64,000 nt of DNA. It comes from Selenomonadales bacterium (GTDB lineage Bacteria; Bacillota; Negativicutes; Sporomusales; UBA7701). The stretch lies in assembly GCA_029975165.1 (NCBI GenBank), contig JARKPR010000012.1, forward strand, positions 1 through 64,000. Direction: 5' to 3'. Below, one piece after another: positions 1 through 64,000 of the stretch. Each line of letters opens with the position of its first letter. Within the stretch, counting starts at the first letter, position 1. Both the position numbers and the translations under genes were made by a program. The notes beneath the pieces are model-generated. The model ran no database searches and was not told where the DNA came from. It saw only the letters and a list, made by a program, of their open reading frames with translations.

Positions 1-60
1 GGGAGAGGTTCCACTCTTAGTAAAGCAGTCTTTGCCGCAAGGAGGGATAGGAATCCTCAC
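1..60. other. Window-edge segment with a stem-loop; identity unknown
   Basis: Bases 5-12 (GAGGTTCC) pair with 50-58 (GGAATCCTC, one bulged T), and the flanking GGG and CCCC could extend the stem. The feature is cut by the window edge, so it may be the 3' part of a leader or of a small RNA. I cannot assign a family and see no credible reading frame here. Confidence 0.3.
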
Positions 61-84
61 CCCATACGAGCTTATTATATCTCA

Positions 85-98
85 CGGTCAATTGACCG
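85..98. promoter_or_regulatory. 14-bp perfect palindrome upstream of the nitroreductase
   Basis: CGGTCAATTGACCG reads the same on both strands and lies 52 bp before the nitroreductase start. Its size and position fit a dimeric regulator operator. No regulator gene is adjacent, so the assignment is inference. Confidence 0.35.
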
Positions 99-150
99 GC
101 GATATACGCCTTATAACCAAAACTAATTATAGTAGGAGGTAAAACATGCT

Positions 151-678
151 ATGACGAAGGATGTTTTCGATGCGATGCGCGAGGCGCACGCCGTGCGCCG
201 GTTCACGGCGGACCAACTGCCGGAGCCCACGCTGACGAGGCTTTTGGAGGCGGCGTGCTGGGCGCCGAGCGCCGGCAATCTGCAGCCGTGGTATTTTTAT
301 GTGGTGCAGAACGAGGAGTTGAAGCGGCGGCTGGCGGACGCCTGCCACGACCAGAGCCAGGTGGCGGAGGCGCCGACGGTGGTGGTGGTGATGGCCGACC
401 CGGCGCGGTCGAACGAGCGCTACGGCGAGCGGGGGGCGCAGCTTTTTTGCCTGCAGGATACGGCGGCGGCGGCGCAGAATATGCTGCTGGCCGCGACCGG
501 CCTGGGGGTCGCCTCCTGCTGGGTGGGAGGATTCGACGAGCGGCGGGTGCAGGAGCTGTTGGCGGCGCCGCCCCGGCTTAGGGCGGTGGCGGTGATCTGC
601 TTGGGCTACAGCAACGAGGCCGGCGAGGAGCCGAAGGAGCGCCTGCGGGTGGCGGATGTGGCGACGATTCTGCATTAG
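151..678 (+). CDS. Nitroreductase family FMN oxidoreductase
   Basis: A 175-residue protein of the small NAD(P)H:FMN nitroreductase fold, expected to be a cytosolic flavoprotein reducing nitro compounds, quinones or similar acceptors; the physiological substrate cannot be told. Visible signatures are the FMN phosphate-binding RRF near residues 16-18, the family motif APSAGNLQPW at 38-47 and the glycine-rich GLGVASCWVGGF at 117-128. AGGAGGT ends 10 bases before the ATG. An earlier ATG five bases upstream meets a stop after two codons and is not the start. The next gene, a DksA-like protein, begins 6 bp after the stop, so the two are probably co-transcribed. Confidence 0.88.
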   Translation: MTKDVFDAMREAHAVRRFTADQLPEPTLTRLLEAACWAPSAGNLQPWYFYVVQNEELKRRLADACHDQSQVAEAPTVVVVMADPARSNERYGERGAQLFCLQDTAAAAQNMLLAATGLGVASCWVGGFDERRVQELLAAPPRLRAVAVICLGYSNEAGEEPKERLRVADVATILH

Positions 679-684
679 GAGGGG

Positions 685-1368
685 ATGGCTTTGGAGGCAC
701 GGCTGCTGGCGCATTTCCGCGAGGAGCTGGAGGATACGAAGGAACGGCTGCTGGAGACGATTTCCCGCCTGGAGGAGACCGGCCTCGGCGATACGATGAG
801 CGATTCGCTGGGCGAGCTGTCGATGTACGACAATCACCCCGCCGACGTAGGCGACGCTTTGTTCGAGCGGGGCAAGGACGTGGCACTGCGCGACAACGCC
901 CATGTGCTGCTGGCAACGGTGGAGGCGGCGCTCGACAAGGTGGCGCGGGGGACGTACGGGGTGTGCGAGAAGTGCGGCCGGCCGGTCGGCGAGGAGCGGT
1001 TGGAGGCTTTGCCGTGGGCGACCCATTGCGTCGACTGCCAGCGGCTGGAAGAGGCGGCCGACCCTGCGCCGCGGCCGCTGGAGGAGACGACTCTGGCGCC
1101 GCCGTTCCATCGCACGTTCCTCGATACGGCGCGGTTCGCTTCCGTGGGTTTCGACGGCGAGGACGCGCTGCAGGCGGTGCTGAAATACGGCAGCTCGGAT
1201 ACGCCCCAGGATATTCCGGGGTCGTACGATTTCAAGGCGCTGTGGCCGAACAGCAACGAGCGCCAGGGGATCGTGGACCGGGCGGACGCCATTCCGGACG
1301 AGCCGGCCAACAGGCGCAGTCCGCGCAACGAGGCCGCGGCAAGGAGGAAAACGAAGGAAACCGAGTAA
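685..1368 (+). CDS. TraR/DksA-type zinc finger protein (YteA-like)
   Basis: A 227-residue protein with an N-terminal coiled-coil-prone helix (about 8-35) and a C4 zinc finger at about residues 94-118 (CEKC ... CVDC), as in the TraR/DksA family. The length and long C-terminal tail match the YteA branch seen in spore-forming Firmicutes rather than classical DksA. DksA proteins bind RNA polymerase through the secondary channel; whether this one does is inference. AGGAGGGG lies only about two bases before the ATG, so the in-frame TTG two codons later (691) is a plausible alternative start. The stop codon sits inside the terminator stem. Confidence 0.8.
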   Translation: MALEARLLAHFREELEDTKERLLETISRLEETGLGDTMSDSLGELSMYDNHPADVGDALFERGKDVALRDNAHVLLATVEAALDKVARGTYGVCEKCGRPVGEERLEALPWATHCVDCQRLEEAADPAPRPLEETTLAPPFHRTFLDTARFASVGFDGEDALQAVLKYGSSDTPQDIPGSYDFKALWPNSNERQGIVDRADAIPDEPANRRSPRNEAAARRKTKETE

Positions 1369-1387
1369 GGGCTCGGTTTCTTTTCTA
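1357..1387 (+). terminator. Rho-independent terminator of the DksA-like gene
   Basis: GAAACCGAG (1357-1365) pairs with CTCGGTTTC (1372-1380), followed by TTTTCT. The stop codon TAA lies in the loop. Confidence 0.85.
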
Positions 1388-1413
1388 TATATTGCGGGAT
1401 TTCGGAGGCAGGA

Positions 1414-1435
1414 TTTTGCCGCCGCGGCGGCAAAA
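1414..1435. repeat. 22-bp perfect palindrome
   Basis: TTTTGCCGCCG followed directly by its reverse complement, with no loop. A T-tract on one side and an A-tract on the other frame a GC core. It lies between a terminator and the next gene. It could be an operator or a cruciform-forming site. Confidence 0.5.
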
Positions 1436-1473
1436 CTATCTTTGAGCAAAGCGGACTATTGATATGAAGGGGT

Positions 1474-1710
1474 ATGGCTGTGAACATTATTTTGCGGAAT
1501 TTCATCGTCAGCATGGCGACGGTGATTATCGGCGGGCTGGTGCTGTGGGCCAGCGAGTCGGGGAGCGAGGGCGGGGTCAGCATCCCCTGGCTGCTGCTGG
1601 TGGGCTTCGCGGGCGGCTGCCTGGTGATATCGTTCGCCACGTGGTGGAAGCGGCGGAGCAGGCCGCAGGAGGCGAAAGGGCCGGCCGGAAAGAAGGGGCG
1701 CGGCAAATAA
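1474..1710 (+). CDS. Small two-helix membrane protein, unknown function
   Basis: A 78-residue protein with two hydrophobic segments (about 8-25 and 38-58) and a basic tail rich in Lys and Arg, which suggests an inner-membrane hairpin with a cytoplasmic C-terminus. AAGGGG is almost adjacent to the ATG; the in-frame GTG at 1480 has better spacing and may be the real start. I do not recognise the family. It is not clearly linked to either neighbour. Confidence 0.55.
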   Translation: MAVNIILRNFIVSMATVIIGGLVLWASESGSEGGVSIPWLLLVGFAGGCLVISFATWWKRRSRPQEAKGPAGKKGRGK

Positions 1711-1822
1711 GGGGCGCATAGCGGGTCATTGCTTGGCGAATGCTAGATTAGTTGCTTCCCGGAAGCACGCTTTGCCGGACGGCGACTAGTATATAGCGGA
1801 AGCGGAACGGGGGCGGCGCACT

Positions 1823-2524
1823 ATGGCCGAACCGACGGGCAGAAGCTTGTATGTGATGAAGGGGCTTGTTCTGGCCGGCGCGGTGGCGGCGTATTTTTTC
1901 GTGCCGGGGGTGCGGGAATTCGTCGCCGCCGGCATAGGCTATCTCCACCATCGCGATTTCGAGGGGCTGCGGATGTTCATCCTGGCGTACGGGATATGGG
2001 CGCCGGTGACGTCGGTGGCGCTGATGACGGTGCAGTCGATGGTGCCGCTGGTGCCGGGGCTGGCGATAACGATCACGAACGCCTGGATCTTCGGCTGGGA
2101 ATACGGGGCGCTGTATTCGTGGCTCGGCGCGCTGGCGGGGGCGGTGCTCGATTTCGGCATCGCCCGCTGGTACGGCCGGCCGGTGGTGGAGAAGTTCGTG
2201 CGGGCCAAGTACCTCGATATGACCGACCGGTTTTTCAAGCGCCACGGGGTGCTGGCGGTGTTCGTGACGCGGCTTACGCCGATCATCCCTTTCAAGGTGA
2301 TAAGCTACGGGGCCGGGCTGACGGCGATCACCCTGCAGCAATACGTGCTGGCGACCGGCATCGGCCAGACGCCGGCGATCGTGCTGTATTCGTTCCTGGG
2401 GCAGCATCTGACCCGCAGCATCCGCTGGGCCATCTTGATAACGACTGTGCTGATCCTGGTGAGTTTGCTGGTCTATTATTACCGCAACGAGATCGAGAAA
2501 CGGCTTTTTTCGCATAAGGAGTGA
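1823..2524 (+). CDS. TVP38/TMEM64 (DedA superfamily) membrane protein
   Basis: A 233-residue polytopic membrane protein. The core contains the superfamily pattern VPLVPGLAITITNAWIFG followed by GALAGAVLDFGIARWYGR and a second re-entrant-like region, RLTPIIPFKVISYGAG. DedA/TVP38 proteins are implicated in lipid flipping and membrane homeostasis. Five or more hydrophobic stretches are visible, with a basic C-terminal tail. The Shine-Dalgarno sequence is weak, so the start is not firm. A second protein of the same broad family lies at 46055-46738. Confidence 0.82.
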   Translation: MAEPTGRSLYVMKGLVLAGAVAAYFFVPGVREFVAAGIGYLHHRDFEGLRMFILAYGIWAPVTSVALMTVQSMVPLVPGLAITITNAWIFGWEYGALYSWLGALAGAVLDFGIARWYGRPVVEKFVRAKYLDMTDRFFKRHGVLAVFVTRLTPIIPFKVISYGAGLTAITLQQYVLATGIGQTPAIVLYSFLGQHLTRSIRWAILITTVLILVSLLVYYYRNEIEKRLFSHKE

Positions 2525-2572
2525 TTTTACGGCAACATGTTGCTTTTGCCGATGGTTTTTTTTCCATTCATT

Positions 2573-2581
2573 TGGTATAAT
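2573..2581 (+). promoter_or_regulatory. Extended -10 promoter of the ferredoxin gene
   Basis: TGG followed by TATAAT (2576-2581) gives an extended -10 element 36 bp before the ferredoxin start. No good -35 is visible, as is common for extended -10 promoters. Confidence 0.6.
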
Positions 2582-2616
2582 ATAGACTAGCAATGCTCAG
2601 GAGGTGAAAAGAAATC

Positions 2617-2784
2617 ATGTATAAAATCAGCAGCGAGTGCATCAAATGCGGCGCGTGCGCGGCAACCTGTCCGGTGGGCGCGATTTCCGAGGGTGACGCC
2701 CAGTACGTCATCGGCGACCAGTGCGTTGATTGCGGCTCTTGCGCCGCGGTCTGTCCGGTAGGGGCCATCAGCCCCGGCGAATAA
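2617..2784 (+). CDS. 2[4Fe-4S] bacterial-type ferredoxin
   Basis: A 55-residue ferredoxin with two CxxCxxCxxxCP clusters: CIKCGACAATCP from residue 8 and CVDCGSCAAVCP from residue 37. This is the complete ligand set of a clostridial-type low-potential electron carrier. The length is normal for the family. AGGAGGTG precedes the ATG with good spacing. The gene has its own promoter and a strong terminator, so it is monocistronic, which suits an abundant cytosolic carrier. Confidence 0.95.
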   Translation: MYKISSECIKCGACAATCPVGAISEGDAQYVIGDQCVDCGSCAAVCPVGAISPGE

Positions 2785-2798
2785 TACGGGTCGTGCGG

Positions 2799-2825
2799 GA
2801 AGCGTAGCCGGGGCTACGCTTCTTT
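2799..2825 (+). terminator. Rho-independent terminator of the ferredoxin gene
   Basis: GAAGCGTAGCC (2799-2809) pairs with GGCTACGCTTC (2812-2822) and is followed by a short T-run. Confidence 0.85.
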
Positions 2826-2888
2826 ACGTTGCGGCAAATATTGAGTATTATGGATATGCCAGGGAAAAATAATGGACGGAGACGATGC

Positions 2889-3251
2889 ATGAAGACGGTC
2901 GCCCTTATTGCTCACGACAGGAAGAAACAGGAGATGCTGGCGTTCGTCGCCGCCCACCGTGAGGCGCTGGCCGGCTACAATTTGATCGCCACGGCGACAA
3001 CCGGAGGGCTGGTGGCCGAGACGACGGGGCTGGCGGTGAAGGTGTACCTGTCCGGTCCGCTCGGCGGCGATTTGCAGATCGGGGCCTTGATCGCCTGCCA
3101 GGCGGTCGATCTGGTGATCTTTCTCCGCGATCCGCTGACGGCCCAGCCGCACGAACCGGATATAACGGCCCTCCTGCGGGTATGCGACGTTCATAATGTG
3201 CCGGTGGCCACGAACGAAACGGCGGCCGCCCTGATGCTGCAAGCTTTGTGA
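2889..3251 (+). CDS. mgsA: Methylglyoxal synthase
   Basis: A 120-residue protein matching methylglyoxal synthase in length and order of motifs. The enzyme converts dihydroxyacetone phosphate to methylglyoxal and phosphate, a glycolytic bypass. Diagnostic elements are the N-terminal IAHDRKK, the phosphate-binding [11 protein letters not shown] containing the catalytic Asp, and [14 protein letters not shown]. The frame is open 20 codons further upstream, but the ATG at 2889 gives the family N-terminus. lspA follows after 30 bp, possibly in one transcript. Confidence 0.93.
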
Positions 3252-3281
3252 CAGGTTGACCGGATAGGAGAGAGTAAACGC

Positions 3282-3755
3282 GTGCCGATCGTGATCCTTG
3301 CTTTGGCAGTGGCGGCCCTCGACCAGGTGGCGAAGGCCTATATGCAGGCGAATATGGTGCCAGGGGCGTCGATCCCGGTGATCCCCGGCGTCTTTCACAT
3401 CACTTATGTGCTCAATCCGGGGGCGGCGTTCGGCATCCTCGAGCACCAGACGTGGTTTTTCCTGCTGGTGGCGTTTTTGCTGTTCGCGGCGATGGTGTAT
3501 TTTTACCCCCGCATCCCGCCGGGCTACGGGCTGCTCAGGCTGGGCATCGGCCTGCAGGTGGGCGGGGCGGCCGGCAATGTCGTCGACCGGCTGAAGACGG
3601 GGTATGTGGTCGATTTTCTCGATTTCCGGGTATGGCCGGTGTTCAATATCGCCGATATGGCGATCGTGGGCGGGGTGGCGCTGATCGTGTATTCGCTTTT
3701 ATTCCCGCCGGGAAAGAGAGCTGACGAGGGTGACGGGTCAGACGCGCCGCTTTGA
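3282..3755 (+). CDS. lspA: Lipoprotein signal peptidase (signal peptidase II)
   Basis: A 157-residue inner-membrane aspartyl protease that cleaves the signal peptides of diacylglyceryl-modified prolipoproteins. Four hydrophobic helices are visible. Conserved boxes are NPGAAFGI, then GNVVDRLKTGYVVDFLDF with one catalytic Asp, and FNIADMAIVGG with the other. It starts at GTG after AGGAGAG. It overlaps the pseudouridine synthase gene by 26 bp, which implies translational coupling; lspA-rluD is a frequent Firmicutes pair. Confidence 0.95.
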   Translation: MPIVILALAVAALDQVAKAYMQANMVPGASIPVIPGVFHITYVLNPGAAFGILEHQTWFFLLVAFLLFAAMVYFYPRIPPGYGLLRLGIGLQVGGAAGNVVDRLKTGYVVDFLDFRVWPVFNIADMAIVGGVALIVYSLLFPPGKRADEGDGSDAPL

Positions 3756-4653
3756 GGCGGCTGAAGCCGACCGGGGAGAGCGCCTGGACGTGTTTCTGGC
3801 CAGGCAGGCGCCCGCACTGTCGCGCTCCCGCGTCCAGAAGCTGATCGCCGACGGGCTGGCGGCGGTGGACGGGCGGACGGCCAAGGCCAACCACCGCGTG
3901 CAGCCGGGCGAGGCGGTGACGCTTGACGTGTCGGAACCTGCGCCGGCGGCGGCAGAGGCGGAGGCCATTCCGCTGGATGTGGTCTACGAGGACGCGGACG
4001 TGGTGGTGGTAAACAAGCCGCGGGGGATGGTGGTCCATCCGGCGGCCGGCAACTGGCGGGGGACGCTGGTGAACGCGCTGCTGGCCCGCTGCGGCGATTT
4101 GTCGGGGGTGGGCGGCGAGGTGCGGCCGGGGATCGTCCACCGCCTTGATAAGGATACGTCCGGGGTGATGGTGGCGGCGAAGAACGATCAGGCTCACGCC
4201 AGCCTGGCCCGCCAGATAAAGGATCGCACCGCCGGGCGCCGCTACCTGGCGCTGGTGCACGGCAACGTGAAGGCTGAGGAGGGGCTGATCGACGCTCCCA
4301 TCGGCCGCCACCGCCAGGACCGCAAGAAGATGGCGGTGGACGCCGGGCACGGCCGGGAGGCGCGGACGCGCTTCACGGTGGTGGAGCGGTTCGCCGGTTA
4401 CACGCTGGTGGCGTGCAAGCTGGAGACGGGCCGGACGCACCAGATAAGGGTGCATATGGCGTACATCGGCCATCCGGTGGTCGGCGACCCCAAGTACGGG
4501 CCGAAAAGTCAGCCGTTTGCCATCGCCGGGCAGGCGCTGCATTCGGCCGAGCTGACCTTCCGCCACCCGGCTAGCGGGGCGACGATGGTGTTCGCGGCGC
4601 CGCTGCCGCAGGATATGGAGGCTATACTGGCGCTGCTGCGCAAACGCGGGTAA
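3730..4653 (+). CDS. rluD: RluA/RluD-family rRNA pseudouridine synthase
   Basis: A 307-residue enzyme with an N-terminal S4 RNA-binding domain (about residues 15-75) and a catalytic domain containing the signature HRLDKDTSG, whose Asp is the nucleophile, and later TGRTHQIRVHM. The family isomerises uridines in 23S rRNA; which sites this copy modifies cannot be read from sequence, so the symbol is by closest family. It starts at GTG inside lspA after GACGAGG. Downstream lies dispersed repeat copy 1. Confidence 0.9.
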   Translation: MTGQTRRFEAAEADRGERLDVFLARQAPALSRSRVQKLIADGLAAVDGRTAKANHRVQPGEAVTLDVSEPAPAAAEAEAIPLDVVYEDADVVVVNKPRGMVVHPAAGNWRGTLVNALLARCGDLSGVGGEVRPGIVHRLDKDTSGVMVAAKNDQAHASLARQIKDRTAGRRYLALVHGNVKAEEGLIDAPIGRHRQDRKKMAVDAGHGREARTRFTVVERFAGYTLVACKLETGRTHQIRVHMAYIGHPVVGDPKYGPKSQPFAIAGQALHSAELTFRHPASGATMVFAAPLPQDMEAILALLRKRG

Positions 4654-4659
4654 TGTGGA

Positions 4660-5341
<682 letters not shown>

Positions 5342-5354
5342 TCGGGGGCGGCCG

Positions 5355-6120
5355 TTGATAAGGCCTCAGGAGATGTCAGAATTGGCTAGGAATCTGGAAG
5401 TATTGTACGATATTTTTGCCGGTATGCCGCGCGGCGGGCCGGGGTCGAACGCTTCGACGCGGCGGGCCTTCGGGCTGCTGGCGGATGTGCCGCCGGCGCC
5501 GCGCATCCTGGACGTGGGCTGCGGCCCGGGGATGGCGACGCTGGAAGTGGCGCGGCTGTCGGGCGGCACGGTGATCGGGCTGGACAGCCACCAGCCGTTC
5601 CTGGACGTGCTGACGGACCGGGTTGCAGGACCGGGTGCGGGCGGTGAACGGGTCGATGGACGCGCTGCCGTTCGCGCCGGCGGAGTTCGACATCATCTGG
5701 GCCGAAGGGTCGTTGTTCGTCATGGGGCTCGACCGGGCGCTTAGTTACCTGAAGGGGTTTCTGAAGCCCGGCGGGTATCTGGCGGCGACCGAGCTGACGT
5801 GGCTGCGGCCGGGCGCCCCGGAGGAGCTGCACCGTTTCTGGCGGCAGGTCGGCGCAACGATCGCCGATACGGCCGTCAATTTGGCGCTGTTCGCCGCCGC
5901 CGGCTATGAGCTGGTGGGGCATTTCGCCCTGCCGGGGGCCGACTGGCAGGACGATTTCTACGTCCCGATAGAGAGGCGCCTGCCGCTGCTGCGCGCCAAG
6001 TACGCCGCCGATCCGGCGGGGCTGGCCGAGATTGAGAGCATGGCGGCCGAGATCGACGTGTACCGCAAGTACGGCGAGTATTACGGGTATGTCTTCTATG
6101 TGGCCCGCAAGGGGAATTGA
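5355..6120 (+). pseudogene. Class I SAM-dependent methyltransferase, split by a one-base frameshift
   Basis: The first frame (from TTG 5355) carries the SAM-binding motif ILDVGCGPGMATLEVA and runs to FLDVLTDR. The second frame resumes with LQDRVRAVNGSMDALPF and continues through the usual motifs to a stop at 6120. Deleting one G from the GGG at 5620-5622 joins them into a protein of about 254 residues with no gap. The rest is intact, so either the inactivation is recent or the base is a sequencing error. The substrate is unknown. An alternative start is ATG 5373. Confidence 0.8.
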
Positions 6121-6121
6121 T

Positions 6122-6162
6122 CGTCAACAAAAACCGGCGCTCTGCGCCGGTTTTTGTTGACG
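6122..6162. terminator. Long bidirectional rho-independent terminator
   Basis: A 19-bp perfect stem, 6122-6140 against 6144-6162, with a 3-base loop. A-tract and T-tract arms let it act on either strand. It directly follows the methyltransferase stop. Confidence 0.88.
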
Positions 6163-6222
6163 GTGGAAGCCGTTTCCAGTACGATGGTGGCGTGATGGAC
6201 GACAAAGCGGGAGGCGGATGGG

Positions 6223-7416
6223 ATGGCGGCGGTTTTCGAGGCGACGACGCTGGCCGGGATGCGGCTGGCGAGCAGGATCATCAGGTCGGCGACCCACGAG
6301 GGGGTGGGCGACGGCGACGATTTCCCCGCGAAGCTGATCGAGCGGTACAGCCGGCTGGCCGCCGGCGGGGCGGGGGCGATAATCACCGGCTACGCCGGGG
6401 TGAGCAGGGGCGGCCGGGCCTGGCCGAATATGCTGATGATCGACGACGATGCGTATATCCCCGCCTTCCGGGCGGTGACGGACGCAGTCAGGCCCTACGG
6501 GGCGCCGCTCGTCCTCCAGCTCGCCCACGGCGGCGGCCGCACGGAGCCGGCGGTGACCGGCGAGGCGGCCAAGGCGCCGTCGCGCTACCGCTACAAGGGG
6601 GCGGGCAGCACGGCCCGGGAGCTGACGGCGGGCGAGATCGAGCGGATTATCGCCGCCTTCGTGCAGGGGGTGGTCCGCGCCCGGCGAAGCGGCTTTGCCG
6701 GCGCGCAGGTGCACGCTGCCCACGGGTATCTGCTGGCCGCGTTCCTGTCGCCGGCGCTGAACAGGCGGCGCGACCGCTGGGGCGGGTCGACGGAGAACAG
6801 GTTCCGCATCGTCGGCGAGATCATCGGCCGGGCCCGGCAGGCGGTCGGCGCTTTCCCGCTGCTGGTCAAGCTGAGCGCGTACGACTTCGACGCCGGCGGC
6901 CTGCGGCTGGACGAGGCGGTCCGCCTGGCGAGGCTGTGCGAGGCGGCGTCGTTCGACGCTATCGAGGTGTCGTGCGGCAACGATAATTTCTTCGCCGTCG
7001 TCAGACCGCGCCGGTTGCCGGTGGCGGCCATCCTGGAGCTGACGCCGGCCTTGCGGGAGGCGCCGTGGCTGAAGAAAAAGCTGGCGGCGCTGGTCATCCC
7101 GCGCCTCTTTCCGCTATGCGACGAGACGGAGAATTATAATGTCGCGGCGGCGGCGGCGATCAAGGCCGCGGTCGGCATCCCGGTGAGCGTGGTCGGAGGG
7201 ATAAGGCGGCTGGCGGCGATGGAGGCGATCGTCGCGGCCGGGCAGGCGGACTATGTGTCGCTGTGCCGGCCGTTCATCGTCGAGCCGGACATCGTGGCCA
7301 GGCTGCGGGAGGGCCGCCAGGATGGGTCGCGGTGCATCGACTGCGATTATTGCCTGGTCGGCGTGGGCGGAGGGCCGCTGAAGTGCTTCTACGGCCGCCT
7401 GCCGGCAGGGCGGTAG
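6223..7416 (+). CDS. Old yellow enzyme family NADH:flavin oxidoreductase
   Basis: A 397-residue TIM-barrel FMN oxidoreductase. Recognisable parts are the N-terminal IIRSATHEG, the substrate-side HAAHGYLLAAFLSP with the two conserved His residues, and the family stretch NRRRDRWGGSTENR. The C-terminal half keeps the phosphate-binding SVVGGIRR and SLCRPFI. A Cys cluster near the C-terminus (CIDCDYCL) may hold an iron-sulfur cluster, as in the larger 2,4-dienoyl-CoA reductases, although the FAD domain of those enzymes is absent. The gene is monocistronic between two terminators. The substrate is unknown. Confidence 0.85.
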   Translation: MAAVFEATTLAGMRLASRIIRSATHEGVGDGDDFPAKLIERYSRLAAGGAGAIITGYAGVSRGGRAWPNMLMIDDDAYIPAFRAVTDAVRPYGAPLVLQLAHGGGRTEPAVTGEAAKAPSRYRYKGAGSTARELTAGEIERIIAAFVQGVVRARRSGFAGAQVHAAHGYLLAAFLSPALNRRRDRWGGSTENRFRIVGEIIGRARQAVGAFPLLVKLSAYDFDAGGLRLDEAVRLARLCEAASFDAIEVSCGNDNFFAVVRPRRLPVAAILELTPALREAPWLKKKLAALVIPRLFPLCDETENYNVAAAAAIKAAVGIPVSVVGGIRRLAAMEAIVAAGQADYVSLCRPFIVEPDIVARLREGRQDGSRCIDCDYCLVGVGGGPLKCFYGRLPAGR

Positions 7417-7441
7417 AAGGAACAGGGCTAAGAAAATATCG

Positions 7442-7476
7442 AAAGGATAAGACTTTGGTGTCTTATCCTTTTTTGT
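7442..7476 (+). terminator. Rho-independent terminator between convergent genes
   Basis: AAAGGATAAGAC (7442-7453) pairs with GTCTTATCCTTT (7460-7471), followed by a T-run. The stop codon of the minus-strand rqcH gene lies inside this hairpin. Confidence 0.85.
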
Positions 7477-9220
7477 TTGTGAGCATTTTTTTTACTTCTT
7501 CTTCATCAGGGGTCACATAGACCGTTTTCTGGCGGTCGTAGATGACGAAGCCGGGTTTGGCGCCGGCCGGTTTGCGCACGTGGCGGCGGCGGGTGTAGTC
7601 GACGGGGACGGTGGCCGAGGCGCGGGCCTTGGAGTGGTAGGCGGCGAGCAGGGCGGCGACGGCGAGGGTTTCGGGGGCGGGCTCGCGGCCGGCCGTTTTG
7701 AGGATGACGTGCGAGCCGGGAATGTCCTTGGTGTGCAGCCAAAGGTCGTCGGGGCCGGCGTATTTGAAGGTGACGAGGTCATTCTGGCGGTTGTTGCGGC
7801 CGATGAGGATGGGGGTGCCGTCGGGGGCGGCGGCGGCGAGGGGGGCGGCGGGTGGCGGCGGACGGCGCTTGGTCTTTTCTTTTATATAGCCGCCTTGGAC
7901 GAGTTCGAGGCGGATTTCGCTCAGTTCGTCGAGGGCCGCGGCCTGGTCGAGGGCGACGACGACGCTGTCGAGGTAGGCGAGCTCGGCGCGGCATTCGGCC
8001 AGTTGGCCGGCGATGGTCTGCACGGCCCGCTTGGCTTTGTTGTAGCGGGCGTAGTGGCGCTTGGCGTTGGCGACCGGGCTGAGGAGGGGGTCGAGGGGGA
8101 TGACGAGGGGGGCGGCGGCGCTGTCGTAGAGGTTGGCGAGGGTGACTTCGCCGGCGCGGGCCGGGACGGCGTGGAGGTTGGCCATGAGTATGTCGCCGTA
8201 GATGCGGTGCTTGTCGGCGTCGCCGGCCTCGGCGAGCTCGGCGGCGAGGATTGTTTCTTTGCGGGCGAGGCGGGCGGTTTCCTGGGCGACGATTTTCTGC
8301 AGGGTGGTTTTTTCCGGGTTGGGCGGCTGGCCGCGGAAGGTGGCGGCGAATTCGACGGCGGCGCTCATGGCCGGGAAGGGCCTGAGGTCCTGGCCGGCGA
8401 GGTGCTCGGGGCGGAAGGCGGCCAGGGCGAGGAGCTTGCCGCCGTCGGCGCTGAGGGCGACGGTGGGCCGGCTTTCGCCGGCGGCGAGGGGGGCGGCGAG
8501 GCTGGCGACCGCTTCGGCCAAGGCGCCGGCGTCGGCGTCGTCGAGGGCGGCTACGGTATGGGCGGCCGGGAGGCCGGACCGCCAGGCGATCTCCTGGGCG
8601 GCGAGGGGGCCGATGCCTTCGGCGGCGGCGACGAGGGCTTTGGCGAGGCCGAGGGCGGCGTAGTCGCGGCGCAGGCCGGCCACGAAAGCGGCGGCGTCGG
8701 TGGCGAGGATGTCGGCGCGCGGCTGGCCGGGGGGCAGGGAATAGGGACGGCCGGGCAGCACTTGGCGGACGCGGCTGACGGCGGCGCCGACGCGGCGGAT
8801 GGCGTCGAGGACGAGGCCGTCCTGGACGAGGATGATGTTGCTGTGCTTGCCCATGATTTCGAGGATGAGCTGTTTGGTGACGATGAGGCCGCGTTCGCCC
8901 CGCGTATCGACGGCGAAGGTGACGACGCGGTCGAGGCCGTTTTGCGCGACGCCGGCGATGCGGCCGTCTTCGAGGTGTTTGCGGAGCAGCATGCAGAAGG
9001 CGGGCGGGACGGCCGGGTTCTCGGGCAGGGCGCCGGGTAGCCAGGCGGCCGCGCTGTCGGGGTTGGCGGACAGGAGGAGGGCGATGTTTTCGCCCGGCTG
9101 GCGCAGCCACAGGCCGAGGCGGAATTTGTCGGGCTGGGATATGCGGTCGACGCGGGCGCCGGCGAGCCGTCGGTCGAGCTCGGCCACCAGCGTCCTTAAT
9201 GAAAGGCCGTCGATGTTCAT
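7463..9220 (-). CDS. rqcH: Rqc2 homolog RqcH (NFACT / fibronectin-binding-like)
   Basis: A 585-residue NFACT protein. The N-terminal NFACT-N domain begins MNIDGLSLRTLVAEL. A central coiled-coil region and the C-terminal NFACT-R (DUF814) domain with DDLWLHTKDIPGSHVIL are complete. RqcH binds obstructed 50S subunits and recruits tRNA-Ala to add C-terminal alanine tails; older annotations call it FbpA. The frame is open 13 codons further upstream, but the ATG at 9220 has GGAGG six bases away and gives the family N-terminus. A consensus promoter and a 36-bp palindrome lie just upstream. Confidence 0.92.
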   Translation of the reverse strand: MNIDGLSLRTLVAELDRRLAGARVDRISQPDKFRLGLWLRQPGENIALLLSANPDSAAAWLPGALPENPAVPPAFCMLLRKHLEDGRIAGVAQNGLDRVVTFAVDTRGERGLIVTKQLILEIMGKHSNIILVQDGLVLDAIRRVGAAVSRVRQVLPGRPYSLPPGQPRADILATDAAAFVAGLRRDYAALGLAKALVAAAEGIGPLAAQEIAWRSGLPAAHTVAALDDADAGALAEAVASLAAPLAAGESRPTVALSADGGKLLALAAFRPEHLAGQDLRPFPAMSAAVEFAATFRGQPPNPEKTTLQKIVAQETARLARKETILAAELAEAGDADKHRIYGDILMANLHAVPARAGEVTLANLYDSAAAPLVIPLDPLLSPVANAKRHYARYNKAKRAVQTIAGQLAECRAELAYLDSVVVALDQAAALDELSEIRLELVQGGYIKEKTKRRPPPPAAPLAAAAPDGTPILIGRNNRQNDLVTFKYAGPDDLWLHTKDIPGSHVILKTAGREPAPETLAVAALLAAYHSKARASATVPVDYTRRRHVRKPAGAKPGFVIYDRQKTVYVTPDEEEVKKMLTNKKG

Positions 9221-9249
9221 GGGGAACCTCCGCGGTAATTTTCGCCATA

Positions 9250-9278
9250 AGTATACCACCCCCGCGCTGCAGGGTCAA
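9250..9278 (-). promoter_or_regulatory. Sigma-A promoter of rqcH
   Basis: On the minus strand TTGACC, a 17-bp spacer and TATACT, the last preceded by TGG, give a near-consensus extended promoter 30 bp ahead of the rqcH start. Confidence 0.8.
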
Positions 9279-9282
9279 ATGA

Positions 9283-9318
9283 GTGCCAAGGTGGCGCCAA
9301 TTGGCGCCACCTTGGCAC
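9283..9318. repeat. 36-bp perfect palindrome upstream of the rqcH promoter
   Basis: GTGCCAAGGTGGCGCCAA is followed immediately by its exact reverse complement. It starts 5 bp upstream of the rqcH -35 element and lies in the intergenic region shared with the divergent P-type ATPase. There is no T-run, so it is not an ordinary terminator. It could be an operator, a cruciform or a stalled-replication site. Confidence 0.75.
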
Positions 9319-9366
9319 GGCTGCGGGGGTCTAAGGATGCCAACTTTGGAATATCATGGTTAGAGA

Positions 9367-9490
9367 GCGACCGTTCGGAAGGCTCCAGATGCAAGGAAGC
9401 CCGAGGACGCGCTGCGCCGCGTACTTCGGGACGTACGCAAGCAAGCGTCCGGAGGGTTGACGCCGCAGATGGGGCCTTATCAACGGTCGC
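9367..9490 (+). repeat. Dispersed structured repeat, copy 2 (rqcH-ATPase)
   Basis: The outer arms GCGACCGTT and AACGGTCGC are perfectly complementary, continued by AAGGC/GCCTT. The core is CCAGATGCAAGG on the left and GACGCCGCAGATGG on the right. The inner hairpin uses GGACGC...GCGTAC and GTACGC...GCGTCC. The right end is 22 bp before the ATPase ATG. Confidence 0.85.
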
Positions 9491-9512
9491 CAAGGTATAA
9501 GAGGTGAAATTG

Positions 9513-12260
9513 ATGGAGAAGTGGTATAGCAGGACGGTCGACGACACTCTCAACTACTGGCGGACCGACCGCCATGCAGGGCTGGCGAACAGCGAGGTGG
9601 CGGAACGGCTCAAGATGTTCGGCTACAACGAGGTGGCGGAGAAGAAGAAGCCGGCCTGGTGGCGGCGTTTCCTGGCCCAGTTCCAGGATTTCATGGTGCT
9701 GGTGCTGCTGGCGGCGACGCTGATTTCCGGACTGCTGGGCGAGTATGCCGACGCGGTGACCATCCTGGCGATCGTGGTGATGAATGCGGTGCTGGGGTTC
9801 CTCCAGGAGCACCGGGCCGAACAGTCGATGGCGACGCTGAAGCTGCTGACGGCGCCGACCGCCCGCGTGGTCCGCAACGGCAATGTCCAGCATGTCCCGG
9901 CCCGCGAGCTCGTGCCGGGCGATATCATGCTGCTGGAGCCGGGGGATGTGGTGGCGGCCGACGGCCGTCTGGCCGAGGCGGCCAACTTGGAGGCCGAGGA
10001 GGCGGCGTTGACCGGCGAGTCGCTGCCGGTGCGCAAGCTGGCCGACCGGGTGTACGCCGAGAATGTTACGGTAGGCGACCGCAAGAATATGGTTTATGCC
10101 GGGACGGTGGTGACCCGCGGCCGGGGCGCGGCCGTGGTGTGCGCGACGGGGATGGCGACCGAGGTGGGACAGATCGCCGGGCTCATCCAGGCGGCCGTGG
10201 AGGAGGAGACGCCCCTGCAGCGGCGGCTCGAACACCTGGGCAGGCTGCTGGTGTGGGGCTGCCTGGGGGTGTGCCTGGCGGTGGTGGTGACGGGGGTGGC
10301 CAGGGGCGAACCGTTGCTGCTGATGTGCCTGACAGGCATCAGCCTGGCGGTGGCGGCCATCCCGGAGGGGCTGCCGGCGATCGTGACGGTGGCCCTGGCT
10401 CTGGGCGTGCAGCGGATGATCCGCCAGAACGCCATCGTGCGCAAGCTGCCGGCGGTGGAGACGCTCGGCTGCACGACGGTGATCTGCTCCGACAAGACGG
10501 GCACGCTGACCCAGAACGCGATGACGGTGCGGCAGGTTTATTGCGGGGATAAAACCTACGAGGTGAGCGGCGCCGGTTACGACATAAAGGGGGAATTTTT
10601 CCTCGGCAAGCAGGAATTTGATGCCAAGAAGGATAAATGTTTACTGCAATGCCTGACAATCGGCGCGCTGTGCAACAATAGCGTGCTCAAGCAGGGCAGC
10701 GTGGGCATCTCCGGCCTGTGGCGCAGGAAGAACGCCCGCGGCTGGTCGGTGGAGGGCGACCCCACCGAGGGGGCGCTGGTGGTGGCCGCTGCCAAGGCGG
10801 GCCTCTGGCGGGCCGAGATCGAGAAGCGGGAACGGCGCCTGGCCGAGATCCCGTTCGAGGCGGAACGGCGCCGGATGGCGGTGGCCTACGGCGGGCCCGA
10901 CGGGACGGCGCTGTACGTGAAAGGCGCCCCGGACACCGTCCTGGAACTGTGCCGCTACTATTTCGACGGCAGCCGCGAGCTGCCGCTGACGCCCGAGATT
11001 ATCGCCCGCATCGTGGCCGCCAACGAGGCGATGACGAACGGCGCGCTGCGGGTGCTGGCGCTGGCGTACCGCCGGCTGGGCGCCGGCGAGGCGGCCAATG
11101 TTGCCGAGGGCGCCGAGCGCGAGCTGGTTTTCGCGGGCCTGGCGGGGATGATCGACCCGCCGCGTCCGGAGGCGAAGGAGGCTATCGCCCTGTGCCGGCA
11201 GGCGGGCGTGCGCACGGTGATGATTACCGGCGACCACCGCAACACGGCGCTGGCGATCGCCCGCGAGCTGCGGATGTACCGCGATAAGGGCGTGCTGGCC
11301 CTGACCGGGGCCGAGATCGACGCCATGGGCGACAAGGAGCTGGCTGCGGCCGTGGCCGAGACGACGGTGTACGCCCGGGTGTCGCCGGCCCACAAGCTGC
11401 GCATCGTCAGGGCGCTGAAACAGCGCGGCCATATCGTGGCCATGACCGGGGACGGCGTGAACGACGCCCCGGCGGTCAAGGAGGCCGATATCGGCGTGGC
11501 CATGGGGATATCCGGCACGGACGTGACCCGCGAGGCTTCGGCGATGACGCTGGCCGACGACAATTTCGCCACCATCGTGGCGGCGGTGGAGGAAGGCCGC
11601 GGCATTTACGACAATATCAGGAAGTTCATCAGGTATCTGCTGGCGTGCAATATCGGCGAGGTGCTGACGATGTTCGTGGCCGCGCTGGCCGGGCTGCCGC
11701 TGCCGCTGCTGCCGCTGCAGATTCTGTGGGTTAACCTTGTGACCGACGGACTGCCGGCGATGGCCCTGGGGGTGGACCCCAAGGCGCCGGACACGATGTA
11801 CCGGCCGCCGCGCGACCCGGCGGAGAGCGTATTTTCCCGCGGGCTGGCGAGGAAGATAGTCTTCCGTGGCCTGCAAATCGGCTTTACGACGCTGCTGGTG
11901 TTCGCCGGCGTTTATCTGCTGAAGGGCGATCTGCCCCTGGCAAGGACGATGGCTTTCGCGACGCTGGTGTTTTGCCAGCTGTTCCACGTGTACGACTGCC
12001 GCTCGGAGGTGCTGACCATCTTCGAACTCGGCTTTTTTACCAACAAGTTTCTTCTGCTGGCCACCGCCTGCTCGGCGCTGATGCAGGTCGCCGTGATCCA
12101 TCTGCCGCTGCTGAACGGGATTTTCGGCACTACGCCGCTGGGGCCGCAGGAATGGGCGACAGTGCTTGTCCTGTCCGGCTGGACTTCGATCATCGCCGGT
12201 CTCCGCCACGTTTTGCTGCGGCGGCGGGCGCCGGTACGTTCGGCCTTCAGCCGGGTATAA
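9513..12260 (+). CDS. Calcium-type P-type ATPase
   Basis: A 915-residue P2-type cation pump. It has the actuator TGES (about 167-170), the M4 ion-site PEGLP (about 284-288), the phosphorylated Asp in DKTGT (about 327-331), the hinge TGDGVNDAPA and the M6 motif NLVTDGLPAMALG. The M4 and M6 sequences are those of Ca2+ (SERCA/PMCA-like) pumps, so Ca2+ or Mn2+ export from the cytosol is expected. Ten membrane helices fit the length. ATG 9513 is chosen because AGAGGTG sits 7 bases upstream; GTG 9504 overlaps that site. Confidence 0.92.
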   Translation: MEKWYSRTVDDTLNYWRTDRHAGLANSEVAERLKMFGYNEVAEKKKPAWWRRFLAQFQDFMVLVLLAATLISGLLGEYADAVTILAIVVMNAVLGFLQEHRAEQSMATLKLLTAPTARVVRNGNVQHVPARELVPGDIMLLEPGDVVAADGRLAEAANLEAEEAALTGESLPVRKLADRVYAENVTVGDRKNMVYAGTVVTRGRGAAVVCATGMATEVGQIAGLIQAAVEEETPLQRRLEHLGRLLVWGCLGVCLAVVVTGVARGEPLLLMCLTGISLAVAAIPEGLPAIVTVALALGVQRMIRQNAIVRKLPAVETLGCTTVICSDKTGTLTQNAMTVRQVYCGDKTYEVSGAGYDIKGEFFLGKQEFDAKKDKCLLQCLTIGALCNNSVLKQGSVGISGLWRRKNARGWSVEGDPTEGALVVAAAKAGLWRAEIEKRERRLAEIPFEAERRRMAVAYGGPDGTALYVKGAPDTVLELCRYYFDGSRELPLTPEIIARIVAANEAMTNGALRVLALAYRRLGAGEAANVAEGAERELVFAGLAGMIDPPRPEAKEAIALCRQAGVRTVMITGDHRNTALAIARELRMYRDKGVLALTGAEIDAMGDKELAAAVAETTVYARVSPAHKLRIVRALKQRGHIVAMTGDGVNDAPAVKEADIGVAMGISGTDVTREASAMTLADDNFATIVAAVEEGRGIYDNIRKFIRYLLACNIGEVLTMFVAALAGLPLPLLPLQILWVNLVTDGLPAMALGVDPKAPDTMYRPPRDPAESVFSRGLARKIVFRGLQIGFTTLLVFAGVYLLKGDLPLARTMAFATLVFCQLFHVYDCRSEVLTIFELGFFTNKFLLLATACSALMQVAVIHLPLLNGIFGTTPLGPQEWATVLVLSGWTSIIAGLRHVLLRRRAPVRSAFSRV

Positions 12261-12261
12261 T
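12256..12261 (+). promoter_or_regulatory. Probable -10 element for dapF
   Basis: TATAAT overlaps the ATPase stop codon 40 bp before dapF. No convincing -35 is seen, so this is tentative. Confidence 0.4.
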
Positions 12262-12301
12262 ATAGGGGAAGAATAACAGCGTTTCTACGGGGGGAATTTC
12301 A

Positions 12302-13141
12302 ATGCAGTTTTCAAAGTGGCAGGGGGCGGGCAACGATTTCGTCATCGTCGACGGGTTCAAGGAAGAGGTCGAGGATGCGGCGGCTGTCGGCCGCACGGTA
12401 TGCGACCGCCATTTCGGCGTGGGCGCGGATGGCTTGATTCTCATCCTGCCGTCGACGAGCGCCGATTTTCGCATGCGGATTATCAATTCGGACGGCAGCG
12501 AGCCCGAGATGTGCGGCAACGGCATCCGTTGCGCGGCCCGCTATGTATATGAGCATGGCCTGACGTCCAAGACGAATATTATTTTCGAGACGCTGGCGGG
12601 GCCGATCAGGCCAGAGCTGGTGTTTGCGGACGGCAAGATAAGCGGCGTGCGGGTGGATATGGGCAGGCCGCGCCTGACGAGGGGCGAGATCCCCATGGGC
12701 GGCCCGGCCGGCGAAAGGGCGCTGAACGTGCCGGTCACGGTCGGCGGCCGTACGTATCATGGCACCGGCGTGAGCATGGGCAACCCGCATTTCGTGATTT
12801 TCGTGGATGATGTCGGCGCGGTCGACCTGGCGGCCGTCGGACCGAAGATCGAGACCGACCCGCTCTTTCCCCGCAAGACGAATGTGGAGTTCGTGCAGGC
12901 GCTCAGCCGCAGCGAGCTGAGGATGCGGGTGTGGGAGCGCGGCGCCGGCATAACGCTGGCCTGCGGCACGGGGACGTGCGCGACGGTGGTGGCGGGGGCG
13001 CTCGGCGGCTACTGCGACCGCAAGGCGCTCGTGCACCTGGACGGCGGCGACCTGACCGTGGAGTGGGCGGCGGACGACAGGGTGTATATGACAGGCCCGG
13101 CGGTGGAAGTATTTAGAGGGGAGTTTTTGCTCGGGCTATGA
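12302..13141 (+). CDS. dapF: Diaminopimelate epimerase
   Basis: A 279-residue enzyme that interconverts LL- and meso-diaminopimelate for lysine and peptidoglycan synthesis. Both catalytic cysteines are present: Cys71 in EMCGNGIRC and Cys221 in ACGTGTCA. The two-lobed pseudo-symmetric fold and length are typical. GGGGGG lies before the ATG. dapL follows 49 bp later, so the two adjacent steps of the aminotransferase pathway are paired. Confidence 0.96.
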   Translation: MQFSKWQGAGNDFVIVDGFKEEVEDAAAVGRTVCDRHFGVGADGLILILPSTSADFRMRIINSDGSEPEMCGNGIRCAARYVYEHGLTSKTNIIFETLAGPIRPELVFADGKISGVRVDMGRPRLTRGEIPMGGPAGERALNVPVTVGGRTYHGTGVSMGNPHFVIFVDDVGAVDLAAVGPKIETDPLFPRKTNVEFVQALSRSELRMRVWERGAGITLACGTGTCATVVAGALGGYCDRKALVHLDGGDLTVEWAADDRVYMTGPAVEVFRGEFLLGL

Positions 13142-13190
13142 CCGCGCAACATCATGCTTGATCGATATGTATATTTAGGGGGAATCGTCA

Positions 13191-14426
13191 ATGGCGCTGA
13201 TTAACGAAAATTATCTCAAATTGCCGGGCAGTTACCTGTTCGCCGAGATCGCCCGCCGGGTGGCCGCGTATAAGGCCGAGCACCCGGAGGCGAAGATCAT
13301 CCGCCTCGGCATCGGCGACGTGACGCAGCCGCTAGCGCCCGCCGTAATCACCGCCATGCACGCCGCGGTGGACGAGATGGCGCAGGCGGAAACTTTCCGC
13401 GGCTACGGGCCGGAGCAGGGCTACGATTTTCTGATCGCGAAGATCATCGAGCACGATTACGCGGCCCGCGGCATCAGCCTGGCGAACGACGAGGTGTTCG
13501 TGAGCGACGGCGCCAAGAGCGATGTGGGCAACATCCAGGAGATTTTCGGCGTGGCGAACACGGTGGCGATCACCGACCCGGTTTACCCGGTGTATCTCGA
13601 CACGAACGTCATGGCCGGGCGCACGGGGGCTCTGGGCGACGACGGCCGCTTCGCCGGCCTGGTCTATCTGCCGTGCACGGCCGAGAACGGTTTCACGCCC
13701 GCTTTACCTGCTTCGCGGGTGGACATGGTGTACCTGTGCGTGCCCAACAACCCCACCGGCACCGCCCTGTCGAGGACGGAGCTGAAGAAGTGGGTGGACT
13801 GGGCCAAGGCCAACAAGGCCATTCTGTTGTACGATTCGGCGTACGAGGCGTATATCCGCGAGCCGCAGGTGCCGCACAGCATTTACGAGGTGGAGGGCGC
13901 CCAAGAGGTGGCGGTCGAGTTCCGCTCGTTCTCGAAGACGGCCGGCTTCACCGGCACGCGCTGCGCGTACACGGTGGTGCCGAAGGCGGTTGTGGCGTAT
14001 ACGAAGGATGGACAGGCCCAGCCGCTGAACAAGCTGTGGAACAGGCGGCAGACGACGAAGTTCAACGGGACGCCGTATGTCATCCAGAAGGGGGCGGAGG
14101 CGGTATATTCTCCCGCCGGCCGCGAGCAGGTCAAGGCAACGGTGGATTATTATATGACGAATGCCGCCATCATCCGCGAGGGCCTGCAGAGCGCCGGCCT
14201 GGAGGTTTACGGCGGCGTGAACGCGCCCTATATCTGGCTGAAGACGCCGAACAACATGGATTCATGGGCGTTCTTCGACAAACTGCTCACCGAGGTGAAC
14301 ATCGTCGGCACGCCGGGCAGCGGCTTCGGTCCGTCGGGGGCGGGGTATTTCCGGCTGACGGCGTTCGGCAACCGCGAGAACACCGAAGAGGCGATCGGGC
14401 GGATCAAGACAAAACTCAGCATATAG
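13191..14426 (+). CDS. dapL: LL-diaminopimelate aminotransferase
   Basis: A 411-residue fold-type I PLP enzyme that makes LL-diaminopimelate directly from tetrahydrodipicolinate, bypassing the succinylase and acetylase routes. The PLP lysine is about residue 249 in [12 protein letters not shown]. Other family elements are [12 protein letters not shown] near residue 40, [12 protein letters not shown] and the C-terminal [19 protein letters not shown]. Its position after dapF supports the assignment over a generic aspartate aminotransferase. Confidence 0.95.
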
Positions 14427-14435
14427 GGGAAAGTT

Positions 14436-14466
14436 AAAGGCGGCCCGCGCAGCGGGCCGCCTTTGG
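14436..14466 (+). terminator. Rho-independent terminator of dapF-dapL
   Basis: AAAGGCGGCCCGC (14436-14448) pairs with GCGGGCCGCCTTT (14452-14464). The T-run is short. Confidence 0.75.
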
Positions 14467-14469
14467 TAT

Positions 14470-14502
14470 GGGCCACAAAACATAAGCCCCGGTACGGGGG
14501 CT
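14470..14502 (-). terminator. Probable terminator of the HD-GYP gene
   Basis: On the minus strand AGCCCC pairs with GGGGCT around GTACC-type loop bases, followed by TTATGTTTTG. It overlaps the 3' end of the gene. Confidence 0.55.
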
Positions 14503-15565
14503 ATAGTTTTGTCGACAGTATCCGGATTTTCGGATATTCGGCGAGGGCAATTTCCTTGGGTGGGGTGTAGGGGCTGCCGTCGGGGTGGGCGATTAGGCGG
14601 ACGATCGGCTGGCGGGGGGTGTTTTCGGGTATCGCGGCGACGATGGCCGTTTCGCCGGTGCTGAGGTTGACCCGCATCCCCGGTATATAGATGGCGAGCT
14701 TGGAGAGGAAGAGTTGGCCGAAGTCGACGTCGAATTCGGTGCCCAGGCCGGTGACCATGGTGTCGTAGATCATTTCGGGGTCCATGGCGCGGCGGTAGGG
14801 GCGGTTGACGGTGATTGCCTCGTAGACGTCGGTGATGGCGAGCAGCCTGGCGTATGAGAGAATCTCGTCGCCGCGAAGCTTGCGCGGGTAGCCGAGGCCG
14901 TTCATCCGTTCGTGGTGCTGCCAGGCCATGTGGGCGACGAGGCTGGAGAGTTCCCATCGCTTGGCGATGAGCGCCTTGAAGCCGTCTTCGGGATGGAGCT
15001 TGATGATGGCGAATTCTTTGTTGGTCAGAGGGCCGGGTTTATTTAGGATGGCTTTGTCGATCCACATTTTGCCCACGTCGTGGAGGAGGGCGCCGGAGGT
15101 TATTTCTTTGATCTGCGGTATGGAGAAGCCGGCAAGACGGGCGAGGATGGCGCTGTAGATGGAGCAGTTGAGGCTGTGGGCAAGGGTGTCGTCGTCATGG
15201 GTGAGGATGCCGGACAGATGTATGGTGAGGCCGGAGTGGGAGAGGAGGTCTTCGACGATGTCGGCGGCAATGCCGTCGACGGCGTCGGGTGCGAATGTTT
15301 CCCCGCGGACGATGCGTTTCAGGGTGGTGTCAAGGATGGACAGGGCGCGCTGCTGGGTCTGGATGGAGATGTATTCGGCGGTGCTGATGTCGGGATGATC
15401 GGGATCCTTGACGAAAAGGGTGAGGACTTTGAGCATGGCCAGCTTGCGGATGTATTCGCCGGTTAGGGTTATGTCCGGAGCTAGGAGGATGTTTCCGTTG
15501 CTGCTCATGATGTGACGCGCCAGGATCATGCCCGGTTTTGCCTCGGCCAGGGAAATTTGTCTCAT
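14501..15565 (-). CDS. HD-GYP domain cyclic-di-GMP phosphodiesterase
   Basis: A 354-residue protein. The N-terminal ~110 residues are a PilZ/DUF3391-like segment beginning MRQISLAEAKPGM. The HD-GYP domain follows with LLHDVGK, the second metal region HPEDGF and the defining HHERMNGLGYP. Metal ligands are intact, so hydrolysis of c-di-GMP is expected. There are no membrane helices, so it is cytosolic. ATG 15565 is preferred over GTG 15568 because AAAGGA has better spacing to it. Confidence 0.87.
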   Translation of the reverse strand: MRQISLAEAKPGMILARHIMSSNGNILLAPDITLTGEYIRKLAMLKVLTLFVKDPDHPDISTAEYISIQTQQRALSILDTTLKRIVRGETFAPDAVDGIAADIVEDLLSHSGLTIHLSGILTHDDDTLAHSLNCSIYSAILARLAGFSIPQIKEITSGALLHDVGKMWIDKAILNKPGPLTNKEFAIIKLHPEDGFKALIAKRWELSSLVAHMAWQHHERMNGLGYPRKLRGDEILSYARLLAITDVYEAITVNRPYRRAMDPEMIYDTMVTGLGTEFDVDFGQLFLSKLAIYIPGMRVNLSTGETAIVAAIPENTPRQPIVRLIAHPDGSPYTPPKEIALAEYPKIRILSTKL

Positions 15566-15599
15566 CACATCATCCTTTCGTTAACTGTTTTACCATTTT

Positions 15600-15628
15600 A
15601 TCTTACTAAATGTTGCCCAATTCGACAA
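15600..15628 (-). promoter_or_regulatory. Possible sigma-A promoter of the HD-GYP gene
   Basis: On the minus strand TTGTCG, a 17-bp spacer and TAAGAT lie 35 bp upstream of the start. The match is moderate. Confidence 0.45.
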
Positions 15629-15795
15629 TAATAGCGTTAATCCTTTTGCCGGCGCGATATTTTTGCGACAATTTCTATTGTTTGCCGGAATTATTTTCGG
15701 CGGTGAAGGTGTTTTTGGCAGGCGGCTAACAAAATGGGAAAAATATTCCGGCGGCAGGCATATATATTAGCCGAGAAAAGTAGGAGGTGCCTGTC

Positions 15796-16377
15796 GTGAA
15801 GATTTTCGTCCTGACGCTGGCGATACTGGTGCTTCTGTCCGGCCCGGCGCTGGCGGTGGTGCCGATGGATGCGGCGGCAATCAGAGCCGCCCAGGACTAC
15901 GGTCGCAGCAGGGCAAACGTGCCGCTGGCGGATTTCCTGCTGCCGTGGACGGTGTACGAGGAGAGGGCGGCGAGGCTCAACGATACGGCCGAGCGGGCCT
16001 GCCACTATACGCCTTTCCTGCTGGTCGCCGCCGACGCCCGCGACCGGACGGCGGCCGGCGGACCGGTCATCGCCGCCGACGCCGCCAAGGTGCTGGACGA
16101 TTACGCCGGGTATGTCATTTTCGGGGTGACGTTGTCCGGGGTTCAGGCTGATGTCGGCACCAAGCTGGAGGCGAGTTTGCGCCAGGGACGCAAGACGGTC
16201 AGGCCGAAGTTGGTCAACGCGCTGCCGCCGGGCGACGGTTCGCCCGGGTATCAGGTCCAGGTGTATTTTTATTTTCCCGGCCGCGATATCGCCGCCGATA
16301 AGGATGCGCTGCTGACGGTGAAGGCTGCCGATAAGCGGACGCGCAATTTCCGCGTTTCTTTCGCCGCTCAGCGCTAG
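15796..16377 (+). CDS. Secreted protein of unknown function
   Basis: A 193-residue protein with a clear signal peptide (MKIFVLTLAILVLLSGPALA, cleavage likely after ALA) and no further membrane segment, so it is exported. The mature part is mixed alpha/beta with no cysteine-rich or catalytic motif I recognise. The GTG at 15796 lies well placed after TAGGAGGTG; an earlier in-frame GTG at 15787 overlaps that site. It is separated from its neighbours and probably monocistronic. Confidence 0.7.
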   Translation: MKIFVLTLAILVLLSGPALAVVPMDAAAIRAAQDYGRSRANVPLADFLLPWTVYEERAARLNDTAERACHYTPFLLVAADARDRTAAGGPVIAADAAKVLDDYAGYVIFGVTLSGVQADVGTKLEASLRQGRKTVRPKLVNALPPGDGSPGYQVQVYFYFPGRDIAADKDALLTVKAADKRTRNFRVSFAAQR

Positions 16378-16524
16378 GCGGCGATCGTTTGCAGGGGGCG
16401 GAGGCCTCTTTTTTTTTCGGCGGCCCGGCGGGCGGCGCAGGGCGGATTTCGGCGGTGGCCGTTTTTTTTATCGGTGTGGAAAAAGGAATTATTAGCCGCT
16501 AGGGAGAAGTAAAGGGTGAAAAAT

Positions 16525-16561
16525 CGGGCCTGGGCGATTTTTTCGCCTAATATAAGGCCCG
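16525..16561. other. Nested hairpin in the yicC upstream region
   Basis: CGGGCCT (16525-16531) pairs with AGGCCCG (16555-16561) around a second hairpin, GGCGA/TCGCC. The 285-bp gap before yicC also contains T8-T9 tracts with weak stems near 16410 and 16463 that may terminate the preceding gene. The nested hairpin itself has no assigned role. Confidence 0.35.
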
Positions 16562-16662
16562 GCTGCGAACAAGCGAGGCAGGATGGCGGCGGCATCGCCG
16601 GCGCGCGTTATTAAACGGCCGGTTATCGCAGATAATAGATGCTGAAGGATGGTGCGAAACAA

Positions 16663-17547
16663 GTGCTGAAGAGCATGACGGGTTTTGGCCGGGGCGAATA
16701 CCTGGACGCGGAATACCGGCTGGTGGTGGAGATCAAGGCGGTGAATCACCGTTATAACGAGATAGTCATCCGGATGCCGAAGAATCTCGGCGTGTTGGAG
16801 GACAAGATTCGCAAGACGGTGGCGGCGACGCTGCAGCGGGGCCGCATCGACGTGTTCGCGGCCGTGGAGGAGTACGGGGAAAAGAATCGGGCGGTAAGGG
16901 TTGACAAAGATTTGGCAATCGCTTACCATAAAGCATTGAAAGAGCTAGGCGAGCTGCTCGCCGCGCCGCTGGAGGGCAATGTCCACCAGATCGCCCGCTA
17001 CCCGGATGTGCTCCGGGTGGAGGAGGCGACGACCGACGCGGAGGGGCTGTGGCCGAAGCTGCAGGCGGCGGTGGACGCCGCCGTGCAGAATCTGATGGCG
17101 ATGCGCCTGGCAGAGGGAGCCAATATCGAGCAGGATATGACGGCCCGTATCGATGCCATCGCCGCCAAGGTGGCGCTCGTGGCCGCGCGGGCGCCCCAGG
17201 TGCTGAGCGAGTATCGCGAGAAGCTGCTGGGCAAGATGCGCGATCTGCTGGCGACGCTGGGGGCCGAGCCCGACGAGGGGCGGTTGCTGCAGGAGGCGGC
17301 CCTGTTTGCCGACCGGATTAGTATAACCGAGGAGCTGGTGCGGCTGGAGAGCCATCTCCGCCAGTTCAAGGAGACGCTGGCGAGCGGCGAGGCCGTAGGC
17401 CGCAAGCTCGATTTCATCGTCCAGGAAATGAACCGGGAGACAAATACGATCGCTTCGAAGGCTAACGATTTCACGGTGGCCAATACGGTGGTCGAAATTA
17501 AAAGTGAAATCGAGAAGGTCAGAGAGCAAATCCAGAACATAGAGTAA
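16663..17547 (+). CDS. yicC: YicC-family endoribonuclease
   Basis: A 294-residue YicC/YloC protein. It has the N-terminal hallmark LKSMTGFGRGE, then EIKAVNHRYNEIVIRMP, and the C-terminal DUF1732 with FIVQEMNRETNTIASKAND. E. coli YicC is an RNase acting on small RNAs. GTG 16663 gives the family N-terminus; a longer frame from ATG 16639 lacks a ribosome site. A weak promoter (TTATTA, 17 bp, GATAAT at 16631) fits this start. It heads the yicC-remA-gmk-rpoZ-coaBC cluster. Confidence 0.9.
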   Translation: MLKSMTGFGRGEYLDAEYRLVVEIKAVNHRYNEIVIRMPKNLGVLEDKIRKTVAATLQRGRIDVFAAVEEYGEKNRAVRVDKDLAIAYHKALKELGELLAAPLEGNVHQIARYPDVLRVEEATTDAEGLWPKLQAAVDAAVQNLMAMRLAEGANIEQDMTARIDAIAAKVALVAARAPQVLSEYREKLLGKMRDLLATLGAEPDEGRLLQEAALFADRISITEELVRLESHLRQFKETLASGEAVGRKLDFIVQEMNRETNTIASKANDFTVANTVVEIKSEIEKVREQIQNIE

Positions 17548-17612
17548 TGTAGAGAATTCTGCCGTTTATCGACCAATAGGGTCTTATTTAAACGACTGGG
17601 GGGATTCAGGGT

Positions 17613-17882
17613 ATGGAAATCAAGCTAATCAACATCGGCTTCGGTAATATCGTTTCCGCCAACCGGATCGTAGCGATCGTCAGTCCCGAGTCGGCTCCCA
17701 TCAAGCGTATCATTCAGGAGGCCCGCGACCGCGGGATGCTGATCGACGCGACATACGGGCGCCGCACACGGGCGGTTATCATCTCCGACAGCGACCATGT
17801 GGTGCTTTCGGCAGTGCAGCCCGAAACGGTGGCCCATCGCCTGGTGAGCAAGGATTCTCCGAGCGAGGAAGCCGCGGAATAG
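17613..17882 (+). CDS. remA: RemA-like regulator (DUF370)
   Basis: An 89-residue protein matching DUF370/RemA throughout: the N-terminal [17 protein letters not shown], a PESAPIKR segment and [19 protein letters not shown]. subtilis RemA is a ring-forming DNA-binding activator of matrix and osmoprotection genes. The yicC-remA-gmk order is conserved in Firmicutes. The gene lies 65 bp after yicC with a GGGGG ribosome site. Confidence 0.93.
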
Positions 17883-17907
17883 GGTGGGCCGAAGGGAGTA
17901 GCTGTCT

Positions 17908-18528
17908 ATGGCGCGGCAAGGTATCCTGATCGTCCTGTCCGGCCCGTCCGGGACCGGCAAGGGCACAATATGCAAAGCGTTGCTTGCCCAAAGCACGAGT
18001 CTGCACTATTCGATTTCGGCTACGACCCGTCAGCCCCGTCCCGGTGAGGTAAACGGGGTCAATTACTGGTTTATCGCCCCGGATGAGTTCCGTACGATGG
18101 TGGAACAGAACGAGCTTTTGGAGTGGGCCGAGGTTTACGGCAATTATTACGGCACGCCCCGGCGCTGGGTGGCCGATATGCTGCACAGCGGCCAGGATGT
18201 CGTCCTGGAGATCGATACCCAGGGCGCGATGCAGATTAAGAAGCAGTTTCCCCAGGGGGTGTTCGTGTTTATCATCCCGCCGTCGCTCAGGGAGCTGGAG
18301 GACCGCATCGTGAAGCGCGGCGCCGACAGCCCGGCGGTGATCGCCAAGCGGCTGGGATGCGTACAGGAGGAGATCGGTTTTGCCCCGCAGTACGATTATG
18401 CGGTGGTGAACGACGAGGTGGCGGCGGCGACGGCCAAGATCGCCGCGATCATTCTCGCCGAGAAGTGCCGCATGGACCGCAACACGGATCTGATCGAGGC
18501 TATCGGCAAACGCGGCAGTATAGAGTAG
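17908..18528 (+). CDS. gmk: Guanylate kinase
   Basis: A 206-residue kinase converting GMP to GDP with ATP. It has the P-loop LSGPSGTGKGT at about residues 11-21, the GMP-binding YSISATTRQPRPGE and VNYWF, and VLEIDTQGAMQIK. The length is standard. The gene lies 25 bp after remA in the same operon; rpoZ follows 18 bp later. Confidence 0.96.
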   Translation: MARQGILIVLSGPSGTGKGTICKALLAQSTSLHYSISATTRQPRPGEVNGVNYWFIAPDEFRTMVEQNELLEWAEVYGNYYGTPRRWVADMLHSGQDVVLEIDTQGAMQIKKQFPQGVFVFIIPPSLRELEDRIVKRGADSPAVIAKRLGCVQEEIGFAPQYDYAVVNDEVAAATAKIAAIILAEKCRMDRNTDLIEAIGKRGSIE

Positions 18529-18546
18529 CATTTGAGGGGGGCTTAT

Positions 18547-18753
18547 ATGATTTATCCGTCGCTGGATGTTCTCGTCGATAAGGTCGACAGCAAATATACC
18601 CTGGTGGTGCTGGCCGCCAAGCGGGCCCGGGAGATCATGAACGGGGAAGATGCGCTGGTGGATTCGAAGTCCAACAAGCCTGTGACCGTCGCCCTGGAGG
18701 AGGTTTCCCAGGGACGGATCGTTTATGAGCGGACGAAGTCGGGCATCAAGTAA
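18547..18753 (+). CDS. rpoZ: RNA polymerase omega subunit
   Basis: A 68-residue omega subunit with the conserved YTLVVLAAKRAREI and the C-terminal KPVTVALEEVSQGRI. It promotes RNA polymerase assembly and, in many bacteria, ppGpp binding. The ATG at 18547 lies after GAGGGGGG. An in-frame ATG five codons earlier overlaps the ribosome site. It is embedded between gmk and coaBC as usual. Confidence 0.95.
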   Translation: MIYPSLDVLVDKVDSKYTLVVLAAKRAREIMNGEDALVDSKSNKPVTVALEEVSQGRIVYERTKSGIK

Positions 18754-18763
18754 GGGAGAAGCC

Positions 18764-19960
18764 ATGCTGGCAGGTAAGTGCGTCGTTCTCGGCGTGACCG
18801 GCGGCATCGCCGCGTATAAGGCGGTGGAGGTGGCCAGCCGGCTGCGCAAGCTGGGGGCGACGGTTTTTGTGGTGATGACGCGGGCGGCGGCCAATTTCGT
18901 GACGCCGCTCACTTTCCGCGAGATAAGCGGCAATCCGGTCGTCACTTCGATGTGGGATGAGCCGAAGCTGTGGAATGTCGAGCATATCGCGCTCGCGACG
19001 CGGGCCGATTTATTTTTAATTGCCCCGGCGACGGCCAATGTGATCGGCAAGCTGGCCGCCGGCATCGCCGACGATATGCTGACGACGACGGTGCTGGCGA
19101 CGAAGGCGCCGGTAGTGCTGGCGCCGGCCATGAATTGCAATATGTACTTGAACCCGGTAGTGCAGGCGAATATCGCCAAGCTTGCCGGGCTGGGCTATCA
19201 TTTCCTGCCGCCTGACGAGGGGCCGCTGGCCTGCGGGGCGGAAGGCCCCGGGCGCCTGCCCGACCCGGCGGTTATCGTGGATGAAGTGGCCGCGCTGCTG
19301 GGCGCGGGCGGCGAGCTGGCGGGGAAGAAGGTGCTGGTGACGGCTGGCCCGACCCGCGAGGCGATCGATCCGGTGCGGTATATTGGCAACCGGTCGAGCG
19401 GCAAGATGGGCTACGCCGTGGCCCGCGCCGCCGCCGCCCGCGGCGCCGACGTGGTGCTGGTGACGGGGCCGACGGCCCTGACGCCGCCGCCGGGCGTGCG
19501 GGTGGTGGCTGTGGAGACGGCGGCCGAGATGCTGGCGGCCGTATTGGCCGAGTACGACGATTGCGCCGTGGTGGTGAAGGCGGCGGCGGTGGCCGATTAT
19601 CGCCCGCTTGCGCCGGCCGAGCACAAGATAAAGAAGCACGGCGACGAGCTGACGCTGACGCTGACGAAGACGGAGGATATCCTCGCCGAATTGGGCCGCC
19701 GCAAACAGGGCCAGGTGCTGGTGGGCTTCGCGGCCGAGACGCGGGACCTGGCGGCCAACGCCGGCGACAAGCTGACGAGGAAGAATCTCGATATGGTCGT
19801 GGCCAACGACGTGACGCTGCCTGGCGCCGGGTTCAGCGGCGATACGAATATCGCCAGGCTGCTTTACCGGGACGGTAGGGCGGAGGAGCTGGGCCTGATG
19901 AGCAAAGAAGAGCTGGCGGGGATAATTTTGCAGAGGATCTACGGTTTATTGACAAGATAG
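18764..19960 (+). CDS. coaBC: Bifunctional phosphopantothenoylcysteine decarboxylase / synthetase
   Basis: A 398-residue fusion for two steps of coenzyme A synthesis. The N-terminal FMN-dependent decarboxylase has GVTGGIAAYKA, the active-site His in WNVEHIALA, the PATAN flavin motif and PAMNCNMY. The C-terminal CTP-dependent synthetase has NRSSGKMGYA and KKHGDELTLTLTKTEDIL. The start is the ATG 10 bp after rpoZ. It closes the yicC operon before the SAM riboswitch. Confidence 0.95.
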   Translation: MLAGKCVVLGVTGGIAAYKAVEVASRLRKLGATVFVVMTRAAANFVTPLTFREISGNPVVTSMWDEPKLWNVEHIALATRADLFLIAPATANVIGKLAAGIADDMLTTTVLATKAPVVLAPAMNCNMYLNPVVQANIAKLAGLGYHFLPPDEGPLACGAEGPGRLPDPAVIVDEVAALLGAGGELAGKKVLVTAGPTREAIDPVRYIGNRSSGKMGYAVARAAAARGADVVLVTGPTALTPPPGVRVVAVETAAEMLAAVLAEYDDCAVVVKAAAVADYRPLAPAEHKIKKHGDELTLTLTKTEDILAELGRRKQGQVLVGFAAETRDLAANAGDKLTRKNLDMVVANDVTLPGAGFSGDTNIARLLYRDGRAEELGLMSKEELAGIILQRIYGLLTR

Positions 19961-19963
19961 GCA

Positions 19964-19992
19964 TTGCTTTTTCACTGTGTTTCGGGTACAAT
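19964..19992 (+). promoter_or_regulatory. Sigma-A promoter of metK
   Basis: TTGCTT, a 17-bp spacer and TACAAT lie just upstream of the SAM riboswitch. A second -10-like TATACT at 20016 falls inside the riboswitch P1 stem and is therefore unlikely to be used. Confidence 0.65.
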
Positions 19993-20018
19993 TTTTACGG
20001 TAAAACTACATATGTTAT

Positions 20019-20130
20019 ACTCATCAAGAGTTGGCGGAGGGACTGGCCCGATGAAGCCGCGGCAACCATTGGCCGTTGTGTCGGCCAAACGGTGCCAAGT
20101 CCGGCGGGTTTAGGCCCGCGAGATGGGAGA
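20019..20130 (+). promoter_or_regulatory. SAM-I (S-box) riboswitch
   Basis: The aptamer consensus is clear: ATCAAGAG, then GGAGGGACTGGCCCGATGAA, GCCGCGGCAACC, GGTGCCAAGTCC and the closing GAGATGGGAG that pairs with the 5' CTCATC to form P1. It controls metK by premature termination through the following hairpin when SAM is high. Confidence 0.96.
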
Positions 20131-20136
20131 GTGGCC

Positions 20137-20162
20137 AACCCTCCCCTGGAGGGTTTTTTTAT
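20137..20162 (+). terminator. Riboswitch-controlled terminator of metK
   Basis: AACCCTCC (20137-20144) pairs with GGAGGGTT (20148-20155) followed by a T-run. CCCTCCC could alternatively pair with the GGGAG at the 3' edge of the aptamer to make an antiterminator. Confidence 0.9.
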
Positions 20163-20185
20163 TGTCTAAGCGGAGGAGGTTTACT

Positions 20186-21376
20186 ATGGAAAAGATGCGC
20201 AGATTGTTTACATCCGAGTCGGTGACCGAGGGACATCCCGATAAGATCGCCGACCAGATTTCCGACAGCGTTCTCGACGCCATCATCGGCCAGGACCCGA
20301 TGGCCCGCGTGGCCTGCGAAACGCTGGTGACGACCGGCATTGTCCACGTGGTGGGCGAGATTACGACCAAGTGTTATGTGGATATCCCCAAAATCGTCCG
20401 TGCGACGGTGAAGGAGATCGGCTATACCCGCGCCAAGTACGGGTTCGACGGCGAGACGTGCGGCGTGATGACGTCGATCGACGAGCAGTCGGCTGATATC
20501 GCTCTCGGGGTGGATAAGGCCCTGGAGGCCAAGCAGGGCGAGATGGACGCGATCGAGGCCATCGGCGCCGGCGACCAGGGGATGATGTTCGGCTATGCGA
20601 CGAACGAGACGCCGGAGCTGATGCCGATGCCGATCGCGATGGCCCACAAGCTGGCCCGCCGGCTGAGCGAGGTGCGCAAAACGCGCGTGCTGCCCTGGCT
20701 GCGCCCCGACGGCAAGACCCAGGTGACGGTGGAGTATGAGGGCGAACGGCCGGTGCGCATCGACACGATCGTCGTTTCGACCCAGCATCGGCCGGATGTC
20801 GAGCAAAAGGATATCGAGAAGGGCATTATCGAGCATGTCGTCGCGCCGGTGGTCCCGGCCGAGTTTCTCGACGCCGGGACGAAGTATTACATCAACCCGA
20901 CCGGCCGGTTCGTGGTCGGCGGCCCGCAGGGCGACGCCGGCCTGACGGGCCGGAAGATTATCGTCGATACGTACGGCGGCATGGCCCGCCACGGCGGCGG
21001 CGCCTTTTCGGGCAAGGACCCCACGAAGGTCGACCGCTCCGGCGCCTACGCAGCCCGTTATGTGGCCAAGAACGTGGTGGCGGCGGGGCTGGCCGACAAG
21101 TGCGAGATCCAGCTGGCGTACGCCATCGGTATCGCCCGTCCGGTGTCGGTGCTTGTCGAGACCTTCGGCACCGCCAAGGTTGACGAGGCGCTGATCGCCA
21201 AGCTCATCCACGCTCATTTCGACCTCCGCCCGGCCGGCATCATCAAGACGCTGGACCTGCGGCGGCCGATCTACCGCCAGACGGCGGCCTACGGCCACTT
21301 CGGCCGCACGGACCTCGATCTGCCGTGGGAGCGGACGGATAAGGTGGAGATTCTGCGCAAGGAAGCGGGACTGTAA
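20186..21376 (+). CDS. metK: S-adenosylmethionine synthetase
   Basis: A 396-residue enzyme making SAM from methionine and ATP. Signatures are [14 protein letters not shown] near the N-terminus, [12 protein letters not shown] and the P-loop-like [25 protein letters not shown] precedes the ATG; the open frame extends upstream through the riboswitch but that part is not coding. Expression is fed back by SAM through the S-box leader. Confidence 0.97.
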
Positions 21377-21393
21377 GAGATAATGTAAGAAAC

Positions 21394-21504
21394 AGGCTGG
21401 CGAGAAAGGTCCAGATGCAAGGCGCTCTGATAAGTCAGACGCACGACGCTTTAGCGACGATGCGGTCGCTTACAACGCCGCAGATGGGCCTTTCTCGCCA
21501 GCCT
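21394..21504 (+). repeat. Dispersed structured repeat, copy 3 (metK 3' side)
   Basis: The outer arms GGCTGGCGAGAAAGG and CCTTTCTCGCCAGCC are perfectly complementary over 15 bp. The core is CCAGATGCAAGGCG on the left and AACGCCGCAGATGG on the right. TCTTATTTTTTTG follows the right arm, so this copy probably also terminates metK transcripts. The interior differs from copies 1, 2 and 5. Confidence 0.85.
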
Positions 21505-21573
21505 CTTATTTTTTTGTGCGGCCGGGACATACTAAGGTTGCCGGTCAACGATAATCGACGGGGGGTAGGTATT

Positions 21574-21807
21574 TTGGCAGCAACGGCAGCAGGCGGCACG
21601 AAGACGGCCGTTTACCGGGTCGGCGGCATCAAGGGCGCGCATTGCCGCGACAGAATCGAGCATACCCTTTCCAGCCTGGACGGGGTGGCCGAGGTGGAAG
21701 TGGAGCTTGGCGCCCAAAGGATCAAGGTGGCCTACGACCCGGCCGTTATTCCCAGCGGGTATATCGAGGAAACGCTCCAGACGCTGGGTTATTCCATTCT
21801 GGGTTAG
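21574..21807 (+). CDS. Heavy-metal-associated (HMA) domain protein with an atypical metal site
   Basis: A 77-residue ferredoxin-like HMA domain: GGIKGAHCRDRIEHTLSSL, then VAEVEVELGAQRIKVAYDP and YIEETLQTLGY. CopZ-type chaperones carry MxCxxC; here the loop reads GAHCRDR, with a single Cys, so classical Cu(I) binding is doubtful. The start is uncertain: TTG 21574 lies after GGGGGTAGGT and no better start is visible. No copper ATPase gene is nearby. Confidence 0.65.
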   Translation: MAATAAGGTKTAVYRVGGIKGAHCRDRIEHTLSSLDGVAEVEVELGAQRIKVAYDPAVIPSGYIEETLQTLGYSILG

Positions 21808-21814
21808 GCGCGGC

Positions 21815-21931
21815 GTGCGGTTCGCGCCTTCGAACCGGCGTCCGGTACGGTGGTTCGGCCGGCAAGCGCCGCCGGACAGGGACCGGGAGGACCCGTATTT
21901 TGCCGATGAGGATGAAAGCAGCAGGTATTGA
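21815..21931 (+). CDS. Possible 38-residue protein, basic then acidic
   Basis: A GTG-initiated frame whose N-terminal half is Arg-rich and whose C-terminal half is acidic and aromatic (EDPYFADEDESSRY). It lies 7 bp after the HMA gene and before a terminator. The ribosome site is weak and I know no homolog, so it may be chance coding in GC-rich DNA. Confidence 0.25.
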   Translation: MRFAPSNRRPVRWFGRQAPPDRDREDPYFADEDESSRY

Positions 21932-21965
21932 GGGGGAAAAAAGCGAAATATAGCAGCAAAAAATC

Positions 21966-21992
21966 AAGAGGGACTGCCGGTCCCTCTTCTTT
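21966..21992 (+). terminator. Rho-independent terminator before priA
   Basis: AAGAGGGAC (21966-21974) pairs with GTCCCTCTT (21980-21988), followed by CTTTAT. Confidence 0.75.
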
Positions 21993-22025
21993 ATCGCTCG
22001 CAGGGAGCGGTGGTGCGGGGGTATT

Positions 22026-24434
22026 ATGGCGCGGATCGCGGAAGTATTCGTAAACCTGCCGGCGCGGCGGCTGACCCATTCGTTCACTTATCTTTTGCCC
22101 GACGGGCTCGGCCAGGTCGGGCCGGGGTGGCGGGTGCTGGTGCCGTTTGGCCGCCGCCAGGCCGAGGGGTTCGTGGTCGGCGTGGCCGAGGAGGCCCCGG
22201 CCGCGCCCCAGGAGCTTAAGCCGATACTGGGGGCGATCGACGACGGGCCGTGGTTCACCGACCATATGCTGGCGGTGGCGGCGTGGGTGAGCGATTATTA
22301 TCTCAGTACGCCGGCGGAGGCGATGCGGCTGTTCGTGCCCGGCAAGGCGGGCATCAGGAGCGCCGTCGTCTACCGCCCGACCGGGGTGGACGCGGGCGAG
22401 TTTCTCGCCGGACGGGGGCCGCTGGCCGGCCGCGTGTATGCGGCGCTGTGCGCCGGGCCGCGGACGCTGGCCCAGTTGAGCGGCGAGCTCGGGACAGGCG
22501 CCGCCGCCGCCCTGCGCCTGCTGGTGCGGCAGGGGCTGGCGGCCGGGGAGAATGTGGTCCGCCGCACGGCCCGGACGCAGTATAAGACCTGTTGGCGCCT
22601 GGCGGTGGACGAGGCGGCGGCGACGGCCCATCTGGACGGACTGAAGGGCCGGCCGGCGCAGGGCCGTATGCTCGCCGCCCTGCTGGCCCGGGAGCGGCTG
22701 ACGGCCGAGGACCTTAAGAAGCTGAAGATCGGCGCGGCCACCGTCAAAGGCTTGGCGGCCGCCGGGCTGGTGGCGGCCGAGCGGACGGCGGTGGTGCGCG
22801 ACAGCTACGCGGGCGCGGGGGGGACGGCGCAGGCGCTTGTGCTGACGGACGAGCAGCAGGCGGCGCTGGCGGCGATCATCCCCGCGGTGGCGGCCAAACG
22901 GTATGAGTCGTTTCTGCTCCACGGCGTGACCGGCAGCGGCAAGACGCAGGTGTACATCGAAGCGGCGGCCGCCGCCCGGCGGGACGGCCGGCAGGTGGTC
23001 GTGCTCGTGCCGGAGATCGCCCTGACCGGCCAGATCGTGACCCGGTTTAAGAACCGCTTCGGCGACGATGTGGCCGTACTGCACAGCAAGCTGTCGGCCG
23101 GCGAGCGGTACGACGCCTGGCTGCGGCTGCGCAGCGGGGCGGCGGGCATCGTCGTCGGCGCCCGTTCGGCGGTGTTTGCGCCGCTGCCCGATCCCGGCCT
23201 GTTCATCATCGACGAGGAGCAGGAGTTCACTTATAAGCAGGAGGAGTCGCCCCGCTACCATACCAGGGATGTGGCCCTGAAACGGGCCGAGCTGGCCGGG
23301 GCGGCGGTCGTGCTGGGCAGCGCGACGCCGGCGGTGGAGACGTACCACGCGGCCCTTGCCGGCCGGCACCGGCTGCTGAGGATGCCGTCGCGGGTCGACG
23401 GGGCGTCGCTGCCGCCCGTGACCGTCGTGGATATGCGCGCCGAATTGCAGGCCGGCCGCCGGAGCGTGATTTCGGCGCCGTTGCGTGATTTGCTGGCCGA
23501 GACGGTGGCCCGCGGCGAGCAGGCCGTCATTTTTCTCAACCGCCGCGGCTACGCGACCTTCGTTCTCTGCCGGGAGTGCGGCGAGGTGATGCGCTGCGGC
23601 CGCTGCGCGGTGTCGCTCGTTTACCATGCCGCCGGCAACGTGCTGCGCTGCCATTACTGCCAGAGCAGCCAGCCGGCGCCCGACGTGTGCCCGACCTGCG
23701 GCAGCCGCTATATCCGTTATTTCGGCACCGGCACCCAGAAGGTGGAGGAGGAGCTGGCCGACCTGCTGCCCGCGGCCCGCGTGGTGCGCATGGACCAGGA
23801 CACGACCGGGGCGAAGATGGCCCACGACCGCATCCTGGCGGCGTTCGCCGCCGGCCGGTACGACATTCTCCTCGGCACGCAGATGGTGGCCAAGGGGCAC
23901 GATGTCAAGAACGTGACGGCGGTGGGCGTGGTTTCCGCCGATACGGCGCTTTATCTGCCCGATTTCCGGGCGGCCGAGCGGACGTTCATGCTGCTGACCC
24001 AGGCGGCCGGCCGGGCCGGCCGCGGCGGGGCGCCGGGGCGGGTGGTCGTGCAGACGTACAGTCCCGAGCATTATGCCGTTCAGGCCGGCGCCCGCCATGA
24101 TTACGAGGCGTTTTACGCCGACGAGATCGGCTGCCGGCGGGAGCTGGATTATCCGCCGTTCGCCGCCCTCGTCAAGCTGACCGTCCAAGGGACGGACGAG
24201 GTGAAGGCCCGCCGCCAGGCCGAGGAGGCGGCGGCCGCGCTGCGCGCCGGCCTGCCGGGCGTGCCGGTGGTGGGGCCGTTCGCGGCGCCGGTGGCGAGGA
24301 TCAGCGACGTCTACCGGCTGCACATTCTCGTCAAGGCGGCCGCCGGCACGGACGTGCGCCCGGCAATCAGGGCCCTGGGATTGGAGCGGCGCAGTGATAT
24401 TACTGTTGACGTTGATCCGGTGAATGTATTATAA
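22026..24434 (+). CDS. priA: Primosomal protein N', replication restart helicase
   Basis: An 802-residue superfamily 2 DNA helicase that reloads the replisome at stalled forks. It has an N-terminal 3'-end-binding domain, the Walker A VTGSGKTQ, helicase motifs, and the paired zinc-binding region with CRECGEVMRCGRC and CHYC ... CPTCGS. The Walker B box reads DEEQ rather than the usual DEEH. All other motifs look intact. The gene is monocistronic between hairpins. Confidence 0.95.
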   Translation: MARIAEVFVNLPARRLTHSFTYLLPDGLGQVGPGWRVLVPFGRRQAEGFVVGVAEEAPAAPQELKPILGAIDDGPWFTDHMLAVAAWVSDYYLSTPAEAMRLFVPGKAGIRSAVVYRPTGVDAGEFLAGRGPLAGRVYAALCAGPRTLAQLSGELGTGAAAALRLLVRQGLAAGENVVRRTARTQYKTCWRLAVDEAAATAHLDGLKGRPAQGRMLAALLARERLTAEDLKKLKIGAATVKGLAAAGLVAAERTAVVRDSYAGAGGTAQALVLTDEQQAALAAIIPAVAAKRYESFLLHGVTGSGKTQVYIEAAAAARRDGRQVVVLVPEIALTGQIVTRFKNRFGDDVAVLHSKLSAGERYDAWLRLRSGAAGIVVGARSAVFAPLPDPGLFIIDEEQEFTYKQEESPRYHTRDVALKRAELAGAAVVLGSATPAVETYHAALAGRHRLLRMPSRVDGASLPPVTVVDMRAELQAGRRSVISAPLRDLLAETVARGEQAVIFLNRRGYATFVLCRECGEVMRCGRCAVSLVYHAAGNVLRCHYCQSSQPAPDVCPTCGSRYIRYFGTGTQKVEEELADLLPAARVVRMDQDTTGAKMAHDRILAAFAAGRYDILLGTQMVAKGHDVKNVTAVGVVSADTALYLPDFRAAERTFMLLTQAAGRAGRGGAPGRVVVQTYSPEHYAVQAGARHDYEAFYADEIGCRRELDYPPFAALVKLTVQGTDEVKARRQAEEAAAALRAGLPGVPVVGPFAAPVARISDVYRLHILVKAAAGTDVRPAIRALGLERRSDITVDVDPVNVL

Positions 24435-24468
24435 ATTCAGGCAAACGTCTTCCGGGGTTTCCTGAATT
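24434..24468 (+). terminator. Stem-loop at the priA stop
   Basis: AATTCAGG (24434-24441) pairs with CCTGAATT (24461-24468) around a 19-base loop. There is no T-run, so termination is uncertain. Confidence 0.4.
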
Positions 24469-24471
24469 GCC

Positions 24472-24595
24472 GGGACCGTTCAGAAGGTCCCAGATGCTAG
24501 GCGGTTCGAGGACGCGCCCGGAGGCTTACTCGGGCGTACGCCGGAGAGAGCGCCCGGAGAACCAACAACGCAGATGGGGCCTTATCAATGGTCCC
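24472..24595 (+). repeat. Dispersed structured repeat, copy 4 (priA-def)
   Basis: The outer arms GGGACC and GGTCCC, continued by GAAGG/CCTTAT, enclose CCAGATGCTAGGCGG (left) and CAACGCAGATGGGG (right). The interior retains GGACGCGCCCGG and GGGCGTACGCC. It ends 60 bp before the def start. Confidence 0.8.
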
Positions 24596-24619
24596 CATAG
24601 TGATTTTTGCAAGCTTTTG

Positions 24620-24628
24620 TGCTATCAT
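24620..24628 (+). promoter_or_regulatory. Extended -10 promoter of the def operon
   Basis: TGC followed by TATCAT lies 27 bp before the def GTG. No clear -35 is seen. Confidence 0.45.
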
Positions 24629-24654
24629 GGGGTTGGAAAAGGGGGGGTATCTCC

Positions 24655-25116
24655 GTGGCTCTACTTGAGATCAGGAAGGCCGGCGACAAGGTGCTCAAGG
24701 AGCAGGCGGCGCCGGTGGCGAAGATCGACCGCAGGATCAAAAAACTGCTTAGCGATATGGCGCAGACGATGTATGACGCGAACGGGGTCGGCCTGGCGGC
24801 TCCCCAGGTGGGGGTGGCGCTTAGGGCGATCGTCGTCGATGCGGGCGAAGGGCTGCTCGAACTGGTCAACCCGGCCATCGTAGCCGCCGAAGGCTGTGAG
24901 ACCGGCACCGAGGGGTGCCTGAGCATCCCCGGGGTATTCGGCGAGGTGGAACGGTGCGCCGCCGTGACGGTGGAGGGCCTGAACCGCGAGGGCCGCAAGG
25001 TGAGGGTGAGCGGGACCGGCTTTCTCGCCCGCGCCCTGCAGCACGAGATCGACCACCTCGACGGCGTGCTGTTCATCGAGCGGGCGACCACCCTTTACAA
25101 GGGGCAGAAGGCATGA
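24655..25116 (+). CDS. def: Peptide deformylase
   Basis: A 153-residue metalloenzyme that removes the formyl group from nascent proteins. The three motifs are complete: GVGLAAPQVG, EGCLSIPG with the metal Cys and QHEIDHLDG with the two metal His and catalytic Glu. GTG 24655 follows a G-rich ribosome site and gives the normal N-terminus. The stop overlaps the fmt start by ATGA. Confidence 0.96.
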   Translation: MALLEIRKAGDKVLKEQAAPVAKIDRRIKKLLSDMAQTMYDANGVGLAAPQVGVALRAIVVDAGEGLLELVNPAIVAAEGCETGTEGCLSIPGVFGEVERCAAVTVEGLNREGRKVRVSGTGFLARALQHEIDHLDGVLFIERATTLYKGQKA

Positions 25117-26048
25117 GCCGTCTGTGCGCCGTTTTCATGGGGACGCCGGATTTCGCCGTCCCCTGCCTGGACAGGCTTGTGGCCGACGGCCATGACGTGG
25201 CCGCTGTCGTGACCCAGCCCGACCGGCCCAAGGGGCGCGGCGGGAAGCTGGCGGCATCGCCGGTGAAGGCGGCGGCCGCCGGCTACGGGCTGCCGGTGCT
25301 GCAGCCGGAGAAGATCAGGGCGGCGGAGTTTATGGCGGCGCTGGCGATGCTTAAGCCGGCGGTGATCGTGGTGGTGGCGTTCGGCCAGTTCCTGCCGCGG
25401 GAGATGCTCGCTTTGCCGCCCCTGGGGTGCGTGAACGTACACGCGTCGCTGCTGCCGCGCTACCGCGGGGCGGCGCCCATCCACTGGGCGGTGATGAACG
25501 GCGAGACGACGACCGGCGTCACGACGATGTATATGGATACCGGCATGGATAACGGGGATATGATATTAAAGGCCGCGACGGCCATCGGCCCGGACGACAC
25601 GACCGGCGAGGTACACGACCGGCTGAAGGTGCTGGGGGCCGAGCTGCTGGCGCGGACGCTGGCCGCTCTGGCGGACGGCACGGCGCCCCGTGCGCCTCAG
25701 GACGGGGCGGCGGCGACGTTCGCGCCCCTTTTGACCCGCGCCGCCGAGCGTATCGACTGGCGCCGGCCGGCGGCGGCCGTCCACAATCAGGTGCGGGGCC
25801 TCAACCCCTGGCCCGGAGCTTACTGCCTGCACGCCGGGAAGGTGCTGAAGGTGTGGCGCAGCGAGCTGGCGGCGGCGGGCGGCGGCGAGCCGGGCCGGGT
25901 CGTCGCGGCCGGCGAGGACGGGGCGGTGGTGGCCACGGGTGCCGGGGCGGTGCGGCTGACCGAGGTGCAGCCCGAAAACCGCCGACGCATGGCGATGGGG
26001 GAATTTGTCCGCGGTTACGGATTGACGGTCGGCGAAACCCTGACATAG
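25113..26048 (+). CDS. fmt: Methionyl-tRNA formyltransferase
   Basis: A 311-residue enzyme that formylates initiator Met-tRNA with 10-formyl-tetrahydrofolate. It has the N-terminal FMGTPDFAVP, the catalytic VNVHASLLPRYRGAAPI, and the C-terminal tRNA-binding domain. It is translationally coupled to def through a 4-bp overlap, the near-universal def-fmt pair. Confidence 0.96.
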   Translation: MSRLCAVFMGTPDFAVPCLDRLVADGHDVAAVVTQPDRPKGRGGKLAASPVKAAAAGYGLPVLQPEKIRAAEFMAALAMLKPAVIVVVAFGQFLPREMLALPPLGCVNVHASLLPRYRGAAPIHWAVMNGETTTGVTTMYMDTGMDNGDMILKAATAIGPDDTTGEVHDRLKVLGAELLARTLAALADGTAPRAPQDGAAATFAPLLTRAAERIDWRRPAAAVHNQVRGLNPWPGAYCLHAGKVLKVWRSELAAAGGGEPGRVVAAGEDGAVVATGAGAVRLTEVQPENRRRMAMGEFVRGYGLTVGETLT

Positions 26049-26060
26049 AGGTGAAAACAG

Positions 26061-26831
26061 ATGATGGAAGCTGTAGCCCGCCCGCGCAAGCGGCTGTTTA
26101 TCGGACTCATTCTGGCAAGCATGGTGCTGGCCGTGGCGGCCGGTTATGCGCTGTGGAAGCTGAGCTTTCTCGGCATGGCGAATATCAGCGCCTATCTGCC
26201 GTTCGTCGTCGGCGTGCTGCTGGCGGCGGTGGTGCTGGCGGTGGTCGCCGGCGTCGGCGGCATCATCCTGGCGCTCCTCGGCTACCCGACGCTGATGGCC
26301 TTCCAGGGGCTGGCCTGGTCGTCCATCCAGCTGCTTTTTCCGCTGGCCATCCGCATCGGCAAGCTGTTCGACGTCGACAAGGAGCGGGTGGAGCGCTCGT
26401 TCATCGAGGTGAGCAACCAGCTGGTGCGGCAGAAGAGGGTGCGGGTGAAGGCCGACCGGCTGCTCATCCTCACGCCCCACTGCATCCAGCACGAGTCGTG
26501 CCCTTACAAGATAACCCGCAATGTGCGCAACTGCCGCGCCTGCGGCAAATGCCGGGTGGGCGACCTGCTGGCCATGGCCGACAAGTATGGGGCGCACCTG
26601 GCGGTCGTGACGGGAGGAACGCTGGCCCGCCAGGTGGTCAGGAACATCAGGCCCAAGGCCGTGCTGGCGATCGCCTGCGAGCGCGACCTGACGAGCGGCA
26701 TCCAGGACGTTTACCCGCTGCCGGCCGTGGGGGTGCTGAACGAGCGGCCCGAAGGGCCGTGTCTGAATACGACGGTGGATTTGAACAAGGTGGAAGCGAC
26801 GCTGAAGATGTTCCTGGCCGACGGCCGCTGA
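26061..26831 (+). CDS. DUF116 membrane protein
   Basis: A 256-residue protein with two N-terminal transmembrane helices (about 13-32 and 47-75), then a soluble DUF116 domain. That domain holds HCIQHESCPYK and CRACGKCRVGDL, whose conserved Cys residues suggest a metal or iron-sulfur site. DUF116 genes commonly sit between fmt and rsmB in Firmicutes. The function is unknown; the location suggests co-expression with translation genes. Confidence 0.85.
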   Translation: MMEAVARPRKRLFIGLILASMVLAVAAGYALWKLSFLGMANISAYLPFVVGVLLAAVVLAVVAGVGGIILALLGYPTLMAFQGLAWSSIQLLFPLAIRIGKLFDVDKERVERSFIEVSNQLVRQKRVRVKADRLLILTPHCIQHESCPYKITRNVRNCRACGKCRVGDLLAMADKYGAHLAVVTGGTLARQVVRNIRPKAVLAIACERDLTSGIQDVYPLPAVGVLNERPEGPCLNTTVDLNKVEATLKMFLADGR

Positions 26832-26855
26832 GACCTTGCCGGAGGAGACTGACTC

Positions 26856-28199
26856 ATGGCTGCGGATGCCCGCGAGGTAGCTCTGAAAATCATTAACGAA
26901 ATAAACGACCAGGGCGCGTACGCCAACATCGCCCTGGCCCGCGAGCTGGCGCGGCGGCCGCTGTCCGACCAGGACCGGCGGTTCGTGACCGAGCTCGTCT
27001 ACGGGACGGTGAAGGCGGGGGCGACGCTAGACTGGCTGCTCGGCCATTACAGCAGCCGGCCGCTGGCCAAGGTCGCCCCGGTGATCCGTAATATTCTGCG
27101 TATGGGCGCATACCAGATCTTTTTTTTGTCCCGCGTACCGGTGTCGGCGGCCTGCAATCAGGCGGTCGAGCTGGCGAAGAAGTACGGGCACGCCGGCACG
27201 GTGAAGTTCGTGAACGCCGTGCTGAGGAGCGCGGGCCGCAGCCCGGACAAGGCGGCCTATCCCGACCCGGCCGCGGCGCCGGCCCGCTACCTGGCGCTGA
27301 AGTATTTCCATCCCGAGTGGCTTGTGGCGAGGTGGCTCGGCCGGCTGGGCTTCGCGGACTGCGAGGCGCTGCTGGCGGCGAACAACACGACCCCGCCGCT
27401 GTCGCTGCGGACGAATACGGTGAAGATAAGCCGCGAGGAGCTGCTGGCGCGGCTGGCGGCCGAGGGGGCGGCCGGCGAGCCGTCGGCGTGGGCGCCGGAA
27501 GGCGTGGTGTGCCGGGAGTACCCGGCGCTGGCCGGCCTGGCGTCGCTGCGGGAGGGCCTTTTCCAGGTGCAGGACGAGAGCTCGATGCTGGTGGCCCACG
27601 TGGTGGGGCCGCGGCCGGGCGAGTTCGTGATTGACGCCTGCGGGGCGCCGGGGGGCAAGAGCACTCACCTGGCGGCGCTGATGGGCGACAAGGGCCGGGT
27701 GCTGTCGACCGACCTGTACGAGCATAAGCTGAAGCTTACCGCCGAGAATGCGGCCCGGCTGGGCCTGGGTCTAATCGAGACCAAGGTTTTCGACGCGACC
27801 AAGCTGCATACCGCATACGCCGGCCAGGCCGACCGCGTGCTGGTGGACGCGCCCTGTTCGGGGCTGGGGGTGCTGCGCCGCAAGCCGGATTCGCGCTGGC
27901 GCAAGAGCGAGAGCATGCTGCGCGACCTGCCGGAACTGCAGGCGGCCATCCTGGATAGCGCCGCGGCGTGCGTGCGGCCGGGCGGGGTGCTTGTGTACAG
28001 CACGTGCACAACCGAGCCTGAGGAGAACGAGCATGTGGTGGCGGCGTTCCTGGCCGGCCACGGCGATTTCGCGCTCGCTGACGCCGGCGCCCTGCTGCCG
28101 GTGCCGCGCGCGGAGGCGATGGTCCAGCTGTGGCCGCACCGCGACGGGGTGGACGGGTTTTTCATCGCCCGCCTGGAGAGGAAGCGGGGGCCGGCATGA
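26856..28199 (+). CDS. rsmB: 16S rRNA m5C967 methyltransferase
   Basis: A 447-residue protein with an N-terminal NusB-like RNA-binding domain (about 1-140) and a C-terminal SAM methyltransferase domain. The SAM site is DACGAPGGKSTHLA. The two catalytic cysteines lie in VDAPCSGLGVLRRKPD and YSTCTTEPEENE. It overlaps rlmN by 4 bp. Confidence 0.94.
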   Translation: MAADAREVALKIINEINDQGAYANIALARELARRPLSDQDRRFVTELVYGTVKAGATLDWLLGHYSSRPLAKVAPVIRNILRMGAYQIFFLSRVPVSAACNQAVELAKKYGHAGTVKFVNAVLRSAGRSPDKAAYPDPAAAPARYLALKYFHPEWLVARWLGRLGFADCEALLAANNTTPPLSLRTNTVKISREELLARLAAEGAAGEPSAWAPEGVVCREYPALAGLASLREGLFQVQDESSMLVAHVVGPRPGEFVIDACGAPGGKSTHLAALMGDKGRVLSTDLYEHKLKLTAENAARLGLGLIETKVFDATKLHTAYAGQADRVLVDAPCSGLGVLRRKPDSRWRKSESMLRDLPELQAAILDSAAACVRPGGVLVYSTCTTEPEENEHVVAAFLAGHGDFALADAGALLPVPRAEAMVQLWPHRDGVDGFFIARLERKRGPA

Positions 28200-29254
28200 C
28201 CAGGACCGACCTGTTCGGGATGACGGCCGGGGAGATCGCCGCCGCGGTGGCGCCCTACGGACTGGAGAAGTACCGCGGCCGCCAGCTGGCGACGTGGCTT
28301 TACCAGCGGCATGTCCGCGATTTCGCCGCCATGACCGACCTGCCTGTGAAGGCGCGGGAGGTTCTGGCGGCGCATTTCACCGCCGGGACGGTGACGGTGC
28401 GGGCCGAGCAGCATGCCGCCGACGGGGCGACGAGCAAGTTCCTGCTGGCGCTGGCCGACGGCCTGGCGGTGGAGACGGTGCTGATGGTCCACGACTACGG
28501 CAGCAGCGTGTGCGTGTCGACCCAGGTGGGCTGCGCGATGGGCTGCGCGTTCTGCGCGTCGACGCTGCGCGGGGTGGAGCGCGATCTGACCGCCGGCGAG
28601 ATCCTCGCCCAGGCGCTGTACGCCGACGAGTACCTGCGCCGCCGGGGGGCGGGGGTGAATTCGCTCGTCATCATGGGCTCGGGGGAACCGCTGGCCAATT
28701 ATGACAATGTGGTGAAGTTCATCCGCCTGTGCCACGAGCCGTACTGCCTCGGCCTGAGCTACCGCGGCGTGACGCTGTCGACCGCCGGCGTGGTGCCGGG
28801 CATCGACCGCCTGGCCGCCGAGGGGCTGCCGGTGACGCTGGCCATATCGCTGCACGCTCCTGACGACGAACTGCGGACGCGGCTGATGCCTGTGAACAGG
28901 ACCTGGCCGCTGGCGGCGGTGCTGGCGGCCGGCGACCGCTACGCGGCGGCGACGGGCCGGCGGGTTACATACGAGTATGCGCTGATCGCCGGCGTCAACG
29001 ACGGCGACGCGCAGGCGGCGGCGCTGGCCGCCCTGCTCAAGGGCCGGCTGGCGAACGTCAACCTCATCCCGGTGAACGCCGTGCCGGAGCGCGGCCTGCT
29101 GCGGCCGGACGCCGCGCGGGTTAAGCGGTTCCTCGCCGTGCTGACGGCCGGGAGGGTGAACGCGACCGTACGGCGGGAGATGGGGAGCGACATCAGCGCG
29201 GCCTGCGGCCAGCTCCGCCATGCCGTGCTGGCGGCGGAGGAGCGGCGGGAATGA
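28196..29254 (+). CDS. rlmN: Dual-specificity RNA methyltransferase RlmN (radical SAM)
   Basis: A 352-residue radical SAM enzyme making m2A2503 in 23S rRNA and m2A37 in tRNA. The cluster motif is CAMGCAFCAS. The GSGEPLANYDNV segment and the C-terminal acceptor Cys region (SDISAACGQLR) are present. It is coupled to rsmB by ATGA. A strong promoter for the next operon begins 44 bp after its stop. Confidence 0.95.
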   Translation: MTRTDLFGMTAGEIAAAVAPYGLEKYRGRQLATWLYQRHVRDFAAMTDLPVKAREVLAAHFTAGTVTVRAEQHAADGATSKFLLALADGLAVETVLMVHDYGSSVCVSTQVGCAMGCAFCASTLRGVERDLTAGEILAQALYADEYLRRRGAGVNSLVIMGSGEPLANYDNVVKFIRLCHEPYCLGLSYRGVTLSTAGVVPGIDRLAAEGLPVTLAISLHAPDDELRTRLMPVNRTWPLAAVLAAGDRYAAATGRRVTYEYALIAGVNDGDAQAAALAALLKGRLANVNLIPVNAVPERGLLRPDAARVKRFLAVLTAGRVNATVRREMGSDISAACGQLRHAVLAAEERRE

Positions 29255-29298
29255 TTTGCCGCCGGTGTGGAAATAATTAGTAATAAGGCTGGATGATT

Positions 29299-29327
29299 TT
29301 GACTAGTCGCCGCAAATAACGTATAAT
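29299..29327 (+). promoter_or_regulatory. Consensus sigma-A promoter of the fhaA-prkC operon
   Basis: TTGACT, a 17-bp spacer and TATAAT form one of the best promoters in the window. It shows that the cell-wall and kinase genes can be expressed apart from the def-rlmN genes. Confidence 0.88.
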
Positions 29328-29359
29328 AAATAAACAACGCATTTGGAGTGTTTTTCGCC

Positions 29360-30115
29360 GTGGGTTTTGTACGCCGTATGGAGGATTTTTTCGAAAAGTA
29401 CATCGAGGGCTTTTTTAATGCCCGTTTTTCCGGCGGCCTGCAGCCCGTGGAGATTGCCAAACGCCTGGCGCGGGAGATGGAGGGCGACCGGACGGTGGGC
29501 ATTTCCCAGGTCTACGTCCCTAACCAGTACGGGGTCTATCTGGGGAGTGAGGATTACGAGCGGCTGACGCCGTACGGCCAGGCCATCCGCGAGGAGCTGG
29601 CCGTTTTTGTCGCGGCCGAGGCCAGGCGCAAGGGGTACACGATCGTCGGCAAGCCGCTGGTCGATATTTTTTGCGATGAGACGGCCGGCCGGGGCAAGCT
29701 GCGGGTCACGAGCCGCTACAGCGAGCCGGTGCCCGACGAGGCCGAACGCGAGGCCACCGGCCCGGCGACGCTCTCGGACACGAAGGTTTTCGGGCATTTG
29801 CCGCCGGCCAGCCGCCAGGCGGCGATCGCCGGGCTGCTGACGGTGCTGAAGGGTATGGATACCGGGCTGCAGCTCGACGTGGGGGCGGACAGGGTCAATA
29901 TCGGCCGCCGCGAGAGCAACGAATTGCCGCTGACCGATATGAACACGTCCCGCCTGCACGCGTACGTGGTTTTTGAGGAGGGCGGCCATACGCTTTACGA
30001 CGCCAAGAGCCTCAACGGCACGTATGTGAACGACCACCGCGTGTCCCGCAAGCGGCTGAAGACGGGGGACCGCATCAGGCTGGGTAACACGGTCATCCTG
30101 TACGAGGTGAAGTGA
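29360..30115 (+). CDS. fhaA: FhaA-like protein (DUF3662 + FHA domain)
   Basis: A 251-residue protein. The N-terminal DUF3662 domain begins VRRMEDFFEKYIEGFF; the C-terminal FHA phosphothreonine-binding domain has IGRRESNELPL, SRLHAYV and SLNGTYVNDHRV. This two-domain layout is that of actinobacterial FhaA, which tunes peptidoglycan precursor export through Ser/Thr kinases. GTG 29360 is preferred over GTG 29348, which overlaps the ribosome site GGAG. It heads a six-gene set ending in the PASTA kinase. Confidence 0.85.
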   Translation: MGFVRRMEDFFEKYIEGFFNARFSGGLQPVEIAKRLAREMEGDRTVGISQVYVPNQYGVYLGSEDYERLTPYGQAIREELAVFVAAEARRKGYTIVGKPLVDIFCDETAGRGKLRVTSRYSEPVPDEAEREATGPATLSDTKVFGHLPPASRQAAIAGLLTVLKGMDTGLQLDVGADRVNIGRRESNELPLTDMNTSRLHAYVVFEEGGHTLYDAKSLNGTYVNDHRVSRKRLKTGDRIRLGNTVILYEVK

Positions 30116-30116
30116 T

Positions 30117-30587
30117 TTGCCGAGCAAGGTCGTGGTGCTGAATTTCATCGGCATCGTTTTGCAGTATGCGGTCCTGGGGCTGCTGTACTATTTCCTTTTC
30201 ATGGTGCTGCAGGTGGCCTACCGCGACCTGCGGGGGGAGCGGGCCGCCGGACGGGCCCGGGAAGAGGCCGCGCCGACCGTGGCGGACAGAGAGTCCGCCA
30301 GGCTGGTCGTGGTGGACGCGGGGCCGGTGGCGATGAGCAAGCCGGCGTACGAGCTGGCGGAGACCGTTTCCATCGGGCGCGGCGAGGAGAACGACATCGT
30401 CGTCGCCGACAGCTTCGTTTCCCATGAGCACGCCCTCATCACCCGCTATAAGCACGGTTTCTGGCTGACCGACCTCGGCAGCACGAACGGGACGCTCCAT
30501 AACAACCGGCGGGTGGGACAGGAGATTCTTCTGAAGGACGGCGATCTTATCGCCGTAGGCGCGGTGACATTCCGCTTTGCGAGGTGA
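30117..30587 (+). CDS. fhaB: Membrane-anchored FHA domain protein (FhaB/FipA-like)
   Basis: A 156-residue protein with one N-terminal transmembrane helix (about 9-32) and a C-terminal FHA domain: SIGRGEENDIVV, SFVSHEHALI and LGSTNGTLHNNRRV. It starts at TTG one base after fhaA. By analogy with FhaB it may bring phosphorylated partners, such as the neighbouring kinase, to the division or elongation machinery. This role is inferred from gene order. Confidence 0.82.
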   Translation: MPSKVVVLNFIGIVLQYAVLGLLYYFLFMVLQVAYRDLRGERAAGRAREEAAPTVADRESARLVVVDAGPVAMSKPAYELAETVSIGRGEENDIVVADSFVSHEHALITRYKHGFWLTDLGSTNGTLHNNRRVGQEILLKDGDLIAVGAVTFRFAR

Positions 30588-31303
30588 CGGTATTGCAGGC
30601 CCATGCGCTGTCGGACATCGGCAAGGTCCGGGAAACAAATGAAGATAGTTTCGTCTGCCGGCCGCCGCTGTTCGTCGTCGCCGACGGGATGGGCGGGCAT
30701 ATGGCCGGCGAGGTGGCCAGCCGCATGGCTGTGGAAACGGTGGGCAACGCTGTGGCCGCCGGCGACGGGGCCGAGCCGCAGGCGCTGCTGACGCAGGCGA
30801 TTACCCAGGCCAACCAGCTTATTTTCCGTATGTCCCAGGACAACAGCGCCTGCGCCGGCATGGGCACGACGGTGACGGCGGCGCTGGCCGTGGGTATGCG
30901 GCTGTATTGGGGCCATGTCGGCGACAGCCGCCTGTACCTGCTGCGGGGCGATACGTTCGCGCAGATAACCGAGGATCATTCGCTGGTGAGCGAGCTGGTG
31001 AAAAAAGGCAGCATAACCGCCAGCGAGGCGCTCCTCCACCCACACCGCAATATCCTCACCCGCGCGGTGGGCACCGCCGACCAGGTGAGAGTGGATACCG
31101 GCAGCCTCGACCTGGCGGCCGGCGACAAGGTCCTGATCTGCACCGACGGCCTCACCAACATGGTGAGCGACGGCGATATCGCCGCCATCCTGCGCCGGGA
31201 CGACGCCGGGACGGCGCTGCTGGCCATGCTGGTGGCCAGGGCCAACGACGCCGGCGGCCTGGACAATATCACCGCCATCCTGCTCAGCTGCGGGGCGGCC
31301 TGA
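30584..31303 (+). CDS. prpC: PP2C-family protein phosphatase (PrpC/PstP)
   Basis: A 239-residue metal-dependent Ser/Thr phosphatase. Metal-site motifs are NEDSF, VADGMGGH, VGDSRLYL, CTDGLTN and GGLDNIT, all intact. It overlaps fhaB by 4 bp at a GTG start. It is expected to reverse phosphorylation by the PASTA kinase encoded three genes downstream. It lacks the membrane tail of mycobacterial PstP and so resembles B. subtilis PrpC. Confidence 0.93.
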   Translation: MTVLQAHALSDIGKVRETNEDSFVCRPPLFVVADGMGGHMAGEVASRMAVETVGNAVAAGDGAEPQALLTQAITQANQLIFRMSQDNSACAGMGTTVTAALAVGMRLYWGHVGDSRLYLLRGDTFAQITEDHSLVSELVKKGSITASEALLHPHRNILTRAVGTADQVRVDTGSLDLAAGDKVLICTDGLTNMVSDGDIAAILRRDDAGTALLAMLVARANDAGGLDNITAILLSCGAA

Positions 31304-31304
31304 G

Positions 31305-32561
31305 ATGGATACCAGGCGGGAATGCGCCCTGCTGCTGCTGGCCGGGGCGGTGCTGCTGGCCGGGGTGCTGTCCGTCGAGCTGGCGGGCGGCACGGTCGAT
31401 TACCAGGCGCTCGGTGTGGCCGCCGGGCTGACGCTGGCCTGGCTGCTGGCCGCGTTCACGCTCCGCAGGGCCGGGCACGGCGGCGACGGGCTGCTGCTGC
31501 CGCTGGCGGCGGTGCTGACGGCCCTCGGGCTGATCATGGTTTTGCGCCTCAAGCCGGAGCTTTATTTTGTCCAGGCCCTGTGGGCGGCCATCGGCCTGGC
31601 GGCGTTCCTCGCGGCCGCGTTCCTCTTCCGCCGCGCGGAACGATGGTCGGAATACAAATATTTCTGGGGCCTGGCCGGCATCGTCCTTTTGCTGGCCACC
31701 GCCCTGTTCGGGGTGGACATCGGCGGCAACCGCAACTGGCTGATCCTCGGGCCGGTGCATTTCCAGCCGTCCGAGTTCGCCAAGCTGCTCATCGTTCTCT
31801 TCCTGGCCGCTTACCTGAGCGAGCGCCGCGAGGTGCTGACGTTCGCGACGCGGAGTTTCGGCCCGTTCGTGCTGCCGCAGCCGCGGGTCATGGCGCCGCT
31901 GCTGGCGGTCTGGGGCCTGGCGATGCTGATGCTCGTCGCCCAGCGGGACCTGGGGGCGGCGCTGCTCTACTTCGGCACGGCCACGATCATGATTTACCTG
32001 GCGAGCGGCCGGGCCGGCTATCTGTGGTGGGGGACGGGGATGTTCGCCGTCGGCGCGGCGCTGGCGTACGCGCTTTACCCCCATGTGCGGGTCCGCATCG
32101 ATATCTGGCTCGATCCGTGGACAGACCCCAGCGGCAAGGCGTACCAGATCGTCCAGTCGCTGTTCGCCCTCGGTTCGGGCGGCGTGCTGGGCAGCGGCCT
32201 CGGCTACGGCTTCCCCCGCCTCATCCCCGAGGTGCATACCGACTTCATCTTCGCCGCCATCGGCGAGGAGCTGGGGCTGGCCGGCGCGGGCGCGGTGATG
32301 ATGCTGTATATCCTGATGGTTTATCGCGCCTTCCGCGTGGCGCTGCTGGCGCCGACGCCTTTCCGGGCGCTGCTGGCCGGCGGCCTGGCGGTGCTGCTGG
32401 CCCTCCAGGTGCTGGTAATCGTCGGCGGCGTGACGAAGTTCCTGCCGCTTACGGGGGTTACCCTGCCGCTGGTGAGCTACGGGGGCAGCTCGGTGGTCGC
32501 GACCTTCATCCTCCTGGGCATGGTGCTGGCCATGTCGGAGAGGAGGCCGGCCGATGCTTGA
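31305..32561 (+). CDS. SEDS peptidoglycan polymerase (FtsW/RodA/SpoVE family)
   Basis: A 418-residue polytopic protein with about ten transmembrane helices. The SEDS signatures GGNRNWLILGPVHFQPSEFAK and the C-terminal LPLVSYGGSS are clear. SEDS proteins polymerise lipid II glycan strands together with a class B PBP, which is encoded next with an 8-bp overlap. The placement matches rodA of the actinobacterial rodA-pbpA pair. Elongation versus division cannot be settled by sequence. Confidence 0.92.
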   Translation: MDTRRECALLLLAGAVLLAGVLSVELAGGTVDYQALGVAAGLTLAWLLAAFTLRRAGHGGDGLLLPLAAVLTALGLIMVLRLKPELYFVQALWAAIGLAAFLAAAFLFRRAERWSEYKYFWGLAGIVLLLATALFGVDIGGNRNWLILGPVHFQPSEFAKLLIVLFLAAYLSERREVLTFATRSFGPFVLPQPRVMAPLLAVWGLAMLMLVAQRDLGAALLYFGTATIMIYLASGRAGYLWWGTGMFAVGAALAYALYPHVRVRIDIWLDPWTDPSGKAYQIVQSLFALGSGGVLGSGLGYGFPRLIPEVHTDFIFAAIGEELGLAGAGAVMMLYILMVYRAFRVALLAPTPFRALLAGGLAVLLALQVLVIVGGVTKFLPLTGVTLPLVSYGGSSVVATFILLGMVLAMSERRPADA

Positions 32562-33960
32562 CAACCTGCGCGGCGCCGTCCGCCGCACGGCGTTCGTCCT
32601 CCTCGGCCTGCTGGCCGTGCTGTTCCTGTATTTGTCGTATATCCAGGCCGTCGAGGGCGACTACCTTGCCGGCCATTCTCTCAACCGCCGCACGGCGGCC
32701 GCCGCCGCCAAGGTGGAACGGGGAGCCATTTACGACCGCCGGGGCGAGAAGCTGGCCTACAGCGAACAAGACGCGTCCGGCCGGTATGTCCGTCATTACC
32801 CGTACGGGGCGATGGCCGCCCATGTGGTCGGCTACACCAGCCCGCGCTACGGCCAGTCGGGGATCGAGAGCGCTTTCAACGGCGAGTTGTCCGGCATGAC
32901 CAACCCCGAGCGCCGTTTCGGGCCGATAACGTCGCTGTGGCGGGCAAAGGCGGGCAACAGCGTGACGCTGACCCTTGACGGCGACCTGCAGGCGACGGCC
33001 TACAAGGCCCTCGGCAGGCGGCGCGGGGCGGTGGTGGCGATCGCGCCCCGCAGCGGGGCGGTTCTGGCGATGGTGAGCCGGCCGGCTTTCGAGCCGGAGA
33101 CGCTGGACGACGACTGGCAGGCGATCGTCGGCGCGGCCGACAGCCCGCTCCTGAACAGGGCGGCGCAGGGGCTCTATCCGCCCGGCTCGACTCTCAAGGT
33201 CATGGTGGCCGAGGCGGCCTTGGCGGAAAAAATCACCGATAAACGGAAAACCTATACTTGCGAGGGTACGCTGAAAATTGGCCCCGATTACGTCCTGGGC
33301 GAGTCGAGCGGCCGGGCCCACGGCAAGGTGGACCTGGAAGAGGCGCTGGCCGTGTCGTGCAACGTGACCTTCGGCCGCCTGGCGCTCGAACTCGGCCGCA
33401 GCAGGATGGCCAAGACGTTCGACCGCTACGGCTTCACCCGTCCCCTCGGCGGGGAGATAGCGGAAACGGCCAGCCGCCTGCCCGATTTCAGCCGTCTCGG
33501 CGACGGCGACCTCGCCCAGACGGGCATCGGCCAGAGCAGCCTGCTGGTGACACCGCTGAGGATGGCGATGCTGGCGGCGGCGTTCGCCAACGGGGGGATA
33601 ATACTCAAACCTTATCTGGCCGCCGGCGTGACCGCCCCCGACGGCACGGCGCTGAAGAAGTTCGGCAGCAGCGAGTTCGTCGCGGCGGCCAGCGCGGCGA
33701 CGGCGGCCGAGGTGAACGGCATGATGCAGACGGTGGTGCGGGAGGGGACAGGCTATGCGGCCCGCATCGGCGGCGTGAAGGTGGCCGGCAAGACGGGGAC
33801 GGCGGAGAATCCGCACGGCGAGCCCCACGCGTGGTTCATCGGCTTCGCGCCGGCGGACGAGCCGGTGATCGCCGTGGCCGTGATCGTCGAGAACGGCGGC
33901 GGGGGCGGCGACGTGGCGGCCCCGATCGCCCGGCAAGTAATGGCAAGGGCATTGCGTTAG
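32554..33960 (+). CDS. pbpA: Class B penicillin-binding protein (PbpA-like transpeptidase)
   Basis: A 468-residue protein with one N-terminal membrane helix, a short dimerisation region (ERGAIYDRRGE) and a transpeptidase domain. Active-site motifs are SxxK in PPGSTLKVM, the SCN box in VSCNVTFG and KTGTAE. The length and lack of PASTA repeats fit the PbpA partner of a SEDS protein. It is followed 12 bp later by the kinase gene. Confidence 0.92.
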   Translation: MLDNLRGAVRRTAFVLLGLLAVLFLYLSYIQAVEGDYLAGHSLNRRTAAAAAKVERGAIYDRRGEKLAYSEQDASGRYVRHYPYGAMAAHVVGYTSPRYGQSGIESAFNGELSGMTNPERRFGPITSLWRAKAGNSVTLTLDGDLQATAYKALGRRRGAVVAIAPRSGAVLAMVSRPAFEPETLDDDWQAIVGAADSPLLNRAAQGLYPPGSTLKVMVAEAALAEKITDKRKTYTCEGTLKIGPDYVLGESSGRAHGKVDLEEALAVSCNVTFGRLALELGRSRMAKTFDRYGFTRPLGGEIAETASRLPDFSRLGDGDLAQTGIGQSSLLVTPLRMAMLAAAFANGGIILKPYLAAGVTAPDGTALKKFGSSEFVAAASAATAAEVNGMMQTVVREGTGYAARIGGVKVAGKTGTAENPHGEPHAWFIGFAPADEPVIAVAVIVENGGGGGDVAAPIARQVMARALR

Positions 33961-33972
33961 GGGGTGAAAGTC

Positions 33973-35844
33973 TTGATCAATCGTACTCTCGACAACCGTT
34001 ATACCATTCTCGAACGGGTCGGTGGCGGCGGCATGGCCGACGTGTACCGCGCCCACGACAAGCTGCTGGACAGGTCGGTCGCCGTCAAGGTTCTGCGCGC
34101 CCAATTCACCGACGACGAGGAGTTCGTTACCCGTTTCCGTCGCGAGGCCCAGGCGGCGGCGAGGCTTTCCCACCCCAACATCGTCAATATTTACGATGTA
34201 GGCCGCGACGGCGACAGCTATTATATCGTCATGGAATATATATCAGGCGAGACGCTCAAGGACAAGATCGTCCGCGAGGGGCCGCTGCCGGTGGAGAGCG
34301 CGGTGCGGGTGGCCCTGGAGATCGCCGAGGCGCTTGAGCACGCCCATCAGAACAATATCGTCCACTGCGACATCAAGCCCCACAACATCCTTATGACCCG
34401 CACGGGGCGGGTGAAGGTGACCGACTTCGGCATCGCCCGCGCCGTGACTTCGGCGACGATGACCCAGACGGGGACGATCATCGGCTCGGTGCATTACTTC
34501 TCGCCCGAACAGGCCAGGGGGGCGCCGGTGAGCGCCAAGTCGGACATTTATTCCCTTGGCGCGGTGATGTACGAGATGCTGACCGGGGCGGTGCCGTTTA
34601 CCGGCGAGACGCCGATCAGCATCGCCATCAAGCATCTGCAGGACGAACCGCAGGCGCTCAGGGAGCTCAACCCGGTCGTGCCGCCCATCCTGGAAGCCCT
34701 GGTGCTGAAGGCGATGGCCAAGAACCCCGAGCAACGGTTCACCGATATCGGGGCGATGATCGCCGACCTCCGCTCGGCGCAGCATTTCCTGCGCGACGAC
34801 CATACCCGCCGCCTGGCCAAGGAGGATTTCCCCACCCAGGTGCTGCCGCGGGTGGCTTTGCCCGAGGAACAAGCCAGGGAAGAGGACGGGCCCGATGCGC
34901 CGCCGCCCGGACAGGGCAGGAAGCGCACCTGGCTGTGGGCGCTGGTGGGGCTGCTGGTGCTGGGCTTCGCCGGCGGCGCCTTCCTGGCGTTCGGCAAGTT
35001 CTGGAGTTTGAGCGAGGTCGTCGTGCCGAACGTCGCCGGCAAGCAGGTCGACACGGCGCGCAACATCCTGCTCAGCAATAATTTGCGGGTTTCGGTGACC
35101 GACTCGTTCGACGACAAGGTCGCGGCCGGCTACGTCATTTCCCAGAACCCGGAGGCAGGGGCGACGGTCAAGGAGCAGCGCACCGTCACCATCGTGGTCA
35201 GCAAGGGGGCGGAGATAACCGTCGTCCCCGACGTACGCGGCCTGAACAGACGCGACGCCGAGCTGCAGATCAAAAACGCCGGCCTGGCGCTCGGCCGGGT
35301 CGACGAGCAGTACGCGGCCGACAAGCCCGCCGATACGGTCATCAACCAGAATCCGCGCCCGCCGGCCCAGGTTAACAAGGGAACGCCCATCGACCTGACG
35401 GTCAGTAAGGGCGCGGGGCCGCGCAAGATAATCCTCCCCGATTTCCGCGGCTCGCCGCTGAGCACGGTGACCACCCAGCTCGAAAGCCTCAAGCTGAAGG
35501 TCGGCACGGTGGCGGAAGGGTCGAGCGACCGCTATCCGCCGGGCACGATCATCGGCCAGAACCCGATGCCGGGGGCCGAGGTGCTCGAGGGGTCGACCGT
35601 CGACCTTCAGGCGGCCAGGGGCACGGCCGGGGCGATCAAGCGGGCCGTCGTCCAGATAACCGTGCCTGAGGGCCCGATCCGCCAGGCCGTCCAGATCGTC
35701 GTGACCGACAACAACGGCCGCCGGGTGTCGTACGAGAACGTCCACCGGCCGGGCGACCGGGTGGAGAAGACGGTGGAAGGCGTGGGGCAGGTGAGGGTGC
35801 AGGTGTATATCAACGGCGTCCTGTCCCAAGAGCAAGTATTGTAA
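33973..35844 (+). CDS. prkC: PASTA-domain Ser/Thr protein kinase (PrkC/PknB)
   Basis: A 623-residue kinase: cytosolic domain (about 8-270) with GGGGMADVYRA, VAVKVLR, the catalytic loop HCDIKPHNIL and DFG, then a linker, one transmembrane helix near 325-345 and three extracellular PASTA repeats (VVVPNVAG, TVVPDVRG and IILPDFRG). PASTA repeats sense muropeptides or lipid II. The catalytic loop has HCD instead of the common HRD, which changes the residue linking to the activation loop. TTG 33973 lies 6 bases after GGGGGTG; GTG 33964 overlaps that site. A repeat copy separates it from rsgA. Confidence 0.93.
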   Translation: MINRTLDNRYTILERVGGGGMADVYRAHDKLLDRSVAVKVLRAQFTDDEEFVTRFRREAQAAARLSHPNIVNIYDVGRDGDSYYIVMEYISGETLKDKIVREGPLPVESAVRVALEIAEALEHAHQNNIVHCDIKPHNILMTRTGRVKVTDFGIARAVTSATMTQTGTIIGSVHYFSPEQARGAPVSAKSDIYSLGAVMYEMLTGAVPFTGETPISIAIKHLQDEPQALRELNPVVPPILEALVLKAMAKNPEQRFTDIGAMIADLRSAQHFLRDDHTRRLAKEDFPTQVLPRVALPEEQAREEDGPDAPPPGQGRKRTWLWALVGLLVLGFAGGAFLAFGKFWSLSEVVVPNVAGKQVDTARNILLSNNLRVSVTDSFDDKVAAGYVISQNPEAGATVKEQRTVTIVVSKGAEITVVPDVRGLNRRDAELQIKNAGLALGRVDEQYAADKPADTVINQNPRPPAQVNKGTPIDLTVSKGAGPRKIILPDFRGSPLSTVTTQLESLKLKVGTVAEGSSDRYPPGTIIGQNPMPGAEVLEGSTVDLQAARGTAGAIKRAVVQITVPEGPIRQAVQIVVTDNNGRRVSYENVHRPGDRVEKTVEGVGQVRVQVYINGVLSQEQVL

Positions 35845-35845
35845 A

Positions 35846-35966
35846 GCCGCCCAGAAAGTCCATCTGCGGCGTTGCTCCTCAGAGCGCTTGCTAGCGTACG
35901 CAACCAAGTACGCGTCGCGGCGCGCTCTTCCGGTGCGCCTCTTGCATCTGGAGCTTTCTGAACGGC
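35846..35966 (-). repeat. Dispersed structured repeat, copy 5 (prkC-rsgA, inverted)
   Basis: Read on the minus strand the arms GCCGTTCAGAAAG and CTTTCTGGGCGGC pair with two mismatches. The core is TCCAGATGCAAG on the left and CAACGCCGCAGATGG on the right. The interior is nearly the same as copy 1 (GGCGCACCGGAAGAGCGC, then GCGTAC/GTACGC). It is the only clear copy inverted with respect to the flanking genes and ends 24 bp before rsgA. Confidence 0.87.
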
Positions 35967-35990
35967 CTTAAGAAGCAGCCGGGAGGTATC

Positions 35991-36866
35991 ATGCTGGCGG
36001 GAGTAGTAGTAAAAACCTATAGCAGTTATTACTACGTCCAGACAGGCGGCAAGGTGACGGCTTGTTCGCTGCGGGGCCGGTTCAAGAAGGAGCGGTTCTC
36101 GCTGCTGGTGGGCGACGAAGTGACGTACAGCGCCGCCGGGCCGGACAAGGGGGTGATCGAGGCGATCGCGCCCCGCCGCAGCCTGCTGAAACGGCCGCTG
36201 GTGGCCAACGTCGACCAGGTAGTGCTGACGTTCGCGGCCGTCAACCCCGATATCGGCACCGCGCTGGTGGACAGGTTCCTGGTGCTGGCCGAGTGGTCGG
36301 GGCTGGACGCCATCCTGTGCGTGAACAAGACCGACCTTGCCGACACGGACGTCTTGGCGCCGCTGGTGGAGATATACCGGGCAATCGGCTATCCGGTGCT
36401 GCCGGTGTCGGCCAAGACGGGGAGCGGGGTGGAGGAGTTGCGCGGCTGCCTCTACGACCGGATCACGGTGTTCGCCGGGCCGTCGGGAGCAGGCAAGTCG
36501 AGCCTGCTGAACGCGCTGCAGCCCGGACTGTCGCTGGTGACCGGCGAGGTGAGCCGCAAGATCGGCCGCGGCCGGCACACGACCCGCTTCGCCGAGCTGC
36601 TGCCCCTGGCCGGGGGAGGCTTCGTCGTCGATACGCCCGGCTTCAGCCTCACCGAGTTCGCGGAGATCGCCGAACAAGACCTGCAATATTATTTCCCCGA
36701 CATCGCCGCCGTGGCGCCGGCGTGCAAGTTCGCCTCCTGCCTCCATGTGAAGGAGCCGCAATGCGCCGTAAAGCATGCCGTAGGCGCGGGCGCGATCGCC
36801 CGCAGCCGCTACGAATCCTACCGCGAGGTGCTGGACGGGATCCGCGCCGCCAAGAAAGGGTTTTGA
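35991..36866 (+). CDS. rsgA: Ribosome small-subunit GTPase A
   Basis: A 291-residue circularly permuted GTPase for late 30S assembly. It has an N-terminal OB fold, then GTPase motifs in permuted order: G4 CVNKTD, G5 SAKTG, G1 [10 protein letters not shown]3 DTPG. The C-terminal zinc motif [14 protein letters not shown] is complete. In B. subtilis RsgA (CpgA) is a PrkC substrate, which suits its place after prkC. rpe follows one base later. Confidence 0.95.
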
Positions 36867-36867
36867 G

Positions 36868-37515
36868 ATGATAAAGATCGCTCCCTCCATTTTATCAGCC
36901 GATTTCGCCGCCCTGGGCAACGAGATCCGCCGGGCGGAGGACGCCGGCGCCGACCTTATCCATGTCGATGTGATGGACGGCCACTTCGTCCCCAACCTGA
37001 CGTTCGGGCCGCCGGTGGTGGCGGCCGTCCGCAAGGCGACCAAGCTGCCGTTCGACGTCCACCTGATGATAACCAACCCCCAGGATATGATCGCTCCGTT
37101 CGTCAAAGCGGGGGCGGATATAATCACCGTCCACGCCGAGACGGCGCCCCACCTCCACCGGCTGCTGCAGACCATCCGCGATCAGGGGGTGAAGGCGGGG
37201 GTGTCGCTCAACCCGTCCACGCCGCTGGCGATGGTGGAGGAGATACTGGACGCCGTGGACATGGTGCTGCTGATGACGGTCAATCCCGGCTTCGGCGGCC
37301 AGGCGTTCATCCCGGCGATGATCGACAAGATCAGGCGGCTGCGGCGGATGGTCGAGGCGCGCCAGCTGACGGTGGACATCGAGGTTGACGGGGGCGTGAC
37401 GACAACCAACGCCCGCCAGATAACCGCCGCCGGCGCCAACATTCTCGTCGCCGGCTCGGCCGTTTACTGCGCCGCCGACATGGCGGCAGCCATCCAGGCC
37501 ATGCGGGGGTCTTGA
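36868..37515 (+). CDS. rpe: Ribulose-phosphate 3-epimerase
   Basis: A 215-residue TIM-barrel enzyme interconverting ribulose-5-phosphate and xylulose-5-phosphate. Motifs include [40 protein letters not shown] and EVDGGV. The length is standard. It ends the prkC-rsgA-rpe block. Its stop codon overlaps the -35 element of the riboflavin operon promoter. Confidence 0.96.
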
Positions 37516-37540
37516 CCCGCCGGGCGGAAAGTGCTAATAT
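37512..37540 (+). promoter_or_regulatory. Sigma-A promoter of the riboflavin operon
   Basis: TTGACC, a 17-bp spacer and TAATAT overlap the rpe stop and precede the FMN riboswitch. Confidence 0.8.
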
Positions 37541-37563
37541 ATTCATTGTCAAAAGAATACAAA

Positions 37564-37715
37564 GCCTTTGGGGCAGGGTGAGAGTGGCGGCAGGCTGTTG
37601 GGCGGCCGTACTCAATTCCCGATCGGCGGTATAAAATAGTCCGCGAGCTGTGTGTTATCGGCGCACGGCAAGACCCGGTGGAACTCCGGGACCGACAGTA
37701 TAGTCTGGATGGGAA
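37564..37715 (+). promoter_or_regulatory. FMN riboswitch (RFN element)
   Basis: The consensus is clear: GGGGCAGGGTGAGAGT, then ATTCCCGATCGGCGGT, AGTCCGCGAGC, AGACCCGGTGGAACTCCGGG, ACCGACAGT and AGTCTGGATGGGAAAAGGC. It senses FMN and controls the downstream rib genes by termination. Confidence 0.97.
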
Positions 37716-37786
37716 AAGGCTGGGTTTCGAGGCCTGTGACAGGCCTGTGTTCCCTGTGTTTTCCCGTTGCCTCAAGGCTGTTTGGA

Positions 37787-37816
37787 AAGTCGGCACTTTC
37801 CGGACGGCTTTTTTAT
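37787..37816 (+). terminator. Terminator controlled by the FMN riboswitch
   Basis: AAGTCG (37787-37792) pairs with CGGCTT (37805-37810) followed by TTTTTTATT. The stem is modest, and GGAAAG/CTTTCC offers a competing hairpin. Confidence 0.65.
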
Positions 37817-37863
37817 TGGCAAAAAACCGCGCTTCGGCCGGAAATCAGAGGTGGTTGAAAACG

Positions 37864-39015
37864 ATGCCCACTGAGCAGGATATAGCCTATATGCGCCAGT
37901 CGCTGGCCCTCGCCGCCCGCGCGGCCGGCCGCACCAGCCCCAACCCCATGGTGGGGGCGCTGGTGGTGCGGGACGGGGTTGTCGTGAGCGAAGGCTGCCA
38001 TTTGTGCGCCGGCACGCCCCACGCCGAGGCGCACGCCCTGGCGGCCGCCGGCGAGGCGGCCAGGGGCGCGACGGTGTATGTGACGCTGGAACCGTGCTGC
38101 CATCACGGCCGCACCGGCCCGTGCGCCGACGCGCTGATCGCCGCCGGGGTGAAGCGGGTGGTGGCGGCGATGACCGATCCCAACCCGAAGGTGTGCGGCC
38201 AGGGGCTGGCGCGGCTGCGGGCCGCCGGCGTCGAGGTGGTCGAGGGGGTGCTGGCGGCCGAGGCCGCCAGGCTCAACGAGGCGTTCATCAAATGGGTGTC
38301 GACCGGGATGCCTTTCGGGATAATGAAGACGGCGATGACGCTCGACGGCAAGATCGCCACCCGCAGCGGCCGGTCGAAATGGATAACGGGGCCGGCGGCG
38401 CGGGAGAGGGGCCACAGGCTGCGCGACGCGTGCGACGCCATCCTCGTCGGCGTAGGCACGGTGCTGGCCGACGACCCCGCGCTGACCGCCCGCCTGCCGG
38501 AGGGCGGCGGCAAAAACCCGCTGCGGATCGTGGCCGACAGCACGGCCCGCACGCCGCCGGCCGCGAAAGTGATCCGCGACCGGCAGGCGCCGACGCTGAT
38601 CGCGGCGACGGCCGCCGCGCCGGCCGAACGGGTGCGGGCGCTTACAGCCGCCGGCGCCGAGGTGCTCATCCTGCCGCAAACGGCGACAGGCGTCGATCTG
38701 CGTGCCCTGTGGCGGGCTTTGGGCGAGCGCCGGTTGACGAGCGTGCTGGTGGAGGGCGGGGCGGCGGTGAACGCGGCCGCCTTGGCCGCCAATGTCATCG
38801 ACAAGATTTACGCCTTCGTGGCCCCGAAGATTTTCGGCGGCGCCGCGGCCCCCGGGCCGGTGGGCGGCGCGGGAGTAAATGAGGTCGCCGAGGCGGTGGC
38901 CCTTGAAGATATGGACGCCGAGCAAGTGGACGGCGATATTTTGATCACCGCTTATCCGGCGGTGCGGGAGGGACGCGATGTTTACCGGGCTTGTGGAAGA
39001 ATTGGGCAAGGTTAG
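37864..39015 (+). CDS. ribD: Riboflavin biosynthesis deaminase/reductase
   Basis: A 383-residue fusion. The N-terminal deaminase has the zinc motifs HAEAHAL and PCCHHGRTGPCADAL; the C-terminal NADPH reductase has KTAMTLDGKIATRSG. It performs the second and third steps from GTP to riboflavin. The ATG at 37864 follows AGAGGTGG. The frame continues upstream into the riboswitch but is not coding there. It overlaps ribE by 38 bp. Confidence 0.96.
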   Translation: MPTEQDIAYMRQSLALAARAAGRTSPNPMVGALVVRDGVVVSEGCHLCAGTPHAEAHALAAAGEAARGATVYVTLEPCCHHGRTGPCADALIAAGVKRVVAAMTDPNPKVCGQGLARLRAAGVEVVEGVLAAEAARLNEAFIKWVSTGMPFGIMKTAMTLDGKIATRSGRSKWITGPAARERGHRLRDACDAILVGVGTVLADDPALTARLPEGGGKNPLRIVADSTARTPPAAKVIRDRQAPTLIAATAAAPAERVRALTAAGAEVLILPQTATGVDLRALWRALGERRLTSVLVEGGAAVNAAALAANVIDKIYAFVAPKIFGGAAAPGPVGGAGVNEVAEAVALEDMDAEQVDGDILITAYPAVREGRDVYRACGRIGQG

Positions 39016-39637
39016 GGCAGTGGCGCGCGGCGCCAAATCGGTGCGGCTGACGGTGACCGCGAAGGCGATAATGGACGGCGTGAAGCTGGGCGACAGCATC
39101 GCCGTGAACGGCACCTGCCTGACGGTGGTGGAATACGGCGGCGACTGGTTCACGGCCGACGTCATGCCGGAGACGGTGGAGCGTACGGCCCTGGCCGGCC
39201 TGAAGAGCGGCGACGCGGTCAACCTGGAGCGGACGCTGCGGGTCGTCGACCGCCTCGGCGGGCACATCGTCAGCGGCCACATCGACGGCGTGGGCACTAT
39301 CAAGACGAAGGAGGCCAACGACAACGCCGTGGTGGTGCGCATCGCGGCGCCGGCCGAGGTGATGCGCTACATCGTCGCCAAGGGGTCGATCGCCGTGGAC
39401 GGCATCAGCCTGACGGTGGCGGCGGCCGGGCCGGACTGGTTCACCGTCTCGCTCATCCCCCACACGGCGTCGGTCACGACGCTGGGCGTCAAGGGCGTCG
39501 GCGCGCCGGTCAACCTCGAAGCCGACGTCATCGGCAAATACGTGGAAAAGCTGCTGGGGTTGACGCCGGCGGACGGCGCGGGCGGCAAAGGCGGCCTGAG
39601 CGCCCGGTTTTTCGCCGACAACGGCTTCACGCTATAG
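38978..39637 (+). CDS. ribE: Riboflavin synthase alpha subunit
   Basis: A 219-residue protein with two homologous lumazine-binding repeats. Each starts with a variant of MFTGLVEELGKV or GHIVSGHIDGVG and contains the NGTCLTV or DGISLTV loop. It dismutates two lumazines to riboflavin and pyrimidinedione. The start lies within ribD, implying coupling. Confidence 0.95.
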   Translation: MFTGLVEELGKVRAVARGAKSVRLTVTAKAIMDGVKLGDSIAVNGTCLTVVEYGGDWFTADVMPETVERTALAGLKSGDAVNLERTLRVVDRLGGHIVSGHIDGVGTIKTKEANDNAVVVRIAAPAEVMRYIVAKGSIAVDGISLTVAAAGPDWFTVSLIPHTASVTTLGVKGVGAPVNLEADVIGKYVEKLLGLTPADGAGGKGGLSARFFADNGFTL

Positions 39638-39652
39638 AAGGAGGACATGGAT

Positions 39653-40864
39653 ATGCCGTTCAATACTATCGAAGAAGCGATCGAAGACATCAAAGCCGGG
39701 AAAATGATCATCGTCGTCGACGACGAGGACCGCGAGAACGAGGGCGACCTGGTGATCGCCGCCGAGAAGGTGACGCCGGAGGCGATCAATTTCATGGTGA
39801 CCAACGCCCGCGGGCTGGTGTGCATGCCGGTGGTCGGCAGCCGCCTGGACGAGCTCAGCATCGGCCTGATGGTGACCGACAACACCGATACGATGTGCAC
39901 CGCTTTTACGGTGTCGATCGACGCCGAGAGCGTGACGACCGGCATCTCGGCCCCCGAGCGGGCCATGACCGTCAAGGCGGTGCTCGATCCGCAGACGACG
40001 CCGGCCGACATCCGCCGCCCCGGACATATCTTTCCGCTCCGCTACCGCGAGGGCGGCGTGCTGCGGCGGCCCGGCCACACCGAGGCGTCGGTGGACCTGG
40101 CTAAGCTGGCCGGCCTGTATCCGGCGGGGGTGATCTGCGAAGTGATGAACGAGGACGGCACGATGGCCCGGGTGCCGCAGCTGCTGGAATTCGCCGCCAG
40201 GCACGATCTCAAGATGATCACCGTCGTCGACCTTATCCGCTACCGCAAGCATCACGAGCGGTTCGTGGTCCGCGTGGCCGAAACCAGCCTGCCGACCAAG
40301 TACGGCGACTTCAAGCTGGTGGCCTACGAGAGCGAGCTCGACAACCAGTGCCACGTGGCCCTGGTGAAGGGCGAGGTGGCCGGCAGGGAGAACGTGCTGG
40401 TGCGCGTCCACTCCGAATGCCTGACAGGCGACGTGCTGGGGTCGCTGCGCTGCGACTGCGGCGAACAGCTGGCGACGGCGCTGCGGCGGATAAACGAGGC
40501 CGGCTGCGGCGTGCTGCTGTATATGCGGCAGGAGGGCCGCGGCATCGGCCTGGCGAACAAGATCCGCGCCTATGCGCTCCAGGACCGGGGCAAGGACACG
40601 GTGGAGGCCAACGAGCTGCTGGGCTTTGCCGCCGACCCGCGCGACTACGGCATCGGCGCCCAGATCCTCTGCGACCTGGGACTTAGCAGCATCAAGCTGC
40701 TGACCAACAACCCGCGCAAGCGGGTGGGCCTGGAGGGCTACGGGCTGACGATCAGCGAACGCGTGCCGCTGGAGATCAAGGCCAATAAGTTCAACAAGCG
40801 GTATCTGGCGGTCAAGAAATCGAAGCTGGGACATGTTCTCAAAGATATGGAGGAGGCGCAATAA
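39653..40864 (+). CDS. ribBA: Bifunctional DHBP synthase / GTP cyclohydrolase II
   Basis: A 403-residue fusion. The N-terminal 3,4-dihydroxy-2-butanone-4-phosphate synthase has [12 protein letters not shown]; the C-terminal GTP cyclohydrolase II has the zinc site [20 protein letters not shown]. These supply both precursors of lumazine. ATG 39653 is favoured over ATG 39647 because AAGGAGG is too close to the latter. Confidence 0.96.
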
Positions 40865-40865
40865 C

Positions 40866-41330
40866 ATGGCGAAGATTTACGAAGGCAACCTGGTGGCCGA
40901 AGGGCTGAAATTCGGCGTGGTGGCCGCGCGGTTCAACGAGTTCATCACCAACAAGCTGCTGGGCGGGGCGATGGACGCTCTCGTCCGCCACGGCGCGGCC
41001 GCGGACGACATTGAGGTCGCCTGGGTGCCGGGGGCGTTCGAGATCCCCCTGGTGGCCAGGAAGATGGCCGAGAGCAAGAAGTACGACGCGGTGATCTGCC
41101 TGGGCACGGTCATCCGCGGCAACACGCCCCATTTCGATTACGTGTGCGCCGAGGTATCGAAAGGGGTGGCCCACGTCGGCCTCGCCAGCGGCGTGCCGAC
41201 CATCTTCGGCGTGCTGACGACCGAGACGATCGAGCAGGCGGTGGAGCGGGCCGGGACCAAGGCCGGCAACAAAGGGTTCGACGCGGCGGTGGCGGCGATC
41301 GAGATGGCTAATCTGGTGAAAGCACTGTAA
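40866..41330 (+). CDS. ribH: 6,7-dimethyl-8-ribityllumazine synthase
   Basis: A 154-residue lumazine synthase with ARFNEFIT, the GAFEIPLVA motif, [14 protein letters not shown] with the catalytic His and the C-terminal [17 protein letters not shown]. It forms capsid-like assemblies in many bacteria. AGGAGG lies 10 bases before the ATG, and the start is one base after ribBA. It is the last rib gene of the operon. Confidence 0.96.
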
Positions 41331-41357
41331 TATTTCCAGGAAATGGATGATGCGCGA

Positions 41358-41912
41358 ATGAACATCGGTGTAGTGAGCGACACCCACGGGTGCGTCGAGA
41401 CCTGGCGGGAGGTGTACCGCCGTTATTTCGCCGCCTGCGACTTCATCATCCACGCCGGCGACGTGCTTTACCACGGGCCGCGCAACCCCATTCCGGCCGA
41501 GTACAAGCCGGTGGCGCTGGCCGAGGAGCTGAACGCCTGCCGGCAGCCGGTCATCATCGCCTGCGGCAACTGCGACGCGGCGGTGGACGGGCTGGTGCTG
41601 ACCATGCCGGTGCAGGCGCCGTATGCGTACATATTCGTGGACGGCCGCCGCATCGTCGTCAACCACGGGCACACGCTCGACGAGGCCGGGCGGTGGGCGG
41701 CGGCCCGGCAGCTGGGCGCGGCGGTGCTGGTCACCGGCCACACCCATGTGCCGGAGCTGGCGAAGCAGGACGGCGTAATCCTCCTTAACCCCGGCTCGCC
41801 GGCGATGTCGAAGCGGCCCGACGGCCATGGCACGGTGGCGCGGATAGCGGCCGGGAAAATCGAGATAATAGACATTGTGACCGATGCCGTGATCGCTGCG
41901 GAGGGATTATGA
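41358..41912 (+). CDS. YfcE/MJ0936-type metallophosphodiesterase
   Basis: A 184-residue calcineurin-like phosphoesterase with the full metal set: SDTHG, HAGDVL, CGNCD, NHGHT and TGHTHVP. Relatives hydrolyse phosphodiesters, but the natural substrate is unknown. ATG 41358 gives the usual N-terminus; ATG 41343 is too close to AGGAA. It overlaps hslO by ATGA and may be read from the rib operon. Confidence 0.86.
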   Translation: MNIGVVSDTHGCVETWREVYRRYFAACDFIIHAGDVLYHGPRNPIPAEYKPVALAEELNACRQPVIIACGNCDAAVDGLVLTMPVQAPYAYIFVDGRRIVVNHGHTLDEAGRWAAARQLGAAVLVTGHTHVPELAKQDGVILLNPGSPAMSKRPDGHGTVARIAAGKIEIIDIVTDAVIAAEGL

Positions 41913-42778
41913 CCGACCATCTGGTGAAGGCCACCGTTCCCGGCGTGCGGGCGTTTGCGGCCGTGACGACCGGCCTGGCGGAGGAGGCGCGCCGCCGCCA
42001 CGACTGTTTCCCGGTGGCCGCCGCCGCCCTGGGGCGGACGATGACGGCCGCGCTGCTGCTGGCCGCCAACCTGAAAACGGACGAGTCCCTGACCGTGCGC
42101 ATCGCCGGCGACGGACCGCTGGGCGGGGTGATCGCCGACGCCCACGCCCTGGGCACGGTGCGGGGCTATGTGCAGAATCCCCATGTTGCCCTGCCGCTGG
42201 CCGGCAACAAGCTGCCGGTCGGGCAGGCGGTAGGCAAAGGCCATATCCACGTGACCCGCTTCACCGGCCTGAAGCAGCCGTTTTCCGGCACGGCCGAGCT
42301 GGTGAGCGGCGAGATCGGCGAGGATGTCGCCAACTATCTGCTGGTGTCCGAGCAGACGCCGTCGACCGTTGCCCTGGGGGTGCTCGTCAACCCGGACTAT
42401 ACGGTGGCGGCCGCCGGGGGGATCATGGTCCAGGCCATGCCGGGCGCCGAGGACACGGTGCTGGCGAAGCTCGAGGCCAACATCGCCGCGCTGCCGGCGG
42501 TGTCGGAGCTGGTGCGGGGCGGGGCCGACGCGGCGGCGATGCTGCTGAAGGTGTTCGCCGGGCTGGAGGCGACGGTGTTCGCGCCTGCCAAGGCGGCTTT
42601 CCTTTGCCGCTGCTCGCCGGCGCGGGTGGAGGCCATGCTGGTGAGCCTGGGTCGGGAGGAGCTGGCCTCGATGGCCGCGGAAGGGCAGGCCGAGGTGCGC
42701 TGCCATTTCTGCGGGGAGAAGTATGTTATCGGCGGCGACCGTCTGCAGGAGCTGCTGGCGTCCGTGCCCGGAAAATAA
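41909..42778 (+). CDS. hslO: Redox-regulated chaperone Hsp33
   Basis: A 289-residue holdase. The C-terminal redox zinc centre is complete, with CRC and CHFC spaced about 30 residues apart. Oxidation releases zinc and activates the chaperone. An Hsp33 gene suits an anaerobe needing protection from oxidative protein damage. It is coupled to the phosphodiesterase gene by 4 bp. Confidence 0.95.
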   Translation: MTDHLVKATVPGVRAFAAVTTGLAEEARRRHDCFPVAAAALGRTMTAALLLAANLKTDESLTVRIAGDGPLGGVIADAHALGTVRGYVQNPHVALPLAGNKLPVGQAVGKGHIHVTRFTGLKQPFSGTAELVSGEIGEDVANYLLVSEQTPSTVALGVLVNPDYTVAAAGGIMVQAMPGAEDTVLAKLEANIAALPAVSELVRGGADAAAMLLKVFAGLEATVFAPAKAAFLCRCSPARVEAMLVSLGREELASMAAEGQAEVRCHFCGEKYVIGGDRLQELLASVPGK

Positions 42779-42781
42779 ACC

Positions 42782-42812
42782 AGGCCCCCGGCAGGTGATG
42801 CCGGGGGCCTTT
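42782..42812. terminator. Terminator shared by convergent hslO and rpmB
   Basis: AGGCCCCCGGCA (42782-42793) pairs with TGCCGGGGGCCT (42799-42810) with T residues on the plus side and GGTTTATTTTCC on the minus side. Confidence 0.82.
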
Positions 42813-42828
42813 GGCGTGCTATGACAGT

Positions 42829-43020
42829 TTAAACCGCCCGCTGGATTTTACCGGAACGCAGGCAACGGGTGCAGATGTTTACCCTTTTGATTTCACCGTT
42901 TACGAGGGCTTTAACGCGCTGGATGTTCGGTTTCCAGGTGCGTTTGGTCTTGAGGTTCGAGTGGCTGACATTCATACCGGCGGCTTCGCCTTTGCCACAG
43001 ATTTCGCAGACGTTGGCCAT
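42829..43020 (-). CDS. rpmB: 50S ribosomal protein L28
   Basis: A 63-residue L28 of the zinc-ribbon (C+) type, with CEICGK near the N-terminus and CTRCLRSGK near the C-terminus. The central HSNLKTKRTWKPNIQ is diagnostic. GGAGGTGG precedes the ATG. It is monocistronic and convergent with hslO. The C+ form implies zinc-dependent synthesis; no C-minus paralog is in the window. Confidence 0.96.
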   Translation of the reverse strand: MANVCEICGKGEAAGMNVSHSNLKTKRTWKPNIQRVKALVNGEIKRVNICTRCLRSGKIQRAV

Positions 43021-43072
43021 TAATTCCACCTCCTTCGACGGGACGAGACATACCGATGACGATAACAAAAAT

Positions 43073-43102
43073 ATTTTACCACAACTGTTTGCCGATATGC
43101 AA
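43073..43102 (-). promoter_or_regulatory. Sigma-A promoter of rpmB
   Basis: On the minus strand TTGCAT, an 18-bp spacer and TAAAAT preceded by TGG lie 53 bp upstream of rpmB. Confidence 0.65.
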
Positions 43103-43200
43103 GGGCTGGAACAATAAAATCCGCCGCCGGTGGCAACGGGAGGATTTTCGGCATAAAGTATGGAAGTAAAACCGCAAAAGGCGCGGAGGAGGCGGCAGGC

Positions 43201-43398
43201 TTGATTACGAAGGATACGCCGATCAACGAGGTTTTGCGGCAGTGCCCCGCGGCGCGCGAGGTTTTTGTCCGCCACGGCATGGGCTGCATCGGCTGCATGG
43301 CGGCGGCCGACGAGACAGTGGCCGGCGGCGCCCGCATGCATGAGGTGGATGTGGAAAAGCTGATCGCCGAGCTTAACAAGGCCCGGTCGCAGCAGTAG
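43201..43398 (+). CDS. DUF1858 domain protein
   Basis: A 65-residue protein with the DUF1858 pattern ITKDTPINEVLRQCPAAREVF, then HGMGCIGCM with two close Cys residues, and a helical C-terminus. Related domains occur next to hybrid-cluster and redox proteins, but the role is unknown. It starts at TTG after GGAGGAGG. It is common as a small stand-alone gene in anaerobic Firmicutes. Confidence 0.85.
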   Translation: MITKDTPINEVLRQCPAAREVFVRHGMGCIGCMAAADETVAGGARMHEVDVEKLIAELNKARSQQ

Positions 43399-43411
43399 TT
43401 TTCGTTGCCGG

Positions 43412-43447
43412 GCCCCCATCTGCGTGCGTGGCATTGCAGTTGGGGGC
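43412..43447 (-). repeat. Possible minimal copy of the dispersed repeat (before recG)
   Basis: GCCCCC and GGGGGC close a 36-nt hairpin. On the minus strand its interior reads AACTGCAATGC and CACGCAGAT, resembling the family core AGATGCAAGGC and CGCCGCAGAT without the inner hairpin. It could also serve as a terminator of the preceding gene. Confidence 0.45.
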
Positions 43448-43472
43448 TTTGAACGATATTGGGGTGGATGGC

Positions 43473-45524
43473 TTGACCGACAGGAATACGAACATCAAGT
43501 ACATCAAGGGCGTCGGGCCGGCGAAGGCGGCGTTGTTGGCCAGGCTGGGAATCTTTACGCTCGGCGACCTGCTGGAGCATTACCCGCGCCGCTACGAGGA
43601 CCGAAGCCGGCTCAAGCCCATCCGGGCTTTGGCCGACGGCGAGGCGCAAACGTTCCAGGCGACGGTGGGGGCGGTCCAGGACTCCCGGCCGCGGCGGGGG
43701 CTGACGCTGACCAAGCTGACGGTGCGCGACGCGACCGGTGCCGCCCAGTTGGTGTGGTTCAACCAGCCGTACGTCAAAAAGTGGTTCCAGCCGGGCATGG
43801 AGCTGATAATCACCGGCCGGGTGGAGCGGCGCTTCGGCCAGGTGCAGGTGTCCCACCCGGAGATCGAGGTTATCGACGGCGCCGACCTGCTTCACACCGG
43901 GCGGATCGTACCCATTTACCCGGCGAGCGAGAATGTCGGCCAGCGCTGGCTGCGGACGCTCGTCCGCTACGCGCTGGACAATTGCCGGGAGCCGGGCGCC
44001 GAGTTCCTGTCGCCGGCGGTGGCGGGACAGTACGGGCTGATGGCCCGGGAGGCGGCGCTGGAGAATATCCATTTCCCCGTCGAGGCGGCCGCCCTGGAGG
44101 GGGCGAGGCGGCGGCTGGTGTTCGAGGAGCTGTATCTGCTGCAATGCGGGCTGCTGTATCTCAAGAGCCTGAGCAAGCAGGCCAGCACGGGGGTGAAGCA
44201 CGGCCCCGACGGCCCGCTGGTGAAGAAGGTGGAGGCCGCGCTGCCGTTTACGCTGACCGGGGACCAGCGGCAGGCACTGGCGGAGGTCAAGGCCGACATG
44301 GAGGATGCCCGGCCGATGCAGCGGCTCGTCCAGGGGGACGTGGGGTCGGGCAAGACGGTGCTGGCGGCCATCGCCCTGGCCAAGGCGGTGGAGAGCGGCT
44401 ACCAGGGGGCGATGATGGCGCCGACGGAGATTCTGGCCGAGCAGCACTGCCACACGCTGGCGCAGCTGCTGGCGCCGCAGGGCATTCGCATCGCCGCCCT
44501 GACCGGCAGCCTGACGAAGCGGACGCGCGAGGAAGTGCTGGACCGGCTGCAGGCCGGGCTGGTGGACGTGGTCGTCGGCACGCACGCTCTTATCCAGGAG
44601 GACGTCGTTTTCCGGCACCTGGGGCTGGTGGTGACCGACGAGCAGCACCGCTTCGGGGTGCGGCAGCGGGCCAGGCTGCAGGCCAAGGGGGCGACGCCGG
44701 ACGTGCTGGTCATGACGGCGACGCCTATCCCGCGGACGATGGCCCTGACGGTGTACGGCGATCTCGACGTGTCGGTGATCCGCGAGCTGCCGCCGGGGCG
44801 CAAGCCGGTGAAGACATACGCGGTGGGCGGCGAGATGCGCGAGCGGGTGTACAATTTCATCGTCAAGGAGGTGGCGGCCGGCCGCCAGGGGTATGTCGTC
44901 TGTCCGCTTGTCGAGGAATCGGACAAACTGGAGGTCCAGGCGGCGACCAAGCTGTACGAGCAGCTGGCCGGGACGTATTTCCGCAATATCCCCTGCTCCC
45001 TTGTGCACGGCCGCCTGAAAGCCGCCGACAAGGAGAAGGCGATGCGCGCCTTCTACTGCGGGGAGGTAAAGGTGCTGGTGGCGACGACGGTCATCGAGGT
45101 GGGCGTGAATGTGCCCAACGCCACGGTGATGGCGGTGGAGGGGGCGGATAGGTTCGGCCTGGCGCAGCTTCACCAGTTGCGGGGCCGCATCGGCCGCGGC
45201 GCCCATCAGTCGTATTGCATCCTGCTGTCGGACAACCAGGGGGCCGAGACGCGGGAGCGGCTGGCGATCATGGCCAAGGTCCAGGACGGCTTCGTGCTGG
45301 CGGAGAAGGACCTGGAGCTGAGGGGGCCGGGGCAGTTTTTCGGCACCCGCCAGCACGGCATCCCCGACCTGAAGATCGCCGATATCGTGAAGGATACCGG
45401 GGTGCTGCTGGAGGCGCGCCAGGCGGCGCAGCAGACGGTGGCGGTTCCCGAGCGGTTCGCGGCCGTGCGCCCGGCTTTGAGCGCGCGGTTCGGCGACCAT
45501 TTCGGCATGATCTTTCAGGGGTGA
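43473..45524 (+). CDS. recG: ATP-dependent DNA helicase RecG
   Basis: A 683-residue branch-migration helicase. It has an N-terminal wedge/OB domain (YIKGVGPAKA, HYPRRYEDR), Walker A GDVGSGKTV, DEQHRFGV for motif II, MTATPIPRT for motif III, and the TRG-like C-terminal QLHQLRGRIGRG. It remodels stalled forks and Holliday junctions. TTG 43473 yields the normal N-terminus; a frame from GTG 43428 would overlap the preceding hairpin. Confidence 0.94.
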   Translation: MTDRNTNIKYIKGVGPAKAALLARLGIFTLGDLLEHYPRRYEDRSRLKPIRALADGEAQTFQATVGAVQDSRPRRGLTLTKLTVRDATGAAQLVWFNQPYVKKWFQPGMELIITGRVERRFGQVQVSHPEIEVIDGADLLHTGRIVPIYPASENVGQRWLRTLVRYALDNCREPGAEFLSPAVAGQYGLMAREAALENIHFPVEAAALEGARRRLVFEELYLLQCGLLYLKSLSKQASTGVKHGPDGPLVKKVEAALPFTLTGDQRQALAEVKADMEDARPMQRLVQGDVGSGKTVLAAIALAKAVESGYQGAMMAPTEILAEQHCHTLAQLLAPQGIRIAALTGSLTKRTREEVLDRLQAGLVDVVVGTHALIQEDVVFRHLGLVVTDEQHRFGVRQRARLQAKGATPDVLVMTATPIPRTMALTVYGDLDVSVIRELPPGRKPVKTYAVGGEMRERVYNFIVKEVAAGRQGYVVCPLVEESDKLEVQAATKLYEQLAGTYFRNIPCSLVHGRLKAADKEKAMRAFYCGEVKVLVATTVIEVGVNVPNATVMAVEGADRFGLAQLHQLRGRIGRGAHQSYCILLSDNQGAETRERLAIMAKVQDGFVLAEKDLELRGPGQFFGTRQHGIPDLKIADIVKDTGVLLEARQAAQQTVAVPERFAAVRPALSARFGDHFGMIFQG

Positions 45525-45542
45525 GGCAGGCAAAAAAAGGTG

Positions 45543-45560
45543 GCGGCTTGCGCCGCCGAT
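45543..45560 (+). terminator. Short stem-loop after recG
   Basis: GGCGGC pairs with GCCGCC around TTGC 20 bp after the recG stop. It lacks a T-run. The rest of 45561-45747 shows an AT-rich inverted stretch near 45625 and a longer imperfect stem (CCGCCGG/CCGGCGG) but no gene I can support. Confidence 0.35.
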
Positions 45561-45747
45561 TATGGGAGAGGAGAAAATTTACGTTATCATTGTGCCCCCG
45601 TCATGCGCGGCTTATACACGCCCTGGAAAATATTTTTTCCGCCGGCGTGGCCTGTTTGCCGCAAGCTGCCGCTGCCCCGGCCGGCGGGAATAATAACCCG
45701 ACCCGGATGCGCACACTAAGGCCAAACTTTTGGCGAGGCGGTGCGAT

Positions 45748-45954
45748 ATGGCGAGGCGGTACAGCGAGGAAGAGGTGCGGGGGATCGCCGGCGAGTGCCG
45801 GGAGTTCGAACATGTGATCAACGCTATGGGGTACGGGTATTCGTGGGTCAACGTCTCGGAGGAGGGGTTCGCCCGGCGCTGCCCGGACTGTGTCCACTGG
45901 CTGGGCGGCTCGTGCCGCATTTTCCTGAGCGAGCTGGGACGGTGGGAGGGATAG
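45748..45954 (+). CDS. Small cysteine-containing protein, unknown
   Basis: A 68-residue protein with an acidic helical N-terminus and a C-terminal RRCPDCVHWLGGSCRIF. The C-x2-C-x8-C spacing suggests a small metal or disulfide site. The ATG at 45748 follows GAGGCGG. It is followed by a strong terminator, which supports a real gene. I do not recognise the family. Confidence 0.6.
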   Translation: MARRYSEEEVRGIAGECREFEHVINAMGYGYSWVNVSEEGFARRCPDCVHWLGGSCRIFLSELGRWEG

Positions 45955-45956
45955 AG

Positions 45957-45981
45957 CGGCGCCGCGCGGCGCCGTTTTTTG
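45957..45981 (+). terminator. Rho-independent terminator
   Basis: CGGCGCC (45957-45963) pairs with GGCGCCG (45968-45974) followed by TTTTTT. Confidence 0.85.
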
Positions 45982-45984
45982 TTG

Positions 45985-46013
45985 TTGCCTTTTGAGGTCG
46001 ATTTTAGTATGCT
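45985..46013 (+). promoter_or_regulatory. Sigma-A promoter of the second TVP38 gene
   Basis: TTGCCT, a 17-bp spacer and TATGCT lie immediately after the terminator and 41 bp before the gene. Confidence 0.65.
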
Positions 46014-46054
46014 TATGGAGAAACGCCGCGATATTTTTTTGTGGGACGAGGCTG

Positions 46055-46738
46055 ATGGGCAAAATTTGGGGCTGGCTGTTCATCATCGCCGCCGCGGTGG
46101 CGGTTTACATGTGGCAGCCGGAATTTTTCCGCCATGCGTACGGCATAATCCAGAAGGGCGACATCGCCGCCCTGGCCGAATATCTCCGCTCGTTCGGGGC
46201 CTGGGGGGTGGTCGTCACCCTCGGCCTGTTCGTGGTGATGACGTTCACGATCGTCTTCCCGTTCATGATTCTGTCGGGGGCGGCGGGCATCGTGTACGGC
46301 CTGATGTGGGGAACGCTCATCTCCTGGATGGGCGAGGTCATCGGGGCGCTGTTCATGTTCGTCTTCGCCCGCTTCTTCTTCCGCCAGGCGGTCGAACGCT
46401 GGATCGCCCACAGCCCGTACCTCAAGCAGGTAGACGACTACAGCGCCGCCAACGGCTTCAAGGCGCTGCTGTTCGCCCGGCTCCTGCCGCTGGCGCCGTC
46501 GGGGATCATTACGGCGGTGGCCGCCATCAGCCGCATATCGTTTTGGGATTTCTGGTGGGCCACCTTCCTCGGCAAGCTGCCGCCGGTGGTCATCAAGGTT
46601 CTCCTCGGCCACGACATCGCCTTCGCCGGCCAGCATACGTTCCGGCTCGTGGGCATCGTCGTGCTGGTGGCGGCGCTGTACGGCTGGCTGTGGTGGCGCA
46701 AGCGCGCCCGAAAGAAAGGCGGCGAGCCGGAAAACTGA
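46055..46738 (+). CDS. TVP38/TMEM64 (DedA superfamily) membrane protein
   Basis: A 227-residue polytopic membrane protein with five to six helices. Family features are FPFMILSGAAGIVYG, then SWMGEVIGALFMFVFARFFF and RLLPLAPSGIITAVAAI. It is a distant relative of the protein at 1823-2524 and has the same expected lipid-handling role. ATG 46055 follows GAGG and a credible promoter, ruling out an upstream extension. It is monocistronic. Confidence 0.82.
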   Translation: MGKIWGWLFIIAAAVAVYMWQPEFFRHAYGIIQKGDIAALAEYLRSFGAWGVVVTLGLFVVMTFTIVFPFMILSGAAGIVYGLMWGTLISWMGEVIGALFMFVFARFFFRQAVERWIAHSPYLKQVDDYSAANGFKALLFARLLPLAPSGIITAVAAISRISFWDFWWATFLGKLPPVVIKVLLGHDIAFAGQHTFRLVGIVVLVAALYGWLWWRKRARKKGGEPEN

Positions 46739-46752
46739 TATACGTACGGCCG

Positions 46753-46780
46753 AACGACTCCGCGAGGGGTCGTTTTTTAT
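46753..46780 (+). terminator. Rho-independent terminator
   Basis: AACGACTCC (46753-46761) pairs with GGGGTCGTT (46766-46774), followed by a T-run. Confidence 0.85.
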
Positions 46781-46795
46781 TGTCAACGGGGACAG

Positions 46796-46816
46796 GTTGG
46801 TGACGGTGTTAGTAAC
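46796..46816 (+). promoter_or_regulatory. Tandem GTTRGTRAC motif
   Basis: GTTGGTGAC and GTTAGTAAC occur 12 bp apart upstream of an uncharacterised gene. Roughly one-helical-turn spacing suggests a binding site for a regulator, but no regulator is known. Confidence 0.3.
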
Positions 46817-46873
46817 ATAATGCGCCGGGTTTCCATAAGTTATATATAGAAGAGTGAAAGGAGGCTGTGGCTT

Positions 46874-47521
46874 ATGGATTCTCCTCTCCACCATTACGCA
46901 AACCGCGAATTGGCCAATGAACTGCGCCAGCTGCGGGACCGCAACGTGCTGCTGCTGCTTATCGACGGTTCGGCCGCCTTCGGCCGCCTCGGCCGGCTGG
47001 ACGACAATATCGTCACCGTTTTGCCGGCGGTGACCATCGTCGGGGTGACGACGGTACGCTTCCGGCCGCCCAATCCCACCCTGCCGGGCGTCGATATCCT
47101 CGTCAGCCAGTTTCTCGTCGATGTCTGCGACGTTGCGGCCGTAGTCGAGGGACCGTTCGTTTTTCCGCCGATCAGCGAGACCGGCAAGCCGGCCGGCTGC
47201 GGCAAGTACGGCTCGCCGCAAGCGAAGCACGGCAAGGCGATGGTGCGACAGCAGAGCGAACTGATCGACGAATTGGCGGATTTCGAAGGGCAGAGTGCCG
47301 GAGTCGTCCTTATGGGCGGCTGGGTCGTCGGCGGGCAGTTGGGCGAGGTCAGCGAGTGCCTGGCCGTGTTCGGACCGGGCACAACTTCGTCGCCGCTCTT
47401 GATAACTCTGGGGGCGGTCAATGTCTTCGGGCCGGCCCTGGTCGGCGGCGTTCAGCCGATGGTGGGCACCTTCCGCACCTGGGCCAACCTGCGGGCTATC
47501 ACCGGACTGCTGATTCCGTAG
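46874..47521 (+). CDS. Uncharacterised protein with an LSm-like N-terminal segment
   Basis: A 215-residue protein with no signal peptide. Residues about 20-65 (RNVLLLLIDGSAAFGRL, then a short turn and VTIVGVTTVRFRPPNP) alternate like the strands of a small beta-barrel such as LSm. The C-terminal half is glycine- and valine-rich. AAGGAGG precedes the ATG. It sits between two terminators and a tandem motif, so it is an independent unit. No function is assigned. Confidence 0.6.
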   Translation: MDSPLHHYANRELANELRQLRDRNVLLLLIDGSAAFGRLGRLDDNIVTVLPAVTIVGVTTVRFRPPNPTLPGVDILVSQFLVDVCDVAAVVEGPFVFPPISETGKPAGCGKYGSPQAKHGKAMVRQQSELIDELADFEGQSAGVVLMGGWVVGGQLGEVSECLAVFGPGTTSSPLLITLGAVNVFGPALVGGVQPMVGTFRTWANLRAITGLLIP

Positions 47522-47534
47522 CCGCGGGCGTCCG

Positions 47535-47562
47535 ACCGTCGCATTTGCGGCGGTTTTTTATT
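47535..47562 (+). terminator. Rho-independent terminator
   Basis: ACCGTCGC (47535-47542) pairs with GCGGCGGT (47547-47554), followed by TTTTTATT. Confidence 0.83.
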
Positions 47563-47645
47563 GGCTTTGGCCCGCGGACTTTAGCAGGGATAATTTTGTC
47601 AGCGGCGAATACAATTAAACAATACGTAGAGGGGAGGAGCTTATC

Positions 47646-47831
47646 ATGCCGATTATCCAAATCGACTGGATCGAAGGCCGCACGGTCGACCAGAAGCGCG
47701 AACTGGCCAAGAAGGTTACGGCGGCCGTCTGCGAGGCCGGCAAATGCCTGCCCGAGGCCGTGACGATCATTATCCGCGACCTGCCGAAGACCGATATCGC
47801 CAAGGCAGGGGGTCTTTTGGCCGATAAATAG
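47646..47831 (+). CDS. 4-oxalocrotonate tautomerase family enzyme
   Basis: A 61-residue tautomerase with the catalytic N-terminal proline (MPIIQIDWIEGR) exposed after Met removal. DQKRELAKKVTAAVCE and AVTIIIRDLPK complete the beta-alpha-beta fold. Members act as hexamers on keto-enol substrates; the one used here is unknown. GGGGAGGAG precedes the ATG. A possible promoter (TTGGCC, 16 bp, GATAAT) lies near 47568-47595. Confidence 0.88.
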   Translation: MPIIQIDWIEGRTVDQKRELAKKVTAAVCEAGKCLPEAVTIIIRDLPKTDIAKAGGLLADK

Positions 47832-47847
47832 GAACCCAGGATTGCCG

Positions 47848-47882
47848 ACAGCCCGTTCCGCGCCAGCGGAAGGGGCTGTTTT
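47848..47882 (+). terminator. Rho-independent terminator of the tautomerase gene
   Basis: ACAGCCCGTTCCGC (47848-47861) pairs with GCGGAAGGGGCTGT (47866-47879) with one mismatch, then TTTT. Confidence 0.82.
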
Positions 47883-47901
47883 GCCGGAAGGAGACGGAGA
47901 G

Positions 47902-48399
47902 ATGAAGATGTTTCAGTTCGCCGCCAGCCTTGAGGCCCAGATCCGCCAGGAGGTAGAGGACGCGACGGGCCAGGCGCCGCCCGAGCTGCAGCCGGTGGTC
48001 GCCGCGGTGGGCAGGTTCGAGGCCGAGTTCGAGCTGTTGCTCGACCGCGCCCAGTATGTGGATGTCGATACCGGCCGCTATCCGGAGGTGGATGCCGCCG
48101 CGCTGCTGGGAACGAACGGCGTATGGGAGGAGGCCGCGTCCCGGCTGAGGCCGTTCGGGGAGACGACGGTGCCGGCGCTGGCGGCGCTATGGCTCCTGCA
48201 CACCCTGACGGAGCGGTCGGGGCAGTATTATCAGCAGGCGGCGCTCAACAGCGCCCATCCGGCCGTGAAGCTGTTTTTCGCGTCGCTGGCCGAGGTCAAG
48301 GCAATGCTGCGGCGGCGCCTGGACGGCCTGCTGCGCCAATTGTACAACGCCGCCTGGGCGGAGGTCGGGTTCGCGCCCTTCGTATTGGGCAAGGATTAA
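47902..48399 (+). CDS. Helical protein, possibly ferritin-like, unknown function
   Basis: A 165-residue, strongly helical protein with no membrane segment. Residues about 85-140 (LAALWLLHTLTERSGQYYQQAA then HPAVKLFFASLAEVKAML) resemble the later helices of rubrerythrin-like four-helix bundles. The metal-binding ExxH pairs are not seen, so iron binding is doubtful. AAGGAGACGGAGAG precedes the ATG. A repeat copy follows its 3' end. Confidence 0.55.
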   Translation: MKMFQFAASLEAQIRQEVEDATGQAPPELQPVVAAVGRFEAEFELLLDRAQYVDVDTGRYPEVDAAALLGTNGVWEEAASRLRPFGETTVPALAALWLLHTLTERSGQYYQQAALNSAHPAVKLFFASLAEVKAMLRRRLDGLLRQLYNAAWAEVGFAPFVLGKD

Positions 48400-48427
48400 A
48401 GAGGTCTGAATTGTCTCAGGACGTTCA

Positions 48428-48656
48428 GAATGCCCCAGATGCACGTTCTGATTACACAGGCCTTGTCAGCGCAAAATGCCTAATGGCGATTATTCACACG
48501 AATAATGTGCGGGGCGCACCGGAGGTTGACACCACCGTTTCCTCCGCGACAACGTTCATAGACGCGGTAGGCGCAGGGTTGGTTTAACAGCATCGCGCGT
48601 ACACGTTAGTACGCTGAGGATGGCAGCCGAGGAGCAACGCCGCAGATGGGGCATTT
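48428..48656 (+). repeat. Dispersed structured repeat, copy 6 (expanded form)
   Basis: The arms AATGCCCC and GGGGCATT are perfectly complementary but unlike the arms of other copies. The left core is CCAGATGCACG and the right core GGAGCAACGCCGCAGATGGGG. The interior is about twice as long as in other copies, contains a GGGGCGCACCGGAGG shared with copies 1 and 5, and keeps GCGTAC/GTACGC near its right side. It fills most of the 331-bp gap before fixX. Confidence 0.8.
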
Positions 48657-48687
48657 CCCGCGCTCTGGGCGCGGATAGCTCAACTAA

Positions 48688-48710
48688 GGCTCGGGCCAAT
48701 CGCCCGAGCC
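48688..48710. terminator. Stem-loop between convergent units
   Basis: GGCTCGGGC pairs with GCCCGAGCC around CAATC. It lies just past the 3' end of minus-strand fixX and may terminate it, though T-runs are poor on both sides. Confidence 0.5.
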
Positions 48711-48730
48711 AAGTTTCGCTTATCAATGTC

Positions 48731-49021
48731 CTACCCGTGATGGTACACGACCCCGTAGCCGCCGCGGGGGTAGGCGAACTCTACCGCCCCGGCCGGGCAG
48801 GCCAGGCGGCAGGCGCCGCATTCCACGCATTGCCGGTAGCGGACGAGGACGGGATGGTCGGGGATGTTGTCCCATTGGAAGACGGCGGACGGGCAGACGC
48901 GCAGGCAGTTTTTTTCCCGGCAGGAACGGCATTTTTCCGGGGCGGCGATGACGACGTGCTGCCAGGCGTCGTCAGGGCGGAATTCGCAGAGGGCGATGTT
49001 TATGCCGGGCGGTTTCGTCAT
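48731..49021 (-). CDS. fixX: FixX-like ferredoxin
   Basis: A 96-residue ferredoxin-like protein with CRSCREKNCLRVCP and CVECGACRLACP clusters at about residues 31-43 and 65-76, and the FixX-type N-terminus. FixX passes electrons between the FixC flavoprotein and its partners. Its ATG overlaps the fixC stop by 4 bp. Only fixC is adjacent; no fixA or fixB electron-transfer flavoprotein genes are seen. Confidence 0.88.
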   Translation of the reverse strand: MTKPPGINIALCEFRPDDAWQHVVIAAPEKCRSCREKNCLRVCPSAVFQWDNIPDHPVLVRYRQCVECGACRLACPAGAVEFAYPRGGYGVVYHHG

Positions 49022-50391
49022 CCCTTCACCACCTTCAGCACCCGCCAGGCGTCGGCGAGGATTTTGCCGACCGGCTGCAGGCTGGTGACTTTGCGCCAGA
49101 CGAAGCGGCGCTTGGCCTTGATGGGCATGGGATAGGCGCGGACGGACAGGTAGGCGGCCTCGTTGAGCATGCGGCTGTAGAGGTCGAAGAGGTAAGGCGC
49201 GTCGCGCTGCAGGGCGGCCGCCTTGGCGTTGGCGCGCATGTTCTGGAGGACGAAGCTCTCGTCGAGGAGGGTGCGGTAGAGGGACAGTTTGGCGGCCGAG
49301 AAGTCGCGGCTGGTTTTCGCGGCGTAGGCGGCCTTGGCGGCGAAGCGGCCCGACCACATGGCGAGGTTGATGCCATGGGTGCCGTTGACGAGCGAACCGG
49401 CGTCGCCGGCGATGAGCAGCCCCGGGTGGACGAGGGGCGGGATGGCGTGATAACCGCCCTCGGGGATCATGGCGGCGCCGTATTCGAGCGTGACTCCTCC
49501 GGCCAGGAGCGGGGCGATGCGGGGGTGTTTTTTTATGCGCGCCAGCAGGTCGCCGGGGCCGAAGCCGCCGGCGGCGAAAGAGTTCACGGCTATGCCGGCG
49601 TTGATGTTGACGCTGTCGCGGAATGTGTGGATGGAGGCGGTGCCGTTGTAGCCGGCGGTGGGGTGGCCGATGAGGCTGATGATCGCCCCCTGGCCGGGTG
49701 GCAGGTTGAAACGCTCCTCGATTGTCTCCGGCGCGAGGGCGATGGTTTCCTTGGCGTACAGGGAAAGGTTGAGCGGCGACAGGCGGGGGATGAGGCCGGC
49801 CTGTTCGGCGAGAAGGGAGTTGGCGCCGTCAGCGAGAACGACGATGTCGGCCAGGACGGCGGCGCTCTGGGGCGGCGCCAGGCGTACGCCGACCGTACGG
49901 CCGTCGTCGAGGATGACGGACGCCACGCGGTGGCCGAGACGGAGGGCGGCGCCGGCGGCGACGGCTTTGGCGGCCAGCCAGGCGTAGAAGTTCTTGCGTT
50001 TGACCGTCAGGCGGTTGTAGGGAGCGGCGGCGAGGCGGCCGCTGGTGAAGCCGGCGGTTACGGCCGAGTCTTCGTTCAACCACCAGTATTCGAGGCTGGT
50101 GACGATCCGCTCGTAGGGAAATTCCTCCCAGAAGTTGGGGAAAAGGTCGTGGATCTGCTCGGCGATGACGGCGGCTCCGCCGCAGTTTTTCGCGCCGGGG
50201 AAGGGCCCCCGTTCGAGGAGCAGCACGTCGAGGCCGTCGCGGGCCATGAAGTAGGCGGCAGTAGACCCCGCCGGCCCGGCGCCGACGACGATGGCGTCGA
50301 ATTTCTCCGGCGCGGCTGCCGGCGCGGGCCCGGAAGCAGGGCTGCGCGGCAGTTTGCGCGGCTTTTTCGTTTTGAACCAATCGCTGATCAT
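49018..50391 (-). CDS. fixC: FixC-like electron transfer flavoprotein:quinone oxidoreductase
   Basis: A 457-residue FAD oxidoreductase. The Rossmann motif is VVGAGPAGSTAAYF near residue 40, LLERG marks the end of the second strand and the second FAD box is IAGDAGSLVNGTHGINLAMWSG. In FixABCX complexes it takes electrons from FixAB for quinone reduction or bifurcation. The first ~30 residues are a basic, Pro-rich extension. ATG 50391 lies after AGGTGA; GTG 50400 overlaps that site. Confidence 0.87.
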   Translation of the reverse strand: MISDWFKTKKPRKLPRSPASGPAPAAAPEKFDAIVVGAGPAGSTAAYFMARDGLDVLLLERGPFPGAKNCGGAAVIAEQIHDLFPNFWEEFPYERIVTSLEYWWLNEDSAVTAGFTSGRLAAAPYNRLTVKRKNFYAWLAAKAVAAGAALRLGHRVASVILDDGRTVGVRLAPPQSAAVLADIVVLADGANSLLAEQAGLIPRLSPLNLSLYAKETIALAPETIEERFNLPPGQGAIISLIGHPTAGYNGTASIHTFRDSVNINAGIAVNSFAAGGFGPGDLLARIKKHPRIAPLLAGGVTLEYGAAMIPEGGYHAIPPLVHPGLLIAGDAGSLVNGTHGINLAMWSGRFAAKAAYAAKTSRDFSAAKLSLYRTLLDESFVLQNMRANAKAAALQRDAPYLFDLYSRMLNEAAYLSVRAYPMPIKAKRRFVWRKVTSLQPVGKILADAWRVLKVVKG

Positions 50392-50400
50392 GCGCTTCAC

Positions 50401-50563
50401 CTGCGGGCGACGACGTGTTGCGGATATTAATGGCCGCTATCCTAGTTTTCGCCGCTGGACGCAGATTAATCCCTGTCCGGCCGCATCGCGGCCTGGCGGC
50501 GAGGATGATGGAGCATCCGCGGGGACAATGGCGCTGACCGGGAATGACGGCGGCCGGGCGGGG
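50401..50563. other. Intergenic DNA upstream of the c-di-AMP riboswitch
   Basis: It holds a short hairpin (GGCCGC/GCGGCC near 50479-50493). I see no open frame or clear promoter for the divergent fixC gene. Confidence 0.4.
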
Positions 50564-50592
50564 TTGCCTTGTCCCTGGATATGGTGTATTAT
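50564..50592 (+). promoter_or_regulatory. Sigma-A promoter of the riboswitch-3D gene
   Basis: TTGCCT, a 17-bp spacer and TATTAT lie about 10 bp ahead of the aptamer. Confidence 0.75.
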
Positions 50593-50599
50593 GTAGACT

Positions 50600-50716
50600 G
50601 TGCCTAATTTCCCGTCAGGGAAAGCGGGGGAACCAAGTTAGTGGGGTGAATCCGCCATGCGGCGGTAGGGTCTTCCCTTTTCATCCGAACCCGTCAGCTA
50701 ACCTCGCCGGCACGTA
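50600..50716 (+). promoter_or_regulatory. c-di-AMP (ydaO/yuaA) riboswitch
   Basis: The consensus blocks are present in order: AAAGCGGGGGAACCAA, GTGGGGTGAATCC, TAGGGTCTTCCC and the highly conserved CCGAACCCGTCAGCTAACCTCG. These elements usually precede cell-wall hydrolase and osmolyte-transport genes and switch them off at high c-di-AMP. There is almost no room for a terminator between the aptamer and the gene, so control may be at translation. Confidence 0.94.
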
Positions 50717-50732
50717 GAAAGGGGTGTTCAAA

Positions 50733-51128
50733 ATGAATACCGTGAAGAAGTTCGTCATCGGCACCCTGGCTGTGCTCGCGCTGACGGCGGGCATGCCGGC
50801 GGTCGGCGCGGCCGCGCCGCACGAGTACAAGGCGGCGCTGGACATCGTCGCCACCGCGTACGCTCCCGGTCCCCACGACAACGGCAAGTGGGGCAACCTG
50901 ACCCACATCGGCACCCAGGTGCGCCCCGGCATCATCGCCGTAGACCCGCGGGTCATCCCGCTGGGTTCGCAGGTGTACATCGAGTACCCTGACGGCAGCG
51001 GCGCCTATGCGACCGCCGAGGATACCGGCGGCGCCATCAAGGGCAACCGCATCGACATCGCGATGGAGACAGTCAAGAAGGCGTACGGCTTCGGAATTCA
51101 GAACGTAAAAGTGTATGTGCTTAAATAG
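50733..51128 (+). CDS. Exported 3D-domain protein (probable peptidoglycan lytic enzyme)
   Basis: A 131-residue protein with a signal peptide (to about residue 27, AVGAAA) and a 3D domain. The three conserved Asp-containing segments are VDPRVIPLG, AEDTGGAIKG and NRIDIAM. The domain is shared with MltA-like and YuiC/stationary-phase muralytic proteins. No LysM or SH3 anchor is present. Control by a c-di-AMP riboswitch fits a cell-wall remodelling role. Confidence 0.9.
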   Translation: MNTVKKFVIGTLAVLALTAGMPAVGAAAPHEYKAALDIVATAYAPGPHDNGKWGNLTHIGTQVRPGIIAVDPRVIPLGSQVYIEYPDGSGAYATAEDTGGAIKGNRIDIAMETVKKAYGFGIQNVKVYVLK

Positions 51129-51135
51129 GTTCCAG

Positions 51136-51163
51136 GCCCGGGGATAAGCCCCGGGCTTTTTTC
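51136..51163 (+). terminator. Rho-independent terminator
   Basis: GCCCGGGG (51136-51143) pairs with CCCCGGGC (51149-51156), followed by TTTTTT. Confidence 0.87.
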
Positions 51164-51244
51164 CGTTTGCGGGCCGGTAGGAGTTTGCCGGCGGGGCGGC
51201 GAAGAAAGCGGCTGATTTGCTTTTTTCTTAATCGGGAGGACATG

Positions 51245-54166
51245 ATGGACAACGGGGCGCGGAAAAAGCTGCGGGCGGCGGTGGCTGCGCTGCGGCAGAC
51301 GCTCGCAGAAGGTGGGGGCCGGGCGGGGGAAGCGGCCTGGCCGGCGGCGATGGCGCTGACGCTGGCGGCGGCGATGGCAGCCAGAGGCGTGGGCGGTGCG
51401 GCGCCCGACTTTTTCGCCGCCGGCGACGGGCTGCCGCCGGCGGTGGCCGGGCGCTGCCGGACGCTGCTTGACGATTGCCGCGAGCTGCTGGCCGCGCCGG
51501 CCGTCCTCGGCTGGGTCCACCAGTTCTGGCACAGCGGCGAACGGGCCGGGCTGGCCGGCCGCACCCGCGGCGACATGTGCACGAAGATCGGCGCTGCGAC
51601 GCTTGTGCCGGCTACGCAGGTGTACAGCGAGGAATATATGGCCGCCTTCCTGGCGGAAAATTCCCTCGGCGCGCTGTGGCTGGCCAGGCATCCGGCCTCG
51701 CCGCTGGCGGCGGGGTGGCGCTATCGCGTTCGGCCGCCGGCACCGGAGGCCGCCGCTTTCCGGACGGTGCGCGAGGTGACGGTCTGCGACCCATCGTGCG
51801 GCGCCGGCCATTTTCTGCTGGCGGCCTTCGACCTGCTGTACGCCATGTACCGCGAAGAAGGGCACGACCCGGCGGCGGCGTGCGCGGCGATAATCAACGG
51901 CAATCTGTTCGGGATGGATATCGACGCGCGGGCGGTGGCGGTGGCCAGGGCCGCGCTGTGGCTGCGGGCCAGGGAGAAGGCGCCGGCCCTCGACAGCGGT
52001 GCGCTGCCCGGCCTGTACAACAACATCGTCGCCGGCGGGGGCGAGCTGGGGTCGCTGCTGGCGTCGGCGGAAGCGACCGGACCGCTCGCCGGCCTGCTGG
52101 CGCGGCGCTATACGGTGGTCGTCGCCAACCCGCCGTACCTCGACAAGCGCGATTACGCCGCCCCGCTGCGCGCTCACCTGCGGCGACACTACGCCGCCGG
52201 GGCCGGCAACCTCTACGCCGCCTTCATCCTCCGCTGCCTGGACCTAGCGGAGCGCTACGTGGCGATGGTGACGCCGCAGACCTTCCTGTTCATCCGCAGC
52301 TACGCCGCCCTGCGCCGCGAGGTGTTCGGCCGGGCGGCGGTCCGCACGCTCGCCCACCTGGGGCTGGGGGCGTTCGCCGACGCGGTGGTGGACGCCGCCC
52401 TGTTCGTGCTGGACAAAGAAGGGGACGGCGCCACGCCGGGAGTGTATTTCAAGCTGCTGGCGGCGCCGCACAAGGCGGCGGCCCTGGAAGCGGCGGTGCG
52501 GGAGCATAACGCCGGCGGCAGCCCGCCGGAGGTTTTCGTGCGCACGGCGGCGGCGGCCACCGTTCTCAGCGGCGGGCCGCTGGCCTACTGGCTGGGCGAC
52601 GGGCTGCGGGCGGCGGCGGCCGAAGGGAGGCAACTGCACGAGGTCGCCGACGTCGTCCTGGGGATGAAGACGGCCGACAACGCCCGGTTCGTCCGCCGTT
52701 GGTGGGAGGTGTGGCAGCCGGGCGGCGCGGCCCCGGGCTGGGCGCCGTACGAGAAGGAGGCGAGCGGCTACCGCTACGCCCGCCCCGCCGCCCACTACGT
52801 CCGCTGGACGGAAGCGGCGCAGGAATTTTACCGCCGCCATTATTCCGCCCAGCTGCCCAACCCGCGGTATTGGTTCAAGGAAGGGATCGTCTACGGCCTG
52901 ATCAGCAGCAAGGCCTTTACCGCCAAGCTGCTGCCGGCCGGGCATATGGCCGATATGGCGGCAAGCTGCGTTTTCCCGCACGACCGGGGCGACACCGCTT
53001 TCCTGCTCGGCCTGCTCAACGCCAAGGTCTACCGCTGGCTGCTGGCGATGTTCAACCCGACCGTCAACTACCAGCCTGTCGACCTGCAGCGGCTGCCGCT
53101 GCCGCTGGTGGCCGCCGGGGCGCGGGCGGAAATCGGCCGCCTGGCGATGATTGCGGCGGCGGCGGCGGCCGAGCTGCGGGCAACGGCGATAACCGACCGG
53201 GGCTACCGCTTCGCGCCGGCGGTCTGGCTGCCGCTGGGGGTTAAGCTGCCGCAGCGGGCGCTGGCCTTGTGGCTGGCGTCGCTGCGCTACCTGCTGGCGG
53301 CTGACGGCATCGACAGGCTGCTGGCGGCGTCCCTGGCCATGCCGGAGGGCGAGGCGGCGGCGATGGCCGCCGAGCTTGGCGGCTCGCCGGGCGATCGCCC
53401 GGCGCTGGCCGGCTACGATGAGCTCCCGCAGGAATTGGCAATGGACAGGTTTTCGCCGCCGGCCGCAGTGGTAAGGTATTCGCCGGCGGAAACGGCGGCG
53501 CTGCAGGAGCGGCTGCGGCGGCTATATTGGGCCGGGCCGGCCCGCGGCCAGCTGCCGGAGGATTTTTTTGCCGCCCTGGCGGCGGCTATCAAGCTGCATC
53601 CCGTGTCCGTATACAACCTGCTGGCCGCGGGGATAAGCGGCGAGGGCTGGCGCTGCCCGCCGCTGGCGAAGGAGCTGGCGGCCGACTTCGCGAGCGCGGC
53701 GGTGCTGGCGCTGCTCGGCCACGCCTGGCCGGGGCAGGAGGAGGTGGCCGCGCCGGGGCTTATGGGTGCGGACGTATTGCAGGAGAGGCTGGACGGCCTG
53801 GTCGGCCGCTACGCCGGCCGGACGGAGTTTGCGGCCGACTTTGCCGCCGTGGCCGGCACCGGCCTGGCGGCGTGGCTGGAGAGGGATTTTTTCCGGCGCC
53901 ACGTCGCCCAGTTCAGGCGGCGGCCGGTTGTCTGGCAGACGGTTGCCGGCCCCGGCTCGTGCCTGTTCCACTGGCGGCGGGCCGGCGAGGCGGCCGCCCG
54001 CTGCGGGCTGGACGGCTATGACTTTCATGCCGACGGGGGCGTGCGGATCGCCGTCGCCCCCTGGCAGGCGGCCGGCCTGCTGGCGGCGCCGGTGCTGGCG
54101 CCCGGCGACCTGGCGCGGGCGCTGGCCGACGGCCGCCGCTGCCGGGACGGGGACTATGTGCTGTAG
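51245..54166 (+). CDS. PglX/Eco57I-like adenine-specific DNA methyltransferase
   Basis: A 973-residue protein. The SAM motif is CDPSCGAGHFL near residue 182 and the catalytic motif VVVANPPYLDKRDY near residue 295, an N6-adenine signature. Upstream is PATQVYSEEYMAAFLAENSLG, a pattern I associate with the PglX/Eco57I group, and after it VLGMKTADNARFVRRW, typical of the target-recognition region. The N-terminal ~110 residues show no nuclease motif. No pglZ, brxC or restriction gene is adjacent, so it looks like an orphan enzyme. GC content matches its neighbours. Confidence 0.82.
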   Translation: MDNGARKKLRAAVAALRQTLAEGGGRAGEAAWPAAMALTLAAAMAARGVGGAAPDFFAAGDGLPPAVAGRCRTLLDDCRELLAAPAVLGWVHQFWHSGERAGLAGRTRGDMCTKIGAATLVPATQVYSEEYMAAFLAENSLGALWLARHPASPLAAGWRYRVRPPAPEAAAFRTVREVTVCDPSCGAGHFLLAAFDLLYAMYREEGHDPAAACAAIINGNLFGMDIDARAVAVARAALWLRAREKAPALDSGALPGLYNNIVAGGGELGSLLASAEATGPLAGLLARRYTVVVANPPYLDKRDYAAPLRAHLRRHYAAGAGNLYAAFILRCLDLAERYVAMVTPQTFLFIRSYAALRREVFGRAAVRTLAHLGLGAFADAVVDAALFVLDKEGDGATPGVYFKLLAAPHKAAALEAAVREHNAGGSPPEVFVRTAAAATVLSGGPLAYWLGDGLRAAAAEGRQLHEVADVVLGMKTADNARFVRRWWEVWQPGGAAPGWAPYEKEASGYRYARPAAHYVRWTEAAQEFYRRHYSAQLPNPRYWFKEGIVYGLISSKAFTAKLLPAGHMADMAASCVFPHDRGDTAFLLGLLNAKVYRWLLAMFNPTVNYQPVDLQRLPLPLVAAGARAEIGRLAMIAAAAAAELRATAITDRGYRFAPAVWLPLGVKLPQRALALWLASLRYLLAADGIDRLLAASLAMPEGEAAAMAAELGGSPGDRPALAGYDELPQELAMDRFSPPAAVVRYSPAETAALQERLRRLYWAGPARGQLPEDFFAALAAAIKLHPVSVYNLLAAGISGEGWRCPPLAKELAADFASAAVLALLGHAWPGQEEVAAPGLMGADVLQERLDGLVGRYAGRTEFAADFAAVAGTGLAAWLERDFFRRHVAQFRRRPVVWQTVAGPGSCLFHWRRAGEAAARCGLDGYDFHADGGVRIAVAPWQAAGLLAAPVLAPGDLARALADGRRCRDGDYVL

Positions 54167-55284
54167 ACGGGGTTCCCGTCGATAAACACCTGTTTTATCT
54201 TCGTCGCGACGGCGAACGGGTCGCCATCGAAGATGACGAGGTCGGCGTCCTTGCCGGCGTCGATGCTGCCCACCCGGCCGGCGACGCCGATGATCTCGGC
54301 GGCGCTCAGCGTGATGGCCCGCAGCGCCGCGTCGTAGGGCAGGCCTTCGCGGACGGCGAGGGCGGCTTCGAGGCGGAGGCCGCCGATGGGCAGGAAGGGG
54401 TGGTCGGTGATGAGGGCGACCTTGACGCCGGCAGCGTGGAGGATGGCCGGGGTGCGGTAGGTGCGGTCGCGGAGCTCGACCTTGACGCGGGCGGTGATGG
54501 ACGGCCCGACGGCGGCGGGTACGCCACGGGCGGCGATGGCGTCGGCGACCTTGTGGCCGGCGGTGGCGTGCTCGAGGGTGATGGCGAGGCCGAATTCGGC
54601 CGCGATCCTGAGCGCGGTCATGATGTCGTCGGCGGCATGGGCGTGGGCCCGCAGGGGCAGTTCGCCGCGCAGAACTTTAGCGAGGATCTCCAGCCGCAGG
54701 TTGCGTTCAGCCGGCGGCTTTTTCACGTAGTCGGCGGCGGCGGCGAGGTTCTCGCGGATGATGCCGGCGACGGTCATGCGGGTCGAGGGGGCCCGGTCCT
54801 TGCCGCCGTACAGCTTGATGGGGTTCTCGCCGAAGGCGATCTTGACCCCGGCCGGCTGGCGCAGGACCATGTCGTCGATGATGCGGCCGCGGGTCTTGAT
54901 GGCTACGCTCTGGCCGCCGATGACGTTTTCACTGCCGGGGGTGGCGATGATGGCGGTGACGCCGCCGCCAACGGCGTCTTCGAGGCCTTCGTCTTCGGGG
55001 TTGACGGCGTCGAGGGCCCGCAGGTGGGGGCAGACGGGATCGGCGATTTCGTTTTTGTCGACATGGGCGTCGCCGACGCCTTCCTCGGCGATGCCGAGGT
55101 GGGTGTGGCAGTCGATGAGGCCGGGGGTGACGACGCAGCCGGCGGCGTCGAGCACGCGGGCGTCGGCCGGGACGGGCAGGTGCCGGCCGACGGCGACGAT
55201 TTTGCCGGCGGCCAGCAGGACTACGCCGCCCTCGATAGTGCCGTGGCTGACAGTATGGACGGTTCCATCGCGGATTGCGAGCAT
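54154..55284 (-). CDS. Imidazolonepropionase-like amidohydrolase
   Basis: A 376-residue metal-dependent hydrolase of the amidohydrolase superfamily. The first metal motif is CHTHLGI; later elements are HAHAADDI, LEHATAGHK and the Asp of TDHPFLP. Imidazolonepropionase, dihydroorotase-like and other cyclic amidases share this fold; histidine-degradation genes are absent, so the substrate is unknown. ATG 55284 follows GGAGGAG. Its 3' end overlaps the convergent methyltransferase gene by 13 bp. Confidence 0.84.
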   Translation of the reverse strand: MLAIRDGTVHTVSHGTIEGGVVLLAAGKIVAVGRHLPVPADARVLDAAGCVVTPGLIDCHTHLGIAEEGVGDAHVDKNEIADPVCPHLRALDAVNPEDEGLEDAVGGGVTAIIATPGSENVIGGQSVAIKTRGRIIDDMVLRQPAGVKIAFGENPIKLYGGKDRAPSTRMTVAGIIRENLAAAADYVKKPPAERNLRLEILAKVLRGELPLRAHAHAADDIMTALRIAAEFGLAITLEHATAGHKVADAIAARGVPAAVGPSITARVKVELRDRTYRTPAILHAAGVKVALITDHPFLPIGGLRLEAALAVREGLPYDAALRAITLSAAEIIGVAGRVGSIDAGKDADLVIFDGDPFAVATKIKQVFIDGNPVYST

Positions 55285-55408
55285 TTTTCTCCTCCGGCTG
55301 CGCATGATAGATTTAGTGTGAAGTGGGAAAACGGTTTGTATCCGCCGCCGGCGGCGGGAATTTTTTTCGGCCGGCGCGGCAAAAGGGTGGATTTCGGCCG
55401 AGCAGTTA

Positions 55409-55417
55409 TGGTATTAT
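55409..55417 (+). promoter_or_regulatory. Extended -10 promoter of guaB
   Basis: TGG followed by TATTAT (55412-55417) lies 44 bp before guaB. No strong -35 is visible. Confidence 0.55.
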
Positions 55418-55445
55418 ATTCAAAATACGTGTTGAGAATTGTTGA

Positions 55446-56921
<1,476 letters not shown>

Positions 56922-56935
56922 GCTGGCGCATATGT

Positions 56936-56966
56936 AGGAGCCCCGGACCAAGTCCGGGGCTCCTTT
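56936..56966. terminator. Terminator between convergent guaB and deacetylase genes
   Basis: AGGAGCCCCGGAC (56936-56948) pairs with GTCCGGGGCTCCT (56952-56964), followed by a short T-run. Confidence 0.82.
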
Positions 56967-56970
56967 GCGT

Positions 56971-57852
56971 TCACCAGGCCGGCGGCGTCTCGAGATTCAC
57001 CACCCGGAAAGTGAAACCGCGGTCCTTAAAATATTTTATGACGGCGGGGAGGGCGCGGACGGTTTCGTCGTGGCCGGGGCCGTCGTGCATGAGGACGATG
57101 GCGCGGTTCCACAGGTATTTGCCGCTGTCCATCTGGTGGGCGACGTTGGCGGCGATCCGGACGGCCGTGGCCCGCGAAGCGTCGCCGGAGTTGACGTTCC
57201 AGCCGACCTCGCGGTAACCCTGGGCGGTGAGGGCCTGCCAGTATTCGGCGGTGAAGCTGCCGGCCGTTCCGCCGGGAGCGCGGGATATGCGGGGCCGGAC
57301 ACCGATAATTTTCATCAGGATGTCGTCGGTGCGGCGGAGCTGGGCGGTGTAGGCGGCCGGCGAGCGGTAGAGGTCGCGGTAGACGTGGCTGTAGGTATGG
57401 TTGCCGAGGGCGTGGCCTTCGTCGTAGATCCGGCGGACGATCTGCGGATATTTTTCCGCCTGGGAGCCAATGACAAAGAAGGTGGCGCGGATGCCCGCCT
57501 GGCGAAGGATGCGGAGGATGGCGGGCGTGAGGTCGGGATCGGGGCCGTCGTCGAAGGTGAGGTAGACGGTGCGTTCGCCGTAGTAAGGCAGGGCGACCGG
57601 CAAGGCGGTGGGCAGGTTGTCCCGGCGGCGCCGGTCGACGGTAAGCGTATCGTAGACGGGACCGCCGGCGTTTGTGGCCGTGAAGCCGATGTGGAGGCCG
57701 TAGGCCGGCGGCCCGGCGCCGTCCGTCGGCCCGGGAGCGGCAGGAGGGAAGGCGAGCGAGGCCAGGGCGGCGAGCGGGGCGAAAAGGGCGAGCAGCAAGA
57801 AGGCGACGGCAAGGTTGCGGGCGGTGCGCTGCAGGATCGGTGTGCTGTTCAT
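56971..57852 (-). CDS. Polysaccharide deacetylase (NodB domain)
   Basis: A 293-residue exported protein. An N-terminal hydrophobic segment (about 12-37) is a signal anchor. The NodB domain starts near residue 95 with TFDDGPDPDLTP, followed by HALGNHTYSH with the metal His pair and RAPGG. Such enzymes deacetylate GlcNAc or MurNAc in peptidoglycan or an exopolysaccharide. GGAG lies 6 bases before the ATG. The residue set is complete. Confidence 0.9.
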   Translation of the reverse strand: MNSTPILQRTARNLAVAFLLLALFAPLAALASLAFPPAAPGPTDGAGPPAYGLHIGFTATNAGGPVYDTLTVDRRRRDNLPTALPVALPYYGERTVYLTFDDGPDPDLTPAILRILRQAGIRATFFVIGSQAEKYPQIVRRIYDEGHALGNHTYSHVYRDLYRSPAAYTAQLRRTDDILMKIIGVRPRISRAPGGTAGSFTAEYWQALTAQGYREVGWNVNSGDASRATAVRIAANVAHQMDSGKYLWNRAIVLMHDGPGHDETVRALPAVIKYFKDRGFTFRVVNLETPPAW

Positions 57853-57917
57853 GGCCCACTCCGACGACAATAATATTATTATGTAATTATTCGCAGCCCC
57901 GGCGATCTTTCCTGCCC

Positions 57918-57946
57918 GCAACAACCTGTCAAGCTTTGGATATACT
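57918..57946 (+). promoter_or_regulatory. Possible promoter of the class A PBP gene
   Basis: TATACT at 57941-57946 with GCAACA 17 bp upstream. The -35 match is weak. Confidence 0.4.
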
Positions 57947-57969
57947 ATATACGCAGGAGGTGGGGATGC

Positions 57970-59994
57970 ATGGAGGATCGCGGCCGCCGCACGGGCTTCG
58001 CGTCGCGTGCCGGTATCGTTTACGCCGTTGTCGCGGCTCTTGTGCTGGTCGCGGTCGCCGGCGCGGGTTTCGCGTTTTTTTCGCTGCCGCGCACCGACAA
58101 TCTGGAGAACTTCACAATGAAGGCGGCGACCCAGGTGTTCGACGTCACCGGCCAGCCGGTGGCCAAGCTGTTCGAGGAGAACCGCACCGTGGTGACGCTG
58201 AACAATATTTCGCCGTACGTTCCGCAGGCGATCATCGCCAACGAGGATGTGCGCTTCTATCGCCACATCGGCGTCGATCCGATCGGCATCCTGCGGGCAC
58301 TGTGGGTCAACCTCCGCTATGGCGGCGTGGTGGAGGGCGGCAGCACGATCACGCAGCAGCTGGCCAGGGATATGTTCCTGACCCAGGAGCAGACGCTGAG
58401 CCGCAAGATCAAGGAGGCGCTGCTGGCGCTGGTCATCGAGCGGAAGTTTTCCAAGCAGGAGATTCTCCAGGCGTACCTCAACCAGGTATATTTCGGCGAG
58501 GGGGCTTACGGCATCGAGGCGGCGTCGCAGGTATATTACGGCAAGCACGCCGCCGAGCTGACGCTGGCCGAAAGCGCGATGCTGGCCGGCCTGCCGCGGG
58601 GACCAAGCATATTTTCGCCGTACGTCAACGCCCAGGCGGCCTTGAAGCGCCGCGGCACGGTGCTGCAGGGGCTGGTGAACGCCGGCAGCATCACCCAGGC
58701 GCAGGCCGAGGCCGCCCAGCGCGAGCCGGTGACGCCCACCGGCAAGAAGCGGCGGGAGGTGCAGGCGTCGTATTTCCTCGATTACGTCGCCAAGGAGCTG
58801 GTGGGGCGGTACGGGGCGAACCGGGTCTACAAAGGCGGCCTGAAGGTTTACACGACGATGGATATGAAGCTGCAGCAGGCGGCCGAGGCCGTGCTCGGCA
58901 AGAACCAGGGGGCGGTGCTTATCCTCGACCCGCGGAACGGCCACATCCGGGCGATGGTGGGGGGGAGGAATTACGAGGAGAGCCAGATCAACCGGGTAAC
59001 GGCCGAGGTCCGCCAGCCGGGGTCGGCGTTCAAGCCGTTCGTGTATACGACCGCTCTGGGGCAGGGGCTGGCGGCCAACACGATCATCATCGATTCGCCG
59101 GTGAATATCGGCGGCTATTCGCCGCAAAACTACGATAAGAAGTACCGCGGACCGGTGACGATGAAGAAGGCGGTGCGCCAGTCGGTGAACGTGGCCGCAG
59201 TCAAGCTGGGCCGCCAGGTGGGGATGGGGAATGTGCTGGACCTCGCCCGCAGCCTGGGCGTGACGACGCTGGTGCCGGAGGACGACAACCTGGCGTCGGC
59301 CCTGGGCGGGCTGACCCACGGCATCAATCTTCTGGAGCTTTGCGCCGCTTACACCGCCTTCGCCAACCAGGGGGTGGTGTCGCGGCCGCTGGCGGTGATG
59401 CGGGTGCTGGACGAGAACGACCGGGTGCTGGAGGAGGCCAGGCTTGTGCAGCAATCGGTGCTGCGGCCGGAGGTGGCGTACATCATGACCGATATCCTCC
59501 GCGCCGTCGTCGAAAATGGGGGGACGGCGACGCCGGCGAATATCGGCCGGCCGCAGGCCGGCAAGACGGGTACAACCGACAACTACGAGACGGCTTGGTT
59601 CATCGGCTACACGCCCGACCTGCTGGCCGGCATCTTCATCGGCAACGACGACCGCACGCCTGTGGGCATATCGGGCACGGAAGTTTCGGCGCTGTGGGGC
59701 CAGATGATGGGCAAGGCGGTCGCGGGGACGCCGCCGACCGATTTCCCGGTGCCGCCGGGGGTGGTGACCGGCGTGCCGGTGTGCTCCGACTCGGGCCGGC
59801 TGGCCGGCGGCGGCTGCCAGGAAGTGGAATACGACGCCTTCATCAGGGGCAGCGAGCCTACGGCTATCGACCCGCGCACCAGGCCCGGCCAGGCGCTGCC
59901 TTTGCCGGCCGACCGCACGGCGCCGGACGGGCAGCCGGCGCCGGAGGAGCAGCAGCCGCGCTGGCAGCTGCCGCCCTGGCTGCGATTGCCGTGA
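57970..59994 (+). CDS. Class A penicillin-binding protein (PBP1A family)
   Basis: A 674-residue bifunctional enzyme: one N-terminal membrane helix (about 16-38), a GT51 glycosyltransferase domain with IANEDVRFYRHIG and GGSTITQQLARD, and a transpeptidase domain with the SxxK in QPGSAFKPF, SVN and KTGTTDNYETAW. It polymerises and cross-links peptidoglycan. The C-terminus is Pro- and Gln-rich after a short Cys-containing stretch. AGGAGGTGGGG precedes the ATG. Confidence 0.95.
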   Translation: MEDRGRRTGFASRAGIVYAVVAALVLVAVAGAGFAFFSLPRTDNLENFTMKAATQVFDVTGQPVAKLFEENRTVVTLNNISPYVPQAIIANEDVRFYRHIGVDPIGILRALWVNLRYGGVVEGGSTITQQLARDMFLTQEQTLSRKIKEALLALVIERKFSKQEILQAYLNQVYFGEGAYGIEAASQVYYGKHAAELTLAESAMLAGLPRGPSIFSPYVNAQAALKRRGTVLQGLVNAGSITQAQAEAAQREPVTPTGKKRREVQASYFLDYVAKELVGRYGANRVYKGGLKVYTTMDMKLQQAAEAVLGKNQGAVLILDPRNGHIRAMVGGRNYEESQINRVTAEVRQPGSAFKPFVYTTALGQGLAANTIIIDSPVNIGGYSPQNYDKKYRGPVTMKKAVRQSVNVAAVKLGRQVGMGNVLDLARSLGVTTLVPEDDNLASALGGLTHGINLLELCAAYTAFANQGVVSRPLAVMRVLDENDRVLEEARLVQQSVLRPEVAYIMTDILRAVVENGGTATPANIGRPQAGKTGTTDNYETAWFIGYTPDLLAGIFIGNDDRTPVGISGTEVSALWGQMMGKAVAGTPPTDFPVPPGVVTGVPVCSDSGRLAGGGCQEVEYDAFIRGSEPTAIDPRTRPGQALPLPADRTAPDGQPAPEEQQPRWQLPPWLRLP

Positions 59995-60014
59995 GTGCCA
60001 TGATGTGGTAGAAT
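59986..60014 (+). promoter_or_regulatory. Sigma-A promoter of the WecG/TagA gene
   Basis: TTGCCG, a 17-bp spacer and TAGAAT overlap the end of the PBP gene. The predicted transcript begins just before the hairpin at 60025. Confidence 0.6.
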
Positions 60015-60024
60015 AAAGGTGACG

Positions 60025-60054
60025 CGTCTGCGGTGGCAAATGCACCCGCAGACG
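60025..60054 (+). promoter_or_regulatory. 5' untranslated-region hairpin of the WecG/TagA gene
   Basis: CGTCTGCGG (60025-60033) pairs with CCGCAGACG (60046-60054). It sits at the predicted 5' end of the transcript and could stabilise it. An in-frame GTG within the stem is unlikely to be the start. Confidence 0.45.
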
Positions 60055-60080
60055 GAAACATGTTCAGGGAGATTGCCGAC

Positions 60081-60803
60081 GTGCGTTTTGCGGTATTGGG
60101 AGTTCAGATCGACGCGGTGACGCTGGTGGAGGCGGTGCGGATCGCCGAAGGCTTCATCGCCGCCGGCGGTCCGCACCTCGTGGCGACGGCCAACGCCGAA
60201 ATGGTGATGGCGGCCGGGCAGGACGCGGCGTTGAAAAGCGTCCTGGACGGCGCCGACCTCGTCGTGCCCGACGGCGCCGGTGTCGTGTGGGCGGCCCGCC
60301 ATCTCGGCCATCACGTGCCGGAGCGGGTGGCCGGCTTCGACCTGACGCAGGCGCTGCTGGCCAGAGCGGCGGAAACAGGCTGGCGGGTCTATTTCTTCGG
60401 CGCCGCGCCCGGCATAGCCGCCAGGGCGAGCGAGGCCGCCGCCGCCCGCTGGCCGGGGCTGACTGTCGCCGGGGTGCGCCACGGGTATTTCATTCCTGCG
60501 GAAGCGGCGGCAATCGTTGATGCGATCAAGGCCAGCCGGCCAGACATCCTCCTGGCGGCCCTGGGCGTGCCGAAGCAGGAGAAGTGGCTGGCGGCCCACG
60601 CCGCCGAGCTGGCGGTGCCGCTGGCGATGGGCGTGGGGGGGACGTTCGACGTCATGGCCGGAGTGGCCGGCCGGGCGCCGCTGTGGATGCAGCGGGCCGG
60701 CCTGGAGTGGCTGTACAGGCTCAGCCGCGAACCGAGGAGGATCGGGCGGATGATGGCGCTGCCGCGCTTCGTCCTCAAGGTATTGGCAGCGAAAAAACAT
60801 TAG
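60081..60803 (+). CDS. WecG/TagA/CpsF family glycosyltransferase (GT26)
   Basis: A 240-residue enzyme. Family features are the N-terminal VLGVQIDAVTLVEAV, TANAEMVMAA, VVPDGAGVVWAARHLG and the ALGVPKQEKW region. Relatives add ManNAc or ManNAcA to undecaprenyl-linked GlcNAc in wall teichoic acid or enterobacterial common antigen synthesis. GTG 60081 follows AGGGAG with good spacing; longer starts at 60060 and 60033 lack one. No other polymer genes are adjacent, so the product is unknown. Confidence 0.85.
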   Translation: MRFAVLGVQIDAVTLVEAVRIAEGFIAAGGPHLVATANAEMVMAAGQDAALKSVLDGADLVVPDGAGVVWAARHLGHHVPERVAGFDLTQALLARAAETGWRVYFFGAAPGIAARASEAAAARWPGLTVAGVRHGYFIPAEAAAIVDAIKASRPDILLAALGVPKQEKWLAAHAAELAVPLAMGVGGTFDVMAGVAGRAPLWMQRAGLEWLYRLSREPRRIGRMMALPRFVLKVLAAKKH

Positions 60804-60830
60804 ACAAGCATCTCGCGAGTATATTATAAT
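60801..60830 (+). promoter_or_regulatory. Sigma-A promoter of psd-pssA
   Basis: TAGACA, an 18-bp spacer and TATAAT overlap the stop of the upstream gene. Confidence 0.75.
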
Positions 60831-60843
60831 GATTTAGGAAAAT

Positions 60844-60877
60844 AAGGCAGGGCGGGATGCTGTCTTGCTTTTTGTTT
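60844..60877 (+). terminator. Stem-loop with T-run in the psd leader
   Basis: AAGGCAG (60844-60850) pairs with CTGTCTT (60860-60866), one G-T pair, followed by GCTTTTTGTTTTG. It probably terminates the WecG gene but lies downstream of the psd promoter. Confidence 0.6.
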
Positions 60878-60916
60878 TGTAGGAAGCGGCGGAGTTGACC
60901 GGAGGGAGGTGGTTCG

Positions 60917-61555
60917 ATGGTCCGGGCGCCAATCGTAAAGGAAGGCTATCTTTATATCGGCATCCTCGTGCTGATAACCGTTGTAGCCGCCTTGTCCATC
61001 GATCCCTACTGGGCCATCGTCCCCGGCGTGCTGGCGGCGTTCGTCACCTTTTTCTTCCGCAATCCCCAGCGGGCGGTGCCTGACGACGACACGCTGGTGG
61101 TGTCGGCGGCCGACGGCACGGTGATGGGGGTCTGCGACGTATATGAAGGCCAGTTCCTCGAAGAGGACGGCATCAAGATAACGGTCTTCCTGTCGGTTTT
61201 CGATGTTCATGTCAACCGCAGCCCGATAGGCGGCGAGATCAAGTTCCAGCAATACACCTGCGGCCGTTACCGGCCGGCATACAAGGAAACGGCCGGCTTC
61301 GAGAACGAGCGCCACACCATCGGCCTGGAGAACGACCGGATGCGGGTGCTGGTGACGCAGATCGCCGGTATCCTGGCGCGCCGCATCGTTTCCTGGGTGA
61401 CGCTGGGTTCGACGCTGGCGCGGGGCGAGCGCTACGGCATGATCAAGTTCGGTTCGTGTACCGAGATCGTCGTCCCCCGGACGGTGGAGGTGCTGGTCAA
61501 AAAAGGCGACAAGGTCAAGGGCGGCGAGACGGTTATCGGGAGGTTGCGCGTATGA
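60917..61555 (+). CDS. psd: Phosphatidylserine decarboxylase proenzyme (short type)
   Basis: A 212-residue membrane-associated proenzyme that converts phosphatidylserine to phosphatidylethanolamine. Two hydrophobic helices lie in residues 12-48. The self-cleavage site is the Gly-Ser of MIKFGSCTE, which generates the pyruvoyl group. The catalytic VFDVHVNRSP is present. The short length is that of the PSD-A class. It is coupled to pssA by ATGA. Confidence 0.94.
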   Translation: MVRAPIVKEGYLYIGILVLITVVAALSIDPYWAIVPGVLAAFVTFFFRNPQRAVPDDDTLVVSAADGTVMGVCDVYEGQFLEEDGIKITVFLSVFDVHVNRSPIGGEIKFQQYTCGRYRPAYKETAGFENERHTIGLENDRMRVLVTQIAGILARRIVSWVTLGSTLARGERYGMIKFGSCTEIVVPRTVEVLVKKGDKVKGGETVIGRLRV

Positions 61556-62226
61556 GAACGTTGATTCCCAATCTGCTCACCTGTTCCAATCTGGTGTTCG
61601 GATTTCTGGCCATCGTGGCGGCGTACCACGAGCTGTATACGCCGGCGGCGCTCCTCGTGTTCGTCGCCATGGTCGCCGACGGCCTCGACGGCCGGGTGGC
61701 GCGCTACTTCGGCGTGAGCAGCGAATTCGGCAAGGAGCTGGATTCGTTGTGCGACGCCGGCTCGTTCGGGGTAGCCCCCGCCTTTCTGGCCTATGTTTAT
61801 ATGCTCAAGGATTTCGGCTGGCTCGGCGCGCTCGTGGCCGCGGCCTTCGCCACCTGCGGGGCGCTCCGCCTCGCCAGGTTCAACGTCATGACCGGGGTAG
61901 TCAAAGGTTACTTCCTCGGGTTGCCCATCCCGGCCGCCGGTTGTACGGTGGCCACCTTCGTGATGACCGGCCTGAAGCCGCCCGGCTGGATGTTCCTGGT
62001 GCTGGTGGCCGTGTTCGCTTACCTGATGGTCAGCACGGTCAGATACCCCGATTTCAAGGGCAAGGGCGAGAAGATCCGCCCCGTGCCGGCCGTAATCGCC
62101 GTACTGGCCGGCGCCTACATAACGTATCTTTCTCCGGCCGGCGTGCTGTTCGCGGCCTTCTTCACCTACGCCGTCTTCGGCATCCTCAACAGCCTGTTCG
62201 CGGCGTTCGCGGCCAAGGAGGCATAA
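61552..62226 (+). CDS. pssA: CDP-diacylglycerol-serine O-phosphatidyltransferase
   Basis: A 224-residue multi-helix CDP-alcohol phosphotransferase making phosphatidylserine. The motif DG-x2-G/A-R-x8-G-x3-D-x3-D is visible from DGLDGRVARYFG through SEFGKELDSLCD. The following psd product decarboxylates its product, so the pair supplies phosphatidylethanolamine. It overlaps psd by 4 bp. Confidence 0.94.
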   Translation: MRTLIPNLLTCSNLVFGFLAIVAAYHELYTPAALLVFVAMVADGLDGRVARYFGVSSEFGKELDSLCDAGSFGVAPAFLAYVYMLKDFGWLGALVAAAFATCGALRLARFNVMTGVVKGYFLGLPIPAAGCTVATFVMTGLKPPGWMFLVLVAVFAYLMVSTVRYPDFKGKGEKIRPVPAVIAVLAGAYITYLSPAGVLFAAFFTYAVFGILNSLFAAFAAKEA

Positions 62227-62255
62227 ACGCGCGAAACGGCGGACCGCGGGATACG

Positions 62256-62357
62256 ATGATATTTGTTGGATATATTAATGGTAAGCCTTATTCGCGGCGG
62301 CAGGAAAAACATCTTAGCCCGCCGAAGACTTCCGTTGTCCTTGAATTGGAAAAGTAA
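62256..62357 (+). CDS. Possible 33-residue protein
   Basis: An ATG frame encoding FVGYINGKPYSRRQEKH and a hydrophobic end VVLELEK. The ribosome site is weak and no domain is recognised. It lies between pssA and a T8 tract. Confidence 0.25.
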   Translation: MIFVGYINGKPYSRRQEKHLSPPKTSVVLELEK

Positions 62358-62380
62358 GCCATTTTGTGGTTTTTTTTATG
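62356..62380 (+). terminator. Weak terminator-like hairpin with T8
   Basis: AAGCCA pairs with TGGTTT around a short loop and is followed by TTTTTTT. It lies after pssA and the possible small gene. Confidence 0.4.
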
Positions 62381-62487
62381 GCTCGACCAATAATGCCTGC
62401 TATCATTAGAAGTGGTTTTGTGCAATTAACGGACGGTTCCTTGCGGCCGGCGAGAATGCGGACCATTCCAGGAAAGGGAGACCAGCC

Positions 62488-63777
62488 ATGAACCAGGTTT
62501 TCGACTACATAATGATTCCGATGCAGCTTGTCATCGTCTTCTTCACTCTTTACTATTTCGTTCTGGCTTTCTTTGGCATCTGGCGCCGCAACGAAATCAA
62601 GATCCTCACCCCCAGAAAATCCTTCGCCGTCATCGTCGCCGCGCACAATGAGGAGAAGGTCATCGTCCAGTTGATCGAAAATTTGCAGGTGCTGAAATAT
62701 CCCCGCCACCTGTACGATATTTTCGTCGTCGCCGACAACTGCAAGGACAACACCGCCGAGCTGGCCCGGGCCGCGGGGGCGATCGTGTACGAGCGCTTCA
62801 ACCTCGAACAGCGCGGCAAGGGCTACGCCATAGAGTGGATTTTCGCCAAACTGTTCCGCCTGCCGCGCAAGTACGACGCGGTGGCGGTGTTCGACGCCGA
62901 CAACCTTGTCCACCCCAACTTCCTCCTGGAGATGAACAACCGCCTCTGCAAGGGCGAGAAGGTCATCCAGGGCTACCTCGACGCCAAGAACCCCAACGAC
63001 ACCTGGATCGCCGGCACGTTCGCCATCTCGTTCTGGGTGGTCAACCATGTCTGGCATCTGGCGAAATATAATCTCGGCCTGTCGAGCGTTCTCGGCGGCA
63101 CAGGCATGTGCATCGCCACCGACGTGCTCCACAAGTTCGGCTGGGGGGCCACCTGCCTGACCGAAGACATGGAGTTCACGATGAAGGCGTTGCTCCTCGG
63201 CATCCGCACCACCTGGTGCCACGACGCCATCGTCTACGACGAGAAGCCGCTAAGCTTCGCGCAGTCCTGGCATCAGCGCAAGCGCTGGGCGCAAGGGCAC
63301 TTCGACGTCGCCAGCCGTTATATCCCCCGCCTGCTGTACGAAGGCATGCGCCAGGGCGACATCCGCATCCTCGACGGCGTGCTCCACCTTCTGCAGCCGC
63401 ACTTCCTCATCCTGTCCACCACGTTCGTTATCTGCAGCTACGTCTACCACCTCATGCCGTTCTACACCAATATCCTGTACATGGTGCTGCCGGTCGAGGT
63501 GTGGACCCTTATCGCCGTCGGCCAGTACGTCTTCCCGGTGATCGTCCTGGCGAAGATTCGCGCGCCCCTGAAGGCGTGGTGGTATATGGTGCTTTATCCG
63601 TTGTTCGTCTACAGCTGGATACCGATCACCTTCATCGGCTACCTCCACCGCAACGACCGCGAATGGAGCCACACCCAGCACACCCGCGGCATCAGCTACC
63701 GCGAGGTGCCCCTGCTGGCCCCGGCCGCCGACGATTTCCCCAAGGAGAACTATTTCAGCAAGCAGGCAGTCAAGTAA
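62488..63777 (+). CDS. BcsA-like family 2 glycosyltransferase
   Basis: A 429-residue membrane glycosyltransferase. One N-terminal helix (about 8-32), then a GT-A domain with VAAHNEE, VADNCKDNTAE, the metal-binding FDADN, the catalytic TED and the processive-synthase box QRKRWAQGH. Three or four C-terminal helices follow. This matches cellulose or poly-GlcNAc synthase-like enzymes that make and export a polymer. No PilZ domain or partner genes are seen, so the product is unknown. AAAGGGAG precedes the ATG. Confidence 0.9.
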   Translation: MNQVFDYIMIPMQLVIVFFTLYYFVLAFFGIWRRNEIKILTPRKSFAVIVAAHNEEKVIVQLIENLQVLKYPRHLYDIFVVADNCKDNTAELARAAGAIVYERFNLEQRGKGYAIEWIFAKLFRLPRKYDAVAVFDADNLVHPNFLLEMNNRLCKGEKVIQGYLDAKNPNDTWIAGTFAISFWVVNHVWHLAKYNLGLSSVLGGTGMCIATDVLHKFGWGATCLTEDMEFTMKALLLGIRTTWCHDAIVYDEKPLSFAQSWHQRKRWAQGHFDVASRYIPRLLYEGMRQGDIRILDGVLHLLQPHFLILSTTFVICSYVYHLMPFYTNILYMVLPVEVWTLIAVGQYVFPVIVLAKIRAPLKAWWYMVLYPLFVYSWIPITFIGYLHRNDREWSHTQHTRGISYREVPLLAPAADDFPKENYFSKQAVK

Positions 63778-63807
63778 GAACCCCGCCGCCTGGGCCGGCG
63801 CTGCCAG

Positions 63808-63838
63808 ATAGATGAGTCTCGGGGCTCATCTATTTTTG
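63808..63838 (+). terminator. Rho-independent terminator
   Basis: ATAGATGAG (63808-63816) pairs with CTCATCTAT (63825-63833) followed by TTTTGTC. Confidence 0.87.
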
Positions 63839-63898
63839 TCTCCCGGCGGGTGCCGGCGCCGCTTGCGGGCAGATCAGAGGAATGGGAGGGAATATGCG

Positions 63899-64000
63899 AT
63901 GTTCGAACTGACCACGATCGTCGATTTCGAGGCCGCCCACCGGCTGGCCGATTATCCCGGCAAGTGCAGCCGCCTCCACGGCCACAACTGGCGGGTCGAG
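63899..64000 (+). CDS. queD: 6-carboxytetrahydropterin synthase / QueD-like, partial at window end
   Basis: The first 34 codons are present: MFELTTIVDFEAAHRL, then CSRLHGHNW. The zinc His of AAHRL and the HGH pair mark the PTPS/QueD family, most likely for queuosine or 7-deazapurine synthesis. GGGAGGGAA precedes the ATG; a nearby ATG in another frame ends quickly. The gene is cut by the window end. Confidence 0.85.
   Translation, partial: MFELTTIVDFEAAHRLADYPGKCSRLHGHNWRVE

Follow-up and report, generated by a model that had tools for sequence, protein, structure and literature searches.

Methyltransferases such as Dam, CcrM and CamA have housekeeping or epigenetic roles on host DNA, and solitary methyltransferases can protect host DNA from restriction enzymes. 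CamA of Clostridioides difficile is an orphan m6A methyltransferase of about 577 amino acids (aa) which modifies CAAAAA. The methyltransferase of type 1 BREX, BrxX, binds its site without methylating when it is alone, and alone it produces no methylation either in vitro or in vivo (PMC11842806). According to a proposal made in that work, BrxX is kept inactive by its N-terminal domain (NTD), its C-terminal domain (CTD) or an insert, parts which would inhibit the enzyme or bind its partners, and is released once BrxB, BrxC and BrxZ have bound; the Streptomyces PglX, in which an NTD and a CTD of this kind are missing, does methylate DNA in vitro (PMC11842806). In E. coli BrxX the flipped adenine is contacted by T243, and the base-reading residues of the target-recognition domain (TRD) are K681, D684, R751, Q784 and N823 (PMC11842806).

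The gene considered here lies in a window of 64,000 nucleotides, the whole stretch of DNA that was analysed, which spans positions 1 to 64,000 of contig JARKPR010000012.1 from a Selenomonadales bacterium (assembly GCA_029975165.1). An earlier note on this DNA had placed at 51245-54166 (+) an orphan methyltransferase of the PglX group with PATQ, NPPY and KTADNARF motifs, and had suggested that it is either a solitary epigenetic methyltransferase or a defence remnant. The gene is present in a single copy, and its intact reading frame, family matches and fold identify it as an orphan PglX/BrxX-type N6-adenine DNA methyltransferase of 973 aa. The frame is uninterrupted from an ATG at 51245, with coding sequence to 54163 and a stop codon to 54166; GGGAGGA is found 5 nt ahead of the ATG, and a stem-loop resembling an intrinsic terminator (51134-51158, +) separates the gene from the upstream 3D-domain gene.

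Four domains, all encoded on the forward strand, can be delimited in the protein: a short NTD (residues 1-84, 51245-51496), a methyltransferase domain (MTD; residues 85-440, 51497-52564) from which most of the BrxX-specific insert is absent, a TRD (residues 441-622, 52565-53110) which is the best-conserved domain among the orthologues described below, and a CTD (residues 623-973, 53111-54163) which has a BrxX-like fold and a poorly conserved sequence. The three motifs of the earlier note are all present: PATQ at residues 122-125 (51608-51619, +), where T124 aligns with BrxX T243, the catalytic motif IV NPPY at residues 295-298 (52127-52138, +), and KTADNARF within GMKTADNARF at residues 473-482. 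The AdoMet motif I, DPSCGAGHF, occupies residues 182-190 (51788-51814, +). The core of motif I and NPPY (N295, P296, P297 and Y298) are invariant in all seven orthologues, and T124 is likewise invariant among them. The claim that the gene shares the codon style and GC content of its neighbours holds for third-position GC (0.893, against 0.87-0.91) but not for overall GC, which at 73% is above the 62-70% of the neighbours.

The protein belongs to the PglX/BrxX methyltransferase family. Profile searches match Pfam Eco57I over its cut-off (1.7e-16), NCBIfam BREX_1_MTaseX (4e-110) and PADLOC PglX (3.5e-99), which bears out the proposed PglX-group identity, with the proviso that the NCBIfam score of 369 bits is under the 500-bit curated cut-off, while true BREX PglX proteins score 631-1434 bits in the same scan. 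Among solved proteins, E. coli BrxX and Salmonella PglX are the nearest by sequence. The protein matched no nuclease domain, either in Pfam at the default threshold or in the NCBIfam and PADLOC scans. An AlphaFold model built from 43 aligned relatives (pLDDT 89.4, pTM 0.85) has as its best structural match the DNA-bound E. coli BrxX (9ewz; Z 41.4 over 841 residues, model 4-958), followed by Salmonella PglX (8c45; Z 35.5, 845 residues), CamA (Z 30.9, residues 83-699) and MmeI (Z 25.4). In this model the 84-aa NTD is helical, and the BrxX fold covers the whole chain, including the CTD. A poor model for which only the seven orthologues were aligned (pLDDT 57) again ranked BrxX/PglX first (Z 13-15, >600 residues, model 1-961), so the match in the CTD is not merely an effect of the BREX sequences in the alignment.

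The orphan proteins depart from PglX proteins of confirmed BREX systems in elements proposed to hold BrxX inactive: the NTD is 84-94 residues long in the orphans, as against 88-225 (in most cases close to 200), and the insert specific to BrxX in the MTD is 37-44 residues (37 in the window's protein), as against 61-136. The orphan lineage has thus mostly lost the NTD and the insert, and its CTD has diverged in sequence. Because most of two elements has been lost and the third has diverged, the architecture fits an enzyme that would work alone, but the CTD, itself among the parts proposed as inhibitory, retains the BrxX fold, and this counts against autonomy. We suggest tentatively, and with at least as much doubt as conviction, that the protein may be a natural "autonomous BrxX", which either departed from BREX or was never part of it, shed the greater part of the NTD and the insert, and took on a housekeeping epigenetic role with a single motif fixed in both families.

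The earlier note had reported no BREX partner near the gene, and the absence extends to the genome as a whole: genome-wide searches for two proteins, PglZ (PF08665) and BrxC (NF033441), found neither in any of the seven genomes with an orthologue, the window's genome included, while the same searches recovered both proteins in 4/4 control genomes with a BREX-linked PglX, two of which belong to the same order. The window's assembly is 96% complete, and with the other six genomes in agreement the searches yielded no sign, as judged by PglZ and BrxC, of a BREX locus elsewhere that lacks its own pglX. Of ten neighbouring genes that were scanned, eight have housekeeping or other ordinary cellular identities, and for the remaining pair (46874-47521 and 47842-48399) Pfam gave no match. 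The scan produced no restriction partner linked to the methyltransferase gene, the scanned neighbours being order-wide genes with no nuclease match.

In order to place the gene in its evolutionary context, orthologues were sought in genome contigs with an alignment query, a single-protein query having given no match. The orthologues number seven with the window's own gene included, and come mostly from draft or metagenome-assembled (MAG) genomes. Three come from other species of the window's genus, in its family (f1), at 69-73% identity, a range which shows the methyltransferase evolving faster than its neighbours recG and guaB (about 87-90% within the genus); three more come from genomes of a second family, f5, whose contigs are from soil MAGs, at 40-45% identity. 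The order-wide neighbourhood consists, with losses, of recG (43428-45524, + in the window), a VTT gene, the two unassigned genes, an FAD gene, a gene for a 3D-domain protein (50724-51128, +) and guaB, encoding IMP dehydrogenase (55452-56921, +). Within the recG-guaB region the methyltransferase gene is found upstream of guaB in 7/7 f1 and f5 genomes that hold the region, and only in these two families does it adjoin guaB, directly or with one amidohydrolase gene between (54154-55305, -, convergent, in the window). All of these linked genes, including the 3D-domain gene and the amidohydrolase, which is also found in f4, occur in genomes without the methyltransferase, and none shares its distribution.

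No orthologue was found in any genome of six other families. In four of these (f3, f4, f7 and f8), wherever recG and guaB are linked, the interval contains no methyltransferase gene, and in the remaining two (f2 and f6) they are far apart or on separate contigs. Two more f1 genomes, one of them from the same genus, had no orthologue match, and since recG and guaB were also without a match at the threshold used, the region is absent from these two assemblies, which are uninformative. A tree of recG and guaB unites f1 and f5 with support of 100/99, and the methyltransferase tree likewise separates f1 from f5. This distribution would be explained most simply by a single gain in the ancestor of f1 and f5, or else by losses in the other families, with inheritance thereafter. 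The common site beside guaB in every region-holding genome of two sister families shows the locus to be conserved in relatives and supports the suggestion of long residence made in the earlier note. The branch leading to the methyltransferase is deep and weakly placed (82/58), so that descent from BREX and recruitment of such a gene by BREX are both candidate histories.

A phage origin was considered and rejected: phage-encoded relatives exist, but they make a separate, distant clade. Six viral contigs (L108, L109, L112, L113, L114 and L116) carry full-length PglX-like proteins of 1084-1164 aa which form this clade of their own, and plasmid and phage records yielded only relatives below 32% identity, whose alignments span roughly half of the query at most.

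The distribution of constraint along the protein was compared with that in BREX PglX. For the pair counts and the contact positions given below, the comparators were restricted to 23 PglX proteins from genomes that also encode BrxC (close by in those rows that were checked); four genomes without BrxC and an unlinked copy in G205 were removed, which left the result unchanged. Across the four f1 species the gene as a whole has a dN/dS of 0.24-0.30, with values of 0.30-0.34 for the NTD, 0.21-0.28 for the MTD, 0.14-0.23 for the TRD and 0.26-0.36 for the CTD, and the TRD is lowest in 5/6 pairs. Between f1 and f5 the identity is 31% in the NTD, 49% in the MTD, 57% in the TRD and 29% in the CTD, which is the fastest-diverging domain, whereas the corresponding values for BREX PglX are 46, 46, 41 and 53%. 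The TRD ranks first for conservation among 792 windows of 182 residues in the protein. It is conserved at least as well as the MTD in 21/21 orphan pairs, as against 13/155 confirmed-BREX pairs compared at MTD identities of 43-90%, these counts being descriptive, as pairs share sequences. On the sequence comparisons, the TRD-first pattern thus appears as the reverse of that of BREX PglX; the window-by-window correlation of the two conservation profiles is negative and not significant (Spearman -0.37, p 0.09), so the claim of opposite conservation is to be read from the domain means.

The base-reading residues K681, D684, R751, Q784 and N823 of BrxX align, in an alignment of ~28% identity, with L472, K475, P538, M571 and N608 of the window's protein. 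These five putative base-contact positions are invariant in 7/7 orphans and have 6-10 letters each (a gap being counted) in the 23 BREX PglX proteins, a constancy which we read as one recognition motif maintained over two families. Given the substitutions at the contact residues, the motif is predicted to differ from GGTAAG.

If the gene were a defence remnant, that is, a pglX left to drift after the loss of its BREX locus, then a PglX family member shorter than BREX PglX in genomes without BREX is what would be expected. Drift would not, however, keep the TRD best, and the gene is intact in 7/7 genomes of two families, with the dN/dS values given above and invariant catalytic motifs and key TRD positions; the intact frames and the constraint centred on the TRD contradict this half of the earlier suggestion, which we regard as very improbable. 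The invariance of N295, P296, P297, Y298, T124 and motif I is also unexpected for a DNA-binding regulator in which methylation has been lost, and this explanation, for which the binding of BrxX alone to its site without methylation provides a precedent, appears to us scarcely credible.

An unrecognised partner elsewhere in the genome, either a nuclease or a BREX-like effector without PglZ and BrxC, would leave the methyltransferase as the modifying component of a defence pair. The retained BrxX-like CTD, the two neighbours without a Pfam match and the scope of the genome-wide search, which spanned PglZ and BrxC only, are compatible with such a partner. We nevertheless consider it unlikely, because no linked gene follows the distribution of the methyltransferase, because a defence specificity would be expected to diversify, yet the TRD is the most conserved domain, and because the CTD is the domain that diverges fastest. 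A fixed specificity is also compatible with an anti-restriction enzyme which protects the host DNA against a restriction enzyme common among mobile elements, but no matching nuclease is known in this case, and vertical inheritance at one site in two families points to a need that is steady, not one that comes and goes, which makes this explanation decidedly improbable.

The reading that we favour, and consider probable, is that the gene encodes a vertically inherited solitary m6A methyltransferase of the PglX/BrxX family with one fixed, probably non-palindromic motif and a housekeeping role. The earlier suggestion of a solitary epigenetic methyltransferase is supported by the single genomic site, by the lack of PglZ and BrxC in the searched genomes, by the strongest purifying selection falling in the TRD, and by the conservation of the TRD above that of the catalytic domain. 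We infer an active enzyme that would bind double-stranded DNA between the MTD and the TRD, with the TRD reading one lineage-fixed motif which, by analogy with BrxX, would be asymmetric and about 6 bp long; if the motif is asymmetric, then one strand would be methylated. The adenine would be flipped into the NPPY pocket and methylated at N6 without BREX partners, and inheritance would have been vertical since the f1+f5 ancestor. Most likely the enzyme would act on the DNA of its host in a housekeeping or epigenetic capacity, possibly a regulatory one. Such an enzyme would give these anaerobes, for which no paper on methylomes was found in the open-access literature, a lineage-fixed and probably non-palindromic m6A mark. 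A BREX-free relative in which two of the proposed inhibitory elements are lost and the third has diverged also offers a direct test of the inhibition idea, and if the orphan methylates alone, then the elements it lost are candidate control parts of BrxX. The signature of a TRD that is most conserved together with relaxed partner domains offers a simple sequence-only test which separates housekeeping from defence PglX genes.

Several other methyltransferases were observed in the course of this work. A second adenine methyltransferase of 656 aa in the window's genome (L016:8870-10840 (-), G000:C80:13873-15840), whose nearest solved structure is C. difficile CamA (3e-37), is found in 23/28 genomes of the order, with neighbours conserved in five families, and looks like an order-wide CamA-type orphan; CamA itself is, to our knowledge, described as seldom present beyond C. 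difficile. In another genus, two species whose genomes lack BrxC carry PglX proteins of 1155 and 1135 aa (L127:6536-10003 (+) and L128:7028-10435 (+)) which are 95% identical in the TRD versus 85% in the MTD and have several neighbours in common; these possibly represent a second, independent BREX-free PglX. Thermotogae MAGs contain compact PglX-like proteins of 989 aa beside sugar-transport genes (L021:60-3029 (+) and L022), with a similarly short NTD (78 aa) and insert (41 aa), which are distant from the window's family. An unlinked extra PglX, a BREX-1 protein of 969 aa adjoining ssb (L087:8410-11319 (+)), lies about 290 kb from the BrxC and second PglX of the same genome.

With the BrxX/PglX of type 1 BREX the orphan shares the NTD-MTD-TRD-CTD layout, the NPPY pocket and the full-length fold, but it is about 230 residues shorter, with a short NTD and insert, a conserved TRD and a diverged CTD, and it is found in genomes without PglZ and BrxC. 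CamA is similarly a solitary, lineage-conserved adenine methyltransferase with a non-palindromic motif (as the orphan's would probably be) and matches the orphan in the fold of the MTD and TRD, but it has no counterpart of the CTD, and its closer relative in the window's genome is the 656-aa protein. Streptomyces coelicolor PglX (Pgl, BREX type 2), which methylates DNA in vitro without a BrxX-type NTD and CTD (PMC11842806), is by contrast part of the Pgl defence system, and the orphan matches the BREX-2 model weakly (8e-13). MmeI and DrdV (type IIL) and the type IIG enzymes resemble the orphan in the architecture of the MTD and TRD (Z about 25) but carry a nuclease, a domain for which the orphan gave no match. 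HG5 of the archaeal genus Haloterrigena, a persistent BREX-like methyltransferase which produces m6A at CTGGAG, can be likened to the orphan from its description as PglX-like and persistent in one lineage, but it is archaeal and conserved at the level of a genus, and the passages of the paper that were consulted give no analysis of its site, TRD or architecture (PMC10609329). No paper on a compact BREX-free PglX in this lineage was found in the open-access literature; orphan and persistent PglX-like methyltransferases are thus already known, and it is the compact BREX-free branch that is new.
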